From Hahella chejuensis KCTC 2396 (GTDB taxonomy: Bacteria > Pseudomonadota > Gammaproteobacteria > Pseudomonadales > Oleiphilaceae), in assembly GCF_000012985.1 (NCBI RefSeq), contig NC_007645.1, forward strand, positions 744,001 through 808,000: DNA of 64,000 bases, given 5' to 3'. A program made the position numbers and the translations under genes. Under the pieces are notes generated by a model. The model was not told where the DNA came from. It ran no database searches and saw only the letters and a program-made list of their open reading frames with translations. Of this stretch, positions 1-64,000 are shown one piece after another (the first letter of the stretch is position 1; the number at the start of each line of letters is the position of its first letter).

Positions 1-248
1 ATATGCTGGCCTCCGGCGCGCTGCAGGACCCTGAAGTGAAAATCACTTCCAGTCTGGACAAAATATTGTCGCAGAGCGTGAAAGGGCTGATCGACGAGGA
101 GAAGAAAAAGCTTTCCGGCAAGGTGCAGGCGAAACTGAATGAGATCGTCAGTGAGAAAGTCGGCGGGCTGGACAGTGAGTTGAATGGATTGGTGGATATC
201 AACGCGCTGTTGCAAGAACGCATCGGCGACTTTTCCAACCTGTTGTAA
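1..248 (+). CDS. 3' end of an unrecognised protein gene (partial)
   Basis: The reading frame is open from the left edge of the window to a TAA at 246-248, so only the last 82 or so codons are visible and the true start lies outside. The visible tail is highly charged, rich in Lys, Glu, Asp, Leu and Val, with spacing that suggests amphipathic helix or coiled coil, and ends in FSNLL. No catalytic motif or membrane segment is visible. I do not recognise the family. It is not a PstS: there is no phosphate-binding protein signature, so the pst operon that follows has no linked binding-protein gene on this side. Confidence 0.6.
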   Translation, partial: MLASGALQDPEVKITSSLDKILSQSVKGLIDEEKKKLSGKVQAKLNEIVSEKVGGLDSELNGLVDINALLQERIGDFSNLL

Positions 249-278
249 TTCACTTTCCGCTGTCATCAGCATCAATAC

Positions 279-305
279 GCGGGGACGAAACAGCTTCGTC
301 CCCGC
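279..305 (+). terminator. Strong hairpin between the partial gene and the pst operon
   Basis: A perfect 11-bp stem (279-289 with 295-305) encloses a 5-base loop. There is no T run on either side, so it is only a candidate terminator or 3'-end stabiliser for the upstream gene. Confidence 0.45.
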
Positions 306-459
306 TAACGCCACCCCACTTATTTCCCTTAAATCCCGCGTTACTCGCACGCTGCGCTGAAGTTCGGCGGATAATGGGACTGCGTCCTGATAAGCTGTCA
401 CAGAAGCTTAAAATCCCTTTGCTTTAATGAAGACTCCGCCAGCGACAAATGTGACAGGG

Positions 460-477
460 TTGTAACATAACTGTCAC
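460..477 (+). promoter_or_regulatory. Pho box upstream of pstC
   Basis: The 18 bases TTGTAACATAACTGTCAC consist of two 7-base half-sites (TTGTAAC and CTGTCAC) separated by ATAA, matching the PhoB consensus layout of two CTGTCAT-like repeats 11 bp apart. It lies 46 bases before the pstC start codon. A weak -10-like GTTATC follows about 8 bases later, as expected where the Pho box replaces the -35 element. A lone CTGTCAC half-site also occurs at 395-401. PhoB itself is encoded at 22180-22872. Binding is inferred. Confidence 0.8.
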
Positions 478-523
478 ATTGTGCCGTTATCGTTTGCGCA
501 TCTTTTAATATTGGGATTTCACT

Positions 524-2800
524 ATGAATGAGGCGGTATCTGTCAAAGCCCCAGAGATAGACTTCAATACCCCCCAGCTCAAGCGCCACCGCAGTATCCG
601 AACCCTGAAAGACAAAATGGCGAAAGGGTTTATAGCCGCCGGCGGCGTGAGCGTCATTGTTGCAGTCACCCTGATCTTCTTTTACTTACTGTATGAAGTG
701 GCGCCGATTTTTAAATCCGCGTCCGTAGATGCTATCGCCAGCTATGACGCTCCCGGCGAGAAGGGCGCAACCCTGTTGCTGGGCATGGAAGAGCAGGCCG
801 AGAAGGGGCTGAGGCTGAATGATAATGGCAATGTCGCCTTCTTTAATTTAAAAGACGGCTCTGTCGATTCCGCTACCCGACTGCCTATTCCAGATAGCGC
901 GACGCTGACCGGCGTCAACGAAGGCGCGCCAGGCTCCAACACTGTGGTGGCTGGCGTGAGTGACGGCAGCGTCGTTATCTTTAAACACACATACAAGATC
1001 ACCTGGCCGAACAATGTCCGGGTGATCACGCCATCCCTGGAGTTTCCTTATGGCGAGTCTCCGATGGCGTTGGATCCTTCCGGGGCGGCGCTGACTCATG
1101 TGGCGGTGCGTGATAATAATGATTATCTGCTGGTCGTGGGCGCCAATGCCTCCAACAAGCTGTTCGCCAGCTTTTATGAGAAAGAAGCGAACTTCCTGAC
1201 TGGCGACGTGACGCTGGAAGAATCAACCGTCACCATGCCTTCAGTGAATGGCGATATCGTTTCCATTCAGATCAGTCCGGACACCCGTTGGCTGTATATC
1301 GCCACCAAGAGCGGCAAGCTGGACATGTACGACATTTCCAACAAGCAGTCGCCGGATCTGATCGCTCGCGTCGACGCTGTGGCGTCAGGCTCCCAGATTA
1401 CTGACATGCGCTTTCTGCTGGGCGGCTATTCCTTGTTGATTGCCAACAACCGTGGCGAAATTCGTCAGTGGTTCCCAGTCCGCGACACTGAAAACCAGTA
1501 TCACTTGCAGCATGTGCGCAGCTTCCAGGCGGGCAAGGCGGCAATCGCCAAGATCGCAGTGGAGCCAAGACGGAAAGGTTTTCTGGTCGCTACCGCTCAG
1601 GGCGAAGCGGCGATTTTCAACACCACTGCTGAGCGCAATCTGCTGCAGGCGCAGATCGTTGACAGCGACGTCAAGCATCTGTCGATTGCGCCCAGAGCTA
1701 ACTTCATGCTGCTGCAGTCGCAAGATGACCGCCTGCATTTCTGGAGCATCGACAATGAACACCCGGACGTGTCCTGGTCCGCGCTTTGGAACGAAGTGTG
1801 GTATGAGGGCTATGCCGAGCCAGACTATGTTTGGCAGTCTTCCGCCGCCAGTAATGATTTTGAACCCAAGTACAGTCTGACGCCTCTGGTATTCGGCACG
1901 ATCAAAGCGGCGTTCTACGCCATGTTGATCGCAATTCCTCTGGCGATCTGCGGCGCCTTGTATACCGCTCATTTCATGTCGCCGACTTTGCGTCGGAAAG
2001 TGAAGCCGGCGATTGAGCTGATGGAAGCATTGCCGACGGTCATTTTGGGCTTCCTGGCGGGGCTGTTTTTCGCTCCCTTTATGGAATCGCACATGCCGGG
2101 CGTATTTACGCTGTTGGTGTTGACTCCCATCGCGATTCTTGTGTTCAGCTTCGCATGGGTCAACATGCCGCAATCCGTACGCTTGATAGTGCCGGAAGGC
2201 TGGGAGCCATTGTTGCTGTTGCCGGTTATTTGCTTCATCGGCTGGCTCAGCTTTGCGATCAGCCCTGCTGTAGAAGTCGCTTTGTTCGCCGGCAATATGC
2301 CTCTTTGGCTGAAAGAAAACCTGGGCCTCGATTATGACCAGCGCAACGCGCTTGTGGTTGGCGCGGCGATGGGCTTTGCGGTGATTCCCACTATTTTCTC
2401 CATTACCGAAGACGCCGTATTCAGCGTGCCCAAGCATCTGACCTACGGATCATTGGCGCTGGGCGCAACACAATGGCAAACCATGATTCGCGTTGTGCTG
2501 CCTACCGCCAGCCCGGGCATTTTCTCCGCATTGATGATCGGTCTGGGACGCGCTGTCGGTGAAACCATGATCGTACTGATGGCGACAGGCAACACGCCGA
2601 TTATGGATATGAATATTTTTGAGGGCATGCGTACGCTGGCCGCTAACATTGCGGTGGAAATGCCAGAATCTGAAGTTGGCAGCTCGCACTTCCGGATTCT
2701 GTTCCTGGCGGCGTTCGTGTTGTTCCTGTTCACTTTCCTGGTGAACACTGTGGCTGAATTCGTGCGCCAGCGTCTGCGGGCCAAGTACAGCGTGATCTAA
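524..2800 (+). CDS. pstC: Phosphate ABC transporter permease PstC, long form
   Basis: Inner-membrane permease of the high-affinity phosphate ABC transporter. The protein has 758 residues against about 320 for E. coli PstC. After a cytoplasmic stretch there is one membrane helix near residues 38-60, then about 390 mostly hydrophilic residues with repeated short beta-like segments, probably periplasmic. The canonical permease domain begins near residue 456, with the EAA-type loop (GSLALGATQW) near 641 that contacts the ATPase PstB. It is first in pstC-pstA-pstB-phoU and follows a Pho box, so phosphate-starvation induction is likely. The long N-terminal region is known in some other gammaproteobacterial PstC proteins; its role is not evident. 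The start ATG is the first in frame, with a weak GGGA 9 bases upstream. Confidence 0.93.
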   Translation: MNEAVSVKAPEIDFNTPQLKRHRSIRTLKDKMAKGFIAAGGVSVIVAVTLIFFYLLYEVAPIFKSASVDAIASYDAPGEKGATLLLGMEEQAEKGLRLNDNGNVAFFNLKDGSVDSATRLPIPDSATLTGVNEGAPGSNTVVAGVSDGSVVIFKHTYKITWPNNVRVITPSLEFPYGESPMALDPSGAALTHVAVRDNNDYLLVVGANASNKLFASFYEKEANFLTGDVTLEESTVTMPSVNGDIVSIQISPDTRWLYIATKSGKLDMYDISNKQSPDLIARVDAVASGSQITDMRFLLGGYSLLIANNRGEIRQWFPVRDTENQYHLQHVRSFQAGKAAIAKIAVEPRRKGFLVATAQGEAAIFNTTAERNLLQAQIVDSDVKHLSIAPRANFMLLQSQDDRLHFWSIDNEHPDVSWSALWNEVWYEGYAEPDYVWQSSAASNDFEPKYSLTPLVFGTIKAAFYAMLIAIPLAICGALYTAHFMSPTLRRKVKPAIELMEALPTVILGFLAGLFFAPFMESHMPGVFTLLVLTPIAILVFSFAWVNMPQSVRLIVPEGWEPLLLLPVICFIGWLSFAISPAVEVALFAGNMPLWLKENLGLDYDQRNALVVGAAMGFAVIPTIFSITEDAVFSVPKHLTYGSLALGATQWQTMIRVVLPTASPGIFSALMIGLGRAVGETMIVLMATGNTPIMDMNIFEGMRTLAANIAVEMPESEVGSSHFRILFLAAFVLFLFTFLVNTVAEFVRQRLRAKYSVI

Positions 2801-2866
2801 GGTCACGCTGAGTCATGCGGAAGTCCGATGGGCAGTAAAGAAATCTGAGAGAATCGAGAGAACAGA

Positions 2867-4531
2867 ATGCGCGTTTCACTGAAAACCTGGTTTAACAAAG
2901 GCGATCCCTGGATCTGGATTAACGCCGGCGCCGTATCGATCAGTCTGGTGATGGTGTTCGGTCTGCTGCTGCTGATTGGCGTGCGCGGCTTGGCCCACTT
3001 TTGGCCTCATAGCCTGATGGAAACGGATTATCTTGGCGAAAACGATAAAACCACGCTGTTGATCGGCGAGATCGTTGAAACGGAAGAAGTGCCGGCGGAG
3101 CAATTACACGCCGCAGGCGTGCAGGTGCCGCCGGGTGTGGATTATATGCGCCGGGACCTGATCAAGACCGGCAACAGGGACCTGCTCGGCTCCGACTTTC
3201 GTTGGGTGCTGGCGGACCGCATGCGCGACGTGCGCTATCCCAAAGAGTTGATGGCGCTGGAGCGTCGAGAGTGGGGTAATTTCTACGGTTATTTGGTGTC
3301 CGTCAAAGAAAATGGCTCGGTAGTAGCCTCTGGGGCCGGCGCTTGGGATGAGTTACAGTCCCGCATTGATCGCGCCCTGTCGTTGCACGACCGTATCTAT
3401 GACATCGAAAAGCAGCAGATTGGTAAGGTGAACTATTCGCTGGAGCGTCTGCGTCTGAAGGAACGCCGCTTGGAGCTGGATGGCCGCAAGACGCCGGAAG
3501 CTATGGCGGAGATTGAAGCTGAGCGCGCGGAACAGCACGCTACGTATGAAGCGCTGCAGAAAGATCTGGACGAGCTGTATCAGGAAATCAAACGCGATGC
3601 CCTGGTGGCTCGCGCGATGAACGGTAAAGAGTTGGAAATCTCCCTGTCCAAAGTGGTGCGCGCCTTTCAGCCGAACCAGATGGGAGTAGTGGAAAAGGTT
3701 GGATTCTATTTCGCCAAGATCTGGGAATTCATTAGCGATGATCCGCGTGAAGCGAATACTGAGGGCGGCATCTTCCCGGCTATTTACGGCACGGTATTGA
3801 TGGTGATCATTATGTCCGTGCTGGTGACGCCACTGGGTGTGATTGCCGCCGTTTACCTCCGGGAATATGCGCATCAAGGCGCGCTGACGCGCATCATCCG
3901 CATCGCGGTCAATAACTTGGCGGGAGTTCCCTCCATTGTGTACGGCGTATTTGGTCTGGGCTTCTTTATCTATTTCCTCGGTAGCGGTATTGACGAACAC
4001 TTCTTTCCTGAAGCGCTGCCTTCGCCGACCTTTGGCGCTCCCGGACTGTTGTGGGCGTCGATCACTCTGGCGATTCTGACTTTGCCAGTCGTCATCGTCG
4101 CCACGGAGGAGGGCCTCGCCCGTATTCCCCGTTCGATTCGCGAAGGCAGCCTGGCGTTGGGTGCCACCAAGGCGGAAACGCTGTGGCGGGTTGTCCTGCC
4201 AATGGCCAGCCCGGCCATGATGACCGGTGTGATTCTCGCGATAGCGCGCGCCGCTGGGGAAGTCGCACCTTTGATGTTGGTAGGGGTGGTTAAGCTGGCT
4301 CCGTCGCTGCCGCTGGATGGTAATTATCCTTATCTGCACCTGGATCAAAAATTTATGCACCTGGGCTTCCATATCTACGACGTCGGTTTCCAAAGCCCCA
4401 ACGTAGAGGCGGCGCGCCCACTGGTTTATGCGACGGCCCTGTTGCTGGTGGCGGTGATCGCATTACTTAACCTGAGTGCGGTGGCGATTCGTAACCGCCT
4501 GCGTGAAAAGTACAAAGCCCTTGAGATGTAA
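2867..4531 (+). CDS. pstA: Phosphate ABC transporter permease PstA, long form
   Basis: Second permease of the Pst system, pairing with PstC in the inner membrane. At 554 residues it is nearly twice the usual length of about 300. One helix lies near residues 20-40. A long inserted region follows, with a charged segment at about 170-245 rich in Glu, Arg, Lys and Leu that looks like a coiled coil. The permease domain starts near residue 302, and the EAA loop (EGSLALGATKAE) is near 426. A purine-rich GAGAGAAC precedes the ATG by a few bases. It lies 66 bases after pstC. Both permeases being enlarged in the same operon suggests that the two extra regions may contact each other outside the core transporter; this is inference. 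Confidence 0.93.
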   Translation: MRVSLKTWFNKGDPWIWINAGAVSISLVMVFGLLLLIGVRGLAHFWPHSLMETDYLGENDKTTLLIGEIVETEEVPAEQLHAAGVQVPPGVDYMRRDLIKTGNRDLLGSDFRWVLADRMRDVRYPKELMALERREWGNFYGYLVSVKENGSVVASGAGAWDELQSRIDRALSLHDRIYDIEKQQIGKVNYSLERLRLKERRLELDGRKTPEAMAEIEAERAEQHATYEALQKDLDELYQEIKRDALVARAMNGKELEISLSKVVRAFQPNQMGVVEKVGFYFAKIWEFISDDPREANTEGGIFPAIYGTVLMVIIMSVLVTPLGVIAAVYLREYAHQGALTRIIRIAVNNLAGVPSIVYGVFGLGFFIYFLGSGIDEHFFPEALPSPTFGAPGLLWASITLAILTLPVVIVATEEGLARIPRSIREGSLALGATKAETLWRVVLPMASPAMMTGVILAIARAAGEVAPLMLVGVVKLAPSLPLDGNYPYLHLDQKFMHLGFHIYDVGFQSPNVEAARPLVYATALLLVAVIALLNLSAVAIRNRLREKYKALEM

Positions 4532-4573
4532 CCTGAGCCGGATGACGCCCCGAAGCCGGTGGGGAGGACTATA

Positions 4574-5458
4574 ATGAGTGAAACTATGACCAATCAGAAC
4601 GTAGTGAACGAAGAGCAGCCATTCAACGAATCCAAGCACCGTTCTCACGGTATCGACATTAGCGCGATCGAGCGCTCGATGGAGGATTTGTCGATCGACA
4701 ATGAGACGATCGCCCTTGAGGTGAACAAACTCAAGCTGTTCTACGGCGAGAAAGAAGCGTTACACGGCATTGATCTGAGCATCCCGCAGAAGCGGGTGAC
4801 GGCGTTCATCGGTCCGTCAGGTTGTGGTAAGTCCACCCTGCTGCGTTGTTTCAACCGAATGAACGATCTGGTGGACGGTTGTCGCATTGACGGCCAGATC
4901 CTGCTGGAGCAGGAAGACATTTACCGCAAGGGAGTGGATGTGGCGGAATTGCGTCGTCGGGTGGGTATGGTGTTCCAGAAGCCGAACCCATTCCCCAAGA
5001 CCATCTATGAGAACGTGGCTTACGGGCTCAGAATCCAGGGCATCAACAAGAAGCGCATCCTGGATGAGACCGTTGAATGGGCGCTCAAGTCTGCGGCGTT
5101 GTGGGATGAAGTGAAGGACCGCTTGAATGACAGCGCTTTGGGCCTGTCCGGTGGTCAGCAGCAGCGTTTGGTTATCGCCCGCACTGTGGCGGTGAAACCG
5201 GAAGTTCTTTTGCTTGACGAACCTGCATCGGCTCTTGACCCGCTATCGACGCTGAAGATCGAAGAGCTGATCCATGAGCTGAAAAACGATTACACCATCG
5301 TCATCGTCACCCATAATATGCAGCAGGCGGCGCGGGTATCGGACTATACTGCGTTCATGTACATGGGCGACCTGATTGAATTCGGCAGCACCAACCAGCT
5401 GTTCACCAATCCGTCCTGCAAGCAGACAGAAGATTATATTACCGGGCGTTACGGGTAA
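4574..5458 (+). CDS. pstB: Phosphate ABC transporter ATPase PstB
   Basis: Cytoplasmic ATPase that powers phosphate import through PstCA. Walker [10 protein letters not shown] begins near residue 80, the ABC signature LSGGQQQR near 191 and Walker B LLLDEP near 213, followed by the usual switch histidine in VTHNMQ. The ATG at 4574 is chosen because GGGGAGG at 4561-4567 sits 6 bases upstream; a GTG in the same frame at 4559 would have no such site. The first 45 residues precede the ATPase core as a polar extension, longer than in E. coli PstB. It lies 42 bases after pstA and 38 before phoU. Confidence 0.96.
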
Positions 5459-5496
5459 CAGTTTTCCCCGGCGGAAATTAGTAATAGGAAGCATAT

Positions 5497-6216
5497 ATGG
5501 CGAACTCAGACGTTCATTTGCAGCATATTTCTCAACAGTTCAATGTCGATTTGCGGGAGCTTCGGAACCATGTTCTGGTGATGGGCGGCCTGGTGGAAAA
5601 GCAGGTGGCGGACGCGGTTGAGGCATTGGTGCGAGGGGATTCCGAACTGGCCGAAATGGTGCGCCAGAATGACAATGACGTCGATAAACTGGAACTTACC
5701 ATTGATGAGGAATGCACCAGGGTGATCGCCAAGCGCCAGCCTACGGCGAGCGATTTGCGCCTGGTGGTGGCGATTGCGAAAATGGTTAACGACCTGGAGC
5801 GCATCGGCGATGAGTCGGAGAAAATCGCCAAGAACGCGCTGCAATTGCTGGAAGAAGGCGAAGCGCCGCGGGGTTACGTGGAAGTGCGTCATATCGGCAG
5901 CCATGTCGGAAAAATGGTGCATGACGCACTGGACGCCTTCGCCCGTTTTGATTTGGACTTGGCCTTTGAAGTCATGAAAGAAGACAAGTCAGTGGACATC
6001 GAGTATAAAACCGCGATGCGTTCACTGGTGACGTTCATGATGGAAGATCCGCGCAGTATCTCCCGAATCCTTAGCGTCATGTGGGTGTTGCGTGCGCTGG
6101 AGCGCATCGGCGACCACGCCAGAAATATCTGTGAGCACGTGATTTTCATGGTGAAGGGTAAGGATGTGCGCCATGCTTCTCTGGAGAAAACCGAGAAGCT
6201 TATCGAAAGATCCTGA
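5497..6216 (+). CDS. phoU: Phosphate regulon negative regulator PhoU
   Basis: PhoU couples the Pst transporter to the PhoR kinase so that phosphoryl signalling stops when phosphate is plentiful. The 239 residues match the family's length and contain the two repeated three-helix PhoU domains, with metal-binding motifs of the DNDVDKLE and NDLERIGDE type in the first half and LERIGDHARN in the second. AGGAAG lies 6 bases before the ATG. It ends the pst operon and is followed at once by a strong terminator. Its predicted partners PhoR and PhoB are encoded about 15 kb away in this window. Confidence 0.96.
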   Translation: MANSDVHLQHISQQFNVDLRELRNHVLVMGGLVEKQVADAVEALVRGDSELAEMVRQNDNDVDKLELTIDEECTRVIAKRQPTASDLRLVVAIAKMVNDLERIGDESEKIAKNALQLLEEGEAPRGYVEVRHIGSHVGKMVHDALDAFARFDLDLAFEVMKEDKSVDIEYKTAMRSLVTFMMEDPRSISRILSVMWVLRALERIGDHARNICEHVIFMVKGKDVRHASLEKTEKLIERS

Positions 6217-6243
6217 CCTTTTTCCGGCGAGTCTATTTATGGT

Positions 6244-6269
6244 AAAACGCAGCTTCGGTTGCGTTTTTT
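6244..6269 (+). terminator. Rho-independent terminator of the pst-phoU operon
   Basis: A 10-bp stem (one G-T wobble) closes a TTCG tetraloop and its 3' arm runs directly into a run of six T. This is a classic intrinsic terminator 27 bases after the phoU stop codon. Confidence 0.93.
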
Positions 6270-6314
6270 GTGTTTAGCGCCGCTGATTCAACAATTGTTA
6301 TCAGGACTTGTGCA

Positions 6315-6707
6315 TTGTCTACGCCGCTTTTTTGTTATGGCACGTTACGTCACCCTCATGTGATGCAACGGCTGTTAGGCTGGACGCCGGAAGCCTCCGC
6401 CGCCAGACTGCCGGGATATCGTTGTTTACAGGTTGTCGGAAAGGCCTATCCTGGCCTTTGGCGCGACCGGAATGCAGATTGCACTGGTTACCTCTACCAC
6501 GGCCTGACTCAGCATGACATCACCCGCCTTGACCACTATGAAGGCGATGATTACGTCCGTCGTTACTGCATGGTAAGGACGCCTGGAGGCGGCCGCCTTA
6601 TTGCCTGGGTCTACCTTTACCGCCGGCCCGAAAAACTGACCACCCGTATCTGGCGTTACGAAACCTTTCTGCGGGATAGTCTGGTTAACTATCTTGGTGA
6701 ATTGTAG
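6315..6707 (+). CDS. Gamma-glutamylcyclotransferase-like (AIG2 family) protein
   Basis: Small cytoplasmic protein of the gamma-glutamylcyclotransferase fold, seen from the N-terminal FCYGTLRHP motif and the downstream LDHYEGDDYVRR segment carrying the family's acidic residue. The family acts on gamma-glutamyl amino compounds; the substrate here cannot be told. I place the start at TTG 6315 (protein starting STPLFCYG) because AGGA at 6303-6306 is well spaced and the YGTL strand normally lies at the very N-terminus. A GTG at 6270 falls in the phoU terminator and is unlikely. The product would be 130 residues. It is probably transcribed alone. Confidence 0.78.
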   Translation: MSTPLFCYGTLRHPHVMQRLLGWTPEASAARLPGYRCLQVVGKAYPGLWRDRNADCTGYLYHGLTQHDITRLDHYEGDDYVRRYCMVRTPGGGRLIAWVYLYRRPEKLTTRIWRYETFLRDSLVNYLGEL

Positions 6708-6833
6708 GTTTTTGTAATATAAGCCGGTTTTTCAAAGCGCTGAAAATTTAGACAACTATACTGGAAGACAGGCGAACGGATTCATGCCGCTCGCCATGTC
6801 TTTTTGTTGTCGTTGTTTTTGGGATGCTCTCAT

Positions 6834-7661
6834 ATGAAGTTGTTCCGCGCTGTTTTCTGTCTGTTGTCCGCTCTTCTACTTTCCGCTCCTGTTTTCGCCG
6901 TTAAATCGGACGCCTCGCTATCCGCAAATTTGCTGGCTCAAACAGGTGTGGATGAATTGCTGTCGCGCTATCCGGATATGATTAAAACCGGAATACGCGC
7001 CAACATCCGACGCACTGGCGCGTCGGAAGATCTGATGGACCTGTTTGAACGGGTGGTGGATGGCGCTTATCAGGCGGACGACCTGCAAAGTCAGGTCGAG
7101 AGACGCCTGGAGCAGCAGCTATCGCCAGCGGAAATGCGTCATATTTTGCAGTGGTATCGGTCCCCAATCGGTCAGAAAATCGTGGCGGCGGAGCTTAACG
7201 CTATGAGCACGGAGGAATACGCCGAGGCGCAGAAAAGAATGGAGAGCCTGAGCGAGGAAAACAAAGGCGGCGAGAGGGAGCATCTGTTCTCCGCCTATGA
7301 TCGCGCCACCCGGGCGACGGACTCCATGCTGGATAATACAGTCACAATCCAATTGGCTATGGCCGCCGCAATAACCTCTGTAGTGAAAGGTCCAGAGTTG
7401 CCTTCATATCATGATCTGAAAAGGGTGATTGAAGAGCGCCGCTTCTCCATGCGAGGCATGGTGGGACAGCAAGTCTATCTGAACTACCTCTATACCTATC
7501 GAAACGTACCGCTCACAGACATGAAGGACTACATTGCGTTCGCTCGCACCGACGCGGGATCGCGTTTTGTGGAAGCGTTAAAGACAGCTTTGTTTGATGT
7601 GCTGGAAGAACGTTCAGAGATGCTAGGGGAAAGATTGAACCAATTGGCTGGGGCGCAGTAA
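6834..7661 (+). CDS. Exported DUF2059 domain protein
   Basis: A 275-residue protein with a clear Sec signal peptide (about residues 1-22, ending PVFA). The central QWYRSPIGQKIVAAE stretch is typical of DUF2059, a helical domain found in exported proteins of unknown function. A second, similar YIAFARTDAGSRFVEAL stretch near the C-terminus suggests an internal duplication of the unit. The ATG at 6834 is preferred over an upstream TTG because it opens the signal peptide. Most likely periplasmic. No operon partner is evident. Confidence 0.75.
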   Translation: MKLFRAVFCLLSALLLSAPVFAVKSDASLSANLLAQTGVDELLSRYPDMIKTGIRANIRRTGASEDLMDLFERVVDGAYQADDLQSQVERRLEQQLSPAEMRHILQWYRSPIGQKIVAAELNAMSTEEYAEAQKRMESLSEENKGGEREHLFSAYDRATRATDSMLDNTVTIQLAMAAAITSVVKGPELPSYHDLKRVIEERRFSMRGMVGQQVYLNYLYTYRNVPLTDMKDYIAFARTDAGSRFVEALKTALFDVLEERSEMLGERLNQLAGAQ

Positions 7662-8090
7662 CCGCCTTAGTTCTTTGAAAGGAGTCGAACGCCTGACATA
7701 AAACAGGAGTTGCCCGCGGGTCGGGAGGAGGGAGAGATGACCCGCAGGCGGCCATCCTGTCGAAACCGGATGGAGCGCCGGATGCGTTGCGACATCACCG
7801 GACCCCTTGAGATCAGTCCTGCCGCTATTCCGCCAGCGCTGAGCGCAACTGTAACCAATTCCCTTTGTCCCAGGGTTGACGCATATCAACAACCCCGGCG
7901 TTTTATCCGGATTATGCTTAGCGCCTACAAGCCATCAGAGACTTAAGCTTAATTGCGCAATCTTTTCCCAGCCCATAAAATTTCAACGTTTTTCATTATG
8001 TTCTGCGCCTGCAGGCGGTGGTTTGTAGTAAATCGTTGACAGGGGCGCGCTCAATAACAATAACCGAGAACTAAAGTACGGATTAGCTGA
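7662..8090 (+). other. Long non-coding, structured region upstream of nhaD
   Basis: No convincing gene in these 429 bases; a 78-codon frame from a TTG at 7710 has Arg/Pro-rich, unstructured content and no usable ribosome site. Several stems are visible: GCGGGTC with GACCCGC around 7715-7746, CCATCC with GGATGG nested in GGCG/CGCC around 7749-7781, and GGGTTG with CAACCC around 7872-7896. A perfect palindrome CGCCTGCAGGCG is at 8006-8017. The CGCAACTGTAA near 7841 recalls the cobalamin riboswitch core, but no B12 box follows. It may hold a regulatory leader or small RNA. Confidence 0.4.
8036..8064 (+). promoter_or_regulatory. Candidate sigma-70 promoter of nhaD
   Basis: A perfect -35 TTGACA (8036-8041) is followed after 17 bases by AATAAC (8059-8064, four of six matches to TATAAT). 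Transcription would start about 20 bases before the nhaD ATG, which would leave the structured region upstream outside the transcript. Confidence 0.45.
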
Positions 8091-9458
8091 ATGAGAAAAC
8101 TTCCACTTCTGCTGGGCGGTCTGCTGTGCATGGCCGGTCCTGTTTGGGCCTCTGAAGGAGGCATGTTCGTCCTCGACGCCACTGACTCACCCAAGGCGAT
8201 ACTCGCCGTCATAATTTTTATCGTCGCTTATATCGCCGTCATGGCGGAAGAAGTATTGCATTTAAGGAAATCCAAGCCGGTTATTTTCGCCGCTGGATTA
8301 ATCTGGGTCCTGGTGGCCAGCGTGGCTCAGGACATGGGACGCAGCGATGACGAAATCCACAACGCCGTCTCTCACAATTTGTTGGAGTACGGCGCTTTAT
8401 TCTTATTTCTATTGGTGGCGATGACTTTCATCAATGCGATGGAAGAGCGCCATGTCTTCGAGTCCTTACGCTCGTATCTGGTGCACAAGGGCATGAGCTA
8501 TCGTAAGCTGTTCTGGGTTACCGGATGGCTGGCGTTTTTCATTTCGCCAGTGGCGGATAACCTCACCACCGCGTTGTTGATGGGCGCCGTCATCATGGCG
8601 GTGGGGGGCAGAGATACTCGATTTGTCTCTTTGGCCATGGTCAATGTGGTGGTGGGCGCTAACGCAGGTGGGGCGTTCAGTCCTTTTGGGGACATTACGA
8701 CGTTGATGGTGTGGGCGTCCAAGAAAGTTCAGTTTGAAGAGTTTTTTGCGCTGTTCATTCCTTCCGTGCTGAATTTTGTAACACCCGCGCTGATCATGAA
8801 CTTTTTCCTGCCTAATGGCGTTCCTTCCGGACATGGTGGGCTGGTTCCAATCAAGCGAGGAGGCCTACGCATCTGCGCCTTGTTCCTACTCACCATTGCA
8901 ACGGCGGTCTGCTTTGAGCGCTTTTTCCATCTGCCGCCGTTTCTCGGCATGATGACCGGTATGTCCGTACTCATGTTTTTCGCTTATTTTCTACGTAAAA
9001 CCGGCACGGTGGAGGATGATATCCAGTTTGATATTTTCCGAAGAGTGGCGCGTGCGGAGTGGGACACGTTACTGTTCTTTTTCGGTGTTATCTTCTGTGT
9101 GGGCGGCCTGGCGACGTTGGGCTATCTGCAGATGATGTCCCATGGCATGTACGATAACTGGGGGCCAACGATCGCGAATATTGTGGCGGGAACTATTTCT
9201 GCGGTCGTGGATAATATTCCGGTGATGTTCGCGATTATTTCCATGGAGCCGGATATGGATGTCAGCCAATGGCTGTTGATCACGCTTACTGCGGGAGTGG
9301 GAGGCAGCCTGCTCTCTATCGGTTCTGCGGCCGGGGTGGCGTTGATGGGGCAGTCAAAAGGCAGCTATACCTTCTTGTCCCATCTGAAATGGTCCTGGGC
9401 TATCTTGATCGGCTACGGCGTATCTATCGCCGCGCATCTGGCTATCAATGGAACCTGA
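8091..9458 (+). CDS. nhaD: Sodium/proton antiporter NhaD
   Basis: Inner-membrane Na+(Li+)/H+ antiporter of the ArsB/NhaD superfamily. The 455-residue protein opens with a signal-like hydrophobic stretch ending WASEGG, then about 12 membrane helices. Family landmarks include the early segment around AVMAEEVLHLRKSKP, PVADNLTTALLMG and, in the second half, AVVDNIPVMFAI, the paired DN motifs of the two inverted halves. It lies between a 429-base non-coding region and the first copy of the 122-bp hairpin element. Together with Mrp (51.5-57.3 kb) and the Kef-type antiporter (24-25.9 kb) it points to control of sodium and pH in a saline habitat. Confidence 0.92.
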   Translation: MRKLPLLLGGLLCMAGPVWASEGGMFVLDATDSPKAILAVIIFIVAYIAVMAEEVLHLRKSKPVIFAAGLIWVLVASVAQDMGRSDDEIHNAVSHNLLEYGALFLFLLVAMTFINAMEERHVFESLRSYLVHKGMSYRKLFWVTGWLAFFISPVADNLTTALLMGAVIMAVGGRDTRFVSLAMVNVVVGANAGGAFSPFGDITTLMVWASKKVQFEEFFALFIPSVLNFVTPALIMNFFLPNGVPSGHGGLVPIKRGGLRICALFLLTIATAVCFERFFHLPPFLGMMTGMSVLMFFAYFLRKTGTVEDDIQFDIFRRVARAEWDTLLFFFGVIFCVGGLATLGYLQMMSHGMYDNWGPTIANIVAGTISAVVDNIPVMFAIISMEPDMDVSQWLLITLTAGVGGSLLSIGSAAGVALMGQSKGSYTFLSHLKWSWAILIGYGVSIAAHLAINGT

Positions 9459-9486
9459 AAGGCCTGTGTGGCGACGAGCTGCCGGA

Positions 9487-9608
9487 CTAATAGTCTGGCG
9501 CATGGATGCGCCTGCGCGGCTGTTAGCCGCGGGAGACAGGGCCTGACCTGTGCAGGCCCTGTCGTTGCAGACAAGTAGAAGGAAGCTATTTGTCTGCCTG
9601 ATTAATAG
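9487..9608 (+). repeat. 122-bp multi-hairpin element, copy 1
   Basis: Intergenic element between nhaD and the hydrolase gene, matching copy 2 (10986-11107) at 108 of 122 bases without gaps. It folds into four successive stems: 6 bp at 9498-9511, 7 bp at 9515-9531, 11 bp at 9535-9563 with a 7-base loop, and 11 bp at 9568-9596 with a 7-base loop and one G-T wobble. The two ends form an imperfect inverted repeat (TTAATA-like). It starts 28 bases after the nhaD stop codon. It is most like a non-autonomous MITE or BIME-type repeat, and may also act as terminator or mRNA stabiliser. Confidence 0.85.
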
Positions 9609-9641
9609 CATGGAACACACTGAGACTAGAGAACCTTCGCC

Positions 9642-10538
9642 ATGTCCCCGTCCCCTGAAATCTTATCGGTCAGTAGCCAGGACCAAGTACATTCCACGCT
9701 GTCTCTCTATCGCACAGAGGATGCATTGGCTCCAGTGGTTGTCTGTATGCCCGCTATGGGCGTGCGAGCCAGCTTCTATGCGCCTTTGGCGGAGGCGCTG
9801 TCCGCGCGCGGCCTGCACTGCGCAACGGCGGACCTGCGCGGACATGGCGGCAGCTCAGTGCGCGCATCCCGGCGCACTAATTTCGGTTACTACGAAATGA
9901 TTCAGTATGACTGGCCGGCAGTGTTGGACTGTGTGAGGCTTCATTTACCGGATTCACCGATCTGGCTGCTTGGCCACAGTCTGGGCGGTCAACTGAGCGC
10001 CCTTTACATGGCGGAGCAGCCGGGGTCCGTAGCAGGCCTGATTTTACTGGCTTCCTGTAATGTCTATTACAAAGGTTACGCCAAACCTTTGAGGACTCTC
10101 GTCAGCACGCAATTTCTTCGCGGCGTCAGCGAAGTACTGGGTTATTTGCCAGGGGATCGCATTGGTTTCGCAGGGCGGGAGGCGCGTCGCCTTATTCGCG
10201 ATTGGGCGCGTAATGCTCGCACTGGTGATTATTACCCGGAGCGCAGCCCTATTAATTATGAGCGTCTTTTGGAGGCGGTCACCAAGCCTGTGCTGGCGAT
10301 TTCATTCGAGTCCGATGAACTGGCTCCGGCTGAAGCCGTAGCGAACTTGTATTGCAAAATGCCTTCAGCGGAGGTAACGCATTGGCGTCTGACGAATGCG
10401 GATTTTGGCGGCGCCTGCGTTGGGCACTTCAATTGGATCAAACACTCCGAGAACTTGGCGCAGCGTTTAGGCGGTTGGCTGAATGAGCGTAATGCCTTAC
10501 ACCCTGAGTCGACGTTGACGGCCCCGCAGGAAAGCTAA
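9642..10538 (+). CDS. Alpha/beta-fold hydrolase
   Basis: A 298-residue cytoplasmic alpha/beta hydrolase. The nucleophile elbow GHSLGG starts at residue 111, placing the catalytic serine at 113. An oxyanion region CMPAMGVRASFY lies near residue 37, the DLRGHGGS loop near 66, an acidic candidate in SFESDELAP near 224, and a histidine in VGHFNWI near the C-terminus that would complete the triad. The overall pattern recalls the predicted hydrolases of COG4757. The substrate is unknown. The start lacks a strong ribosome site. It faces the HIT gene tail to tail across a palindromic hairpin. Confidence 0.8.
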   Translation: MSPSPEILSVSSQDQVHSTLSLYRTEDALAPVVVCMPAMGVRASFYAPLAEALSARGLHCATADLRGHGGSSVRASRRTNFGYYEMIQYDWPAVLDCVRLHLPDSPIWLLGHSLGGQLSALYMAEQPGSVAGLILLASCNVYYKGYAKPLRTLVSTQFLRGVSEVLGYLPGDRIGFAGREARRLIRDWARNARTGDYYPERSPINYERLLEAVTKPVLAISFESDELAPAEAVANLYCKMPSAEVTHWRLTNADFGGACVGHFNWIKHSENLAQRLGGWLNERNALHPESTLTAPQES

Positions 10539-10564
10539 CAGGGTAAGCCCGCGCCTTACCCTGT
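10538..10564. terminator. Bidirectional hairpin between convergent genes
   Basis: A perfect 10-bp stem (10538-10547 with 10555-10564) and a 7-base loop lie between the hydrolase (plus) and HIT (minus) genes. No clear T run, so termination is inferred from position and stem strength. Confidence 0.6.
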
Positions 10565-10585
10565 CCATAGCTTGAAAAGGCAGGC

Positions 10586-10948
10586 CTAGACTTTGAGTTT
10601 GTCCGTATAGGGCGGCCAGCCCAGAGGTTTCCCCGCCAGCACATGGAGGTGAATATGGAAAACGGTTTGGCCTGCGCTTTCGTTACAGTTCATCACCACC
10701 CGGTAGCCGTCGTCGGCGAACCCTTTTTCTTTGGCGATTTTGGCGGCGGCGATGTACAAGTGGCCCACTAACTCCCGGTCTTGTTCTTCAATATCGTTGA
10801 TCGTGGCGATGGACTTTTTGGGAATGACCAGAAAGTGCACCGGCGCCTGGGGGTTGATATCGTTGAACGCCAGACAGAATTCATCCTCGTAGATAATATC
10901 GGCGGGGATTTCCCGTTTGATGATTTTGCTGAAAATCGTTTCAGACAT
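10586..10948 (-). CDS. HIT family (HinT-like) nucleotide hydrolase
   Basis: A 120-residue histidine triad protein that should hydrolyse nucleoside phosphoramidates or related adenylated compounds in the cytoplasm. The triad HIHLH is at residues 98-102, followed by the HinT-type AGKPLGWPP tail. The start SETIFSKIIKREIPAD is the family's normal N-terminus and has AAAGGATG 6 bases upstream. A GTG-type extension to 11002 would run into the 122-bp repeat and is rejected. Read in the minus direction it follows ubiF, with repeat copy 2 in the gap, so it may be cotranscribed through that element or isolated by it. Confidence 0.92.
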   Translation of the reverse strand: MSETIFSKIIKREIPADIIYEDEFCLAFNDINPQAPVHFLVIPKKSIATINDIEEQDRELVGHLYIAAAKIAKEKGFADDGYRVVMNCNESAGQTVFHIHLHVLAGKPLGWPPYTDKLKV

Positions 10949-10985
10949 GGTCTTGCATCCTTTGGCTGGGTTACTTGTTGAGATG

Positions 10986-11107
10986 TTAATAATCAGACGC
11001 ATGGATGCGCCTGCGCGGCGGCTAGCCGCGGGAGACAGTGCCTGACATGGGCAGGCGCTGTCGTTGCGGACAAATAGAAGGAAGCTATTTGTCCGCCTGA
11101 TTAATAA
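10986..11107 (+). repeat. 122-bp multi-hairpin element, copy 2
   Basis: Second full copy of the element at 9487-9608, in the same orientation. Its fourth stem reads CGGACAAATAG against CTATTTGTCCG, where copy 1 has CAGACAAGTAG against CTATTTGTCTG: the second base pair changed from A-T to G-C on both arms together. The third stem retains pairing by a T-G wobble. The ends TTAATAATCAG and CTGATTAATAA form a better terminal inverted repeat than in copy 1. The right end overlaps the last codons of ubiF and includes its stop codon. Relative to the flanking minus-strand genes it is antisense. Confidence 0.85.
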
Positions 11108-12387
11108 CGCGTCAGCGGACGTTCCGCCTCGGCGCCATTCAGTCCCATTGCATAGGCGACGACCTTGCGCTTCGCCGGTCCCAACAAGCCAGCGAGGCCA
11201 AGACCAAGGTTGCGCGCCAACTTCACAGGGGCCAGATTGTTGCTGAAGGCGTAATAAAAACCATCCATCAGCGTCATCATTTTAAGATTCTCTCCCCGGC
11301 GCAATCGTTCATACTGGCGGAGCGTCTCAAGGTCTCCAATGTCCGGGCCACGTTCAGCGGCTTGCCGAATGACTTCCGCAAGGGCGGCGGCGTCCTGAAA
11401 ACCCAGGTTTACTCCCTGTCCCGCCAGAGGATTTATCGTATGCGCTGCGTCTCCCGCCAGCGCGACGCCCTTCGCCACATAGTGTTGGGCGTGCCGTTTC
11501 ACCAGTGGGAATGAGCCTTTGCCGAGCACATGGAGCAGCTCCGGTAACTGCCGGGGAAACTCTTTGCGCAGAGCACGGAGAAAATCGTCTTGAGAGAGTT
11601 GTTGTAAAGCCTTTAACTTGGCGGGCTGGTCGTACCAGACCAGTGAGGCGTAGGCGACGCCGTCAATGGCGCACAAAGGCAAAAACGCCAGTGGCCCATG
11701 GGGCCGGAACGCCTGCCAGGTAATGTCCTGAGGCTCTCCTGCTATGGCTACGCTGATCACCAGGGCATGCTGCTCATAGGCGTCGCTGAGCAGCCCAAGC
11801 TGCGCTTGCTCCCGAACCATGGAGGAGCCTCCGTCTGCGCCGACGATCAGGCGTCCGCGCAGTATGCTCTGATCGTCCAGCGTGACTTCGGGAAACGTTT
11901 CGCGAAAGTTGATGGCGCGAATGCGTCGCCCGCTGATTAGCGTTGTGTTTTCCGCTTGCTCGACCACGCGCAGCAGGGCTAATTGAATGACCCGGTTCTC
12001 AACGATATGACCGAGATGAGTGTGGCCGACCTGACGAGAATCGAACTCTGTTTTATTCACCACTGACGAAAGCCGCTCGCCAAGGGGATTACCCAGCTTT
12101 TCCCAAACAGCCAGGCGCTGATAGGGGTGGGCGCGCATCTGCAGCACGCGCTCCCAGGCGCCAAGTTGGGTCAGGAATTTCTCGCTGGCGAAGTTGATGG
12201 CGGATACTCGCAGGTCCGGCGTCTCGTCAGGGTTGAAAGGGACGGGCGGCTCCCTCTCAATAACCGCGATTCTTAACACCGTGTTCTTTAACGCCGCGGC
12301 GATGGCTGCGCCGACCATACCTCCACCGACGATAATAACGTCATAGTCAGGGGTGTCGCTGGGTTGGGAAGAAGCCTTGTCTGTCAT
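11101..12387 (-). CDS. ubiF: Ubiquinone biosynthesis flavin hydroxylase UbiF
   Basis: FAD-dependent monooxygenase of the UbiH/UbiF/COQ6 family, 428 residues against about 390 for E. coli UbiF. The FAD-binding GGGMVGAA is at residues 21-28, an arginine-bearing PDLRVSAI follows near 60, the DG motif IVGADGGSS is near 185, and the second FAD motif GDAAHTINPLAGQG is near 310. The stretches MRAHPYQRLAVWE and AFSNNLAPVKLARNLG closely recall E. coli UbiF, favouring the C6 hydroxylation of the ubiquinone ring over UbiH activity. The stop codon lies inside repeat copy 2. No strong ribosome site precedes the ATG. UbiA is encoded at 23-24 kb. Confidence 0.85.
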   Translation of the reverse strand: MTDKASSQPSDTPDYDVIIVGGGMVGAAIAAALKNTVLRIAVIEREPPVPFNPDETPDLRVSAINFASEKFLTQLGAWERVLQMRAHPYQRLAVWEKLGNPLGERLSSVVNKTEFDSRQVGHTHLGHIVENRVIQLALLRVVEQAENTTLISGRRIRAINFRETFPEVTLDDQSILRGRLIVGADGGSSMVREQAQLGLLSDAYEQHALVISVAIAGEPQDITWQAFRPHGPLAFLPLCAIDGVAYASLVWYDQPAKLKALQQLSQDDFLRALRKEFPRQLPELLHVLGKGSFPLVKRHAQHYVAKGVALAGDAAHTINPLAGQGVNLGFQDAAALAEVIRQAAERGPDIGDLETLRQYERLRRGENLKMMTLMDGFYYAFSNNLAPVKLARNLGLGLAGLLGPAKRKVVAYAMGLNGAEAERPLTRY

Positions 12388-12487
12388 AGTAGTATCAATG
12401 CGTTGCGGGCGGCTGGATAAGCCGGGAGCCTAATGATAGAGGAAGTGGGAAGGGGACTGCAAAGCCTCGGCGCCTGCGTTGGAGACC

Positions 12488-13285
12488 TTATTCGTCCGCC
12501 ATGGAAGGGGGCGTATGGGTAAGGATATCCAATGGACTCTCGGCTATGCCGTAGCGTCGGTATATGGTCGCCACCCATCCGCTTTGCAAAAGCTCCGCCA
12601 GGGCGGCGTTGAAGTCGGCGACGATGACTTCGGCGTTGTCCAGGTTGCGACGCACCCCCATATGCAAGGGGCGATGCACCAGGGGGAGAGGCAGTATTTT
12701 CAGGCTTTCGCTAAGCCTTTCATCATGGTTGATGAGGTTTTGTAGAATTCTGACATCCTCTACGGTCAGATCCAGACGCCCGACAGCCGTCATGTTGAGG
12801 GCGCTCTCCGTTGTGTTGACTGTGACCTTGTTCAGTGATGTAGAGAAATCAAACGGACTCCAAAAGCGGGCGCCTTGGCGCACGCCAATGCGGGCGCTGG
12901 TAAGATCGCTCAGGCGCGAAGGTTTGAATGTGCTTTCTGTCGGTGTGGCGAAGCCAATGACGTTGACATAATAAGGGGAAGAAAAGACAAAGACTTCTTC
13001 TCTTTCCAGGGTCCACCAAAGCCCAATCATGACATCGACTTCTCTGAATTCCGCTGCGCGCAACAGACGTGGCCAGGGCAAAATCTTAATTTGCACTGGA
13101 TAGCCTGCTTTATGGAAGGCGGATTCCACGATTTCCGTGGCCAGGCCGCGGTGAGGCTGGTCTTCATCCAAGTAGGGCGGCCAGGGAGGACCGCCCAGGA
13201 CCAGAGTCGGTTTCTCCGCGTTGGCGAAGCCCGCATGCAGCCATAACGCCGCCAGCGCTAGCGTCAGATATTTATATATCGGCAA
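12488..13285 (-). CDS. Periplasmic solute-binding protein, family 3
   Basis: A 265-residue exported protein of the SBP_bac_3 type, related to amino-acid-binding proteins. A signal peptide covers about residues 1-23 (ending FANA). The mature part carries the GGPPWPPYLDE and GLATEIVESAF motifs common in this family's subgroup without a linked ABC transporter, and no transporter genes are nearby. The role may be sensing or binding rather than import. The apparent start is a TTG with only a weak ribosome site; no ATG lies in frame before the signal peptide, and a CTG about 50 bases upstream is an alternative. It lies between ubiF and the YbaK-type gene on the minus strand. Confidence 0.75.
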   Translation of the reverse strand: MPIYKYLTLALAALWLHAGFANAEKPTLVLGGPPWPPYLDEDQPHRGLATEIVESAFHKAGYPVQIKILPWPRLLRAAEFREVDVMIGLWWTLEREEVFVFSSPYYVNVIGFATPTESTFKPSRLSDLTSARIGVRQGARFWSPFDFSTSLNKVTVNTTESALNMTAVGRLDLTVEDVRILQNLINHDERLSESLKILPLPLVHRPLHMGVRRNLDNAEVIVADFNAALAELLQSGWVATIYRRYGIAESPLDILTHTPPSMADE

Positions 13286-13326
13286 CGCTGCCGGAGTACG
13301 CTGGCGAATATTGAAGGCTCCAGGTG

Positions 13327-13854
13327 TCAGGCGTGCCTGTGGGCGCGTTTGCGGCCTTGTCGCACACGTTGTAGCGGTGGACTGTTAGGCTGAACGAACC
13401 CTTCATTCATGATCAGTGGCCGCGCTAATTCGACATACGCGCTCATGGACATGCGCAGAATCTCACTGTGAGTGCCCGCGCTGAAGGCGATTTCTTCATT
13501 ATTGCGCAGATGCTCGTCCATATAGACGGACATGCCGTACAGATTGCCGAAAGGAGGGATAGCGCCGACTTCACATTCCGCAAAATGGTCTTTGAAGTCT
13601 TCTTCGTCCGCCAATTCTATAAAATCCGTACCCATCGCACGCATGAAGCGGTCCCAGCGAATGCGCGATGTGGCGGGCATAACCGCCATCGCGAACTTGC
13701 CGTCCATCATGACAATCACGGTTTTTGCGAGCATCTTCCCGCAGATATGCGCGGACTGAGCAATCTCCTGGGCGGTATAAGCGGGGGAGTGCTGTATCGA
13801 CACATACCGGACTTGGTGTCCATCGAGGAAGTTCTTCAGAGATTGTACAGGCAT
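13327..13854 (-). CDS. YbaK/EbsC-type aminoacyl-tRNA deacylase
   Basis: A 175-residue protein of the YbaK/ProX family, which hydrolyses mischarged tRNAs. Seen features are YTAQEIAQSAHI near residue 25, the lysine of AKTVIVMMDGK used in the active site, and GAIPPFG near residue 98, all characteristic. A short basic tail (RQGRKRAHRHA) extends past the domain. The specific tRNA edited cannot be read from the sequence. It is 41 bases upstream of the binding-protein gene on the minus strand. Confidence 0.85.
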   Translation of the reverse strand: MPVQSLKNFLDGHQVRYVSIQHSPAYTAQEIAQSAHICGKMLAKTVIVMMDGKFAMAVMPATSRIRWDRFMRAMGTDFIELADEEDFKDHFAECEVGAIPPFGNLYGMSVYMDEHLRNNEEIAFSAGTHSEILRMSMSAYVELARPLIMNEGFVQPNSPPLQRVRQGRKRAHRHA

Positions 13855-13968
13855 AAGCCACCTCCAGCCTGGATAAGAAACATTCGCTCTTATTAATTAA
13901 GATAGCCTATTAAGTTGCGATTGCAGCAAACAGAGGGACTGAAAGTTGGGAACTGGGTAACGGAAGGG

Positions 13969-14003
13969 AAAAAATTAAAGGGGAACCTGAGTTCCCCTTA
14001 ATT
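13969..14003 (-). terminator. Rho-independent terminator of the OmpA-like porin gene
   Basis: Read on the minus strand, an AGGGGAAC-type stem of 8 bp extended by A/T pairs (one bulge) with a 4-base loop is followed by TTTAATTTTTT. It lies just past the porin stop codon. Confidence 0.92.
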
Positions 14004-14026
14004 GGATTTATCTGGCGAACGAGCCG

Positions 14027-15313
14027 TTATTGATTGGTTTTAACGGTCGCTTCCACGACGCCGACAACGCGACGGTTGGCGCTGCGGCCATCCGCTGTAT
14101 TGTTGTCGCCGATTGGACGGGTTTCGCCATAGCCAACGCTGGAGATTCTCTCGCCAGCGATGCCGAAGCGCTCCACCACCATCTGACGCACAGCGCTGGC
14201 GCGCTTCTCGGACAGCTTCTGGTTGTAGGCGTCTTGGCCACGGTCGTCAGTGTGACCTTCCACAACGGCTTTAGTGTCTGGATACTGACGCATGAACTCC
14301 GCCAGTTTTTCCACTTCAGATACGAACTCATCTGTAATTGCGGCTGAGTTGGTCGGGAACGTCACGTTCAATGTAATGGTGACTGTTTCGCTCAGCTGGA
14401 TGCGGCAGCCGCGGTTATCCACTTTGGCGCCATAAGGCGTGTCTGGGCATGCGTCCAGGCCGTCAGTGATGCCGTCGCGGTCGGTATCCAGCGGGCAGCC
14501 TCTGCTGTCGACTTTAGCGGCAGCTGGAGAGTTCGGGCACTGGTCTTTTTCATTCGGCACGCCGTCTGCGTCATCATCGCCGACAACTGGGCAGCCCGTA
14601 GCGTCTACGCGCGCACCGGCTTTGGTGTTGGGGCACTGATCCTTGTCATCAGTCACGCCGTCGCCGTCCGCGTCGCCGATCACCTCACATCCGCGAGCAT
14701 CGACTGTGGCGCCGTAAGGCGTTCCAGGACAAGCGTCCTCATCGTCGTATACGCCGTCGCGGTCGCTATCTTTAGGCGCTGGCGCGGCGGAGGCGAACAT
14801 GTAGGTGAAACCCAGGTTCAACATGGCGTCTTTCGTTTCGTCTTCATCGCCATATACGCCGCGGGCGTCAAAGCGCACGTCCATGGAGTCGCTGATAGCA
14901 TGCTTGATGCCGGCGCCCAGATTGTACTGGGTTTCCTCGTCTTTGCCGCCGCCATCGTGTTTGAATCTATAATTGCCTGCGCCGCCGACTAGATATGGAC
15001 GCCAAGCTTCGCCCTGGTTGAAGTGGTAGAGCGCATCCACGCGATAGAACACGCTATCGAGGTAGCCGGCGTTATGCTTGCGTTCCAGGTCCGCGGCTCC
15101 AATCAGGACTTCTGCGGAAATGGCAGGGGTGAAGTTGTATCCCAAACCTGCGGCTAAACTGGGATCGTCTTCGATTTGGCGCTCATGGTCGAAAAAGGTA
15201 TAGCCGAGCAGGCCGGTGAAATAAGCGCCTTCTTCGCGACCGTCGGCGAACGCCGGCTGCGTGGAAGCAATAGCGCTCATCAGTAAAATGGATGGGAGTA
15301 GTTTTGCTTTCAT
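14027..15313 (-). CDS. OprF-like OmpA family outer-membrane porin
   Basis: A 428-residue outer-membrane protein. A signal peptide (about 1-22, ending PAFA) leads into an eight-strand OmpA-type beta barrel (to about 175), then about five calcium-binding thrombospondin type 3 units (DxDxDGVxD and CPxTPxGAxVDxxGC patterns, about 180-300), and a C-terminal OmpA peptidoglycan-binding domain with EGHTDDRGQDAYN near 365. This order matches Pseudomonas OprF. The ATG at 15313 has AGAGGTG upstream and opens the signal peptide; the frame stays open to 15421 but that extension is not used. It has its own strong terminator. Confidence 0.92.
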   Translation of the reverse strand: MKAKLLPSILLMSAIASTQPAFADGREEGAYFTGLLGYTFFDHERQIEDDPSLAAGLGYNFTPAISAEVLIGAADLERKHNAGYLDSVFYRVDALYHFNQGEAWRPYLVGGAGNYRFKHDGGGKDEETQYNLGAGIKHAISDSMDVRFDARGVYGDEDETKDAMLNLGFTYMFASAAPAPKDSDRDGVYDDEDACPGTPYGATVDARGCEVIGDADGDGVTDDKDQCPNTKAGARVDATGCPVVGDDDADGVPNEKDQCPNSPAAAKVDSRGCPLDTDRDGITDGLDACPDTPYGAKVDNRGCRIQLSETVTITLNVTFPTNSAAITDEFVSEVEKLAEFMRQYPDTKAVVEGHTDDRGQDAYNQKLSEKRASAVRQMVVERFGIAGERISSVGYGETRPIGDNNTADGRSANRRVVGVVEATVKTNQ

Positions 15314-15392
15314 TGCCACCTCTTTGTGTAATCTATACCCGGACCTTGTCGGCCCGGGGGAACTTTCCAAAATAAAACAGGGATTAAGGGAG

Positions 15393-16211
15393 TTATTGAG
15401 TTTCTTGATAAATGTGGACATCCCTTTGTGGGAACGGAATGGTGACGCCTTCTTCGTCGAAGCGTTTTTTCACATTCTCATGCATATCGAAATACAGCGG
15501 CCAATAGTCCGCAGTGGCGACCCAGGGACGCACAGCTAAATTGACGGAGCTGTCCGCCAGCGCCAATACGGCGATAACGGGAGCTGGGTCTTTCAATACG
15601 CGGGAGTCGGCTTCAAGCATTGATTTAATTATATTTTTCGCCTTGTCGATGTCGTCGCCGTAGCTGATGCCGAAAACCATGTCCACACGTCTGGTTGCTT
15701 CCGCTGCAATGTTGATCAAGGGGTTATTGGCCAGGTTGGAGTTGGGAATAATGACCCGGCGATTGTCCGGGGTCATCAAAATCGTCGTGAAGATCTGGAT
15801 TTCCCTGACCGTACCGATATAGCCAGCTCCATCTATCACATCGCCAACCTTAAAAGGCTTGAACACCAGGATCATAATGCCGCTGGCGAAGTTCGACAGG
15901 TTGCCCTGTAGAGCCAGGCCTATAGCCAGACCGGCGGCGCCTAAAACAGCGATAAAGGAAGTCGTTTCAATGCCCACCATTTGCGCCACGCTGACCAGCA
16001 ACATCGCCTTGAGGGCAACTGATGCAAGGCTGTGAACAAACTTGGTGAGTGTTGGATCAAACTTCTTCTGCAGGCGATCGTCAGTGAACTTGAGCGCCTT
16101 GCCGATCAGCCACATACCTACAATAAGAGTAATAATGGCGAGCAACAGTTGCGGCGCGTACTCCATCACCAATTCGACGCCCTTATCTAAATACTGATCT
16201 AGGTTCTCCAT
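15393..16211 (-). CDS. mscS: MscS-type small mechanosensitive channel
   Basis: A 272-residue inner-membrane channel that releases solutes when membrane tension rises after osmotic downshift. Three N-terminal membrane helices are visible, the third being the pore helix with the glycine/alanine packing AVLGAAGLAIGLALQG, followed by NFASGIMIL and the beta domain with the FKPFKVGDVI motif. The length is near E. coli MscS (286). It shares a 364-base divergent region with the methyltransferase gene. Confidence 0.95.
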   Translation of the reverse strand: MENLDQYLDKGVELVMEYAPQLLLAIITLIVGMWLIGKALKFTDDRLQKKFDPTLTKFVHSLASVALKAMLLVSVAQMVGIETTSFIAVLGAAGLAIGLALQGNLSNFASGIMILVFKPFKVGDVIDGAGYIGTVREIQIFTTILMTPDNRRVIIPNSNLANNPLINIAAEATRRVDMVFGISYGDDIDKAKNIIKSMLEADSRVLKDPAPVIAVLALADSSVNLAVRPWVATADYWPLYFDMHENVKKRFDEEGVTIPFPQRDVHIYQETQ

Positions 16212-16575
16212 TGAGGACTCCTTAGCGGTTTTAGTTCTTATGCGTCAGCGCCCGCCACCTGGGATGGGTGGGGTTGGGTATTGCGTTGCAAAGGATGACG
16301 GCGAGCGCGCGGACATTGAAGCCAGACTTGCGCTAGTCTAGCAGAAGCCGGCGCTCTGCCAAGCGCTTTTACGCCAAGAATCCTGGCCTTAGCCGCGCAA
16401 TAAGTGCATTTCCGTAGGCGTGACGAAAATCTGACGCAAATTCCAAGCTAGAGCTTACGAAAAGTTTTCATAACCGGATTCCCTCGATTTGGCGCTATTT
16501 GTGACATAATAGGCGCTATTTCCTGGAATTTTCGTCTTATTCGATAATCTACGTTCAGTAGCGGATTAACTTCTC
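16212..16575. other. Divergent intergenic region, mscS / methyltransferase
   Basis: No gene is visible in these 364 bases. They should hold the promoters of both flanking genes. The clearest signal is the 10-bp direct repeat listed separately at 16491-16521. A short palindrome-rich stretch occurs around 16333-16370. Confidence 0.5.
16491..16521 (+). promoter_or_regulatory. Direct repeat flanking a -10 element
   Basis: GGCGCTATTT occurs at 16491-16500 and again at 16512-16521, 21 bp apart, exactly two helical turns. Between them is TGTGACATAAT, with CATAAT a good -10 candidate for the methyltransferase gene. This geometry suggests a repressor operator; the factor is unknown. Confidence 0.4.
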
Positions 16576-17250
16576 ATGTCGGACTTATTACTGCCTTTGC
16601 TGCAACGCACGTTGCCTCGCAGCGCTCTGCGGGTGGCTGCGCCACCGCTTATTCCTGAAGTTCGTCTGTATTTATTCGACCCTGCGGTGATGGAAGGGCC
16701 ACTCTCTCATGATGAGGCCCAGGCCGTCGTCGCCGAACCGGCCTATTGGAGTTTTTGTTGGGCCAGCGGGCAGGTGTTGGCGCGATATATTCTCGATCAT
16801 CCTGAGCTTGTAGCAGGTAAAACGGTGTGGGATATCGGAACAGGATCGGGTTTGGCGGCTATCGCTGCGGCGTTGGCTGGCGCGTCAGTTGTTCTGGCTT
16901 GTGATCTGGATTCGGCTGCGCAAGTCGCGGTGGGGGAGAATGCGGCGCTCAATGGCGTGCGGGTGAGGGTATGTGAGACGCTACCGACCGCCGACAATCC
17001 TGATGTGATCACTGCGGCGGATGTTCTCTATGATCGAGACAATCTGCAATGGTTGCCGGAATGGCGGGATAAAGCGTCTAAAGTGCTGTTAGCGGATTCG
17101 CGGGTGCGTAATCTGGCTGCGCCTGGATATGAGCTGAAGAAGACAGCATCCGGCAGAACGTTCCCTGATCTCAATGAGTTCGACGAGTTTAATGAAGTGA
17201 GAATTTACGAGAGCGGACGCCATATCCAAGACGAAAAAAAAGGCGACTAA
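16576..17250 (+). CDS. NNT1/ETFB-lysine-type SAM methyltransferase
   Basis: A 224-residue class I methyltransferase. The SAM-binding motif WDIGTGSGLAAIAAA begins near residue 85, with the acidic motif II ACDLDS near 114 and VLYDRDNL near 152. EPAYWSFCWASGQVLARYI before motif I is typical of the COG3897 protein N-terminal/lysine methyltransferase family, which includes the electron-transfer flavoprotein beta-subunit methyltransferase. The protein substrate is inferred, not shown. The gene stands alone between divergent mscS and a convergent VanZ-like gene. Confidence 0.8.
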   Translation: MSDLLLPLLQRTLPRSALRVAAPPLIPEVRLYLFDPAVMEGPLSHDEAQAVVAEPAYWSFCWASGQVLARYILDHPELVAGKTVWDIGTGSGLAAIAAALAGASVVLACDLDSAAQVAVGENAALNGVRVRVCETLPTADNPDVITAADVLYDRDNLQWLPEWRDKASKVLLADSRVRNLAAPGYELKKTASGRTFPDLNEFDEFNEVRIYESGRHIQDEKKGD

Positions 17251-17261
17251 TCAGGTCGCCT
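17234..17261 (-). terminator. Terminator facing the minus strand
   Basis: AGGCGAC at 17241-17247 pairs with GTCGCCT at 17255-17261. On the minus strand the stem is followed by eight T, giving a textbook terminator for transcripts arriving from the VanZ-like gene side. It overlaps the last codons of the methyltransferase gene. Confidence 0.8.
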
Positions 17262-17726
17262 CATTTGGAATAGGTTTTGGATTCCCATCCGCCGTTCCTT
17301 GGTAAAGCGCCATCCTGTGCGCCAACTTTGTCCTATTTTATTCCTGGATTAACTCCAAAAATTCCCTCAAGCATCATTCCTTATCCTTGCTTCCCTTCGC
17401 TTCCTGCGAAGAAACCATCCTGGCTGGATTCCATTTCCTTGTCTGCCTTGACGGTTGTAAATATACCTCGGGCCGAATGACGTTTTGGTGACAATCATCA
17501 AACGCGGGTGCGCCGCTTAACAAGGTCTGTTTATTAAAAGTTATATAAAACAATGTGTTATGAAATATCTCAGCAAGTGAATCCGTAATGATTACAGTAA
17601 CTTCCGCTAATTTCCTACGTCTTTGTGAGATATCTCTTACAAACTTTTGGGCTGATTTCTTACTACTAATACATTAGTGCATTTTCTGTAGAAGCCTGCT
17701 TATTGAGGAAATTCTCCCCGGCGGCT
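17262..17726. other. A/T-rich non-coding region with palindromes
   Basis: About 465 bases between convergent genes with no credible coding sequence. The right half is visibly richer in A/T than the surroundings and holds GAAATATCTC (17562-17571), the perfect palindrome GAGATATCTC (17627-17636) and ACTAATACATTAGT (17665-17678). These could be binding sites or stems of a small RNA. Function unknown. Confidence 0.4.
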
Positions 17727-18146
17727 TCAGTGGGAGACTTTGGGTGGACGGGCGGAGACCACCAGCCAGTTCGCCAGGAATACGCCCATCGCAATGCCGA
17801 TAGTATTGGCCACAATATCTCCCAGGCTTCCATCCCGATAGGGAATCAAGCTTTGCAGGCCTTCAATGAGTAAGCCATAGCAAGTCATGGCGATAAAAAC
17901 ATGAAAGCCCCGGCTATTTTGGTGACTCCACATGGCCATCCCGCTCATTACGGCGAAGGAAAACGCATGTCGTATTTTATCGTTAACCGTTCCCAATGGT
18001 GTGTACTCATTGGGCGTGAGTGCGATGACGAGTCCTACCGCCATAAGTGCGTAGAAGGCGACGCGGGCGGGCCAATGCCCTCCAAGAAGGATCAAGCTTT
18101 TATATAATTGAGACAATCTGAACATGCGGAAGCGTTTCCCAGGCAT
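17727..18146 (-). CDS. VanZ-like membrane protein
   Basis: A 139-residue protein with about four membrane helices. The segments NDKIRHAFSFAVMSG and EGLQSLIPYRDGSLGDIVANTIG match the VanZ-like family, whose members include a glycopeptide-resistance accessory protein but are otherwise uncharacterised. The start is uncertain: ATG at 18146 gives the product named here, and ATG at 18125 would remove seven residues. Neither has a strong ribosome site. Its 5' end lies only 6 bases from the divergent DUF2971-like gene, so the two promoters must overlap the opposite genes. Confidence 0.75.
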   Translation of the reverse strand: MPGKRFRMFRLSQLYKSLILLGGHWPARVAFYALMAVGLVIALTPNEYTPLGTVNDKIRHAFSFAVMSGMAMWSHQNSRGFHVFIAMTCYGLLIEGLQSLIPYRDGSLGDIVANTIGIAMGVFLANWLVVSARPPKVSH

Positions 18147-18152
18147 CAAAAC

Positions 18153-18968
18153 ATGAAATTATATCTGTACGCCAACAAGCTGAGCATTACCATCTTGAGA
18201 GAAGGCAAATTGCCTTTACTTGGGCTGGCTGGCTTACACGACCCTTTTCTGATTCCAGAGCTTCCCGTGGCGGCGCCCCCTGTCAGAGATATCACACAAG
18301 CGGAGTTCGTGGCGGAAGTAAGGAGGCAATATGACGCCCTTCCAGAGGATCTGAGCAGTCTGGTCACGTTCGAGTACTATGTGCAGCAGGCCAAGCATAA
18401 GCGTAAAGAGATTGAAGCGATTTTATTGCAGGGCGCAGCGAGCGAACCCTTGTTTCTCAGTCCTCGGTTTTTGCTTTCGTTGGGCGTTCTCAGTCTGTTT
18501 GAATCTGTTGAGAGCGTTGCGCTTTGGCGGTTTCAGGGAGATCGCCACCGGGGCGTCGCATTACAGATAGATCCTGGCAAGGCGGGATTTTTGGAAGCGC
18601 ATTATCAAGACTGCCCGCAGACGTTCAAAAAAGTCGAGTATTGTGATGAGAGGCCGCAAACCGGCGCATTCGGTTTTAGCCCTTTGTTCCAGCGCTCAAC
18701 GGAGTTTTCCGGGGAGGGGGAGTGGCGCCTGTTGCGTCCGCTGGATACGGGACAGAAGCAAATACAATGGGATGGTGAGGCATTGTCCCTTTGTAAGTTT
18801 CCCTCCAACGCCATATCTGCGATCATGTTCGGCTGCGCTGTGGACCCTGAACTGCGGGATGCGTTGACGCAACTGCTTCAGGTGGATATGCGCTACCGTC
18901 ATTTACAGACATTTCAAATGAAAATGAGCGCGTCCCGGTTTCGCTTGAGTGCGGAGCCTTTAAACTGA
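18153..18968 (+). CDS. DUF2971-like protein
   Basis: A 271-residue soluble protein. The N-terminus (MKLYLYANKLS, then LAGLHDPF) has the LYKY...DPF arrangement of DUF2971, a family of unknown function often encoded singly. A segment with FLSPRFLLSLGVLSLFES and later RGVALQIDP is consistent with that family. The ATG at 18153 puts this conserved motif at the N-terminus; the frame is open 45 bases further upstream, overlapping the VanZ-like gene. Assignment rests on motif memory only. Confidence 0.6.
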   Translation: MKLYLYANKLSITILREGKLPLLGLAGLHDPFLIPELPVAAPPVRDITQAEFVAEVRRQYDALPEDLSSLVTFEYYVQQAKHKRKEIEAILLQGAASEPLFLSPRFLLSLGVLSLFESVESVALWRFQGDRHRGVALQIDPGKAGFLEAHYQDCPQTFKKVEYCDERPQTGAFGFSPLFQRSTEFSGEGEWRLLRPLDTGQKQIQWDGEALSLCKFPSNAISAIMFGCAVDPELRDALTQLLQVDMRYRHLQTFQMKMSASRFRLSAEPLN

Positions 18969-19020
18969 GCTTAACGGCGTTTCTCACTAATTTTTTGTAT
19001 GAGGCAGAAAGGAAAAGAGC

Positions 19021-19794
19021 GTGAAATTATTCGCTAAAGGTTTTAACGACCTGCTGGAAGGGTTTCGCCTGATTCAGCATCCCAAACTGCGGGTCTTTGT
19101 CATTATCCCTTTGATTATCAATATATTGGTGTTTGTCGGCTTTATCTGGGGCATGAGCGCGTACTTCTCCGGTTGGGTGGACGCCATGGTCAGTTGGCTA
19201 CCGGATTGGTTGTCTTTCTTGCGCTGGCTGGTATGGCTGGTCTTCGCCATTCTGGTGGGCGTACTGGTGTTTTATACCTTTGTGTTTGTGGCCACCCTGG
19301 TCGGCGCTCCTTTTTACGGCTTGCTGGCGGAACAGACGCAGAAGCTGCTGACCGGCAAAGAGGTGGATGAAGACACGCCCTGGAAGCAGGTGATCATGAA
19401 TATTCCCGCCAGTGTTTGGCGTGAGATCAAGAAGCTTCTTTATTATCTTCCTCGTGCGCTGGGGTTATTATTGCTCAGCTTCATCCCTGTGGTGAACTTG
19501 GTGTCGCCGTTACTTTGGGCGGTATTCTCCTCCTGGATCATGGCGCTTGAGTTTGTGGACTACCCTGCGGATAACAACAAGCGCAAGATTGATGACGTGA
19601 TTCGTTTCATGCGCGAGCGTCGCAGTCGGACGCTGGGCTTCGGTTTAGGCGTTTGGGGCAGTACTTTGATTCCTATCGTGAATTTGGTGTCCATGCAGGC
19701 GGCGGTCGCCGGCGGCGTTAAATTCTGGCTGGAAGAGCACGGTCAGTTACCTAAAGCGAACCCCGCTTCTGGCGCTGGAGTAGCGGTGAGGTGA
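19021..19794 (+). CDS. cysZ: Sulfate transporter CysZ
   Basis: A 257-residue inner-membrane protein that imports sulfate for cysteine synthesis. The N-terminal FNDLLEGFRLIQHPKLR and the later GAPFYGLLAEQ are characteristic of CysZ, and the hydrophobic pattern gives about four long membrane helices. The start codon is GTG, supported by AGGAAAAGAG ending a few bases before it. It is not next to other cysteine genes. A hairpin follows at 19804. Confidence 0.92.
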   Translation: MKLFAKGFNDLLEGFRLIQHPKLRVFVIIPLIINILVFVGFIWGMSAYFSGWVDAMVSWLPDWLSFLRWLVWLVFAILVGVLVFYTFVFVATLVGAPFYGLLAEQTQKLLTGKEVDEDTPWKQVIMNIPASVWREIKKLLYYLPRALGLLLLSFIPVVNLVSPLLWAVFSSWIMALEFVDYPADNNKRKIDDVIRFMRERRSRTLGFGLGVWGSTLIPIVNLVSMQAAVAGGVKFWLEEHGQLPKANPASGAGVAVR

Positions 19795-19803
19795 TCCTGC
19801 TGT

Positions 19804-19826
19804 GGCGGCGTGATAGCTACGCCGCC
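19804..19826 (+). terminator. Hairpin after cysZ
   Basis: A perfect 8-bp GC stem (GGCGGCGT with ACGCCGCC) with a 7-base loop, 10 bases after the stop codon. The T tract is weak, so it is a candidate. Confidence 0.55.
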
Positions 19827-19909
19827 GCTTAAGTACTGAATAAAGTGGGAATTTTGTCAGACAGTGCTAGCCTTATAGTTATGTGATTAACGGAAAGTGT
19901 AGCTCTGAC

Positions 19910-20788
19910 ATGGCTTTAAAGGTGTTGGTGGTTGATGACGCGAGTTTCGTCCGTGATATGGTCAAGCGGGCGATGCGAACCTATTTTCCTCAGGTGACGG
20001 TGGAAGAAGCCATCAACGGGAAAAAAGCGCAGATCCTGATGAACAAGACGCACTATGACCTCATCCTGTGCGACTGGGAAATGCCGGAAATGTCAGGACT
20101 TGAGCTGTTGCAGTGGGCGCGTGGACAAGACGCCTACAAGAAAACGCCTTTCGTCATGGTGACCAGCCGGGGGGATCGTGGCCATGTGGTGGAGGCGGTG
20201 CAAAGCGGCGTTTCCGATTATCTGGGAAAGCCCTTCAGTCCTGAAATGCTGGCGCAGAAGGTCAATAAGCAACTGGCCGCCAAGCTTAAACGCGCTGCAG
20301 GTGAAAAGTCCTCTTCGGCCCGTCCGGGTTCTGATTCCGCTTCCGTATTGATGCAGGCGTCTGACAGCGCCAAGCAGGCCTCGGCGCCGGCCGTGACGCC
20401 AGGACCGTTTGCTGACAGCGCGGCCCTGTTGACTGGCGGCCCCACATCCCCTAAAAAATCAGCGCCGGACCCAACGTCAGGCAAGAAAGCGCTGGCGCAG
20501 ATTCGTTTTGCTGAATTCAACCTGCCCTGCGTGATAAAAGCCATTACCCTGACGGAAGTGAAGGTCATCGCCAAGCGGGGGCAGAAGTTCCCGATGATCC
20601 TTGATCCTGCGGTAGTGGATATAGAAGTCGACGATGGCGAGACCCTGGAGCGGATCAACGGCTACGTGCATATGCTGCAGGCGGTGGAGAAGCGAGTGGA
20701 TACCGACTTTATCAGCATTGTTATTCGGTTTGTGGATGAAGACCCGGATAAGATGGCGTCGTTATCCAAGTTTATCGCCAAATTCTAG
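19910..20788 (+). CDS. Response regulator with CheY domain and a C-terminal PilZ-like domain
   Basis: A 292-residue cytoplasmic protein. The receiver domain shows LVVDDAS, the phosphoacceptor Asp55 in LCDWEMPE and the lysine of YLGKPFSPE. A linker of about 70 residues rich in Ser, Ala and Pro follows, then a beta-rich domain of about 100 residues starting near LAQIRFAEFNLP. The last domain resembles a degenerate PilZ or other small beta barrel; the RxxxR and DxSxxG c-di-GMP motifs are not evident. No kinase gene is adjacent apart from convergent phoR. A GTG at 19883 is a possible alternative start. Confidence 0.8.
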   Translation: MALKVLVVDDASFVRDMVKRAMRTYFPQVTVEEAINGKKAQILMNKTHYDLILCDWEMPEMSGLELLQWARGQDAYKKTPFVMVTSRGDRGHVVEAVQSGVSDYLGKPFSPEMLAQKVNKQLAAKLKRAAGEKSSSARPGSDSASVLMQASDSAKQASAPAVTPGPFADSAALLTGGPTSPKKSAPDPTSGKKALAQIRFAEFNLPCVIKAITLTEVKVIAKRGQKFPMILDPAVVDIEVDDGETLERINGYVHMLQAVEKRVDTDFISIVIRFVDEDPDKMASLSKFIAKF

Positions 20789-20794
20789 ACTTAT

Positions 20795-22123
20795 TTAATC
20801 CCTCACGTCCTCGGCTTCCGCCAACGCTTCCGCAGACGCCATGCGGGTGCGCGGGAAGTGGCAGGTAAAAGTGCTGCCTGCGCCGATGTGGCTGGTGATT
20901 TCCAGCTCTCCGTCATGATTGATCAGGACATGTTTGACGATTGCGAGGCCCAGGCCTGTGCCGCCAGTGTCTGCGGCCCTTGAAGGGTCGGCGCGGTAAA
21001 AACGTTCCGTCAGTCTGGGGATGTGCAGGGGGTCAATGCCGATGCCGCTGTCCCTCACGGCGAAATGCACGCCTTTCTTATCCTCGAACCAGCGCACCCG
21101 AATTTCGCCATTGGGAGGTGTGTATTTCACCGCGTTCATAACGATGTTGGAAAAGGCGCTGTGTAGTTGCGTTTCGTTGCCGGTAAGCCCGGCTGCGCTC
21201 TCCAGACTCAACTCTATGCGATGGCCTTTTTCCTGACTCAGGGCGCGGGCGTCGTCGCAGATGGCGCGTAGCATGCTGTCCACATCCACCAGCGTGGCTT
21301 TGAAGTTGGAGCCGTCATTTTCAATGCGGGACAGCAGCAGTAAATCGTTGACCAGCGCTTCCATACGCTGCGCCTGCTGTTGCATTTGATTCATGGCGCG
21401 ATTCCAGCGCGGAGGTAATTCGTCGGCATTATCGATGAGGGTTTCCAGATAGCCTGATATGACCGTCAATGGCGTGCGCAACTCATGTGATACGTTAGAG
21501 ACGAAGTCTCGTCGCATCTCTTCCAGACGGTACAGGCGCGTCACGTCCTGCACCAATAGCAAACGATCGTCTTCTCCGAACAGTGTGATATGAAACTGTA
21601 ACTTCAGGTTGGGATTATTGGGGGCGTTGAGGATCAACGGTTCCTGGTATTTCTTGGAAGCGAAGTAGCGTTTAAAAATGGGGGTGCGGATCAGGTTATA
21701 GATGAGCTGGCCGCGGTCAGTCGGGTACTTGAAGCCCAGCAGTTTCTCCGCGGATTGGTTCCACCAGTCCATAGCGCCCTCGCTGTTGGTCATGACGACG
21801 GCGTCTTTAAGGGCGTTGGTGGATTCCTGGATGCGGTCGATCATGGCTTGCAGCCGATCGCGGGAGCGATAGTGCTGAACCTGGAGGCGATGTATGCCAT
21901 CGAACAGGTCTCCCCAGAGTCCGCGACTTTCGGGAGGGTCTTCCATTTTCGCCTGATACAGCCAGCGATGCATGCGAAACGCCTGGGTGAGCGTCCATCC
22001 CAGGTAGGCGGTAAGGCCGAACACTAGCGCCCAGGCCACTGAACCGATAATAAGGCCGACAATGATACAGCCCAGCAAACTGTAAACCAGTAGCCGTACA
22101 TAATGACGCCAGTGATTGCGCAT
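20795..22123 (-). CDS. phoR: Phosphate regulon sensor kinase PhoR
   Basis: Inner-membrane histidine kinase that phosphorylates PhoB under phosphate starvation. Two membrane helices occupy about residues 10-45 with almost no periplasmic loop, as in E. coli PhoR, whose length of about 430 is close to the 442 here. A PAS domain spans about 100-200, His213 in VSHELRTPLT is the phosphorylation site, and the ATP-binding domain ends with GGTGLGLAIVKHVL. It lies 56 bases after phoB on the same strand, and the pair is preceded by a Pho box, implying autoregulation. Partners PhoU and PstCAB are encoded at 0.5-6.2 kb. Confidence 0.95.
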   Translation of the reverse strand: MRNHWRHYVRLLVYSLLGCIIVGLIIGSVAWALVFGLTAYLGWTLTQAFRMHRWLYQAKMEDPPESRGLWGDLFDGIHRLQVQHYRSRDRLQAMIDRIQESTNALKDAVVMTNSEGAMDWWNQSAEKLLGFKYPTDRGQLIYNLIRTPIFKRYFASKKYQEPLILNAPNNPNLKLQFHITLFGEDDRLLLVQDVTRLYRLEEMRRDFVSNVSHELRTPLTVISGYLETLIDNADELPPRWNRAMNQMQQQAQRMEALVNDLLLLSRIENDGSNFKATLVDVDSMLRAICDDARALSQEKGHRIELSLESAAGLTGNETQLHSAFSNIVMNAVKYTPPNGEIRVRWFEDKKGVHFAVRDSGIGIDPLHIPRLTERFYRADPSRAADTGGTGLGLAIVKHVLINHDGELEITSHIGAGSTFTCHFPRTRMASAEALAEAEDVRD

Positions 22124-22179
22124 GCGTTTTATGAATACTTCTTTTGGAATTATTTATTATTTAAGACGGATCGCGGCGC

Positions 22180-22872
22180 TTATGGCGCTCGAGTCGAAAA
22201 GCGATAGCCCGTCCCACGCACGGTTTGAACCAAGTGATGATGACTGGGCTCCAGCGCCTTACGTAAACGTCGAATATGCACGTCCACCGTGCGTTCCTCC
22301 ACGTAGACGTTGCCGCCCCAAACCTGATCCAAAAGCTGCCCGCGAGTATACACCCGTTCCTGATGCGTCATAAAGAACTGCAGGAGCTTGTATTCCGTGG
22401 GGCCCATGTTGAGCGCATCGCCCTTGGCGGTGACGCGGTGGCACACAGGATCGAGGCGCAGTCCTTCGACTTCAATGGGGGTTTCCATGCCTTGTACGGC
22501 GGTGCGGCGCAGCACTGCTTTCAGGCGCGCGACCAGTTCTCTGGGGGAGAATGGTTTGGTGATGTAATCGTCTGCGCCTACTTCCAAACCCTGGACTTTG
22601 TTGTCCTCTTCGGTTTTGGCGGTGAGCATGATGAGAGGGATTTCGGAGGTGTTCTGGTCGCGCTTCAATCTGCGTGCGAATTCAATGCCGCTGACGCCGG
22701 GAAGCATCCAGTCCAGCAGTATGAGGTCCGGCTTCTGATCTATGATCAATGCGTGCGCTTCCCGCGCGTCCCCTGCCTCCAGGTAGTCATAGTCGGCCAT
22801 TTCCAGAGCGACTGCGATCATTTCCCGGATGGCGGGCTCATCGTCCACAATGAGAACTTGTTTGCTAGCCAT
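22180..22872 (-). CDS. phoB: Phosphate regulon response regulator PhoB
   Basis: A 230-residue OmpR-family transcription factor that binds Pho boxes. The receiver has VDDEP and the phosphoacceptor Asp54 in LLDWMLPG; the DNA-binding winged helix ends with [17 protein letters not shown] and RGTGYRF. The ATG at 22872 follows AAGGTG at a normal distance; an in-frame ATG three codons earlier is less likely. A Pho box lies 51 bases upstream, so the gene should be induced by its own product. It is the likely regulator of the pst promoter at 460-477. Confidence 0.96.
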
Positions 22873-22904
22873 GCAAAACACCTTTTTGAATACTCGATTG
22901 CCGA

Positions 22905-22911
22905 ATTATTA
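22905..22911 (-). promoter_or_regulatory. -10 element of phoB
   Basis: TAATAAT on the minus strand lies 12 bases after the Pho box, the position expected for a PhoB-dependent promoter without a separate -35. Confidence 0.6.
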
Positions 22912-22923
22912 CAACGGCGTTTT

Positions 22924-22941
22924 GTTACAAGTATATGACAG
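22924..22941 (-). promoter_or_regulatory. Pho box upstream of phoB
   Basis: Read on the minus strand, CTGTCATATACTTGTAAC has two 7-base half-sites (CTGTCAT, TTGTAAC) separated by ATAC. The first half-site is a perfect consensus, and the second is identical to the first half-site of the pst box. Confidence 0.85.
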
Positions 22942-22967
22942 GCGCTTAATTAATGTGATGGAAATGA

Positions 22968-22989
22968 GCCCGGCCGCTTATAGCCGGGC
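22968..22989 (-). terminator. Hairpin between ubiA and phoB
   Basis: GCCCGGC and GCCGGGC form a perfect 7-bp stem with an 8-base loop 19 bases after the ubiA stop codon. The T tract on the minus strand is short (TCATTTCC), so efficiency is uncertain. Confidence 0.5.
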
Positions 22990-23008
22990 AAAGCGAAGCG
23001 GGGTAAGC

Positions 23009-23911
23009 CTAGGGGCGGAATAAAAACTCCAGAACCAAACCAAGGAAAACGGCGGCTCCGACCCAGTGATTGTTGAGGAACGCCTTGAAACAGTGCTGGG
23101 AGCTGCGGTCGCGAATCAAGTGTTGTTGATACACAAACAGCACGGCGACGATGATTAGAGACACCTGATAATAAACGCCCAGTTCGTGTTGCGCGCCAAC
23201 CATGAACAGCACGCCCAGGGTCAATACCTGCAGGCCCGCCACGGCTGCGCGATCCGCCTCGCCAAATAGAATAGCCGTGGACTTGACCCCGATTTTGAGG
23301 TCGTCTTCCCGGTCCGCCATCGCGTACATGGTGTCGTAAGCGACGGTCCACACCACGGTCGCGGTATACAAGAGCCATGCTTGCTGTGGCACTGCGTCGA
23401 GTTCTGCGGCGAAAGCCATGGGGATGCCCCAGGCGAAGGCCGCGCCCAGTACGACCTGGGGCAGGTAAGTGTGGCGTTTCATGAAAGGGTAAGTGGAGGC
23501 CAGCGCCAGCGCTCCGGCTGAGAGGTAAATCGTCAAGGCGTTGGTGAACAGCACCAGGATAAAAGAAACGCCAACTAGAATGCCGAATAAGGTAAGCGCC
23601 TCTTTTTCCGTCACCTGGTTCTGCGCAAACGGACGGCCTTTTGTACGCTCGACGTGCATGTCTATACGGCGATCAGCGTAGTCGTTGATGACGCAGCCGG
23701 CGGAGCGCATCAGTAGCACGCCGAAAACGAAGATGAACAGGTTTTTGAGTGAGGGGGCTCCTTCTGACGCCAGCCATAGCGCCCACAGCGTCGGCCAAAG
23801 CAGCAGGTAAGTTCCGATAGGGCGGTTCAGTCGCGTGAGGCCGATATAAACAGGCAATCTTGCTTTGAATTGCTCCGCTACGGATGGAAGTGGACGCCCT
23901 TGGGATTTCAT
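23009..23911 (-). CDS. ubiA: 4-hydroxybenzoate polyprenyltransferase UbiA
   Basis: Inner-membrane prenyltransferase that attaches the polyprenyl tail to 4-hydroxybenzoate in ubiquinone synthesis. The 300 residues match the family (E. coli 290). The first aspartate-rich motif is [19 protein letters not shown] near residue 75, and the second is [14 protein letters not shown] near 195. About eight membrane helices are visible. The ATG at 23911 is chosen because the protein then starts as UbiA proteins do and AGGATT lies upstream; the frame is open to 24013 inside the antiporter gene. It follows the Kef-type gene by 49 bases. Confidence 0.95.
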
Positions 23912-23960
23912 AGCCAAACAGAATCCTGATTTAGTGTGTGGTTTGAAACTGCGTTCAAGC

Positions 23961-25934
23961 TCAGCCGCCCAGCAACCTGTTTTCCGCCTGTTCAACCTGA
24001 TCCGCCGAACCATGCAGAATCAGTGTATCGCCGGGCTGCAGAACAAAGTCGCCGGCAGGGTCGAAGAACTCCTCATCTCCGCGCCGAATACTGTCGACAT
24101 TGCAGGCCGCCAGCTTCATCTGCGCCAGAGTGCGATGACAGCTGTAAGCGCCGTCCGGCAGCGTTAGCGCATGCAGTTTTTCCAGCGGCGTACCGTCAGC
24201 GCTGACCAACTGGGAGTTAATGCCCGGGTAATAACCATGCAGCATTTTGTAGCGGTTACGGCGCACTTCCTCAATCTGACGATGGATCTTCCTGGCCGGC
24301 GCGCCCATAAGAGTAAGCACTTGAGTCACCAACATCAAGCTGGCCTCCAGCGTCTCCGGCACGATCTCCGTGGCGCCTGCTTCCTGCAGCAAGGGCATCT
24401 TGGAGTCATCCGCGGTGCGCACCAGAATAGGCACTTTAGAGCCGGTGGAGCGCACCTTACGGATCACCGCCAGGCTTTTGTCCACATCCGCGTAAGTAAT
24501 GATAATCAGTCGTGCTCTCTCCAGGCCCAGGGCCTTGAGGATATCCAATCGCTCGGAATCGCCAAAGTGGACTGGTTCGCCCGCGGCGGCCGCTTCTTTT
24601 ACTCGCACCGGGTCTTTATCCACGGCGGTCATGGGCATGGCGCTACGGCGCATGAAACGGGCGACGGTTTGGCCAACGCGACCAAAACCGCATACGATGG
24701 CGTGTCCTTCCAGCTCGGAACAGGCGTCAGTCAGCGCTTCCACACGGGTCTGGGCTATGCCCTGGTCTTTATTGGACGGGAATCTGGCGCTGAGATGGCG
24801 AGCCAGATTCATCAGCCAGGGCGTCAGGGTGATGCTGAGAATGACCGTGGTGATCACTACTGCGCCGGCTTGCTTGGATATGAGTTGGAACTTTTCTCCC
24901 AGCGCAAACAGGGCGAAGCCAAACTCGCCGCCCTGAGCCAGATAAAGTCCTGTTTTCAGCGCGACGGCTCTGTCTTTCTGATGGCGATAGGCGAGGGCGC
25001 CGATCAGCGTCGCCTTGGCCAGCAGGAGCAGGGCGGTGATAAGTAAGATCCACGGCCAGTTGGCGAGCACTTCCTGAAAGTCGACGATCATACCCACGCT
25101 GATAAAGAACAGGCCCAGCAGAAGGTCGCGGAACGGACGGATATCCGCCTCGATCTGATGTTTATAATGGGTCTCCGACAGCATCATGCCGGCGATGAAA
25201 GCGCCCAGCGCCATGGATAAGCCAAAGCTGTGGGTTAACGCCGCCGCAAGCAGGGACACCATCAGCACAGTCAGAACGAACAGCTCCTCCGAATGAGACT
25301 TGGCGACTTCCGTGAAAATAATCGGCAGCAGGTACTTGCCGATGGCCAGCATCAGGGCGAACAACAGCACGCCTTTACCCAGGGTGATAGCAAGAGCCAA
25401 GGCCAGTGAGCTATCCGAGCCTCCGGCCAGGAACGGAATCAGAATCAAGAAGATAACCGCCGCCAGATCCTGGAACAGCAACACACCCATGGACATGACG
25501 CCGTGAGGCTGGCCCAGTTCGTTACGCTGCACCAGCTCTTTGCTGACTACCGCTGTAGAGGAAAGCGCCAGGGCTCCGGCGATGATAATGGCCTCTTCCG
25601 TACTGGCTTGGAACAGCCGGGCGACGCCAAATATCACCAGGCTGCTCACAGCGACTTGCCAGCCGCCCAGGTTGAACACCACCTTGCGTAAAGCAATCAT
25701 CTTAGCCAGGGAGAACTCCAGCCCAAGGGAGAACAGCAGGAAAACCACGCCAAACTCCGCCAGCACCTGGATGGTTTCCACGTCGTCCACCCAGCCCAAA
25801 GCGGTGGGACCGACGCCGAGACCCACCGCGAGGTAAGCCAGGACAGAGGGAATGTTCATGCGCCGGAACAGCGACGATACGACGACCGCCGCGGTTATCA
25901 GCACCAAAAACTGACTCAGATTAGCTTCATGCAT
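23961..25934 (-). CDS. Kef-type CPA2 monovalent cation/proton antiporter
   Basis: A 657-residue inner-membrane transporter. Residues 1 to about 380 form the Na+/H+ exchanger domain with [28 protein letters not shown] and the LLFQDLAAV motif that is characteristic of Kef-type transporters. A TrkA-N domain begins near 410 with the nucleotide-binding [14 protein letters not shown], and a TrkA-C domain closes the protein. Most likely it moves K+ or Na+ against protons under control of a cytoplasmic ligand. It is closer to YbaL/KefB than to NhaA. No KefF/KefG ancillary gene is adjacent. It lies between hpt and ubiA, all on the minus strand. Confidence 0.9.
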
Positions 25935-25995
25935 AAGAGGTAAGGAACCAACATCGCCTGTTAGTGAATTGGTTTAGCGCCCGGGCGGGCTCGGC

Positions 25996-26553
25996 TTAAA
26001 GGCCTTTTACGGCGTAAATGCCAGGCGCATTGCGCCAGTAGCCTTTGTAGTCCATGCCGTAACCGAATATATAGCGGTCGGCGACTTCCAGGCCAGTGAA
26101 GTTGCACTTCTGGCCGGGATAGACTTTGCGTTCATGCTGCTTGTCCACCAGTACGGCGGTGTAGACTTTCTCCGGTTGCTTGCCCTCGCAGTAGTCGCAG
26201 ATGGCGTGCAAAGTGGTCCCTTCATCAAGAATATCGTCGAGGATCAGAATTGTGCGCCCTTCCAGGGTTTCCGCCGGCTCCACTTTCCATTTCAGACCGC
26301 CGCCGCTGGTCTGGTTGTTATAGCGGGTAGCGTGAATATAACTGACTTCCAGAGGAAAGCGCAGCTTGGGCAGCAGCTTGCCTGCGAACACGACGCCGCC
26401 GGTCATCACGCAATACACCAAAGGGTTGCTGTCTTTCAGCTGCGCCGTGATTTCCTGCGCCAGGCGCTCAATAGCCTGGTCTACCTGTGCTTCGTCGAAA
26501 AGGCAGTCTGCTTCCTGAAATACCTGCTGCATGTTTTCCATATTATGGGACAT
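25996..26553 (-). CDS. hpt: Hypoxanthine-guanine phosphoribosyltransferase
   Basis: A 185-residue purine-salvage enzyme joining hypoxanthine or guanine to PRPP. The PRPP-binding motif ILILDDILDEGTTLHAI is central, CVMTGGVVFAGKLLP is the N-terminal loop, and VADRYIFGYGMDYKGYWRN closes the active site. The protein is of the type usually named hypoxanthine-guanine phosphoribosyltransferase in pseudomonads. An AGGT ribosome site lies 8 bases before the ATG. It heads the minus-strand group hpt, Kef-type gene, ubiA. Confidence 0.93.
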   Translation of the reverse strand: MSHNMENMQQVFQEADCLFDEAQVDQAIERLAQEITAQLKDSNPLVYCVMTGGVVFAGKLLPKLRFPLEVSYIHATRYNNQTSGGGLKWKVEPAETLEGRTILILDDILDEGTTLHAICDYCEGKQPEKVYTAVLVDKQHERKVYPGQKCNFTGLEVADRYIFGYGMDYKGYWRNAPGIYAVKGL

Positions 26554-26788
26554 TGGAATTACCTGAGAGTTACCGTTGTAATGATGAATTTTCTAAGATT
26601 CTGAATAAGTTATAGGCTTTGTCGGCGACGCTGGCGTCCCAACAACGGCTAGTATAACGATTTAGCCCCGGAATGACTTGATCAATGCCTGCCGGAACCT
26701 TATAAATGCACTCACTGTGAATCAGGCGTTTTACCATAAATAAGAAGCTCTTTGCGGCTTTTTTGACAAAATTGAATAGGATACTGTG

Positions 26789-26956
26789 ATGCGTAAATGG
26801 CAATGTGTGGTGTGCGGATACATTTATGATGAGGCGGAAGGCTGGCCCGAAGACGGTATCGCTCCCGGAACTCGCTGGGAAGATGTGCCGGAAGACTGGA
26901 TTTGTCCAGACTGCGGCGTCGGCAAAGAAGACTTTGAAATGATTCAAATCGGTTAA
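26789..26956 (+). CDS. rubA: Rubredoxin
   Basis: A 55-residue iron protein. Two CxxCG knuckles (Cys6/Cys9 in CVVCGYIY and Cys39/Cys42 in CPDCGVG) bind the single iron, and the [15 protein letters not shown] segment between them is diagnostic of rubredoxin. It carries electrons from the reductase encoded 50 bases downstream to an acceptor, such as an alkane hydroxylase or an oxygen-detoxifying protein, not seen here. ATAGG lies about 8 bases before the ATG. The gene is on the plus strand, divergent from hpt. Confidence 0.96.
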
Positions 26957-27006
26957 TTCGCTCTCTAAGCCGCTCAACTCTCTACTGAAAATTAAAAGGA
27001 TATGTC

Positions 27007-28167
27007 ATGCCGGATACTGCGCCCATTGTCATTATCGGAACCGGCCTCGCCGGCTATACGCTGGCCCGTGAGTTCCGCAAACTCAACAAAGACGCGCCAG
27101 TGCTGATGCTGACGGCGGACGACGGCCACTCATACTCCAAGCCCATGCTCTCCACCGGCTTCGCCAAGGCTAAAACCGCGGATCAGCTGTCCATGGCCGA
27201 TCCCGGCAAGATGGCGGAGCAACTCAATATTGATGTGCGCACCTTCGCGACGGTGACGGCGCTTGATCCGGACGGACATCGTCTGTTTATCGGCGAAGAG
27301 GCGGTGGCGTACAGCAAGCTGGTATTGGCCTGGGGCGCGGATCTTATTCATCTGAATATTCCCGGCTCCGGCGCAGGCAAGGTGTTCGCGGTCAACGATC
27401 TGATGGACTACCGACGCATCCGGGACGCTCTGCATGACAAGAAGAAAGTTGCGATTCTTGGCGCGGGTCTGATTGGCTGTGAGTTCGCCAACGATCTGTT
27501 ACAGGGAGGTTATCACGTCGAACTGATTGCGCCTTCCGATACCGCGCTGCCCGGGATGCTGCCAAAGGCGGCTGGCGATGCGGTGGTGAAAGGCTTACAG
27601 GCGCAGGGCGCGGTCTTTCATTTGGGGCAGGTGGCGACGGCGGTGGAGGAGGCGGGCGATGGCGTGGAATTGACGCTGGATAACGGGGTCAAAGTGCAGG
27701 CGGATATCGTGTTGTCAGCCGTAGGACTGCGGCCGCGTACGACGCTAGCCAAGCACGCTGGCGTTCAGGTTAACCGCGGTATCGTAGTGGACCGGGAAAT
27801 GCGCACCAGCGCAGCGGACATCTATGCATTAGGCGACTGCGCGGAAGTGGACGGCCATGTACTTTTATACGTGCTGCCTTTGATGGCCTGCGCTAAAGCG
27901 TTGGCGAAAAGTCTGGCTGGCGAGCCTACCAAAGTCAGTTACGGGGTAATGCCGGTAGTGGTGAAAACCCCCGCCTGTCCGGTCGTAGTGGCTCCGCCTC
28001 CAGTTGGCGCCGAAGGCGAATGGCGAGTGGAGCAGTCTGGCGACTGTGACGTGAGGGCCCTGTTCGTTAATGCTGACGGCGCGCTGGAAGGGTTTGCGCT
28101 AACCGGCTCGCATGTGATGGAAAAGCAGAAACTGGCTCAGCAATTGGACCCCATTCATAACGACTGA
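27007..28167 (+). CDS. rubB: Rubredoxin-NAD+ reductase
   Basis: A 386-residue FAD enzyme passing electrons from NAD(P)H to rubredoxin. The FAD motif IGTGLAGYTLA starts at residue 10, the pyridine-nucleotide motif ILGAGLIGCEFA is near 150, and ADIYALGDCAEVDG near 272 is the second FAD-binding motif. AAAAGGATAT precedes the ATG. Linkage to the rubredoxin gene supports the assignment over other pyridine nucleotide-disulfide reductases. The two genes form a probable operon. Confidence 0.94.
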   Translation: MPDTAPIVIIGTGLAGYTLAREFRKLNKDAPVLMLTADDGHSYSKPMLSTGFAKAKTADQLSMADPGKMAEQLNIDVRTFATVTALDPDGHRLFIGEEAVAYSKLVLAWGADLIHLNIPGSGAGKVFAVNDLMDYRRIRDALHDKKKVAILGAGLIGCEFANDLLQGGYHVELIAPSDTALPGMLPKAAGDAVVKGLQAQGAVFHLGQVATAVEEAGDGVELTLDNGVKVQADIVLSAVGLRPRTTLAKHAGVQVNRGIVVDREMRTSAADIYALGDCAEVDGHVLLYVLPLMACAKALAKSLAGEPTKVSYGVMPVVVKTPACPVVVAPPPVGAEGEWRVEQSGDCDVRALFVNADGALEGFALTGSHVMEKQKLAQQLDPIHND

Positions 28168-28184
28168 ACGGGGCCCTCACCGGC

Positions 28185-29096
28185 TCAGCCCTGACCTTTG
28201 GTGCGGGTGCTGGGCTTCTTCTCCTGACTCTTCTTCTCGATAAATGAGTAAATCAGGCCGGCGATATCCTTGCCCGTCGCGGTTTCTATACCTTCCAGGC
28301 CGGGCGAAGAGTTCACCTCCATCACCAACGGACCATGATTGGAGCGCAGCAGGTCGACGCCGGCTACGTTTAAGCCCATGACGCGGGCGGCTCTCACCGC
28401 TGTCGAGCGTTCTTCCGGGGTAATCTTGATGACGGACGCCTGGCCGCCCCGGTGCAGGTTGGAGCGAAACTCGCCCGGCTGCGCCTGTCTTTTCATGGCG
28501 GCGACGACTTTGTCGCCGACGACGAAGCAGCGGATATCGGCGCCGCCAGCTTCCTTGATGAACTCTTGCACCAGAATGTTGGCTTTCAAGCCCATAAAGG
28601 CTTCGATGACGCTTTCCGCGGCCTTGCGGGTTTCCGCCAGAACCACGCCGATGCCTTGCGTGCCTTCCAGCAACTTGATAACCAGCGGCGCGCCGCCGAC
28701 CATGGAGATCAGGTCGCGAATGTCGTCAGGGGAGTGGGCGAACCCGGTGACGGGCATGCCCACGCCTTTGCGTGAGAGTAATTGCAAAGAGCGCAATTTG
28801 TCGCGGGCGCGTGAGATGGCCACGGACTCATTCAACGGAAAGACTCCCATCATTTCAAACTGGCGCAACACCGCCGTGCCGTAGAAAGTGATGGAGGCGC
28901 CGATCCGGGGAATGATGGCGTCGAACCCTTCCAGCACCTGACCCTGGTAATGGATGGTGGGTTTATGGGTCGCCATGTTCATGTAACAACGCAGCGTGTC
29001 GATTACATGCACCTCATGCCCCCTTTTTTCACCTGCCTCCTTTAAACGTGAGGTGGAATAAAGGGAAGGATTGCGCGACAAAATGGCTATTTTCAT
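28185..29096 (-). CDS. rimK: RimK-type ATP-grasp ligase
   Basis: A 303-residue ATP-grasp enzyme. It has the RimK N-terminus ([15 protein letters not shown]), the [11 protein letters not shown] motif, the ATP-binding [15 protein letters not shown] loop and the metal-binding [14 protein letters not shown]. RimK adds glutamate residues to the C-terminus of ribosomal protein S6 and can make poly-glutamate. A basic tail ([14 protein letters not shown]) extends past the domain. It lies 22 bases after the OmpA-like lipoprotein gene on the minus strand and may be cotranscribed with it. The usual partner for RimK, an ATP-dependent zinc protease-like protein, is not adjacent. Confidence 0.93.
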
Positions 29097-29118
29097 AAGT
29101 TACCAAGGAAATATTGAA

Positions 29119-30603
29119 CTAAGGTAGATTGGCGTCGTTGATAATCAGCACTTCAACTCTGCGATTAGCCGCGCGCCCTTCTTTGGTGTCATTGTTCGCC
29201 ACCGGACGTGATGCTCCGAAGCCTTCTGCTTCTATCCGGCTGGAATCTATGCTGCCGACATTGGCGAGGAACTTGGCGACGTTGCTGGCGCGCTTCTCAG
29301 AAAGAGACTGGTTCAGGGCCCGGTCGCCGCGGTTGTCAGTATGACCGGAAATGCGAATTTTGCAATTGGGGAAGGCTTCAATTGCGTCGATGATTTTGTT
29401 CAGCAGGGTGACGTTGTCACGTTGCACTTCGCTGGAGCCGGAGGCGAATTTGAAACCATGAGCGCGGATCAGCACATTGGCGTTTTGCCGGTAAACGTCG
29501 GCTTCCGTCAGGGTAAACAGCTCTTGGACAAACTCAAAACGGCGTTGAATCTCCTCGTTGGCGCGTTTGACCGCGTCGGTCTCCAACTGGACCGCCAGCA
29601 GCTTCTGCTCCATTTCCTGCTTCATGGTTTCCAGACTGGCTGCGCTTTGTACCTCGCGGACTTCCGCTTCCGTCAAAGCATGACGCAGGGTCAGTTTCTC
29701 CTGCTGCAGGCGATTCAGTGCCTCGTTGATGGATTCTTTAACTTGCGCGGACCCTTTCTCGAAAGGAATTTCAGAAACCACAGGCTGCACGGCCTCAGCC
29801 AGCCTGGCCTCATGCCAGAGTAAAATGTCTTCCAGGCTGGCGTCTCTAGCTTCAAAGTCTGCGGCCTGGGCGGCGATAGCGCGGGCGTGTTGCACCTGGG
29901 TCAGGGCGTTGTTGGCGTGGCGCCGGGCTTTTTCCTGTTGGCTGCGGTCATTTTCCAATGTGGACAGCGCCAGCAGCATTTCCTCTTCCGCTACCCGCAG
30001 GGTTTTGGGGGCGTGGTCGTCGATGTCTTCTTTGCGAGCCTGCTCAATCGCCTTGCGGGCTTTGCCTGTCACGTCCAGTTTAAGTGAGCGCAGTTCGATA
30101 TCCCGGTATACGCCTGCGAGGGCGGTCTGGGCTTTATTGTTGTCGGCGCCTGGCTGCTTCTCAAGTTGCGCGGCGATGTCGCGCAATTGCTTGTCGGCGG
30201 AAGCGAACTCATCTCCGAGCAACTCCTCTCCGTTTGCGGTCATCGCCGCCTGACGGGCGTTCTCAATGGCTTGCAGCTTCCCGCGGGCGGCGTCCGCCTG
30301 CTTCTCCGCCTGGGCGGCGTAGGTCAGTCCCGCTTGCGCCTTGGCGGCGGCGACGGTCGGTTTGCTGCGGGAGAGCTCCAGCGCTTCATTATAGGCTTCC
30401 ACGGCTTTTCCATAAGCGTCCGGCGCATACAGGTGCACGTCGTTGTCGCGCGAGGTTTCCATTTGAGCGTATAGCTGCTTCGCCTCATCTAAAGATACGG
30501 CGGCGGGTTCCTGTTTCAGCACCGGTGTGCTGCTGCAGGCTGCGATAGCCAGGGCCAGAGAGGTGGCGGTGAAGAGTCGATATAGCTTTTTGGAAATAAA
30601 CAT
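29119..30603 (-). CDS. OmpA-family lipoprotein with a long helical domain
   Basis: A 494-residue envelope protein. The signal sequence ends in a lipobox, LAIAAC, with Cys23 as the probable lipidation site. Residues of about 35-370 are strongly helical with Ala, Glu, Lys, Arg and Gln repeats, including a DUF4398-like start (LDEAKQLYAQMETSR), and look like coiled coil. The C-terminal OmpA domain (about 380-490), with ISGHTDNRGDRALNQ and GRAANRRVEV, should bind peptidoglycan. A role in tethering the outer membrane to the wall is inferred. It precedes rimK on the same strand. Confidence 0.88.
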   Translation of the reverse strand: MFISKKLYRLFTATSLALAIAACSSTPVLKQEPAAVSLDEAKQLYAQMETSRDNDVHLYAPDAYGKAVEAYNEALELSRSKPTVAAAKAQAGLTYAAQAEKQADAARGKLQAIENARQAAMTANGEELLGDEFASADKQLRDIAAQLEKQPGADNNKAQTALAGVYRDIELRSLKLDVTGKARKAIEQARKEDIDDHAPKTLRVAEEEMLLALSTLENDRSQQEKARRHANNALTQVQHARAIAAQAADFEARDASLEDILLWHEARLAEAVQPVVSEIPFEKGSAQVKESINEALNRLQQEKLTLRHALTEAEVREVQSAASLETMKQEMEQKLLAVQLETDAVKRANEEIQRRFEFVQELFTLTEADVYRQNANVLIRAHGFKFASGSSEVQRDNVTLLNKIIDAIEAFPNCKIRISGHTDNRGDRALNQSLSEKRASNVAKFLANVGSIDSSRIEAEGFGASRPVANNDTKEGRAANRRVEVLIINDANLP

Positions 30604-30782
30604 TATTCGGTAGTCCGTGTTTGATTTGAGGCGGCGATATAGCCGGATGCAGAGACTATCTGTCTTCCCCGGTTGAACTTTTTTATGTCGTTCTGTTGTA
30701 CGTTATTTGGCTGGCATACTAGCTTAAAATGACGCCGGGCCAAAGTTTACCAAACCTGGATTATCATTATATTCGGAGAGGC

Positions 30783-31019
30783 TCAGCCAGCCGCATCCGC
30801 TTCGCTTTGTTTTGCTTTCAGGCGCTCGTTCAGACAGCTTCTGCAGTAACACTTCGCGCCTTCCGCGAATAACTCGGAGGTCAGTCCCGAAGGCGGGAGG
30901 GAGAAGCACCAACATGTGGACTTGCCTTTTTCCAGGTCGCATTGAGCCGGACGACCGCAACCTGGGCAGGCGTGTGAATAAGCGGGGTCGGGAAAGGCGA
31001 TATTGACGGCGTTTTTCAT
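30783..31019 (-). CDS. Cysteine-rich CWC family protein
   Basis: A 78-residue protein with cysteines in the pattern CPGCGR...C...CWC...CYCRSC, matching the cysteine-rich CWC family. These are probable zinc-binding proteins of unknown role. The Lys-rich tail (RLKAKQSEADAAG) is not part of the motif. The gene stands alone between the OmpA-like lipoprotein and the divergent tesB. Confidence 0.82.
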   Translation of the reverse strand: MKNAVNIAFPDPAYSHACPGCGRPAQCDLEKGKSTCWCFSLPPSGLTSELFAEGAKCYCRSCLNERLKAKQSEADAAG

Positions 31020-31255
31020 TTTGCCGGTCTCCGGAAGCTGTAGTATTGATTGTTAGCCAGCCCGATAGCTGCGGCTGCTTTTTATACTTTGGCGTCTTCC
31101 AAGTCAATATAGAGGACGAGAGGTCCGCCATAAGGCGACTTGCTTTAGGTTAGGAGCATTTGAAATTCGACGCAAGCCGTCGGGGGAAGCAGGTTGATTT
31201 ACTGCTGGCCGGCGGTCAGTTAAAGTTTTATGACCTATTCAAACAGGAAAGCAAG

Positions 31256-32119
31256 ATGAACGATGTAGTCCAGAAATTGTTGGATTTGTTGCAGTTGCGC
31301 GCGCTTGACGATTGCCTGTTCCAAGGATCAAGCGAAGACCTGGGATTCAAGAATGTATTTGGCGGCCAGGTCGTCGGTCAGGCGCTGATGGCGGCCTATC
31401 GCACTGTCGATGAGACGCGGGTCGCCCATAGCCTGCATGCTTACTTTCTGCGCGCCGGCGATCCGGATCATGACATTATTTATGAGGTGACGCCGATCCG
31501 GGATGGCCGCTCTTTCAGCGCCAGACGCGTCGCCGCCCGTCAGCATGGTAAGGAAATACTTACTCTCATGGTTTCGTTCCAGACGCCTGAACAGGGGTTT
31601 GAGCATCAGGAGCCGATGGTTGATGTAGCTGGACCGGAGGACATCGTATCGGAGCTGGAGATGCGTCGTCGCTTCCAGGATCTGATCCCTGAGAGCCGCC
31701 GTGAACAGTTGACCCGCGAGCGCCCGATAGAGATTCGCCCGCTGAATCCGGTCAACCCTCTGAATCCTGAGAAGCAGGAGCCGAAAAAGTACAATTGGTT
31801 TCGTGCGGTGCGCGATATGCCTGAAGGCGTGCGCTGGCACCATTGCGTATTAGCTTACGCATCGGATTTCGGTTTGCTGGGAACCAGTCTGCATCCCCAT
31901 GGCGTTTCCTTTTTCCAACGGGGCATGCAGGTGGCGAGTCTGGATCATGCGGTCTGGTTTCATCGCGATTTTCGTGTGGATGACTGGTTGCTTTACGCGA
32001 TGGACAGTCCCAGCGCCTCCCACGGACGCGGCTTTAATCGCGGACTGATTTATGACCGCTCAGGCCGGTTGGTGGCTTCCACCGCGCAGGAGGCGTTGAT
32101 TCGTCGACGTATGGATTGA
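31256..32119 (+). CDS. tesB: Acyl-CoA thioesterase II (TesB)
   Basis: A 287-residue double hot-dog thioesterase releasing fatty acids from acyl-CoA; E. coli TesB has 286 residues. GGQVVGQALMAA near residue 36, HSLHAYFLRAGDP near 58 and the C-terminal LDHAVWFHRDFRVDDW with SPSASHGRGF are family signatures; the aspartate in LDHAVW is part of the catalytic set. The start at 31256 follows AGGAAAGCAAG at a good distance, and upstream in-frame codons to 31160 do not resemble TesB. Confidence 0.95.
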   Translation: MNDVVQKLLDLLQLRALDDCLFQGSSEDLGFKNVFGGQVVGQALMAAYRTVDETRVAHSLHAYFLRAGDPDHDIIYEVTPIRDGRSFSARRVAARQHGKEILTLMVSFQTPEQGFEHQEPMVDVAGPEDIVSELEMRRRFQDLIPESRREQLTRERPIEIRPLNPVNPLNPEKQEPKKYNWFRAVRDMPEGVRWHHCVLAYASDFGLLGTSLHPHGVSFFQRGMQVASLDHAVWFHRDFRVDDWLLYAMDSPSASHGRGFNRGLIYDRSGRLVASTAQEALIRRRMD

Positions 32120-32205
32120 GCCACAGAGTATGCTTTATTCGTAACATTAAACGCCTCCAGAGAATTCGGGGCGGAAGACTTCTGTAATCACTGAGAGACT
32201 GGCGC

Positions 32206-33204
32206 ATGACCAAAATACTGGATCTGGATGTTCCCCACGCGTACCGCAATCGCCCCCACCATGTAGGCGGTCGCTTTCGGTCGCCGCCAGGAGGCCATCA
32301 CGACGGCCGGCATTCTTCGGAGATGGCGAAAGTACTGTGGGAGCTGTTTCGTCATGGCAATGATCCGGTGCGCGCCACTCACGACCATTGCCTGCTGCGG
32401 GATGCGGCGAAGGCGGAACTGGCGGCGGCGCAGGCGCAGCAAAGTCTGACCTGGCTGGGGCAGTCCTGTTTCTATCTGCGCCTGGGCGATCAGGCGATAC
32501 TCACCGATCCGTTCCTGGGCGAGCGGGCGTCTCCCCTGCGCTTCAGTGGCCCCAAACGTCTGGTGGCGTCGCCGCTGCAGATTGAAGACCTGCACATAGA
32601 CGTCATCGTCATGTCTCACAATCATTATGATCACTTCGACGCATCGACTCTGGCGAGAGTGAAGAATAAGGAAAGCGTCCAGGTGGTCACTACCCTGGGA
32701 TTGCGCCCGGATTTTATCCGCCTGGGATACCCTAAGATCGTCGAACTGGATTGGTATCAAAGCTGCCGGATTCAAGGCGTACACTATACCGCGTTGCCGG
32801 CTTACCACTTTTCCGGACGTTCGCTCTGGGATGCGGATCAGACATTGTGGGCGAGCTTCGCCATAGAAGGAGGGGGAGTTAAGTGCTTCTTCGCCGGCGA
32901 TACTGGCTATGGTGACGAGTTTAAACGCATTGGCGAGTTGACCGGGCCCTATGATATCGCCCTTGTACCCATCGGCGCCTATGCCCCGAGGGAAGTTTTC
33001 GCAGGGGTTCACGCCAGCCCGGAAGAGGCGATTTCAATGGGCAGGGATCTGAAGGCGGCGCGCTTGGTGGGGATGCACTGGGGCACAGTGAGATTGACCA
33101 CTGAGCCGTTCTGGGAACCGAGAGATCGCTTTCTGGTTCCTGGCTCAGGGCCGCAAAGGCGGGTTATGAAAATTGGCGAAACCCGCGACATATCCGTTTT
33201 GTAA
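32206..33204 (+). CDS. NAPE-PLD-type metallo-beta-lactamase-fold hydrolase
   Basis: A 332-residue metallohydrolase. The zinc motif HNHYDH occupies residues 138-143, and further ligands are likely in CFFAGDTGYG and MHWGTVRLT. The start of the domain, LTWLGQSCFYLRLGDQAILTDP, and the closing AISMGRDLKAARLVGMHWGT match the N-acyl-phosphatidylethanolamine phospholipase D-like group (UlaG/RomA-like). The first 65 residues are rich in His, Arg and Pro and appear to be a proline/basic leader. The bacterial substrate is unknown. It is 86 bases downstream of tesB, possibly in one transcript. Confidence 0.82.
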   Translation: MTKILDLDVPHAYRNRPHHVGGRFRSPPGGHHDGRHSSEMAKVLWELFRHGNDPVRATHDHCLLRDAAKAELAAAQAQQSLTWLGQSCFYLRLGDQAILTDPFLGERASPLRFSGPKRLVASPLQIEDLHIDVIVMSHNHYDHFDASTLARVKNKESVQVVTTLGLRPDFIRLGYPKIVELDWYQSCRIQGVHYTALPAYHFSGRSLWDADQTLWASFAIEGGGVKCFFAGDTGYGDEFKRIGELTGPYDIALVPIGAYAPREVFAGVHASPEEAISMGRDLKAARLVGMHWGTVRLTTEPFWEPRDRFLVPGSGPQRRVMKIGETRDISVL

Positions 33205-33209
33205 CCGCC

Positions 33210-35828
33210 TCAGCCGGATTTGGCGCGTATATCCCGTTCCGCCGCCCGCTCCCGGGCGTGGGCGGCGTAGGTGCGCAGCCACTCAATGGCGAACTCCCAG
33301 GGCATCGGCCGGGCCAGCCAGTAGCCCTGAATGTAGCGGCAGTGCATGGAGCGCAATAGATTGAGCGCTTCAATATCCTCTACGCCTTCCGCAATGGCCT
33401 CATAGCCCAGGCCATGAGACATATCAATGGCGGTGCGCGCTACGACGCTGGCGTCCGGCTCGCTGGCGAGATCGGAAACCAGCGAGCGATCTATTTTCAC
33501 CTTATGCAGAGGCAGCTTCTTGATGTAGGAGAGGGAGGAATAACCCACGCCGAAGTCATCCAGGGCAATCAATACGCCAGCTGCTCGCAGGGCTTGTAAC
33601 GCCGATAGCGCGCCCTCGGGGTCTTGCATCAATGCGGTCTCTGTCAGCTCCAGCGTCAGCCGTGCGGGGGCGACGCTGGAGCCTTCCAGTAGTCGCTGCA
33701 CTTTCTCGATAAAACTGTCGTTCTCCAGATCCACCATGGATATGTTCACCGCTATGCCGATGTCATCGTAGCCTGCCTGGCTTAATTCCTGTAAATGGAG
33801 CAGAGCCTGCCTGATTACCCAAAGAGTGAGTTTGGTGATATGGCCAGCCTGCTCTGCTAACGGGATGAACTCGTCGGGGAATATCTGACCGAAATCATCA
33901 TGAGTCCAGCGGATCAACGCCTCAAATCCGGTAATGACATCAGCCTCAATGTCCAATTGAGGCTGAAAATGCAGACAGAGCTTGTTGGCGTCGATGGCTT
34001 TGTCCAGCTCCGCCAGTAAAGTGAGACGCCGCTCGCTGTAAGGGTTGTATTGGGACTGATAGACCGCAGCGCAGCCCTTGCTGTGATGAGTCGCGTCCAA
34101 GGCGATACGCGCCAATCTCAACAGGCCTTCAGCGCTGTCCGTGTGATGGGGGTAGGCGGCCAGGCCAAAGCGCGGATCAAGATCAAGAGAAAGGTAGCCA
34201 AACTGGATGCGCTGCCCCAGAAATTTCGACAGGGCCTGCACTTCCTGCTCGGCTTCACTGTTGCGGCGCTGTTCCAGCAGCATCGCCAGCGTGATTTCAT
34301 CCAGTGAGGCGACATAAAGCGGCCCCTGTACGGAATGCTCGATAGAGATAACGCCGTCCAGCGTTTCCACGAACTCATTGAGCTGGTGGGCGATCTGATA
34401 CATCAGCTGACGGGCGTTTTCATTACCCAGGGTACGGTCGATGTCACGGTAACGTTGAAGGCTGATCAGACAGGCCATAAAGGCGGAGCCTGGCTGGGCG
34501 CTAATGCGATCGGCGATGAAGCGTTCCAGGTAGGCGCGGCTGGGCAGCTCTGTGACCTGACTGTGGGTTGCTTCATATAGACGACGCTGCTCCAGCAACT
34601 GCAGTTCCTGCTGCTCTTCGATGATTTGTTCCTGGGCTTTGAGGCGCTCGTTCCGCTCAACGTAAATGCGCTCCACAATGGCGACCGACAGCAGCACGGC
34701 TTCTGCGGCGGAGCCGATTTCGAAGCCGTAGGCGGTCAGTAGGTTATGCGGGACAACGCCCAAGACCAGCAACAGGGTCAAACTGGCCCCCAGCTCTAAC
34801 ATCAGCCAGGCGCAGGTAAACAGGCGAGCGGAGCGCACGCCCTTCCACCAGAGGTAGGGCCCAATAATGACGAGAATCAGGTCTGTGACCAGCACTAACG
34901 CGGTGGATACGCCTTTTGACAGGTGCGGAGGCGCGGCGAATACGCCGATGATCGAGGCCACCCCGGCGATACTGACGCCGATTAGAAGGTAATTCAGGCG
35001 CGGCGCCATGACGGGCAGTTTAAGGAAACGTCGGGAAAACTCCGCCGCCGATAGCGCGATTAGCGGCACGGAGACCAGGATAGTGAAGTTCTGCAACTGC
35101 GGTACGTTAGGCCAGAGGAACTGGAAGGTGCGGCCTTGCAGCGTCGCCTGCACCAGCAGAATCATCAAGGTAAAGATGACATAGAACAGATACATGGGCT
35201 CTCGGAGCGCCAGGAAAATAAACAGGTTGAACGTGACCACGAAGAGCAGGAAGCCGTAATAAAGGCCGTGGGTGAGCGCTTCCCGATCATTGCGCAGGTA
35301 AAACGCATCTTCCTTCCATATCTCCAGCGGCAGGCTCAGAGAGCCCTCGCTTTGGATGCGGAACAAAAACTCATGGGATTCGCCGGGCTCCAGTTCCACG
35401 GGATAGATATAAAGAGGGTGCAGGGTTTCCCGCTGACTGAACGGATAATATTCGCCGGTCTGGCTGCGCCGGACGACCTCGCCGTTGACCAGTTCGGCGA
35501 ATAGAACGTCATCCAGATGGGGCGCTCTCACCACCAGAAGGCGGCGTTTCGATTTATCGGTGTCGTTGGCGAGAAGGAAGCGAAACCAGAAGCTGTCTTT
35601 GGTGTAGCCGAAGTTGGCGTGATTGGCGGCGATGGTCTCCCAGGGACGCTCAGTATGGCCGCGCAGGCCTTCAATAGTTTCCTCTCCGCTGGCGTCGCGC
35701 CAATAAGCGATAATGGGGATAGCGCTGTTCTCTGTGCTGACATAGTTGCGCGGCGTCTCCGTCTCCCCCAGACAATGGGCGCTTAATATAAGCAGGCTTA
35801 GCAGCAGGAACGTTTTTATGTTGGGCAT
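33210..35828 (-). CDS. Membrane c-di-GMP phosphodiesterase: 7TMR-DISM, degenerate GGDEF, EAL
   Basis: An 872-residue inner-membrane protein. A signal peptide (to about 21) precedes a periplasmic 7TMR-DISMED2-type ligand domain (about 30-170), seven helices (about 185-390), a coiled coil near 395-425, a GGDEF-like domain (about 425-580) and an EAL domain (about 610-850). The GGDEF motif is replaced by SLDEI, so cyclase activity is unlikely. EAL keeps its catalytic signatures: FEALIRW, TLELTET, DDFGVGYSSL, KIDRSLV and AEGVED, so the protein should hydrolyse c-di-GMP. It converges on the metallohydrolase gene with only 5 bases between the stop codons. Confidence 0.92.
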   Translation of the reverse strand: MPNIKTFLLLSLLILSAHCLGETETPRNYVSTENSAIPIIAYWRDASGEETIEGLRGHTERPWETIAANHANFGYTKDSFWFRFLLANDTDKSKRRLLVVRAPHLDDVLFAELVNGEVVRRSQTGEYYPFSQRETLHPLYIYPVELEPGESHEFLFRIQSEGSLSLPLEIWKEDAFYLRNDREALTHGLYYGFLLFVVTFNLFIFLALREPMYLFYVIFTLMILLVQATLQGRTFQFLWPNVPQLQNFTILVSVPLIALSAAEFSRRFLKLPVMAPRLNYLLIGVSIAGVASIIGVFAAPPHLSKGVSTALVLVTDLILVIIGPYLWWKGVRSARLFTCAWLMLELGASLTLLLVLGVVPHNLLTAYGFEIGSAAEAVLLSVAIVERIYVERNERLKAQEQIIEEQQELQLLEQRRLYEATHSQVTELPSRAYLERFIADRISAQPGSAFMACLISLQRYRDIDRTLGNENARQLMYQIAHQLNEFVETLDGVISIEHSVQGPLYVASLDEITLAMLLEQRRNSEAEQEVQALSKFLGQRIQFGYLSLDLDPRFGLAAYPHHTDSAEGLLRLARIALDATHHSKGCAAVYQSQYNPYSERRLTLLAELDKAIDANKLCLHFQPQLDIEADVITGFEALIRWTHDDFGQIFPDEFIPLAEQAGHITKLTLWVIRQALLHLQELSQAGYDDIGIAVNISMVDLENDSFIEKVQRLLEGSSVAPARLTLELTETALMQDPEGALSALQALRAAGVLIALDDFGVGYSSLSYIKKLPLHKVKIDRSLVSDLASEPDASVVARTAIDMSHGLGYEAIAEGVEDIEALNLLRSMHCRYIQGYWLARPMPWEFAIEWLRTYAAHARERAAERDIRAKSG

Positions 35829-36024
35829 TGTTCTTTTAGGTTCTGCAATTAGCGTCGCCCCACAATGACCGTAATGGGGAGAAGCGAAGGCGGTGATTAC
35901 AACTTAAGATTAGGTAGGGATAGGCGTTCGCGCCAACCTTGGGCGCTTATTGGGAGGGATGGAGCGCAGACCATTGAAGGTCAATGGCCTGCGAGTGGCG
36001 GCGGGAGACGCGCGAGGGAAGGGA

Positions 36025-36474
36025 TTACGGCAACTGCTGCGCCCACTCCAGCGCCCAGGCGACGGCTTCTTCCGCCGGATCAGTGGTTTCCATCGCGTCG
36101 ATCTTGAGCTCTTCACCTACTTTGACTGCCGCCAGCTCGGTCATGGCGTGCTCCATTTGCTCTCCGGCGCCGCAATAACTGTCGAAGTATGAGCTGTCGC
36201 CCAGAGTGATGAGGCCAAAGGGTTTGCCGACGATATTGGGAAACTGGGTGGTTAGCGCTGTGTATAAGGGCGCAATATTGTCAGGTAAGTCGCCGCTGCC
36301 GGTGGTGGAGGTGCAGATCAGCGCAGCGGAGTCCGCTTCCGTGATGTCTTCCAGAGTGGGATTTTGCGCCACCCTGGCTTCATATTCTTTATCATTCAGC
36401 GCCTTTTGCACCGCCTCGGCGGTTTCCAATGCCGCGCCGTATACAGTGCCGACGCAGATAACAATCTTTTTCAT
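36025..36474 (-). CDS. MioC-like flavodoxin
   Basis: A 149-residue flavodoxin-fold electron carrier. The FMN phosphate-binding loop appears as VGTVYGAALETAEAV, somewhat divergent from the usual TGTx pattern. STTGSGDLPDN and the LGDSSYFDSYCGAG segment are typical of MioC-like and short flavodoxins. The acidic character is consistent with that role. The redox partner is not encoded nearby. A short stem (CATTGA with TCAATG near 35973) lies downstream. Confidence 0.85.
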   Translation of the reverse strand: MKKIVICVGTVYGAALETAEAVQKALNDKEYEARVAQNPTLEDITEADSAALICTSTTGSGDLPDNIAPLYTALTTQFPNIVGKPFGLITLGDSSYFDSYCGAGEQMEHAMTELAAVKVGEELKIDAMETTDPAEEAVAWALEWAQQLP

Positions 36475-36660
36475 GCTCTTTCCCGGTTACTGGGACGATT
36501 TAATGTCCGATTAATTCAGTCGGGTATTGTAAGCATCCGCGCCAGGAATTTTAAGCGTCGCCATCAGGAATTACATATGCGTGCGCCGTATTAGAATTTT
36601 GTTGGATTTGCATTTATTGTTTAGGCCCCGCCATCCCGCAGCTCTACAGGAGGACAAACT

Positions 36661-37116
36661 ATGGCGTACTGGCTGATGAAAACTGAACCTGACGCATTCA
36701 GCATTGATGATCTGGCGAACTCGCCGGACGGCGTCTCAGGCTGGGATGGCGTGCGTAATTATCAGGCGCGTAACTTCATGCGCGACGATATGAAAGTGGG
36801 CGATCAGGTATTCATCTATCACAGCAGTTGCCCCGAACCGGGCGTGGCGGGCATAGCGGAAGTTTGTCGGGAAGCCTATCCGGACCCGTCTTCTTTTGAT
36901 CCGGAGTCGCCTTATTACGACCCCAAGTCCACGGAGGAAAACCCCCGCTGGTGGTGCGTCTCAGTGAGATTCGTGCGCAAACTGAACAAGGTCGTCCCGC
37001 TGGCGGAGATGAAGCTGAACCCGGCGCTGCAGGATATGGCGCTGGTCAAACGCAGTCGCCTTTCCGTTATGCCGGTGCAGCCCCATGAGTGGGAAACGAT
37101 CATGGCGATGGCGTGA
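36661..37116 (+). CDS. EVE domain protein
   Basis: A 151-residue protein consisting of one EVE domain, related to PUA and YTH domains that read modified nucleobases. The N-terminal YWLMKTEPDAFSIDDL, GWDGVRNYQARNFMRDDM and YHSSCPEPGVAGIAEV are family signatures. RNA or modified-DNA binding is expected; the target is unknown. A strong ribosome site, CAGGAGGAC, lies just before the ATG. It stands alone and converges on a diguanylate cyclase gene with 5 bases between. Confidence 0.93.
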   Translation: MAYWLMKTEPDAFSIDDLANSPDGVSGWDGVRNYQARNFMRDDMKVGDQVFIYHSSCPEPGVAGIAEVCREAYPDPSSFDPESPYYDPKSTEENPRWWCVSVRFVRKLNKVVPLAEMKLNPALQDMALVKRSRLSVMPVQPHEWETIMAMA

Positions 37117-37121
37117 CGCGC

Positions 37122-38225
37122 CTAAACGGGTTCATCCTCACTGGCTTTTTGCACAACCAATGGGATCACCATATTGCGGCCTTTAATTTTGGCCTGATAC
37201 AGATTGACGTCCGCCTGTTTCAATAGCGAGGCGAGATCTTTCGCCTGACTGATGGAGCACACGCCGCAACTGATGGTGTAGCGGATCTCTTGATTTTTGT
37301 ATTGCAACGGACTGGCTTCGATGCTCTTGCGCAGCCTTTCCGCCAGCGTCAGGGCCTGCACCAATGACGTGTCCGGCAATTGAATGAGAAACTCTTCTCC
37401 GCCCCAGCGCGCCGCCATGTCCATTTTGCGGCAGGCGTTGACCAATAACTCTGAAATTTTCATCAGCACGAAGTCGCCGGCGTCATGGCCGTAAGTGTCG
37501 TTAATCATCTTGAAGTGATCGATATCCAGCAGGATCACTGAAAAATGGCTGCCGTGGCGTTTGTAGCGAAAATACTCTTTCTCAAGCTGCTGTTGCATGT
37601 CGCGTCGGTTCGGCAATTGGGTCAGCTCATCTGTGCGGGCCGCTTTTTCATATAGACGCGCCATATTGATCAGCTCCTGACGCGCCTTGCGTCGGGAGTG
37701 ATCCATCACAAATGCAAAGACCGAGACGAAGGAAACGGTGGCGGCGAAGCGGAGTTGAAAATCCAGGTTGTAGACGGTGCGCACCCAGGGAAGTTCCGGA
37801 AAGCGGAAGATAATGGCGATCAGCGCCACCATAATAATCAACATCCAACTGCCGGTGCGCAGTCCCGCCACATAGAAGACGAAGGGAGGAAACACGTAAA
37901 ACCACAGAATGCCGGTATTGCTCTCGCCGCCGCCGGCGATGAGATACAGGAACAACAGCCCCACCAGCCATAAAAACAGGGTTTTGAACAGTTGCTGATT
38001 GAGAGTGCGGTTGTAGGAAATCACATTCATGAGCATCAACGCGCAAAACAAAAATAGCGCGGATGCGTGCGCAGTATGGGTCCACAGCCAGGACTTCACG
38101 CCAATAACGAAGGACATGAAGGACGCCGCATAAGCCAGCGCTTTAATGACGCTAACGACCTTGGCTTCTTCGTCGAGGACTGCGCTTAACAGATGAAAGT
38201 TGGTTTTGCGGTTACGCTCTGTCAT
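37122..38225 (-). CDS. Membrane diguanylate cyclase (GGEEF)
   Basis: A 367-residue protein that should make c-di-GMP. Six membrane helices fill about residues 25-180, with very short loops. The cyclase domain starts with DELTQLPNRRDM near 193, carries LLDIDHFKMINDTYGHDAGD near 230 and the intact active-site motif GGEEF near 272. There is no RxxD inhibitory site directly upstream of GGEEF (the residues there are KMDMAAR), so product inhibition may be weak. It is the synthetic counterpart of the phosphodiesterase at 33.2-35.8 kb. Confidence 0.93.
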   Translation of the reverse strand: MTERNRKTNFHLLSAVLDEEAKVVSVIKALAYAASFMSFVIGVKSWLWTHTAHASALFLFCALMLMNVISYNRTLNQQLFKTLFLWLVGLLFLYLIAGGGESNTGILWFYVFPPFVFYVAGLRTGSWMLIIMVALIAIIFRFPELPWVRTVYNLDFQLRFAATVSFVSVFAFVMDHSRRKARQELINMARLYEKAARTDELTQLPNRRDMQQQLEKEYFRYKRHGSHFSVILLDIDHFKMINDTYGHDAGDFVLMKISELLVNACRKMDMAARWGGEEFLIQLPDTSLVQALTLAERLRKSIEASPLQYKNQEIRYTISCGVCSISQAKDLASLLKQADVNLYQAKIKGRNMVIPLVVQKASEDEPV

Positions 38226-38395
38226 GTTTTATTGTTATGGCCGCCTCTGCAAGTGACTGTTTCTATTATAGTCCACATATATTCGATAAATTGCCGACAC
38301 TATCAGGTATTTCCCGCAACAACTGTTAAATATTATTTCGGAATGCGACGGCGGAGGTCGGCGGAAGGCCAGGAAATCAGGCGGCGCCCGTCGGA

Positions 38396-38755
38396 TTAAC
38401 CTAACGGGCGGCGATGGCTTTGCTCTGAGCTGATGGCCGGCAGCGCCATAGCGGTCAGTCTGAAGCGTACGAAGTCCAGGGCCTGTTGCGCGGAGGCGAA
38501 CCGAAAGCTGGCGTAACGGCTGGCGCCGCGGCGATCGCGGTATTCTGCGTAAACCCAAAAGCTGGCTTGGACTCCCTGGGTCTTGCATCGGTATGAGCCT
38601 TGCGCCATCCAGACATGCAGAGGGCAAAGGTGAATGCAGTGGCTGATCGTCGCGCCGGACGTGAGAAGCTGTTCCAGACTGGGCGGCGGTAGCTCGGGCT
38701 GATTCTGAAGCTCGTGAGCCTCAGCTTGATCTGCTAATGAAGCAGTTAATGACAT
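38396..38755 (-). CDS. Small unrecognised protein
   Basis: A 119-residue frame with a good ribosome site (GGAGAAC, 7 bases before the ATG), supporting that it is real. It has a polar, Glu/Gln/Pro-rich N-terminus, then CIHLCPLHVWMAQGSYRCK, and a middle (FWVYAEYRDRRGASRYASF) that looks like a small beta-rich fold, followed by AQQALDFVRFRL. The two close cysteines (His/Cys pattern HCIHLC) could bind metal. I do not recognise the family. It lies next to the long non-coding region upstream of pitA and is divergent from it. Confidence 0.65.
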   Translation of the reverse strand: MSLTASLADQAEAHELQNQPELPPPSLEQLLTSGATISHCIHLCPLHVWMAQGSYRCKTQGVQASFWVYAEYRDRRGASRYASFRFASAQQALDFVRFRLTAMALPAISSEQSHRRPLG

Positions 38756-38787
38756 GTTCTTGGTTCTCCACGTTAATACTATCGATT

Positions 38788-38887
38788 AAAACGTGCGAGA
38801 ACTGACGTGGGGCTTGCCTGTGAGTTGCCAGGATGGCCACATCTCAGAACCCGGAAAACAGTTTTTTGTTAAGTCATTCCCGCACGT
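38788..38887. repeat. Imperfect inverted repeat (MITE-like remnant?)
   Basis: AAAACGTGCGAGAACTGAC at 38788-38805 is nearly the reverse complement of GTCATTCCCGCACGT at 38873-38887 (one gap, one mismatch over 15 bases), about 67 bases apart. No clear target duplication or transposase. Confidence 0.4.
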
Positions 38888-38948
38888 GGGAGGTTTTCTA
38901 ATGTCTATTGCCTAATGAGGCGCAAACGATCGGGGGCTTATTTACCGG

Positions 38949-38981
38949 TTGGTAACATGCCCTTGGTAATTCGTTTGGTAA
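38949..38981 (+). promoter_or_regulatory. Three TTGGTAA direct repeats
   Basis: TTGGTAA occurs at 38949-38955, 38963-38969 and 38975-38981 (spacing 14 and 12). Possible binding sites for a regulator of pitA or the divergent small gene. Confidence 0.4.
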
Positions 38982-39257
38982 TCGACATTATTGACTTAAA
39001 CAAAATGTTTCCTGTATCGGTTCTGGCACCACCTTGCCCAGGTCGGCAGGTTGGTGAGGACGTCAGTCCTTCTCTTGATGCACGAACTCGCTTAATGTAT
39101 ACAAAATAATCGGTTGAATCAATAACCTGGCGAGAGGCAGCTCAATCTTCCAGGATTTTCCCCGTTAATAGCCGTTATTTCCGCGATTTTGGACTATGTC
39201 CATCAGATGACTGTTTTGTTAAAGTTGCGCCTTCAAATTTACTGAGGGGAATATCTG

Positions 39258-40826
39258 ATGGAGTTTCGCAACCTGGGCCAGTTGGAAGAAGCCGCCTCCA
39301 GTGGGCAGCAGGAACTGGCCCGCATTGGTATTGCGCTACTTTTTATTCTGGGCATCCTGATTTACACCAACCTTCGGATCGGCGATCTTGAGGGAGGATA
39401 CCTGCTTGTAGTCGCCGCTATGATTGGCGGTTATATGGCGCTGAACATCGGCGCCAACGACGTAGCCAATAATATGGGCCCCGCTGTAGGCTCGAAAGCG
39501 ATCACGCTGCTGGGCGCGCTGGCGCTGGCGGCGATATTTGAAGCGCTGGGCGCGCTGGTCGCCGGAGGCAACGTAGTCAGCACTATCAAGAATGGCATTA
39601 TCAATCCCGACTTCATTCAAGATTCCACTACTTTCATTTGGCTGATGATGGCGGCGCTGCTGGCCGGCGCGTTGTGGCTGAACGTGGCGACCTATCTGGG
39701 CGCGCCAGTGTCCACCACGCACTCTATTGTTGGCGGCGTACTGGGCGCAGGCATCGCCGCCGGCGGCTTTGGCGTTGCGAACTGGGGACAGATGGGCGCT
39801 ATCGTGGCCAGCTGGGTGATTTCGCCTGCAATGGGCGGCGTTATCGCGGCGGGAACCCTGTACTTCGTCAAGCGTTCAATGCTGTATGAAGAGGACAAGC
39901 TGGGCGCCGCGCGTCGTTACGTTCCTGTGCTTATCGCGATCATGGCGTGGGCGTTCGTAACTTATCTGTTGCTCAAAGGCGCCAAGAATATTATCAAGCT
40001 GGATTTCATGACCGCCTTGCTGATCGGTCTGGGAGTCTCGGCGGCGCTGTACTTTGCGTTGTTGCCGATGGTGGGACGCGCTGCGCGGAAAATGGAAAAC
40101 ACCCGTGAAAGCGTCAACAAACTGTTTACCGTACCGCTGATCTTTGCGGCGGCGTTGCTGAGTTTCGCTCATGGCGCCAACGACGTGGCTAACGCGATTG
40201 GGCCGCTGGCGGCGATCAATGATGCGATTGTTAACCACGGCGTGGTGCAAAAGGCGTCTATTCCGTTATGGGTGATGATGGTCGGCGCGCTGGGCATCGC
40301 GATAGGATTGCTGTTATACGGACCGAAGTTGATCAAGACGGTCGGCAATGAAATTACCGAGCTGGACAAGACCCGCGCCTTCTGTATCGCTCTGGCCGCT
40401 GCTATCACGGTAATTGTGGCTTCGCAGCTGGGCCTGCCGGTCAGCTCTACTCATATTGCTGTCGGCGCGGTCTTCGGCGTTGGTTTCCTGCGTGAATATC
40501 TGAAAGTGAATTACGCCAGCCAGCTGCACCTTATTCTGGAGGAGCATGCGGGTCTGGAGCGAGAAAAGCTGCAGAAATTCCTGAACAACTTCGAAAAAGC
40601 GTCTGTGGAAGATATGAAGCAGATGCTGAAGCAGGCCAAGAAGCACAAAGAAGACGTGCCTCTCACTAAAGAGGAGCGCAAGCGTCTGAAAAATGTGTAT
40701 CGGGAAGAGCTGGTCAAGCGTGCGAGCATCAAGAAGATCGTCGCCGCCTGGATTATTACTGTTCCTGTGTCCGCATTACTGGCTGCGCTGTTGTACTTTA
40801 TGATTCGCGGTATGCTGCTGCCATAG
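39258..40826 (+). CDS. pitA: PiT family low-affinity phosphate transporter
   Basis: A 522-residue inner-membrane phosphate/cation symporter. The two inverted halves each carry the family motif, GANDVANNMGP near residue 68 and GANDVANAIGPL near 307, with the paired PVSTTHSIVGG and PVSSTHIAVGA. About ten helices are visible. A cytoplasmic insert of about 90 residues rich in Lys and Glu precedes the last helix. The ATG follows GAGGGG. Unlike many pit genes it has no adjacent phoU-like DUF47 gene. A strong terminator follows. Regulation is unclear because no Pho box precedes it. Confidence 0.93.
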   Translation: MEFRNLGQLEEAASSGQQELARIGIALLFILGILIYTNLRIGDLEGGYLLVVAAMIGGYMALNIGANDVANNMGPAVGSKAITLLGALALAAIFEALGALVAGGNVVSTIKNGIINPDFIQDSTTFIWLMMAALLAGALWLNVATYLGAPVSTTHSIVGGVLGAGIAAGGFGVANWGQMGAIVASWVISPAMGGVIAAGTLYFVKRSMLYEEDKLGAARRYVPVLIAIMAWAFVTYLLLKGAKNIIKLDFMTALLIGLGVSAALYFALLPMVGRAARKMENTRESVNKLFTVPLIFAAALLSFAHGANDVANAIGPLAAINDAIVNHGVVQKASIPLWVMMVGALGIAIGLLLYGPKLIKTVGNEITELDKTRAFCIALAAAITVIVASQLGLPVSSTHIAVGAVFGVGFLREYLKVNYASQLHLILEEHAGLEREKLQKFLNNFEKASVEDMKQMLKQAKKHKEDVPLTKEERKRLKNVYREELVKRASIKKIVAAWIITVPVSALLAALLYFMIRGMLLP

Positions 40827-40840
40827 GCGGCAGGCTTATG

Positions 40841-40876
40841 AAAGCCCGGCCTCCGGAAGGAGCGCCGGGCTTTTTT
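40841..40876 (+). terminator. Rho-independent terminator of pitA
   Basis: AAAGCCCGGC pairs with GCCGGGCTTT, extended inside by CTCC/GGAG around a GGAA tetraloop with one bulge, followed by six T. A strong terminator 14 bases after the stop codon. Confidence 0.95.
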
Positions 40877-40964
40877 ATGTTGGCTTACCGGAAAGTGGCG
40901 TTGAGCCGTCCTCTGAACTTAGCGTATATATGGCAGTTATAAGGACTGTTAAGGTGAGCGACCG

Positions 40965-41828
40965 GTGACTCAGACTCTCGTAATTTATCATGGTAATTGC
41001 CTGGACGGCTTCGGCGCGGCGTATGCGGCGTATCGACGCCTGACGATGTTGGACAAGCAGGACGCGGACTACTACGCTGCGACCCACGGCGAGCCGCCGC
41101 CGGAAGCCGCCGGCAAGCGTGTTTATCTGCTGGATTTCTGCTACAAGCGGGAAACCCTGAAGCAACTGTGCGCCAGCGCTGACGCCGTCATTGTGCTGGA
41201 TCATCATATCAGCGCTGCGGAAGAGGTGGCCGGACTGGATCAGGAATGCCCGAATCTGAGTTTGACATTTGATATGAGCCGGTCCGGCGCAGTGATCGCC
41301 TGGGAGCATTTCCATGAAGAACCGCCTCCGGCGTTGTTGGCGATGATTCAGGACCGGGACCTGTGGCAGTGGCGTATTGCTGACAGCCGCGACGTCAACG
41401 CGGCATTGATGTCTTACCCCAAAGATTTTGAAGTATGGGATGAGTTGGCCCAATCCGGGGCCGCCCTGTCGCGTCTGGCGGATGAGGGGCGCGCCATTAA
41501 CCGCTTCCGCGAGCAGATGATCGAATATTACAAAGGGCGGGCGGTGATGGGGGAGATCGCCGGCTACGCGGCGCCAATCGTTAACTGTCCTCTGGCGGTG
41601 ACCAGCGAGTTGCTCAACGTGCTGGCGCAAGGTCATCCGTTCGCCGCGGGGTACAGTGATAAAGGCGGCAAGCGCGGCTGGTCCCTGAGGTCTACGGAAG
41701 ACGGCGTCAATGTGGCGGAAGTGGCAATGAAGTTTGGCGGCGGCGGGCATCCCCGCGCAGCAGGCTTCTCCACCCGGATTGATGAGCGCTGGCTGGTCCT
41801 GGAGCCATCGGAATCCGAAGCCGAATGA
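40965..41828 (+). CDS. DHH/DHHA1 phosphoesterase
   Basis: A 287-residue cytoplasmic phosphoesterase of the DHH superfamily (RecJ, NrnA, PDE types). The first motif HGNCLDGFGAAYA near residue 9, VYLLDF near 53, the metal-binding LDHHISAAEE near 79 and the DHHA1 GGGGHPRAAGF near 258 are all intact. The start is GTG with AAGGTGAG 6 bases upstream. Activity on short oligonucleotides or phosphorylated nucleosides is inferred. Its stop overlaps the next gene's ATG by 4 bases (ATGA), so it is translationally coupled to the DUF488 protein. Confidence 0.88.
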   Translation: MTQTLVIYHGNCLDGFGAAYAAYRRLTMLDKQDADYYAATHGEPPPEAAGKRVYLLDFCYKRETLKQLCASADAVIVLDHHISAAEEVAGLDQECPNLSLTFDMSRSGAVIAWEHFHEEPPPALLAMIQDRDLWQWRIADSRDVNAALMSYPKDFEVWDELAQSGAALSRLADEGRAINRFREQMIEYYKGRAVMGEIAGYAAPIVNCPLAVTSELLNVLAQGHPFAAGYSDKGGKRGWSLRSTEDGVNVAEVAMKFGGGGHPRAAGFSTRIDERWLVLEPSESEAE

Positions 41829-42421
41829 GCACTCCGCCGCTTCCCTTGTACAGCATCGGTTACGCCACCAAACCGATAGAAGTCTTTATCGGACAATTAC
41901 AGAGCCATCGAATCGACGTGGTGGCGGACGTGCGCTCGGTTCCATACAGCCGCGCTTTCCACGACTACAACCGGGAAACTCTGATCCAGCATCTCAAGGA
42001 CTATGGCATACGCTATGTCTATCTCGGAGAAGAACTGGGCCCGCGTTCCAAAGACCCGGCCCACTATGACGAAAGCCGACAGGTGCAGTTTGACCGTCTG
42101 ATTCAATCCGATTTGTTTCAGAGCGGGGTAGGAAGGCTAAAAGACGGCTTGGATAAAGGCTTTCGCATCGCCCTGATGTGCGCCGAGAAAGACCCCGCCA
42201 GCTGCCACCGCAGCCTGCTGATCGCCTACGCTCTGCAACGGGAAGGCCTCACCGTCAGGCACATCTCCCATGAAGGAGACATCGAAGCGCAACCGGAACT
42301 GGAGCGCCGCCTGATGGAGCTTACCGGCATTCAACCGGATATGCTGACCCCAGAGGAAGAATGTCGCGACCTGGCCTATCGTAAATATTGTCAGGTCATG
42401 GCTTATCGGAAGCCGGAGTGA
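41825..42421 (+). CDS. DUF488 family protein
   Basis: A 198-residue soluble protein. YSIGYATKPIEVFI and DVVADVRSVPYSRAFHDY at the N-terminus, YLGEELG near 65 and the conserved CAEKDPASCHR near 117 are the DUF488 signature; the two cysteines could bind metal or act as redox centres. The biochemical function is not known. It starts inside the stop codon of the DHH gene, so they form a coupled pair. Confidence 0.88.
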   Translation: MSTPPLPLYSIGYATKPIEVFIGQLQSHRIDVVADVRSVPYSRAFHDYNRETLIQHLKDYGIRYVYLGEELGPRSKDPAHYDESRQVQFDRLIQSDLFQSGVGRLKDGLDKGFRIALMCAEKDPASCHRSLLIAYALQREGLTVRHISHEGDIEAQPELERRLMELTGIQPDMLTPEEECRDLAYRKYCQVMAYRKPE

Positions 42422-42514
42422 GGAGGGCTTAATAAGCCTGACGACAGGGGCGCTTATGGTTGGGGTGTGAGCAATGCTTTGTATGCGGTCCTTTAAACTC
42501 TTGTGTGAAGCGCT

Positions 42515-42829
42515 TTAGGAATCGGGATTGTAGTCATACTTGAGATAGTGCTCATTATAGAAAGCCTCCAGGTCCAAGTCTGACTCATATAATACAGACC
42601 ATACTTCATATCCGTTTCTCAGTTTTTTTCCGTCTTGTTTATAAGCACTTTGCTCCGGGTGTAACTCGAAGTTGCAGTCCTTTGCGTATTTCTCAGCTTC
42701 CTTTAAGGCTTTTGCGTGAGCGGAATCGAAACTCTTCGCTTTAAAACATACGATGCGTTCTTCGTAAATGTTTTTGCCTGACTCCTTGATTCCAAAATGG
42801 TAAAGGCTCTTAACTGCATACCAGCTCAT
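42515..42829 (-). CDS. DUF4288-like small protein
   Basis: A 104-residue acidic protein. The start MSWYAVKSLYHFG and the later YEERIVCFKAKSFDSAHAKA resemble DUF4288, a small family of unknown function. GGAGAAC lies upstream of the ATG at a suitable distance. Composition is richer in Lys, Tyr and Asn than the neighbouring genes, which can indicate later acquisition. No partner gene is evident. Family assignment is from motif memory. Confidence 0.65.
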   Translation of the reverse strand: MSWYAVKSLYHFGIKESGKNIYEERIVCFKAKSFDSAHAKALKEAEKYAKDCNFELHPEQSAYKQDGKKLRNGYEVWSVLYESDLDLEAFYNEHYLKYDYNPDS

Positions 42830-42966
42830 TTCATGTTCTCCGTTGGAATATTAATTCAATGCCAGCGATCTAAGTTTGATCTATTTGATGCGCCAAAACT
42901 GGTGTGGCGTATTTCTATGTAACGTTTGCGATAATCTGAAGAGACAGATACGCAGTATCTCTATAA

Positions 42967-43364
42967 CTATGTTGAAGGCTCGCACAGAGACAGGAGAAAT
43001 AGCCCTTGCCTTGCTGACCGTTCCCTCTGTTTATTCTGCTCAATCCGATCCCCATGGCGGGACGGGGTTGAGGTTACCATGAAAATTAAGTCCTCTGTTG
43101 ACTCGTTCCTTAGTTGATGAGGCGCGCCTGCCGGGACTGGTGAGGATGCAAGGTATAGGTTTCTCCGCTGACCTCCAGCGTCGCAATGCCGGTTAGGACG
43201 AAGAAGAACTGTTCCGCCTTTTGATGCAGGTGGCGCACTTCCGCACAGCCGCTGGGAACTCGCTCCTGGATAACGCTTAAGGTCGGACTTTTAACCAGAT
43301 GCCAGCCGTCGCAGCGTTCTCCCCAGATGTAATGTTCGGCGTTGTCCGTTGATACTACGCTCAT
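42967..43364 (-). pseudogene. Frameshifted cupin-domain protein
   Basis: The first frame (43364 to about 43125) encodes the N-terminal part of a single-domain cupin: HYIWGERCDGWHL, EVRHLHQKAEQFFFVL with the metal-ligand histidines, then YTLHPHQ, where it turns into an unrelated tail and stops at 43110. A second frame on the same strand picks up at that point with VPAGAPHQLRNESTED, then LIFMVTSTPSRHGDRIE, which is the usual C-terminal half of this cupin group, and ends at TAG 42967-42969. The break lies near 43125-43130. A deletion of about 10 bases, or a frame change, explains it. A sequencing error is the other possibility. Confidence 0.8.
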
Positions 43365-43678
43365 CCTATATTCCTTTAAGTTTTTGTTTTATTGGCGGTA
43401 GCTATAAGTTGAGAGCTATATTCCCTGATAAGCGGCTCTGGCTCAAGGCTGGCGGCTATTCCATCTGCGTCGCAGAGGGCCCTCATCACTGGCCCGCGAC
43501 CTGACTGCGCCTGACTAAACACGAGCCCGCCTAGTCCTGATTTTTCAGCTAATCTCTTATAAACATAAAGAAGCGTTGTCCAAAATTCTTGCGGCGCAGT
43601 ATCTCATTCTGGCGCGAGGAGGCGGCGGGCCATCGGCGGCGCTTGTTCGGGCATACCGGGTAGGCGATGGGAGCTTGG
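43365..43678. other. Intergenic region before the hybrid kinase
   Basis: No gene is visible in these 314 bases, which separate the divergent cupin remnant and the kinase gene. They should contain the kinase promoter; a TTGTCC at 43577 is a weak -35 candidate. A near-repeat of AGCTATA occurs twice around 43399-43420. Nothing else stands out. Confidence 0.4.
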
Positions 43679-46600
43679 ATGTCAGGGAAATCTTCCTCAG
43701 CTCAATTGCGGATCTTTACTGCGCTGGTTGTGATTGTCGGCGTCTGCCTGCTTGTGGTGTATCTCAGCATGGATATGGAGCGCCGCAGGATTTACACGGA
43801 AGTGGAAGCCCTGATGGAGGGACAGGTCGCTTTTCGCTCGGAGAAAATCACTCAGCGTCTGGAAGGCCTTTCCCACGATGCGCGCTTCCTCCTTTTCACC
43901 CCGCCCATCCAGGGTATCGTGCGCGCGACTGAAAACGATGGCTACGACGTTCGGGAAGACAGTTCCCTGTCGCTGTGGCGACGACGTCTGAATACGATTT
44001 TCTCCGGCTATCTGGTCACTCACCCGGAAGTCACGCAGGTGCGACTTATCGGCGTGGCGGACAATGGCAAGGAAATTGTGCGAGTTGAGCGCATTGGCCA
44101 GCTTCCGGAAATTATTGCGGATGACGAATTGCAGCCGAAAGCCCAGCGAGATTATTTTCAGGAAGCCATCCGCATTCCACCGGGCTCCTTGTATGTGTCC
44201 GATCTGAACCTTAATCGTGAGTACGATATGGTGCAGTGGCCGCATGTGCCGACACTGAGAATGGCCACTCCGGTTATCAGCAGCGCAGGCAATACGTTCG
44301 GTATTCTGGTGATTAATATTGACGCCAGTTTCATGCTAGACGACCTCACGGCGGAGGTTCCGCAGGGGTACCGCGTTTACCTCACCAATCAAAACGGCGA
44401 CTTTCTGATTCATACCAATAGCAACAAAGTGTTCGGCTTTGATCTCGGGCGGCGCTTCCGCTGGCAGGATGAGTTTAAAACCGTCCAGGTTGAGTCTGAA
44501 TTATTTAGGAGTATGTCTCTATATGAAGCGGAGGACGGCGCGCAGCTTGCCGCCAGCCAAGAGGTTCCTTTGCAGGAAGGGCTGCCTGAACGAGTGCTCA
44601 GACTTTATATCACCTACCCACAGGAAGCGGCGGAGAAACGGGTGGGACAGGCTGTCTCCAATATCATGCTCGCCTTGCTGGGCGGCATGGCGGTGGTGGG
44701 CGGGTTTCTGTATCTCTACTGGCTGAATATGCGACAAAGGCAGCTGGTCAGTTCCGGACAGGCGCGCATGGCGGCGATTGTAGAAAGCGCGCAGGACGCT
44801 GTCTTGGGTATGGACCTGGATGGTGTGGTCACGGACTGGAATCGCGGCGCGGAACGGATGTTTGGTTACCCTCGTGATGAGGCGATCGGACGTTTCGTGC
44901 AGAAGCTCATCGTCCCGGGAGAGCGGGTGGCGGAAGAAACAAGCATCTTGAGAATGATTGAAGATGGCGGACCGGTTAGGCCCTTCAATACTCAGCGAAA
45001 ATGCAAGGACGGTCGCACGGTGGAAGTCTCGGTGTCAGTGTCGCCAATCCGGAATGCGGACGGGGAGATCGTGGGCGCCGCCAAGACGATTCGCGATATC
45101 AGCCGACAGATATCCATAGAGAATCAGATTCGGGAACTGAATGCTTCGCTGGAGCGTCAGGTAGAGGCGCGGACAGCGGAAATCCGTCGTTATCTGGCGT
45201 TGCAGCAGGCGATTCTCAACAACGCAGGGAATGCGATCATCGCCACAGATCTGGAAGGCCTCATCACGCTGTTTAACCCCGCTGCTGAACGCATGCTGGG
45301 ATACACGGCTGACGAAATGGTAGGCAAAAGGACGCCAGCGGTTTTCCATCTACGGGAAGAGGTGGCGGCGCGGGCGCAGGAGTTCTCCGAAGAGTTGGGG
45401 GAGAGGCTGGCGCCGGGTTTTGAGGTCTTCATCGTGAAGACCAAGCGTGGATTGCCCAATGAGCACGAATGGACCTATGTGCGTAAAGATGGAGCGCGTT
45501 TCCCGGTTCAACTTTCTGTGACGGAGTTGAAGGACGAAAATAATCGCGCCAGCGGCTATCTGGGCGTCGCGACGGATATATCCCGGCAGGTGCAGGACCG
45601 GCGCAATCTGATGTCCATGCGGGATCAGTTGTTGAAAGCGGCGGAAGTGGCTGAGCTGGGGATATGGACCTGGGATTTGGTAAGCGACACGCTCACCTGG
45701 AATCGGCAAATGTTCGAGATTTACCAGGTTCCCTATGAGTTGAACAATGCCGGCTTGAGCCATCGCCACTGGCGCAATGCGCTGCATCCTGAAGACGAAG
45801 CCGCGACGACGGCCAAGCTGGAGGCGGCTTTGGCGGGCGAAGGCGTATACGACCCCATTTATCGCATAGTGCGGCCCAGTGGAGAGGTGCGCTATGTGCA
45901 GGCCGCCGCGGTGGTGGAGTTCAATGATCTGGGCAAACCGATTCTGGTGCTGGGGGTCAATAGAGACATTACCGAGCAGCGCGAATACGAGCAACGCCTG
46001 CGCGAAGCCAAGGCCATGGCGGATAACGCCAGCAAAGCGAAGTCCGAGTTTCTGGCCAATATGAGTCACGAGATTCGCACTCCCATGAATGCGATTCTGG
46101 GCATGGTCAACTTACTCAAGCGTACGAATCTGGAAGAGCGTCAGCAGGATTATGTGCATAAGGCGGAGTCCTCCGCCCGCGCCTTGCTTGGCATTCTCAA
46201 CGACATTCTGGACTTCTCCAAAATCGAAGCCGGCAAACTGACGTTGGACGTGGAGCCGTGCAGCCTGGATAAACTGCTACAGGATGTCGGCGTCATTATT
46301 ACCGCTAACCTTGGCGATAAGCCGCTGGAGGTGCTGTTCGATATCGACCCGAAAATTCCTGACTGGCTGGAGCTGGATGGCCTGCGTTTGCAGCAGATTC
46401 TGATCAATCTGGCGGGAAATGCGGTGAAATTTACGGAACAGGGCGAGGTGGAGATCACCGTCAGGCTGAAGTCCGAGGAGGAGGATCGTCTGGTTTTATC
46501 ATTTTCCGTGCGAGACACCGGCATAGGCATCTCCGCCGAGCAACTGCAGCGTATTTTCGAAGGCTTCACCCAGGCGGAAGCCTCCACCGCCAGACGATTT

Positions 46601-47992
46601 GGCGGAGCTGGGCTGGGATTGGCGATATGCCGGCGTCTGGTGAGGTTGATGGGAGGAGAGATTGCGGCGGAAAGCGAAGAGGGCGAAGGTAGCGTGTTCC
46701 GTTTTTCTATCGCCTGCGTCAGGGCTCAGGCCTGGAGCGCGGCCAAAAAGGCCTGTAGTCTGCCCAAAACGCTACGGGTGCTGGTTGTGGACGATAACGC
46801 CAGCGCCAGAGAGGTGCTTAAGGGGATTATCGAGTCCTTTGGCTGGGTCGCGGACATTGCTGTCAATGGCGAAGAGGGCGTCGCCAGGGTTCTGGAGGCT
46901 GCGGAGGCGTCGTCTCCTCATAATCTGGTTCTGATTGACTGGGGGATGCCGGGTCTGAACGGCTGGCGCGCTGCGGAGTTGATCAAAGCGCAATATCCGG
47001 AAGGCCGGGCGCCGTTGATCATGATGGTGAGCGCCCAGACGAGGGACGAGATGGAGCGCCGCCGCCTTGCCTCGCCGAGCATTATTGACGCATATCTCAC
47101 CAAGCCAGTGACCGCCTCAATGGTGCTTGAGGCGGCGTCTGAAACCCTGGCGCAGGATTGTTCCCGAGGAAATACTGACAATGCGGCAATCGGCGCCCGT
47201 CTGCATGGCATGTCGATATTGCTGGTTGAGGATAACCCGACCAATCAGCAGGTGGCGATGGAGCTGTTGCAGAGCGAAGGGGCTGGCGTACAAATTGCGG
47301 CGGATGGCCTTGAAGCCGTTGCGGCGATACAGAGTGCGGAAGTCATGTTTGATGCGGTGCTGATGGATATTCAAATGCCGGGCATGGACGGTTACGCCGC
47401 CACGCGGGAAATTCGCGGCAAATTGAAAATGAACGCTCTGCCTATTATCGCAATGACCGCCAATGCAATGTTCTCAGATCGGGAAGCGGCGCTTGCCGTG
47501 GGAATGAACGACCACGTCGGCAAACCCTTTGACTTTGACCACCTGCTGGACGTGTTGATTAAACAAACGGGCTGGGGCGGCGTCAGAACGACTGCGACCA
47601 CAACCGCAGCCCCTGAGGAGGCTGCTTGCGCCGCTGAAAGTAGCGGCGCCATCAATGCGGCTTGCGCTCTGGCGCGGATGAACGACAACTGGGGAATATA
47701 CTGTCGCGCCCTACAACTGTTTCTGCGGGACGCCCCGAAATTGGTGGAGCTCTATCCTGCGCAGTGGCCCTCGGAACCTGAGGAGACTCGACGCAATTTC
47801 CACAGCCTCAAAGGCATGTCGTCCACAGTAGGAGCCAACGGCGTGTCTGAGCTGGCCGCGGAACTGGAAAATCTGGTGAGAGGGGAGCGCGAAGTCGACC
47901 GCTATCAGGCGTTGCTGGAGCAACTAACGCTCAAGATCAAAGCGGCGTACGTGGAAGCGGAAGAGCTGCTGCAACGACGGAAAGTCGGTTAG
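43679..47992 (+). CDS. Hybrid histidine kinase: sensor, three PAS, kinase, two receivers, Hpt
   Basis: A membrane-bound phosphorelay protein of about 1437 residues. One helix near 11-32 precedes a large periplasmic region of the double-Cache type, and a second helix lies near 325-345. Three PAS segments follow (about 360-480, 490-630, 650-770), then a kinase core with His797 in NMSHEIRTPMN, and an ATPase with FGGAGLGLAICRRL. Receiver 1 has Asp1087 in LIDWGMPG, receiver 2 Asp1230 in LMDIQMPG, and the C-terminal Hpt domain has His1375 in FHSLKGMSST. The ATG at 43679 has GGAG 5 bases upstream; an in-frame ATG 12 bases earlier is possible. No cognate response regulator is adjacent. Confidence 0.92.
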   Translation: MSGKSSSAQLRIFTALVVIVGVCLLVVYLSMDMERRRIYTEVEALMEGQVAFRSEKITQRLEGLSHDARFLLFTPPIQGIVRATENDGYDVREDSSLSLWRRRLNTIFSGYLVTHPEVTQVRLIGVADNGKEIVRVERIGQLPEIIADDELQPKAQRDYFQEAIRIPPGSLYVSDLNLNREYDMVQWPHVPTLRMATPVISSAGNTFGILVINIDASFMLDDLTAEVPQGYRVYLTNQNGDFLIHTNSNKVFGFDLGRRFRWQDEFKTVQVESELFRSMSLYEAEDGAQLAASQEVPLQEGLPERVLRLYITYPQEAAEKRVGQAVSNIMLALLGGMAVVGGFLYLYWLNMRQRQLVSSGQARMAAIVESAQDAVLGMDLDGVVTDWNRGAERMFGYPRDEAIGRFVQKLIVPGERVAEETSILRMIEDGGPVRPFNTQRKCKDGRTVEVSVSVSPIRNADGEIVGAAKTIRDISRQISIENQIRELNASLERQVEARTAEIRRYLALQQAILNNAGNAIIATDLEGLITLFNPAAERMLGYTADEMVGKRTPAVFHLREEVAARAQEFSEELGERLAPGFEVFIVKTKRGLPNEHEWTYVRKDGARFPVQLSVTELKDENNRASGYLGVATDISRQVQDRRNLMSMRDQLLKAAEVAELGIWTWDLVSDTLTWNRQMFEIYQVPYELNNAGLSHRHWRNALHPEDEAATTAKLEAALAGEGVYDPIYRIVRPSGEVRYVQAAAVVEFNDLGKPILVLGVNRDITEQREYEQRLREAKAMADNASKAKSEFLANMSHEIRTPMNAILGMVNLLKRTNLEERQQDYVHKAESSARALLGILNDILDFSKIEAGKLTLDVEPCSLDKLLQDVGVIITANLGDKPLEVLFDIDPKIPDWLELDGLRLQQILINLAGNAVKFTEQGEVEITVRLKSEEEDRLVLSFSVRDTGIGISAEQLQRIFEGFTQAEASTARRFGGAGLGLAICRRLVRLMGGEIAAESEEGEGSVFRFSIACVRAQAWSAAKKACSLPKTLRVLVVDDNASAREVLKGIIESFGWVADIAVNGEEGVARVLEAAEASSPHNLVLIDWGMPGLNGWRAAELIKAQYPEGRAPLIMMVSAQTRDEMERRRLASPSIIDAYLTKPVTASMVLEAASETLAQDCSRGNTDNAAIGARLHGMSILLVEDNPTNQQVAMELLQSEGAGVQIAADGLEAVAAIQSAEVMFDAVLMDIQMPGMDGYAATREIRGKLKMNALPIIAMTANAMFSDREAALAVGMNDHVGKPFDFDHLLDVLIKQTGWGGVRTTATTTAAPEEAACAAESSGAINAACALARMNDNWGIYCRALQLFLRDAPKLVELYPAQWPSEPEETRRNFHSLKGMSSTVGANGVSELAAELENLVRGEREVDRYQALLEQLTLKIKAAYVEAEELLQRRKVG

Positions 47993-48045
47993 TCTCATAT
48001 TCGTCTATGCTTAAGTCCCTTGATTTAAAAACTGGAGCTAATGCT

Positions 48046-48366
48046 ATGAAACAAGTGGCTGTTTTTGTGGCGCTGATCATGCTCGCGCTGGGCGTGCAAG
48101 CCGCTGAATTAAGTAAACAGGCCCTGCAGGGAAGCTGGTTGATTCTGACCATGAACGGCGAGTCTGATGATGAGAATGACAAGTGGGAATTCGAGGGCGA
48201 TAACTTTTACCAGAACCTGGGCGGACGGCGTATTTCCCCGGACGCCTTCACGGTGAAAGGGCAAACCATTGACCTGGGTTACGCCAAAATCAAAGTGCTG
48301 GCTTTCGATGGCGACACGATGACGGCGGATATGGCGGGCTTCACCTACGAACTTAAAAAGGAGTGA
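48046..48366 (+). CDS. Small exported lipocalin-like protein
   Basis: A 106-residue protein with a signal peptide (about 1-19, ending VQAA). The mature part is short and beta-rich, with LQGSWLILTMNGE near its N-terminus and KWEFEGDNFYQNL and DTMTADMAGFTYELKKE later; this is the pattern of small lipocalin-like proteins. The ATG at 48046 has GGAG upstream and opens the signal peptide. Most likely periplasmic. Function unknown. Confidence 0.72.
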   Translation: MKQVAVFVALIMLALGVQAAELSKQALQGSWLILTMNGESDDENDKWEFEGDNFYQNLGGRRISPDAFTVKGQTIDLGYAKIKVLAFDGDTMTADMAGFTYELKKE

Positions 48367-48393
48367 AACAGTTCTAAATAAAGAGAGCGGACA

Positions 48394-48506
48394 GTTCGCC
48401 TTCTCGGTCTTGCGCTGGCGGTCGTGAGTCTATGTGCGCATAATGCCGCTCGGATTTTATCGAGTGGCTGCCGACGCACAGGCGAACCGCCGCCAGCAGC
48501 GCAAGG
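48394..48506 (+). promoter_or_regulatory. Interleaved inverted repeats over a ribosome binding site
   Basis: Segment A, GTTCGCC (48394-48400), pairs with GGCGAAC (48481-48487). Segment B, CTTGCGCTGGCGG (48409-48421), pairs with 48490-48505 except for a 3-base bulge. The order A, B, A', B' means the two stems interleave, giving a pseudoknot or two alternative folds. B' contains the AAG of the AAGG ribosome site of the next gene. Inferred translational control. Confidence 0.4.
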
Positions 48507-48511
48507 AACAT

Positions 48512-49090
48512 ATGAATCTACGAGTATTGCTGTTCACGCTTATCACCGGGCCGTTTTTTAGCGCGTTTTCCTTTGTTACGGTTTTCTTCGTAATCGGCGC
48601 GATTCAAGCTCCTGACTCTTTCATGGACAAGGGCGTTGAAATACTGGGAATCTATTTAGGTTCTGTTTTCGTATCCACCATTGTGGGTTATCTGGTGGCC
48701 TTTTGGGGAGTTGAGGAGCTGCCGCCAGGCATCTTCCCTCTTGTCGTCTATTCAGTCTTATTTTCAGCAGCGGTCTGTCGATATTTCCTGTGGACCTACT
48801 TTAAGGAATATTCGAGAAAGACGGTGGTTTTGCATATTACGCTGATCAGCATGGTCGTCGCCTTGCTCGACTACGGTGTGTTTTTTCTGCTTTTTTCTCA
48901 GTCGCCTAAAATGAGTTTCGTTATACCGTCTATGGTTCTGCCGACCAGTATTGTTCTGGGGGTTATCTGCGGTGTCTGGGAAAGCGGTAAAGAGAATCGC
49001 AAAGGGGTGAGAGAGGCAAGGAAGGGGGAAAAAGCTCTACGTCCGAGTACAGAAACAGGGGGAAAGCCTCAGGCGACGGATGTCATCTGA
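48512..49090 (+). CDS. Integral membrane protein, unrecognised
   Basis: A 192-residue protein with about five membrane helices (starting NLRVLLFTLITGPFFSAF) and a hydrophilic C-terminus of about 35 residues rich in Lys, Arg, Glu and Gly. The ATG at 48512 follows AAGGAACAT; the upstream frame to 48434 has no site. I do not recognise the family. The leader has interleaved inverted repeats covering the ribosome site. It converges on ygiQ with 14 bases between the stop codons. Confidence 0.7.
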   Translation: MNLRVLLFTLITGPFFSAFSFVTVFFVIGAIQAPDSFMDKGVEILGIYLGSVFVSTIVGYLVAFWGVEELPPGIFPLVVYSVLFSAAVCRYFLWTYFKEYSRKTVVLHITLISMVVALLDYGVFFLLFSQSPKMSFVIPSMVLPTSIVLGVICGVWESGKENRKGVREARKGEKALRPSTETGGKPQATDVI

Positions 49091-49094
49091 GGCT
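49065..49094 (-). terminator. Candidate hairpin between the membrane gene and ygiQ
   Basis: AGCCTCAG pairs with CTGAGGCT (8 bp, 14-base loop) across the end of the membrane gene. Read on the minus strand the stem is followed by TTTCCCC, a weak T tract. Confidence 0.4.
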
Positions 49095-49104
49095 GTGTGA
49101 TCTG

Positions 49105-51303
49105 TTACCGCCCCTTCGCCGGTGAGCGGCCAGCTGGTTTGCCACGCTTAGGGCCTGCGCCCTGGCGGGGCGGCAGACCGGTGTGTTGCGTCAGAATCCT
49201 GCCTTTACGCGGCTGTCCGCCTTGTGGACTCAGCTTGGAGCCGTACTTCTTGGCGCTTGGGTGATTGGCTGGCTGCGTTGGCGGCACCAGATGTTTCTTG
49301 CCGTAGCCAATCAAATGCGCCTTGCCCATACGCTGCAGGGCTTCTCTGAGCATGGGCCAGTTGTCCGGGTCGTGATAGCGCAGAAACGCCTTGTGCAGGC
49401 GGCGCTGCCGTTCGCCTTTAGGGATGTAAACCTTGTCCGTCTTATAGTTGATGCGATGCAAGGGGTCCCGCTCTGAGTGATACATGGCGGTGGCGCTCGC
49501 CATGGGCGATGGATAGAACGCCTGCACCTGATCGGCGCGGAAGCCGTTTTCCTTTAACCACATCGCCAGATTCAACATGTCTTCATCGGTAGTGCCGGGG
49601 TGGGCGGCGATGAAGTAGGGAATCAGATACTGCTCTTTGCCCGCTTCTTTGGAGAAGCGCTCGAACATCTCCTTGAACTTGTAGTACGTGCCCATGCCAG
49701 GCTTCATCATTTTCGACAGGGGCGCATCTTCTGAATGCTCCGGCGCGATTTTCAGATAGCCGCCGACATGGTGGGTCACCAGCTCGCGTACGTATTCCGG
49801 ATCTTCCACCGCCAGGTCATAGCGTAAGCCTGAGGCGATCATCACTCGCTTCACGCCAGGCAGCGCGCGGGCGCGGCGATACAGCTGGGTGGTCTCCGAG
49901 TGATCGGTTTTCAGGTTTTTGCAGATCGTCGGATAGACGCAGGACAGACGACGGCAGTTGGCGTGAATCTCCTCACTCTTACAGTTGAGGTGATACATAT
50001 TGGCGGTAGGGCCGCCCAGGTCGGAGATAGTGCCGGTAAAGCCGGGGGTCTTGTCGCGAATATTCTCGATCTCGCGAATGACGGAGTCCTGAGAGCGGCT
50101 TTGAATCCAGCGTCCTTCATGCTCGGTGATGGAACAAAAAGAACAGCCGCCGAAACAGCCGCGCATGATGTTCACCGAGAAACGGATCATGTCGTACGCG
50201 GGGATGCGCGCCTTGCCGTACGCCGGGTGAGGAATGCGCTGGAAGGGCAATTCGAAAACGTCATCCAGCTCCTTGGTCTGCAGCGGAATCGCCGGAGGAT
50301 TCACCCACAGGTAACGGTCGCCATGCTTCTGCGCCAGGGTGTGAGCGTTGGCCGGGTTGGTTTCCAGGTGCAGCACGCGGGACGTATGCGCGTACAGGAC
50401 AGGGTCGTTGCGTACTTTTTCGTAGGAGGGCAGTTGAATAAAGCGCTTGTGGCCGCCGCTGGGAGGCAGAATATGCACGACTTGCTCTTCCGGCTCATTG
50501 GCGGCAGCCTGCTTGGAGCCGCAGCCTTCTTCCGTTCCTTCCTCGTTGGCGTACACGTAGGGGTTGGGCAGCGGATCGACTCTACCGGGTTTGTCGATGC
50601 GGGTGGAGTCCTTCATTTCCCAATCCTGCGGTAATTCCGGCAGTACGCAGGCTGTGCCGCGAATATTGGTCATATCCTTCATCTGCTCACCGGCGGCGGC
50701 GCGATGAGCGATCTCCACCACCGCTCTTTCCGCGTTGCCGTAAACCAGCAGGTCCGCTTTGGAGTCAAACAGGACGGAGCGGCGCACTTTATCCGACCAG
50801 TAATCATAATGGGCGATGCGACGCAGGCTGGCTTCGATGCCGCCTACCAGCACCGGCACGTCGCTGTAGGCCTCTTTGCAGCGCTGGGTGTACACCAGAA
50901 CCGCGCGGTCGGGACGTTTGCCGCCTTCGTTATTAGGCGTGTAGGCGTCGTCGTGGCGCAGTTTACGGTCCGCGGTGTAGCGGTTGATCATGGAGTCCAT
51001 GTTGCCGGCGGATACGGCGTAGAACAGGTTGGGTTTGCCCAACGCCATGAAGGCGTCCTTCGAGGACCAGTCCGGTTGCGCAATGATGCCGACGCGAAAG
51101 CCGTGGGATTCCCACAAACGCCCAATCACCGCCATGCCGAAGCTGGGATGATCGACGTAAGCGTCGCCGCTGATGATGATAATGTCGCAGCTGTCCCAGC
51201 CCTGCGCCTCCATTTCCTTGCGCGACATCGGCAGAAATTCCGCCGTGCCGAAGCATTCAGCCCAATAGCGTTGATAGGAAAACAGAGGACGCGCCGCGTG
51301 CAT
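49105..51303 (-). CDS. ygiQ: YgiQ family radical SAM protein
   Basis: A 732-residue radical SAM enzyme of the YgiQ family. The N-terminus ([30 protein letters not shown]) matches E. coli YgiQ closely. The iron-sulfur motif CFGGCSFCS is near residue 381, with [14 protein letters not shown] and [16 protein letters not shown] after it. The C-terminal tail is basic and rich in Gly, Pro and Arg. The reaction is not known. The start at 51303 has GGTGAG upstream and keeps the family's N-terminus. Confidence 0.93.
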
Positions 51304-51458
51304 ACAGAACTCACCGGGAGGATTGATTAAAAAATGGCCGAGTATTTTACTCGATTATTCCGGCGGACGCGATAGCGGAGACCCGGCGGGGGAAAGATTT
51401 CCTTCCCCCGGGCGTAATCATAATTTCAATGCTTTGGAATTTGGAGCCTGTCTTATTT

Positions 51459-51821
51459 TTACTCCGATGGGGGCAAGCGTTTGCGTATTCTCTCCGTCAA
51501 CGCCTGATTACGAGTGTTCGCCAGCGACTGTTGACTCTGGTGCAGCGCCACTTTCGCCAGCATGTGCGCGGTAACCGGTGCGGTGATCATCACAAACAGC
51601 GTAATCAGCAACTCATGGGCGGAAAGGCGCTGTTCCCGCACGGTGAAAGCGATAATAGACGCAATCAGCAGAGAGCCCATGCCTACCGTCGCCGCCAGCG
51701 TCGGCGCATGTAGTCGGGTATAGAAGTCGCTCATCTTCAACACGCCAATGGAGCCCAGCAGGGCGAAGAGTCCTCCAAGGAGGACCAAAGCGCAAATAAT
51801 CAGTTCTACCGTAAAGCTCAT
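51459..51821 (-). CDS. mrpG: Mrp antiporter subunit G
   Basis: A 120-residue membrane subunit (PhaG/MnhG type) of the multi-subunit Na+(K+)/H+ antiporter. Three helices are visible, with GSIGVLKMSDFYTRLHAPT the family signature. It is the last gene of the operon, 39 bases after mrpF. The product is required with the other Mrp subunits for activity; its separate role is not known. Confidence 0.92.
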   Translation of the reverse strand: MSFTVELIICALVLLGGLFALLGSIGVLKMSDFYTRLHAPTLAATVGMGSLLIASIIAFTVREQRLSAHELLITLFVMITAPVTAHMLAKVALHQSQQSLANTRNQALTERIRKRLPPSE

Positions 51822-51860
51822 ATCAGTGTTCTCTCAATGCTCTCTCAATCCATACAAGAC

Positions 51861-52130
51861 TCATTCGATAATGTCGCCGCGCAGGAGAAATTTGCACAAC
51901 GCCGCCGTGCTGGCGAAACCAAGCATGGCCACCAGTAGCGCGGCCTCGAAGAACAGGGCGGCGCCCTGCCAGAGTCCGAACAAGATGATCAACGCCATGC
52001 TGTTGAGGTACATGGTCTCCAGCGCCAGAATCCGGTCGGCGGACTCCGGCCCCAGCAGCAAGCGCCAGAGGTTCAACAGCATGGCCACGGACACCATGCC
52101 GATGGCGATTTGCAAAGCCAGATTCAGCAT
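51861..52130 (-). CDS. mrpF: Mrp antiporter subunit F
   Basis: An 89-residue subunit with three helices. GPESADRILALETMYLNSM is the conserved central loop of the MrpF/PhaF family. Its start overlaps the mrpE stop region by 7 bases, indicating translational coupling. Confidence 0.93.
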   Translation of the reverse strand: MLNLALQIAIGMVSVAMLLNLWRLLLGPESADRILALETMYLNSMALIILFGLWQGAALFFEAALLVAMLGFASTAALCKFLLRGDIIE

Positions 52131-52627
52131 TCGAATATCTCCTTCAGGACGGCTTCGTAACGGCCTTTGATATGCGCGATCAGGGCGGCTTCGTCGTCCA
52201 GGTGCAGAGTGTGGAGGTACAGCCAGAGCCTGTCTTCTGAAACCTCCACACTGACAGTGCCGGGCGTTAGTGAAATGGTTCCGGCCAGAATCGTGAGCGG
52301 CAATGGCTCGTGCAGTTCAAGCGGCAGGGCGACGAAGGCGGGCTGTAAGCGCTGGTTCGGCCCCATGATCATTTTGGCGACGCGGAAGTTATCGCGAATG
52401 ATGTCGCCAAGCACGAGTAAAACATAGCGGATCGCCAGACCTGGCCGTTTCAGGCGCGGCTGTGGGTCGCTAAGGGGGGCGGTCAGACGTGGAATGGCGA
52501 TAGCCAATACCCCTCCCAGCGCCAGATGGCCCGGCGCGACGCTGTTGTTGAGCATCAGCCAGGCGACAAACAGCAGCAGGCTGAGCCAGGGGGAGGGAAA
52601 CCAGAACATGCGCAGTCTGTTGACCAT
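52124..52627 (-). CDS. mrpE: Mrp antiporter subunit E
   Basis: A 167-residue subunit of the MrpE/PhaE family. Two or three helices lie in the N-terminal half. The hydrophilic C-terminal half carries LTPGTVSVEVSEDRLWLYLH and TLAGTISLTPGT-like motifs typical of this subunit (seen as ILAGTISLTPG). The start touches the mrpD stop codon (1-base overlap), so the genes are coupled. Confidence 0.93.
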   Translation of the reverse strand: MVNRLRMFWFPSPWLSLLLFVAWLMLNNSVAPGHLALGGVLAIAIPRLTAPLSDPQPRLKRPGLAIRYVLLVLGDIIRDNFRVAKMIMGPNQRLQPAFVALPLELHEPLPLTILAGTISLTPGTVSVEVSEDRLWLYLHTLHLDDEAALIAHIKGRYEAVLKEIFEC

Positions 52628-54135
52628 CAGGAGCCTCCTTGTTGCATCAGGCCGCCGAGGGCGGCGGAGTTGTGCAATTGCATTGCGGCGGCGTCAGCGA
52701 ATTCCGTTATGGGGCCGCCGAACACCACCAACAGAGGCGACGCCGCCAGCAGCATATAAACGGCGATCATACGCAACGCCGGCGTCGGCTCCGCCACTGG
52801 CGCGTCGTCGCTGTGCCGCCAGAACAGGGATGAACCGGCGCGAGACAGGGCGATGATTGCGGCCAGACCGCTGATCAGCACGACGGGCCAGATAAAACTG
52901 GCTTCCAGGGGGCCTTCAGTCGCTTGCAGCAGCAATATCTTTCCGACGAAGCCTGACAATGGCGGCGCTCCAGCCACAGCTACTGCGGCGATGATAAAGG
53001 CGACGCCCAGGGCGACCGGACGCTGCATGCGTCGGGAGGCGACGAAGCGGTCTTCCGCTTTGCCGCGCTGCCGGCCGATCATATCCGCCAACAGGAACAG
53101 TGCGCCGGTGATCAGCGTGGTGTGAATGGTGTAATACAAGGCCGCCGCGGTGGCGTCGGCGCGTTGCAACGCGATGGCGGTCAGCAGAATGCCTATGGAG
53201 ACCAGCGTCAGGTTGGCGGTCAGCGTGCGCAGGCTGGGGCTGGCGAGGGCGGCGATGGAGCCGACGATCAACGTTAACAGCGCCAGCGGCTGCAGCCAGG
53301 GCGTGGCGATTTCCGCCAGCGCGCCGGCGTCGGCGCCGAAAATGGTCGTGTGAATGCGCAATATGCTGTACGCCCCCACTTTGGTCATGATGGCGAACAG
53401 AGCGGCCACCGGAGCCGACGCGGAGGAATAGGCGCGTGGCAACCAGAAATAGAAAGGCAGCAACGCCGCTTTGAGACCGAAGACGGCCAATAACAACAAG
53501 CCGCCCGCCTTCGCCAGCGGCTGCTCATCCGGTCCCAGAAGCGTAGCTTTGACGGCCATGTCTGCGATATTGAGCGTACCCAGAACGCCATATAGCGTTC
53601 CCAGGGCGAACAGGAACAGGCAGGAGCCGACCAGATTGAGAATGACGTAATGCACCGCCGCCCGGGTTTTTTGTTTGCCGCCGCCATGGATCAGCAACGC
53701 GTAGGAGGCGATGAGCAGGACTTCAAAAAACACGAAGAGGTTGAATATGTCGCCGGTGAGAAAGGCGCCGTTGACGCCCATCAGTTGCAGCATGAACAGA
53801 GGATGAAAGTACATGCCGTGCTTGTCGTCGCCGGCGCAGGCGTACAGCAGCGCGCCCAGACCCAGCAGTGAGGTGAGCAAGGTCAGCAGAGCGGAAATGC
53901 GGTCCGCCACCAGCACAATGCCGAACGGCGACCGCCAGTCCCCCACCGCGTAGGTCATGGCGCCATCCAGGTGCGTACGTTGCAGCAGGATAGCGGCGAT
54001 GGCGATCAGCGCCAGATTCACGGCGACGGCGACAACTCGTTGCCTGGGCAGAGAGTGGCCAAACGGCGGCAGCAGCAACAGCATGCCCGTCAGTAAGGGA
54101 ATGACGATGGGAAGTATCGGCAAATGCTGCATCAC
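52627..54135 (-). CDS. mrpD: Mrp antiporter subunit D
   Basis: A 502-residue subunit homologous to the complex I proton-pumping subunits NuoL/M/N. About 14 helices are present; LLIHGGGKQKTRAAVHYVI with its conserved lysine, and KAALLPFYFWLPRAYSSASAPV, are the proton-channel motifs. The 5' end overlaps mrpC by 4 bases. In this group MrpD is paired with the fused MrpAB subunit. Confidence 0.94.
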   Translation of the reverse strand: MMQHLPILPIVIPLLTGMLLLLPPFGHSLPRQRVVAVAVNLALIAIAAILLQRTHLDGAMTYAVGDWRSPFGIVLVADRISALLTLLTSLLGLGALLYACAGDDKHGMYFHPLFMLQLMGVNGAFLTGDIFNLFVFFEVLLIASYALLIHGGGKQKTRAAVHYVILNLVGSCLFLFALGTLYGVLGTLNIADMAVKATLLGPDEQPLAKAGGLLLLAVFGLKAALLPFYFWLPRAYSSASAPVAALFAIMTKVGAYSILRIHTTIFGADAGALAEIATPWLQPLALLTLIVGSIAALASPSLRTLTANLTLVSIGILLTAIALQRADATAAALYYTIHTTLITGALFLLADMIGRQRGKAEDRFVASRRMQRPVALGVAFIIAAVAVAGAPPLSGFVGKILLLQATEGPLEASFIWPVVLISGLAAIIALSRAGSSLFWRHSDDAPVAEPTPALRMIAVYMLLAASPLLVVFGGPITEFADAAAMQLHNSAALGGLMQQGGS

Positions 54136-54497
54136 CCTCTTCTCCCCGTGCGTCTTTGTACCAGGGACGGCTCGGAGGGAATGCGGCCGTCAACGTGATC
54201 ATTGCCATGATCCGCCCGCGACCGCATCGCCAATATAACCAGGAACGCGGTCATGGCGAAACCGATGACGATAGCGGTGAGCACCAATGCCTGCGGCAAG
54301 GGGTCGCTATAGTTGTCGGAAGTCCCTAAAACCGCTGCGCCGTACAAAGTGAGGCGTCCGCTGGCGAATAGAAACAGGTTGACGGCGTAGGACAACAGCG
54401 TCAGACCCAGCACCACGGAAAAGGTGCGTCCGCGCAGGCACAGGAATACGCCGCAGGCCGTCAACAGGCCGACACAGAATGCGTAAACGCCTTCCAT
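54132..54497 (-). CDS. mrpC: Mrp antiporter subunit C
   Basis: A 121-residue subunit homologous to NuoK, with three helices. GVFLCLRGRTFSVVLGLTLLSYAVNLFLFASG and DPLPQALVLTAIVIGFAMTA are family features, here noted as TFSVVLGLTLLS and QALVLTAIVIGFA. It begins one base after the mrpAB stop region and overlaps mrpD, so the operon is tightly packed. Confidence 0.93.
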   Translation of the reverse strand: MEGVYAFCVGLLTACGVFLCLRGRTFSVVLGLTLLSYAVNLFLFASGRLTLYGAAVLGTSDNYSDPLPQALVLTAIVIGFAMTAFLVILAMRSRADHGNDHVDGRIPSEPSLVQRRTGRRG

Positions 54498-57332
54498 TTA
54501 AAACTCCTCTTTGTGATGCGTCGCAGGCGCGCGCGGGGCGTCGCCGTGATCAAAAGCCGGGCGCTCGCTGGTGGTGAGCTTGCCCAGGTTCGCCAGGATC
54601 AACATGGCGGCTCCGACGACAGTCAGGTAGACGCCCAAGTCAAAAAGCATGGCGCTGGCGAGTTCAAAGTCGCCGATCCAGGGCAGGTGGAAATGGTCAA
54701 ACCAGCTGGTCAGGAAGGGGCGTTCGAACCACCAGGCGCCGGCGCCGGTAAGAGCGGCCAGCAGGACGCCGCCGGCGATCAGAGCCTGATAGTTGATGTG
54801 TACCCGGTGTTTGATCCACGCCACGCCATGGGCGATGTATTGCTGAATGATCGCCACAGCAGTGATCAGTCCCGCGATAAAACCGCCGCCGGGGAGGTTG
54901 TGGCCGCGCAGCAGAATATAAACAGACACCAGCAACGCCAGCGGCAGCAGGTTCTGCGACACCAGAGCGAGGATCATCGGATGGCGATCCTGACTCCAGG
55001 GCCGACCGCTCTCGTCTCCCGACGGCATATACAGGCGCATGCCTGCAATCAGCTTGTAGATACCCAGGGCGGCGATGCCCAGCACCGTGATTTCTCCCAG
55101 TGTGTCGAAGCCGCGGAAGTCCACCAGAATAACGTTAACGACATTGTCGCCGCCGCCTCCGGTTTTGCTGTTAGTCAGGTAGTAGTCCGAAATGCTCTCT
55201 AGTGGGCGGGTCATCAGAGCGTAACTGATGCTGCCCACGACGCCGCCGATCAGGGCGGACAGGCTAAGGTCGCGAGTGAGCCGGTTGGGGCTGGACTCTT
55301 TGAGCGAGGTCTGCGGCAGGAAGAACAGCGCCAGCATCAACAGAATAACGGTGATGATTTCAACGGACAGTTGCGTCAACGCCAGATCCGGGGCGGAAAA
55401 ATAAGCGAAGGCGATAGAGACGATCAGCCCGGTGACTGACAACGACAGCAGGGCGGTGAAGCGGCTTCGCGCCCAGATGACGGTCGCCACTGCGCTCAGG
55501 CTCAGCAGGATGGCTCCGGTCAGCACCACGCCGTTGAGTTCAAGCTGCGGCCGGGAGCCGGCGCTGTGGTGCAAGTCCAGCAACGGACCGGCCATTAACA
55601 GCAACGCGAACAGCAGCAACAAGAATACGTAGCGCTGCAGTGAGCCGTTCTCCAGAGCTTCAGTGAAGCGGGCGCATTGCCTGACCACAAACTGCACGGA
55701 CCCCTCAAAGATATGCTTGGCGTCATGTGGCGGGAATTGGGCGTGGAACTGAAACAGCGTGCGCCGGTTGTAGTAGATGTAAAGGCCGCCCGCCATGGCC
55801 GCCAGGCTCATCAGCATGGGAATGTTGAAACCGTGCCAGATGGCGAGACTGTATTCAGGCAGGCGTCCGTTGATCACCGCCGACGACGCGGCGTTCAGCA
55901 GATCATTGACCACGTAGTTGGGAAACACCCCGACCAGAAGACAGAGCGCGACCAGTATTTCCACGGGAACTTTCATGTAGCGGGGCGGCTCATGAGGCGT
56001 TTTGGGCAGATCGATCGGGTCGCCGTTGAAGAAAACGTCGTGGATAAAGCGCAGTGAGTAAGCCACGGAGAAAGCCCCGCCGACGGTCGCCAACACGGGA
56101 ATAACCCAGGACAAGCCGCCCAGGGTGCTTTGATCCAGTGTTTCTGCAAAGAACATTTCCTTGGACAGGAAGCCATTCAGCAAAGGAACGCCAGCCATGG
56201 AGGACGCCGCCACCATGGCCAGCGCCGCTGTATGCGGCATGTATTTCCACAGACCGTTGAGTTTGCGCATGTCGCGAGAGCCGGACTCATGATCGATAAT
56301 GCCCGCCGCCATGAACAGGGACGCCTTGAAGGTGGCGTGGTTGATGATGTGAAACACCGCTGCGACCGCCGCCAGTCGAGTGTTCATGCCCAACAGCAGG
56401 GTGATCAGACCGAGATGGCTGATGGTGGAGTAGGCCAGCAGTCCTTTCAGATCGTGTTGAAACAGGGCCGTGAAGGCGCCGTAGAGCAGGGTGATCAAAC
56501 CGGTCATGCTGACCGCCAGGAACCACATGTCCGTGCCGGACATAGCCGGATAGAACCTCGCCAACAGGAAAATGCCTGCTTTAACCATGGTGGCGGAGTG
56601 CAGATACGCGCTGACCGGCGTCGGCGCCGCCATGGCGTGAGGCAGCCAGAAATGGAACGGGAACTGGGCGGACTTGGTGAAAGCGCCCAATAGCAACAAA
56701 ATCAAGGCGACAGGGTAGGCGGGATGGGATTTGATCAACGCGCCGTTGGCCAGCACGGTGTCCAGGCTGTAGTCGCCGACTATATGGCCGATCAGCAGAA
56801 GCCCGGCCAGTAGCGCAAGCCCGCCCGCTCCGGTGATGGCCAGCGCCATGCGCGCGCCTTTGCGGGCGTCGCTCTTATGCGACCAGAAGCTTATCAGCAG
56901 GAAAGAGCTGATACTGGTGAGCTCCCAGAATATCCAGAGTTGCAGCAGGTTGTTGGATAAGACGATGCCGAGCATCGCTGTCATAAACAGAAGCAGGTAG
57001 GAGTAAAACCGCGCCATGTTTTCCTGCTCTGAGAGATAATAGCGCGCGTACAGAATCACCAGTAGCCCGATGACCAATATCAGCAGACAGAACAACAACC
57101 CGAGCCCGTCGAGCCGGAAAGACAGCTGCAGCCCGATGGCGGGTATCCAGTCCAGGGCGAAGCGCAATGTCTCGCCATCCAGCACGGCCTGGGCCTGGAT
57201 CAGGGTATAGACCAGCGCCCAGGCGGGAAATAACGCAACGGAGAGCGCCTGGGCGCTACGCCCCGAGCGTCCGGAGAATAGAGGAACCAACGCTCCCAAC
57301 AGGGGCGCCAGAGGGATCAAATACAAACTCAT
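54498..57332 (-). CDS. mrpA: Mrp antiporter fused subunit A/B
   Basis: A fused MrpA-MrpB (PhaAB-type) subunit of about 944 residues, the largest part of the complex. The first 500 residues are NuoL-like with [16 protein letters not shown] near 145 and [18 protein letters not shown] near 225 carrying the proton-path lysine. A C-terminal stretch with [24 protein letters not shown] and [14 protein letters not shown]-like segments corresponds to MrpB (seen as [14 protein letters not shown]). Group 2 Mrp systems have this fusion. The ATG at 57332 has AAAGGAG 11 bases upstream; an ATG 27 bases earlier is possible. First gene of mrpAB-C-D-E-F-G. Confidence 0.92.
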
Positions 57333-57708
57333 CCGCAGACGTACTCCTTTGTTTTTCATACCCCGTCGGTGTGAGGCGGAGCTTCCTGACGGGGCCTTAC
57401 ACTATAATGGTCTGACTGCAAAAGGGAATGCTCAAGGCAGGATTATAGTCTCTCCGGCTCATCGGGACGGGGTTGCGGTGAAAAAAACGGCAATTTGGGG
57501 GCGGGGAGTTGCAGAGCGCGCAGCAGGGGGAAAGACAGGTTTATCGAGTTTCTGGCTACGTTGAAGCAATAAACGCGTCCTGTTTCATCTTGTGGGTTGT
57601 CAGCGGGCGTAGAAACGGGTAAATATGTTTTGAAAACAATAATGAGCCAGAAAACAATAAGTTAGATGGTGTCTGGTTGCATATTTTTGTCAACAAGGAG
57701 AAAGGCAT
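57333..57708. other. Divergent intergenic region, mrpAB / carbonic anhydrase
   Basis: About 376 bases without a gene. A stem of CCCCGTC with GACGGGG lies at about 57361-57394, which would be in the mrp leader. TATAAT-like elements occur near 57402 and 57444 on either strand. The direct repeat at 57632-57660 is listed separately. Promoters of both flanking genes should lie here. Confidence 0.45.
57632..57660 (+). promoter_or_regulatory. 11-bp direct repeat upstream of carbonic anhydrase
   Basis: GAAAACAATAA occurs at 57632-57642 and again at 57650-57660, 18 bp apart, starting 77 bases before the carbonic anhydrase ATG. Possible binding site of an unknown regulator. Confidence 0.4.
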
Positions 57709-58437
57709 ATGATCAGACGTCTGATATGGGTATTGGCTGGAGTGACCGCATGCGGGCAGGCATTGGCCAGTGGTGAGTCGCATTGGGGATATGATGAACC
57801 CGAACGCTGGGGGGAACTGAAGCCGGAATATACGATGTGCTCCGCCGGGAAAAATCAGTCGCCGGTGGATATCAGCGGCCTCATCAAAGGCGAGTTGCCA
57901 GCGGTGGGCATGAACTATAGCAGCGGCGGCCATGAAGTCATCAATAACGGCCATACCATTCAGGTGAACTACAAGCCGGGCAGTAAGGCCAGTGTGGATG
58001 GACGGGAGTTTGAACTCAAGCAGTTTCACTTCCATGCTCCCAGTGAGAATACCGTAGACGGCAAGAGTTTCCCCTTGGAAGCGCATTTCGTACACGCCAA
58101 TGAAAATGGCGAACTGGCGGTGCTGTCCGTGCTGTATGAAGAGGGAGAACACAACGAACAACTGGCGAAAGTCTGGGAGCATATGCCGGCAGAGGCGGGT
58201 GGGTCCAAAGTCTTGCCGACGGCAGTTCACGCTGGCGACATGGTGTCAGCGAGCGCAGGCTACTACCGCTTTAACGGTTCGCTGACCACACCGCCCTGCT
58301 CCGAAGGCGTGCGCTGGCTGGTGATGAAGGATTACCGCACGGCGTCTAAAGAGCAGATCAACCAGTTTATGGAAACCATGGGCGGCCCTACCAATCGTCC
58401 CGTGCAAGGCGTGAACGCGCGCATTATTCTGCATTAA
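57709..58437 (+). CDS. Periplasmic alpha-carbonic anhydrase
   Basis: A 242-residue enzyme interconverting CO2 and bicarbonate. A signal peptide (about 1-20, ending ALA) directs export. Zinc ligands are His107 and His109 in QFHFHAPSEN and His126 in LEAHFVHAN, the spacing seen in bacterial alpha enzymes. NQSPVDISG near 49 and the C-terminal LTTPPCSEGVRWLV, which holds the threonine of the active site, are diagnostic. AAGGAGAAAGG precedes the ATG. It is divergent from the mrp operon, so pH control may link the two. Confidence 0.95.
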   Translation: MIRRLIWVLAGVTACGQALASGESHWGYDEPERWGELKPEYTMCSAGKNQSPVDISGLIKGELPAVGMNYSSGGHEVINNGHTIQVNYKPGSKASVDGREFELKQFHFHAPSENTVDGKSFPLEAHFVHANENGELAVLSVLYEEGEHNEQLAKVWEHMPAEAGGSKVLPTAVHAGDMVSASAGYYRFNGSLTTPPCSEGVRWLVMKDYRTASKEQINQFMETMGGPTNRPVQGVNARIILH

Positions 58438-58450
58438 TCGTTAACTCCGC

Positions 58451-58473
58451 GCAGGCTCTATTGTGGGGCCTGC
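58451..58473 (+). terminator. Hairpin after carbonic anhydrase
   Basis: GCAGGC pairs with GCCTGC (6 bp, 11-base loop), followed by TTTCCCC. A modest candidate terminator 13 bases after the stop codon. Confidence 0.55.
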
Positions 58474-58598
58474 TTTCCCCTATCGTTTTTCCCCGACTGA
58501 CGCAGGGCAAAGCAAACGCTTATGCGCGCCGTTCAACCTTTCTTCATGGCTCAACCCATTTTTCTAGGGCGTATGGGGGATTTACCCATGGATCGTGA

Positions 58599-58632
58599 AT
58601 TCAGATCATGAAAACGTATTCATGATCTGAAT
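58599..58632. promoter_or_regulatory. Perfect 13-bp inverted repeat upstream of the AA10 gene
   Basis: ATTCAGATCATGA (58599-58611) and TCATGATCTGAAT (58620-58632) are exact reverse complements separated by 8 bases. There is no following T run. It lies 71 bases before the AA10 start, where an operator would sit. CRP consensus is not met. Could be a repressor site or an mRNA leader hairpin. Confidence 0.6.
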
Positions 58633-58703
58633 GCTATGCTTCTTATAGCGCGTAAGAGACGCGCCGATTACCGCCAAATAATGAGTTTACGGAAGGAACA
58701 ACA

Positions 58704-60371
58704 ATGAACAGAAACTGTAGATCCCTCTCCGCCGGCGCATTGCTGGCATGTCTGGCTGGCGGCGTTAACGCCCACGGCCTGATAGAAGACCCGCCCTCCC
58801 GCAACTGGTATTGCGGAGTCGTCACCAAGCCCGATGAAATTGATAACGGCACAGCGGAATATGAAGAATGCCGCGGCGCCTTCGCCCAGGACCCGGTGGG
58901 CGGCTACCAGTTCATGAGCGTGTTGACCCATGCTCGGGGACGCGCGGTGGTGGACCCGTTGCCCGAGCATGTGTGTGGTTTCGGTAGCGAAACCTGGCAG
59001 GGCGGGGCCACCCCGTGGGATAGCGCCATCGATTGGCCTGCTTCCCAGCTGAGCCCCGGCCCCAAAACGTTTACGTGGAATATTTCCTGGGGACCGCACT
59101 TTGATGACACGGAAGAGTTTCGCTACTGGATCACCAAGCCGGGGTTTCAGTTTCAGTCTGGACGCTCGCTGACCTGGGACGATTTTGAAGAAGACGCATT
59201 CTGCGTTCTGAACTATGACGACAAAAATCCCGACGCCAATCCCAATGTGGAGCCCGACAAAGCCAATGCGCGTTTCCGTACGACCTGCGATATTCCAGAG
59301 CGTAGCGGCAGGCACGTGATCTATGGCGAGTGGGGGCGTAACCAATACACTTTCGAGCGCTTCCATGGATGTGTTGATGTGGTGTTCGACGGGACTGATC
59401 CGGGTGATGGTGAAAACGTTTTCGCAAAAATCGCCGTGACGCCTGATGTCAGTGAGTTCACGGGAGCCGGGGAGTTGCGCCTGGACGCGGGCGAATCACA
59501 AGGTGAAGGACTCACGTATCAGTGGAGCCTGTCGTCGCAGAGCCCGGCGCTTTATGAACTGGATGGCGCTAACCAGAAAGAAGCCACCTTACGTTTGGCC
59601 AATCCGGAAACAGCCGGTCGCATCACGATCTCTCTGCATGTGAGTAATATCGACGACAGTGATGACGCCAGCGTCGCCATCACGCACTTACCGGCGGGCT
59701 CGTCTCCCTGGTTGGATCTGGGCGCGCTTACCGCGCAGCCGATGACCTTGGCAGCGGGCGACAAGGTTAGCGTGCGCGTGGTGCTGCAGGATGGGCGTGA
59801 TCTCTACTACCCGGCGCAGCCTCTGGTGCTTGGCGACGCTGACTCCGCGGCGGCGGAATGGCCCTATGCGCTGGCGCAGGCGGTCAATGCGGCGGGAGCG
59901 GAAATCAAAGTGGGCGTGGTTGACGCAGATGGCGCGGTGAACCCGGTGCGCGACCCCGTGGCGAACAAAATATACGCCAAGACCGACGCGGCGGTGGCGA
60001 ACGCCTATTTGCAAGTGAAGAAAGGCGGCGATGAGCCGGCGGCGGACTGCACGGTCGATTACGATGTGGTGAATGAGTGGGACGGCGGATTCCATACCGT
60101 GGCGACCATCACCAATAACAGCGACGAACCGGTGCGAGGATACGAGCTGGCCTGGACCCTGGGGACGGGCGAAACCTTCGACTATGGCTGGAACGCCAAT
60201 TTCAGCGCAGATGGCGCTGGGGTGACCGCAGCGGTTCCTGCGACGCAATGGAACGGAACCTTGGCCGCCAACGGCGGAACCTCCACTTTCGGCTTTATCG
60301 GTAAAAAAGGCTCCGCTCCCGCCAAGATCCCCGCGAGCATTAAACTTAACGGGACTGAGTGCGGGCAGTAG
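58704..60371 (+). CDS. Secreted AA10 lytic polysaccharide monooxygenase with CBM2-like tail
   Basis: A 555-residue secreted copper enzyme that oxidatively cleaves chitin or cellulose. The signal peptide ends at Ala23 (GGVNA), leaving His24 as the mature N-terminus. His24 and His76 (in SVLTHARG) are the copper histidine brace. The AA10 domain runs to about 233. A PKD/Ig-like segment (about 235-335) and a second domain (about 335-450, with PWLDLG near its start) follow, then a C-terminal carbohydrate-binding segment (from about 452) with DYDVVNEWDGGFH and ASIKLNGTECG, resembling CBM2. Whether it prefers chitin or cellulose cannot be read here. The stop codon is immediately followed by repeat copy 3. 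Confidence 0.9.
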   Translation: MNRNCRSLSAGALLACLAGGVNAHGLIEDPPSRNWYCGVVTKPDEIDNGTAEYEECRGAFAQDPVGGYQFMSVLTHARGRAVVDPLPEHVCGFGSETWQGGATPWDSAIDWPASQLSPGPKTFTWNISWGPHFDDTEEFRYWITKPGFQFQSGRSLTWDDFEEDAFCVLNYDDKNPDANPNVEPDKANARFRTTCDIPERSGRHVIYGEWGRNQYTFERFHGCVDVVFDGTDPGDGENVFAKIAVTPDVSEFTGAGELRLDAGESQGEGLTYQWSLSSQSPALYELDGANQKEATLRLANPETAGRITISLHVSNIDDSDDASVAITHLPAGSSPWLDLGALTAQPMTLAAGDKVSVRVVLQDGRDLYYPAQPLVLGDADSAAAEWPYALAQAVNAAGAEIKVGVVDADGAVNPVRDPVANKIYAKTDAAVANAYLQVKKGGDEPAADCTVDYDVVNEWDGGFHTVATITNNSDEPVRGYELAWTLGTGETFDYGWNANFSADGAGVTAAVPATQWNGTLAANGGTSTFGFIGKKGSAPAKIPASIKLNGTECGQ

Positions 60372-60422
60372 CCTGTCGTTGCAGACAAATAGCAGGAAGC
60401 TATTTGTCTGCCTGATGAATAG
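60372..60422 (+). repeat. 51-bp partial copy of the hairpin element (copy 3)
   Basis: Matches the last 51 bases of copy 1 at 48 positions. It contains only the fourth hairpin, here a perfect 11-bp stem (CAGACAAATAG with CTATTTGTCTG) and a 7-base loop. The left three hairpins are absent. It starts directly after the TAG of the AA10 gene. Confidence 0.85.
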
Positions 60423-60524
60423 TCGAAAACCAGACTTTCCGATAGATCGCGAAGGCGCCTTTTTACGTTACTCTTTAGTTTAAGGTGTTGATAAGAGAAA
60501 CGTTTACCAGGGAGCCTTCGCTAC

Positions 60525-61289
60525 ATGACCAGCGTATCAACCAGCAGAAAAGTCGCCATTATTACTGGCGCGGGAAGGGGAATTGGCGCGGCGACGGCGG
60601 CGCTGGCGGGAGAACGCGGCTACGCCGTCTGTGTGAACTACTTGAGAAATCATCAGGCGGCGCAGCAGGTCGTGGACTCGATTCTGGCGCGAGGCGGCGA
60701 GGCGATCGCCGTGCAGGCCGACGTTTCGCAGGAAGAGGGCGTGCAGGCGCTGTTTGCAGCGGTGGATCGCGAACTCGGAAAGGTGACCGCGTTGGTCAAT
60801 AATGTTGGCGTGCTGGAGCGGCAAATGCGTCTGGATCACATGGACGCCGAACGTCTGACGCGCATCTTCCGCAATAACGTCGTGAGTTACTTCCTGTGCT
60901 CGCGGGAGGCGGTCAAACGCATGTCCACAGCCTACGGCGGTTGCGGCGGCGTGATTGTGAACGTCTCCTCCATGGCGTCGAAACTGGGCTCTCCTGGAGA
61001 ATACATTGATTATGCGGCCTCCAAAGGCGCCGTCGACTCCATGACGATAGGGCTGGCGAAAGAAGTGGCGCAGGAAGGCGTCAGGGTGAACTGCGTGCGG
61101 CCTGGGTCGGTGTACACAGAGATTCACGCCAGCGGCGGCGAACCGGGACGCGTGGAGCGGGTGAAAGCGAACATTCCCATGCGCCGGGGCGGTCAGCCGG
61201 AAGAACTGGCCAATGCGATTTTATGGTTGTTGTCGGCTGAAGCCTCTTATGTCACCGGCGCAATAGTGGATGTCTCCGGAGGGCTATAA
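60525..61289 (+). CDS. Short-chain dehydrogenase/reductase
   Basis: A 254-residue NAD(P)-dependent oxidoreductase. TGAGRGIG (residues 14-21) binds the cofactor, NNVG near 91 stabilises the fold, and Tyr163/Lys167 in YAASK with the upstream serine (VSSM) form the catalytic set. DVSGGL at the C-terminus is typical of FabG-like members. The substrate is unknown; a sugar or acyl substrate is possible. It stands alone between repeat copy 3 and the convergent hybrid kinase. Confidence 0.9.
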   Translation: MTSVSTSRKVAIITGAGRGIGAATAALAGERGYAVCVNYLRNHQAAQQVVDSILARGGEAIAVQADVSQEEGVQALFAAVDRELGKVTALVNNVGVLERQMRLDHMDAERLTRIFRNNVVSYFLCSREAVKRMSTAYGGCGGVIVNVSSMASKLGSPGEYIDYAASKGAVDSMTIGLAKEVAQEGVRVNCVRPGSVYTEIHASGGEPGRVERVKANIPMRRGGQPEELANAILWLLSAEASYVTGAIVDVSGGL

Positions 61290-61331
61290 CTTTATGGCTT
61301 TAACGCGATGGCGTGTTCAGGTTGCCCAGGA

Positions 61332-64000
61332 CTAACTCACCGGTCGGGTGTTGAGGTAATGGTCGAAATGCCGGGCCAGTTGTTCACTGGCGGAGATGAA
61401 GTTCGGCAGCAGACGGTTGACTTCTTCGATATCATCCAGGCTGGCGGCGTTCTCCAAGGCGCCGGCGGCGTGCTGTAATTGCCGCGCGTGCAGTTGTCCC
61501 GCCGCGCCTTTGACTGAGTGGGCGATAAACTCCACTTTGCCTGCATCACTCTCGGCGATGGCTTTTTGCAGTGACGCCAAGCGTTCTGGAAGGCGACTGC
61601 AAAATCCGCCTAACAACCGGCTCAACAGGGCATGTTTGCCCATCAGACTTTCCAGCGCGGCCTTTTCGTCCCAGAGTTGCAATGGTTCCTCCTCCATCGT
61701 ATCCATATCGGCTACGTCCCCTAATGCGGCGCTGAATGTTTGCATTGCGGGCTTGACGCTGGAGCGGCGGAACAGCCATAACTTCAGCTTTTCCTCTAAG
61801 CCGCCGGCGTTGATCGGCTTACTGAGATAGTCATCCATGCCCGCTGCGAGGCATTTTTCCCGATCGCCTTTCATGGCGTTGGCGGTCATGGCGATAATAG
61901 GAATATGGCGGTTGCGCTCACCGGCTTTGCCGGCGCGAATTTGACGAGTGGCTTCATAACCGTCCATTTCCGGCATCTGACAGTCCATCAAAACCAAGTT
62001 GTACGGCGCATCCTCCGGCGCGCTTTGCAGCGCCGCCAACGCCTCCAATCCATTGCCTGCGACATCCGCCGGCAACCCCATTTCCTCCAGCATCAGCTGC
62101 GCCACTTCCTGGTTAATCTGATTGTCCTCCACGAGTAAAAGGCGGCTGGGCGCAGGCCATTGCATCGGTGGGGGCGCTTCCGCCTGCTTCTGCTCAGCGG
62201 CGTCGTTGGCGGGGAGAGAGCGGGCGTAATGGCGCGTGACCAGCGGCTTGGCCTGACGCAACGCGTCGCCGCCTTCCGCCACCACCGAGAGGACGGCGCT
62301 CAATTCCGCAACGGAGACGGGTTTGGGCAGGTAGGCGCTGAACCCCAGCTCTGCGAAATAACGCGCGTCGCCCCGGTGACCGATACTGGTCATCATCACT
62401 AACGCCATACTGCGGTACGCCGGTTTGGCTTTGAGCTCGCGTCCCAGCATGGCTCCATCCATTTGCGGCATATGCATGTCCAGAATGGCGATGTCGAAGG
62501 GGCGGCCGAAAGCGGCGGGCGAGCCGTTGATCTTCGCTTCGCACATGGCGAGCGCTTCCTCGCCACTGGCTGTTTCGAGCACGTGGGCGCCCCACATTCT
62601 GAGCTGTCCGCAGAGCACCTCGCGGTTGGCGGCGTTATCGTCCACCACCAACAGGGAAAGTGCGCGCATATCCACTTTGGGAAGAATGGGCTGGGTTAAT
62701 TCACTGCGTTGCAAGCGTACGCAAAACTCGAAGCAACTTCCTTCGCCCTGCTCGCTATGGACGGTGATGCCGCCCTCCATCAGTTCGCTGAGCCGCTTGC
62801 AAATAGCCAGACCCAACCCGGTGCCGCCGAACTGACGGGTCGTGGAGGCGTCCACCTGGGTAAAGGGGTCGAAAAGCCCGCCGATTTTATCCGCGGGGAT
62901 ACCTATGCCGGTATCGGATACGGACACGGTCAAGAGCAGATGATCGCCTTCCGGCTGTAATTGGCAGCGGATGACGATTTCGCCTTCGGCGGTGAATTTG
63001 ATCGCGTTGCTGACCAGATTGGTGAGGATCTGCCGCAGCCGGCCGGGGTCGCCACGCACCATGGACTGCTCGACGGCGCTTTGATCCAGAACCAGCTCCA
63101 GGTCCTTTTCCTGCGCACGCAAGGCCATGGTGCCGGCGAACTCGTCCAGATGATGGCGCAGGTCGAAGTCGAGAAGTTCCAGCTCCAGTTTTCCCGCATC
63201 CACTTTGGAGAAATCCAGAATATCGTTGATAAGGCTCAGCAGGGATTCTGCGCTGGATTTGGCGATTTTGACTTTACGCAACTGTTCCGAATCAAGCTTG
63301 GATTGCAGCACCAGATTCAGCATGCCCAGGACGCCGTTCATCGGCGTACGGATCTCGTGGCTCATGGTCGCCAGAAAGTCACTCTTGGCGCGGGCGGCGG
63401 CCTCGGCGGCGTCCTTCGCTTGAGTCAGCTCCAGTTGTGCATTGCGCTGGGCGGTAATGTCCACCGCGGTTGCGTAGAACTTGCCTGAAACCGGATCGCA
63501 GGCTGCGCTCCACAGCAAGGTCACGACTTCCCCGCTATAACAGCGGTAGCGATTGACGAAAGAGAGGGCGGGCTTGCCCCGGGCCAGTTTATTCAGCTCC
63601 TGCAATGTGCTTTCCGCGTCGTCCGGGTGTATGAAGTGGACGATAGGTTCCGAAAGCAGCTCTCTTTCCGAGTAGCCCAGCACTTTGCTGAAGGTGAAGT
63701 TGATTTTCTCGAAGTAGCCCTCTTTATTGGCGATACAGAGGAAATTGGTGGATAAATCGAAGAAGTTCTGCAGTTCTTTCTGGGATTGTTCAATCTGTTG
63801 ACGCGCGGCCCGGCTGGCCGCCTCCGCTTGTTTGCGCTCGGTTATGTCCTCAATGATCGACCAGATATATTCGCGGCCCTGAGTGTCGGAAATCAGCACG
63901 CCATTCAGCAGCACTGGGTAGCGTTCGCCGTTCTTGCGGATGTACTCCTTTTCATAGGGGCCGTAGCGCCCGCGAATGCTGAGTTGCTTGAGTTGTTGCG
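61332..64000 (-). CDS. Hybrid histidine kinase with PAS, two receivers and Hpt (5' end outside window)
   Basis: The gene runs off the right edge: the frame is open to the last base, so at least 889 codons are seen and the start is missing. Order from the visible N-terminus: a PAS domain ending SIIEDITERKQ, a second PAS (about the FFDLSTNFLCIANKEG region), a coiled linker, kinase core with SHEIRTPMN, ATPase with FGGTGLGLAICKRL, a receiver with LDMHMPQMDG, a second receiver with LMDCQMPEMDG, and an Hpt domain with FIAHSVKGAAGQLHA. A phosphorelay is expected. It differs from the 43.7-kb kinase in lacking a visible membrane segment so far. The stop is at 61332. Confidence 0.9.
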   Translation of the reverse strand, partial: QQLKQLSIRGRYGPYEKEYIRKNGERYPVLLNGVLISDTQGREYIWSIIEDITERKQAEAASRAARQQIEQSQKELQNFFDLSTNFLCIANKEGYFEKINFTFSKVLGYSERELLSEPIVHFIHPDDAESTLQELNKLARGKPALSFVNRYRCYSGEVVTLLWSAACDPVSGKFYATAVDITAQRNAQLELTQAKDAAEAAARAKSDFLATMSHEIRTPMNGVLGMLNLVLQSKLDSEQLRKVKIAKSSAESLLSLINDILDFSKVDAGKLELELLDFDLRHHLDEFAGTMALRAQEKDLELVLDQSAVEQSMVRGDPGRLRQILTNLVSNAIKFTAEGEIVIRCQLQPEGDHLLLTVSVSDTGIGIPADKIGGLFDPFTQVDASTTRQFGGTGLGLAICKRLSELMEGGITVHSEQGEGSCFEFCVRLQRSELTQPILPKVDMRALSLLVVDDNAANREVLCGQLRMWGAHVLETASGEEALAMCEAKINGSPAAFGRPFDIAILDMHMPQMDGAMLGRELKAKPAYRSMALVMMTSIGHRGDARYFAELGFSAYLPKPVSVAELSAVLSVVAEGGDALRQAKPLVTRHYARSLPANDAAEQKQAEAPPPMQWPAPSRLLLVEDNQINQEVAQLMLEEMGLPADVAGNGLEALAALQSAPEDAPYNLVLMDCQMPEMDGYEATRQIRAGKAGERNRHIPIIAMTANAMKGDREKCLAAGMDDYLSKPINAGGLEEKLKLWLFRRSSVKPAMQTFSAALGDVADMDTMEEEPLQLWDEKAALESLMGKHALLSRLLGGFCSRLPERLASLQKAIAESDAGKVEFIAHSVKGAAGQLHARQLQHAAGALENAASLDDIEEVNRLLPNFISASEQLARHFDHYLNTRPVS

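Follow-up and report, generated by a model that had tools for sequence, protein, structure and literature searches.

RUP of Streptococcus pneumoniae is a 107-bp repeat proposed to be moved by IS630-Spn1 (PMC2229807; PMC3049150), and in the accessible sections of a 2007 review it is the only such repeat for which IS-like ends are reported (PMC2229807). The Correia/NEMIS repeats of Neisseria and the ERIC/IRU repeats of enterobacteria likewise have TA termini and terminal inverted repeats, and NEMIS also contains stem-loops for which processing by RNase III has been proposed, as described in the same sections (PMC2229807). The Nezha MITE of cyanobacteria, which is ISNpu3-like, is also proposed to be mobilized in trans by an IS with similar ends, according to the available part of a further report (PMC3049150).

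Here we describe a repeat family of Hahella chejuensis KCTC 2396, copies of which lie in a window of 64,000 nucleotides (NC_007645.1, positions 744,001 to 808,000; Table 1). The repeats in this window are very probably the decayed copies of a MITE, a non-autonomous DNA transposon, belonging to the IS630/Tc1-mariner type: the element is short and non-autonomous, is present in many copies, duplicates TA, has terminal inverted repeats and has ends resembling those of a resident IS630-family IS. With RUP, as portrayed in the accessible parts of two reports, it has in common a short length, a mostly intergenic location, more than 100 copies, a TA target, a folded structure and ends like those of an IS630-family IS resident in the same host (PMC2229807; PMC3049150). 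Unlike RUP, it has another host and another size and is built of five separate hairpins with a palindromic 5′ end, the two being compared by their descriptions. It differs from Correia/NEMIS and ERIC/IRU in host and length, and it too is likened to Nezha by description. The family is new but the kind is already known, namely a further IS630-type MITE that, by analogy, would work like the pneumococcal RUP. In the open literature no paper was found joining Hahella with miniature inverted-repeat, or Hahella chejuensis with IS630; wider searches of the same literature gave no title on such a repeat among the matches listed; and Hahella is absent from the MITE review PMC10969869 and from PMC3733652.

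Table 1. Copies of the element in the window, their last hairpins and the neighboring genes (window coordinates)
Feature	Position	Strand	Remarks
Copy 1	9488..9607	+	consensus 30-149 of the 150-letter repeat; right TA 9606-9607
Copy 2	10983..11107	+	consensus 26-150; right TA 11105-11106
Copy 3, partial	60372..60421	+	consensus 100-149, comprising the last hairpin and the 3′ end
Copy 1, last hairpin (H5; fourth stem of the sequence-only reading)	9567..9597	+	A-T pair 9569/9595
Copy 2, last hairpin	11066..11096	+	compensated G-C pair 11068/11094
TAA stop codon of FAD-binding protein gene	11101..11103	-	within 3′ terminal repeat of copy 2
FAD-binding protein gene flanking copy 2	11101-12387	-	
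CitMHS-family membrane transporter, flanking	8091..9458	+	context
alpha/beta hydrolase, flanking	9642..10538	+	context
HIT-domain protein, flanking	10586..10948	-	start picked by eye; context

A sequence-only reading of the window had described 9487-9608 and 10986-11107 as two full copies of a 122-bp element with four hairpins. On recount, these intervals do align over 122 positions without gaps and with 14 differences (12 over the inner 120 positions), and the double change from A-T to G-C that it noticed in one stem is confirmed. The folds of the two copies have z scores of -6.9 and -7.1, with none of 200 dinucleotide shuffles folding equally well. The boundaries and the hairpin count were mistaken: the 122-bp repeat covers the interior and the 3′ part of a longer element with five hairpins and 146 bp between the TA copies, and TTAATAATCAG, taken for the end repeat, is an internal inverted repeat. 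The true 5′ end is some 28 bp upstream of that, since copies fetched with their flanks show a conserved block of about 28 bases above the start first assigned; this 5′ palindromic module is absent from copies 1 and 2.

The intact element reads TA{TTAAyATGGCAATGATATTGGCATGTTAATAATCAGG...GCCTGATTAA}TA, and the 150-letter repeat used as reference comprises the element with its two TA copies and a single letter on each side. Its consensus, TTATTAATATGGCAATGATATTGGCATGTTAATAATCAGGCGCATGGATGCGCCTGCGCGGCGGCTAGCCGCGGGAGACAGGGCCTGACATGTGCAGGCCCTGTCGTTGCAGACAAATAGAAGGAAGCTATTTGTCTGCCTGATTAATAA, was drawn from 104 alignment rows (103 of them distinct), made up of 102 full copies, 77 from the own genome, and the two window copies. 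Five hairpins form when a full copy is folded, whether as RNA (z -8.7) or as DNA (z -11.7). The first hairpin, TTAAyATGGCAATGATATTGGCATGTTAA, is a near-palindrome that the sequence-only reading had missed, and this 5′ module has 147 matches in the genome at up to three mismatches, compared with none for the reversed control. The terminal inverted repeats taken from the consensus, TTAATATGGCA and TTAATCAGGCA, are alike at 9 of 11 positions. A match to an Rfam family or to a known IS end had been named beforehand as a finding that would count against the element. Covariance-model searches of window positions 9200-11300 and of a full copy with its flanks (L061 1401-1750) gave no Rfam match at E ≤1, and a likeness to the ends of an IS630-type IS was found, as set out below.

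The two window copies are far from the only ones, a possibility that had been left to a full-genome search. In the 7,215,267-bp genome, 198 sites match a 25-nt core of the last hairpin at up to three mismatches (113 and 85 by strand), and since the reversed pattern matches nowhere in it the core repeat is not due to chance; an initial similarity search had given at least 41 matches (40 of 253 candidates scored). A sample of 925,357 bases from the own genome, non-random in being picked partly around known copies and partly for missing partners, gave 140 places, which were classified as full (80), 3′-only (35), 5′-only (18), having both ends and an internal deletion (4) or internal (3), several of the “5′-only” copies actually retaining the 3′ end after internal deletion. 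The contiguous 400 kb from 612001 to 1012000 holds 17 places, six of them full.

Could the 122-bp unit nevertheless be complete in itself, delimited by the inner repeat TTAATAATCAGG/CCTGATTAATAA, with the roughly 29-bp 5′ palindrome a separate module joined later? Starts near the inner repeat are seen in the two window copies (consensus 30 and 26) and also in those at 159201 (30) and 5706058 (23), and there are short forms in which the 5′ palindrome, or the last hairpin with TTAA ends, stands by itself. However, 80 of 140 places in the non-random sample and 6 of 17 in the contiguous 400 kb are full length, the TA empty sites described below were scored among both-end copies only, and the other 3′-only copies have scattered starts (47, 52, 57, 63, 90, 95 and others), which fit decay. 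We therefore consider a self-contained 122-bp unit improbable, and treat the 146-bp form as the element.

Several reduced or altered forms were seen in the own genome (G000). Copies at G000:C1 418526, 3455281, 5062182 and 4253592 have four different internal deletions, with most of the last two hairpins gone, and retain both ends and TA (78-80 letters). Miniature forms in which the last hairpin stands alone between TTAATC...GATTAA ends occur at G000:C1:4252561-4252611, which is 51 letters long with TA at both ends, and at about 1878404. At G000:C1 1943249, 3705798 and 3814988 part of the 5′ arm of the last hairpin is duplicated, the outcome expected of replication slippage at such a structure.

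Across the seven genomes of the genus, core counts are 198 (G000), 103 (G005), 43 (G001), 23 (G004), 1 (G006), 0 (G002) and 0 (G003), and decayed copies of the element are present in G006. Two decayed places (817791 and 934237; 76% and 74% identity) are common to the own genome and G001, so the family predates the recent wave. Outside the genus, one of 31 family and order genomes gave a match, and this was of 21 nt only; two 21-nt matches in G029 were rejected as element copies, being merely a shared hairpin. The exact core was found in four stretches of a collection of 84,980 named species, from which near genomes may be omitted, and all four are from Hahella sp. HN01. Phage and plasmid records, from which those near the own genome may likewise be omitted, gave no match at E 1e-5. 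Within the searches made, the element family is known from Hahella alone.

Insertion sites were compared between strains, as the sequence-only reading had proposed, using 400-kb regions of G000, G001 and G005 that are syntenic and whose alignment breaks at many elements. Fourteen copies with both ends were examined, one of them with a 14-bp internal deletion, and a site was counted as empty where at least 44 of 62 joined-flank positions were matched in the sister genome, TA itself making up 2 of the 62. For nine of the 14 an empty site was resolved in one or more sisters, and for eight of these nine TA is present in at least one of them. From 28 comparisons 13 empty sites were resolved, with TA at the joint in 11, CA in one (G000 42455 in G001, yet G005 has TA there) and GG in one (G001 139446 in G000). 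In two alignments the joint is matched exactly, as in CTAATAGAT-TA-AGTGTATG in G001 against CTAATAGAT-TA-element-TA-AGTGTATG. The element inserts at TA and duplicates it. The idea of a retroelement-like repeat with a fixed 3′ and a variable 5′ end was dropped, because partial copies miss either end, several 5′-only ones still carry a 3′ end beyond an internal deletion, and the empty sites show insertion at TA.

The sequence-only reading had also pointed to a TnpA-REP/Y1 transposase, which would make the repeat a REP/REPIN-like element. Palindromic units at high copy would suit such an origin, and the own genome has three Y1_Tnp matches. Y1 elements, however, are not known to make a target duplication, and such an origin is contradicted because TA is duplicated on insertion; furthermore, the ends are IS630-like. 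Y1_Tnp itself occurs in all seven genus genomes, with or without the element, including G002 and G003 in which no copy was found. We give this origin next to no credence. One Y1-type transposase match (L193, G000:C1:3365648-3365974) lies about 1 kb from an element copy, a nearness that is probably coincidental.

For the IS630-type MITE a candidate partner is present in the own genome. This is IS-B, an IS630-family IS with an intact 344-aa DDE transposase (G000:C1:3354658-3355689, L170) that scores 235 bits against NCBIfam transpos_IS630 (equivalog, cut-off 100) and matches Pfam DDE_3. The own genome has 12 matches to PF13358, eight belonging to IS-A or a close relative, whose ends are unrelated, and four to IS-B, one of the latter intact. 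The ends of IS-B are TTAATCCGGCGCCGATATAAGCAT and TTAACCAGGCATCGATATAGGCAT, with variants in sister genomes. Against four IS-B ends the 5′ end of the element agrees at 17, 18, 19 and 17 of 24 bases; the 67,318 other TA-flanked 24-mers that served as background score no higher than 17 (three reach it), so two of the four IS-B ends exceed every background site. The 3′ end of the element agrees with the IS-B ends at 9, 10, 10 and 11 of the outer 11 bases, and at least 9 is reached by 19 of the 67,318 background sites (16 with 9, one with 10 and two with 11); over 24 bases its agreement of 13-17 is not above the best background (up to 18). No interior part of the element was traced to IS-B.

The distribution of IS-B is also close to that of the element. 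Its protein is full-length at 92-100% in G000, G005 and G001 and is represented by contig-end pieces at 94-97% in G004; among the seven genus genomes none was detected in G003 and G006, and G002 has one weak piece of 42 residues at 62%. The element is abundant (23-198 cores) in the four genomes holding the IS-B transposase or pieces of it and has 0-1 cores in the other three, the exception to co-distribution being G006 with its decayed copies and no detected IS-B. The IS-B transposase would recognize the ends of the element and move it in trans, and we infer that such mobilization by IS-B is probable. Two other candidates were rejected. IS-A, the other IS630-type IS, agrees at 4 and 6 of 24 bases with the 5′ end and at 9 in both comparisons with the 3′ end, and no matching ends were seen for a 34%-identical IS in G005 (L283). 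The copies of IS-A (L164-L169, L172) share about 98-100% identity, which points to a recent spread. An IS-B-like end (TTAATCTGGC...GGCATTCTATGCC) also occurs at L166 2000-2110, in a stretch closing with GCCGGATTAA that is perhaps a deletion derivative of IS-B.

Taking ORFs of at least 100 codons as a proxy for genes, 136 of the 140 copies could be scored (four are near a stretch end or have no flanking ORF). All but one of these (135/136) are outside ORFs, compared with 1031 of 2120 random points inside them. By type of gap, copies between tandem genes number 37 in one orientation versus 45 in the other, with 26 in convergent and 27 in divergent gaps; the background gaps are 374 tandem, 143 convergent and 133 divergent. 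In G001 the FAD-binding protein gene that flanks copy 2 ends in CGC TGA versus CGT TAT TAA in the own genome, which on an alignment reading places its stop one codon earlier. Elsewhere in the window (14406-14770) there are diverged repeats at a spacing of 90-96 bases within ORF 14027-15421, whose product resembles an OmpA-type protein with calcium-binding repeats.

How do the stems of the element stay paired? Standard pairs occupy 97.5% of 4783 cells. Both sides have changed at 7 of 47 pairs and in 21 cells. Shuffling gave means of 2.2 pairs and 2.5 cells (none of 500 as high), and sliding the partners by 1-3 columns gave at most 6 pairs and at most 11 cells; both controls leave kinship in, and several changes are common to subfamilies (six rows have G-C at the pair noticed in the window). 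Double Watson-Crick changes account for 20 cells in 19 of 104 rows. The compensatory changes are real. The sequence-only reading had taken them to imply selection on, or recent amplification of, a folded RNA or single-stranded DNA structure; an amplified folded mobile element is borne out, and selection on a folded RNA is not.

Such selection would be expected of a functional RNA module, a signal for mRNA processing or stability as proposed for NEMIS, whose stems would be kept paired in the transcript. The fold is very stable (z -8.7 as RNA), covariation exceeds the shuffles, and stems vary less (0.030) than unpaired columns (0.072), which selection on structure could explain too. However, with the U8-G28 pair set aside, single changes comprise 79 G-U, 60 A-C and 59 other cells (G-U versus A-C, p 0.13), or 34 G-U and 27 A-C when counted by type (p 0.44), and this lack of a significant G-U excess over A-C leaves no clear mark of RNA-level selection. 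Moreover, the orientation of copies to flanking genes is unbiased and their gap types are near the background mix, copies are often truncated, nine of 14 are missing from a sister genome, and the last stem has an A:A mismatch in 11 of 103 rows. An RNA module of this kind is, in our judgment, unlikely.

A process in DNA could have the same effect. Monttinen and Loytynoja discuss multibase compensatory changes and loop inversions as products of template switching in DNA replication, and the same changes are met here; in the available part of their paper the subject is RNA genes, whereas the Hahella case is a dispersed non-coding mobile element (PMC8794818). In one copy (L117, 10432-10577) the fourth loop, CGCATGT, is the exact reverse complement of the ACATGCG variant carried by 10 of 104 rows, with the arms unchanged; this is the sole such case among 173 oriented copies scanned, in which the loop pattern was readable in part. 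Another copy (L081) has gained AC and GT at corresponding positions of its last stem, and a third (L119 4372) has two adjacent compensated pairs. Single cases though they are, the loop inversion, the symmetric insertion and the adjacent double compensation together favor template switching in DNA over RNA selection. A re-paired T-A form of the A:A mismatch in the last stem occurs in two rows and at four places, each of them belonging to the sister genome G005, where four core places read GTC...GAC (re-paired) and others GAC...GAC (the A:A intermediate). As to the loops, that of the third hairpin is hypervariable, with 25 forms in 104 rows (alignment columns 63-74), and that of the last hairpin is nearly fixed, being AAGGAAG in 97 of 104 rows (columns 142-149).

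Replication would copy one arm of a DNA hairpin from the other by template switching, which would be chiefly what keeps the stems paired, and we infer that pairing may be maintained mainly in this way and not by a conserved RNA function. It is quite possible, though we stop a little short of favoring it, that hairpin repair by template switching has left a natural record in this family, in which the stems are free of RNA constraint and mutation itself re-pairs them, A:A intermediates having been amplified and later re-paired; the loop inversion and the symmetric insertion would belong to the same record.

These results define an IS630-type MITE family in Hahella, one more case like that of RUP, for which a candidate transposase partner is at hand and whose insertions are datable by their empty sites. 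Its many copies are a test bed for the origin of compensatory changes in dispersed hairpins, by RNA selection or by DNA template switching, a test that matters to anyone taking covariation as proof of functional RNA. If the family is indeed a record of template switching, covariation by itself would be a misleading guide to functional RNA in repeats of this kind.
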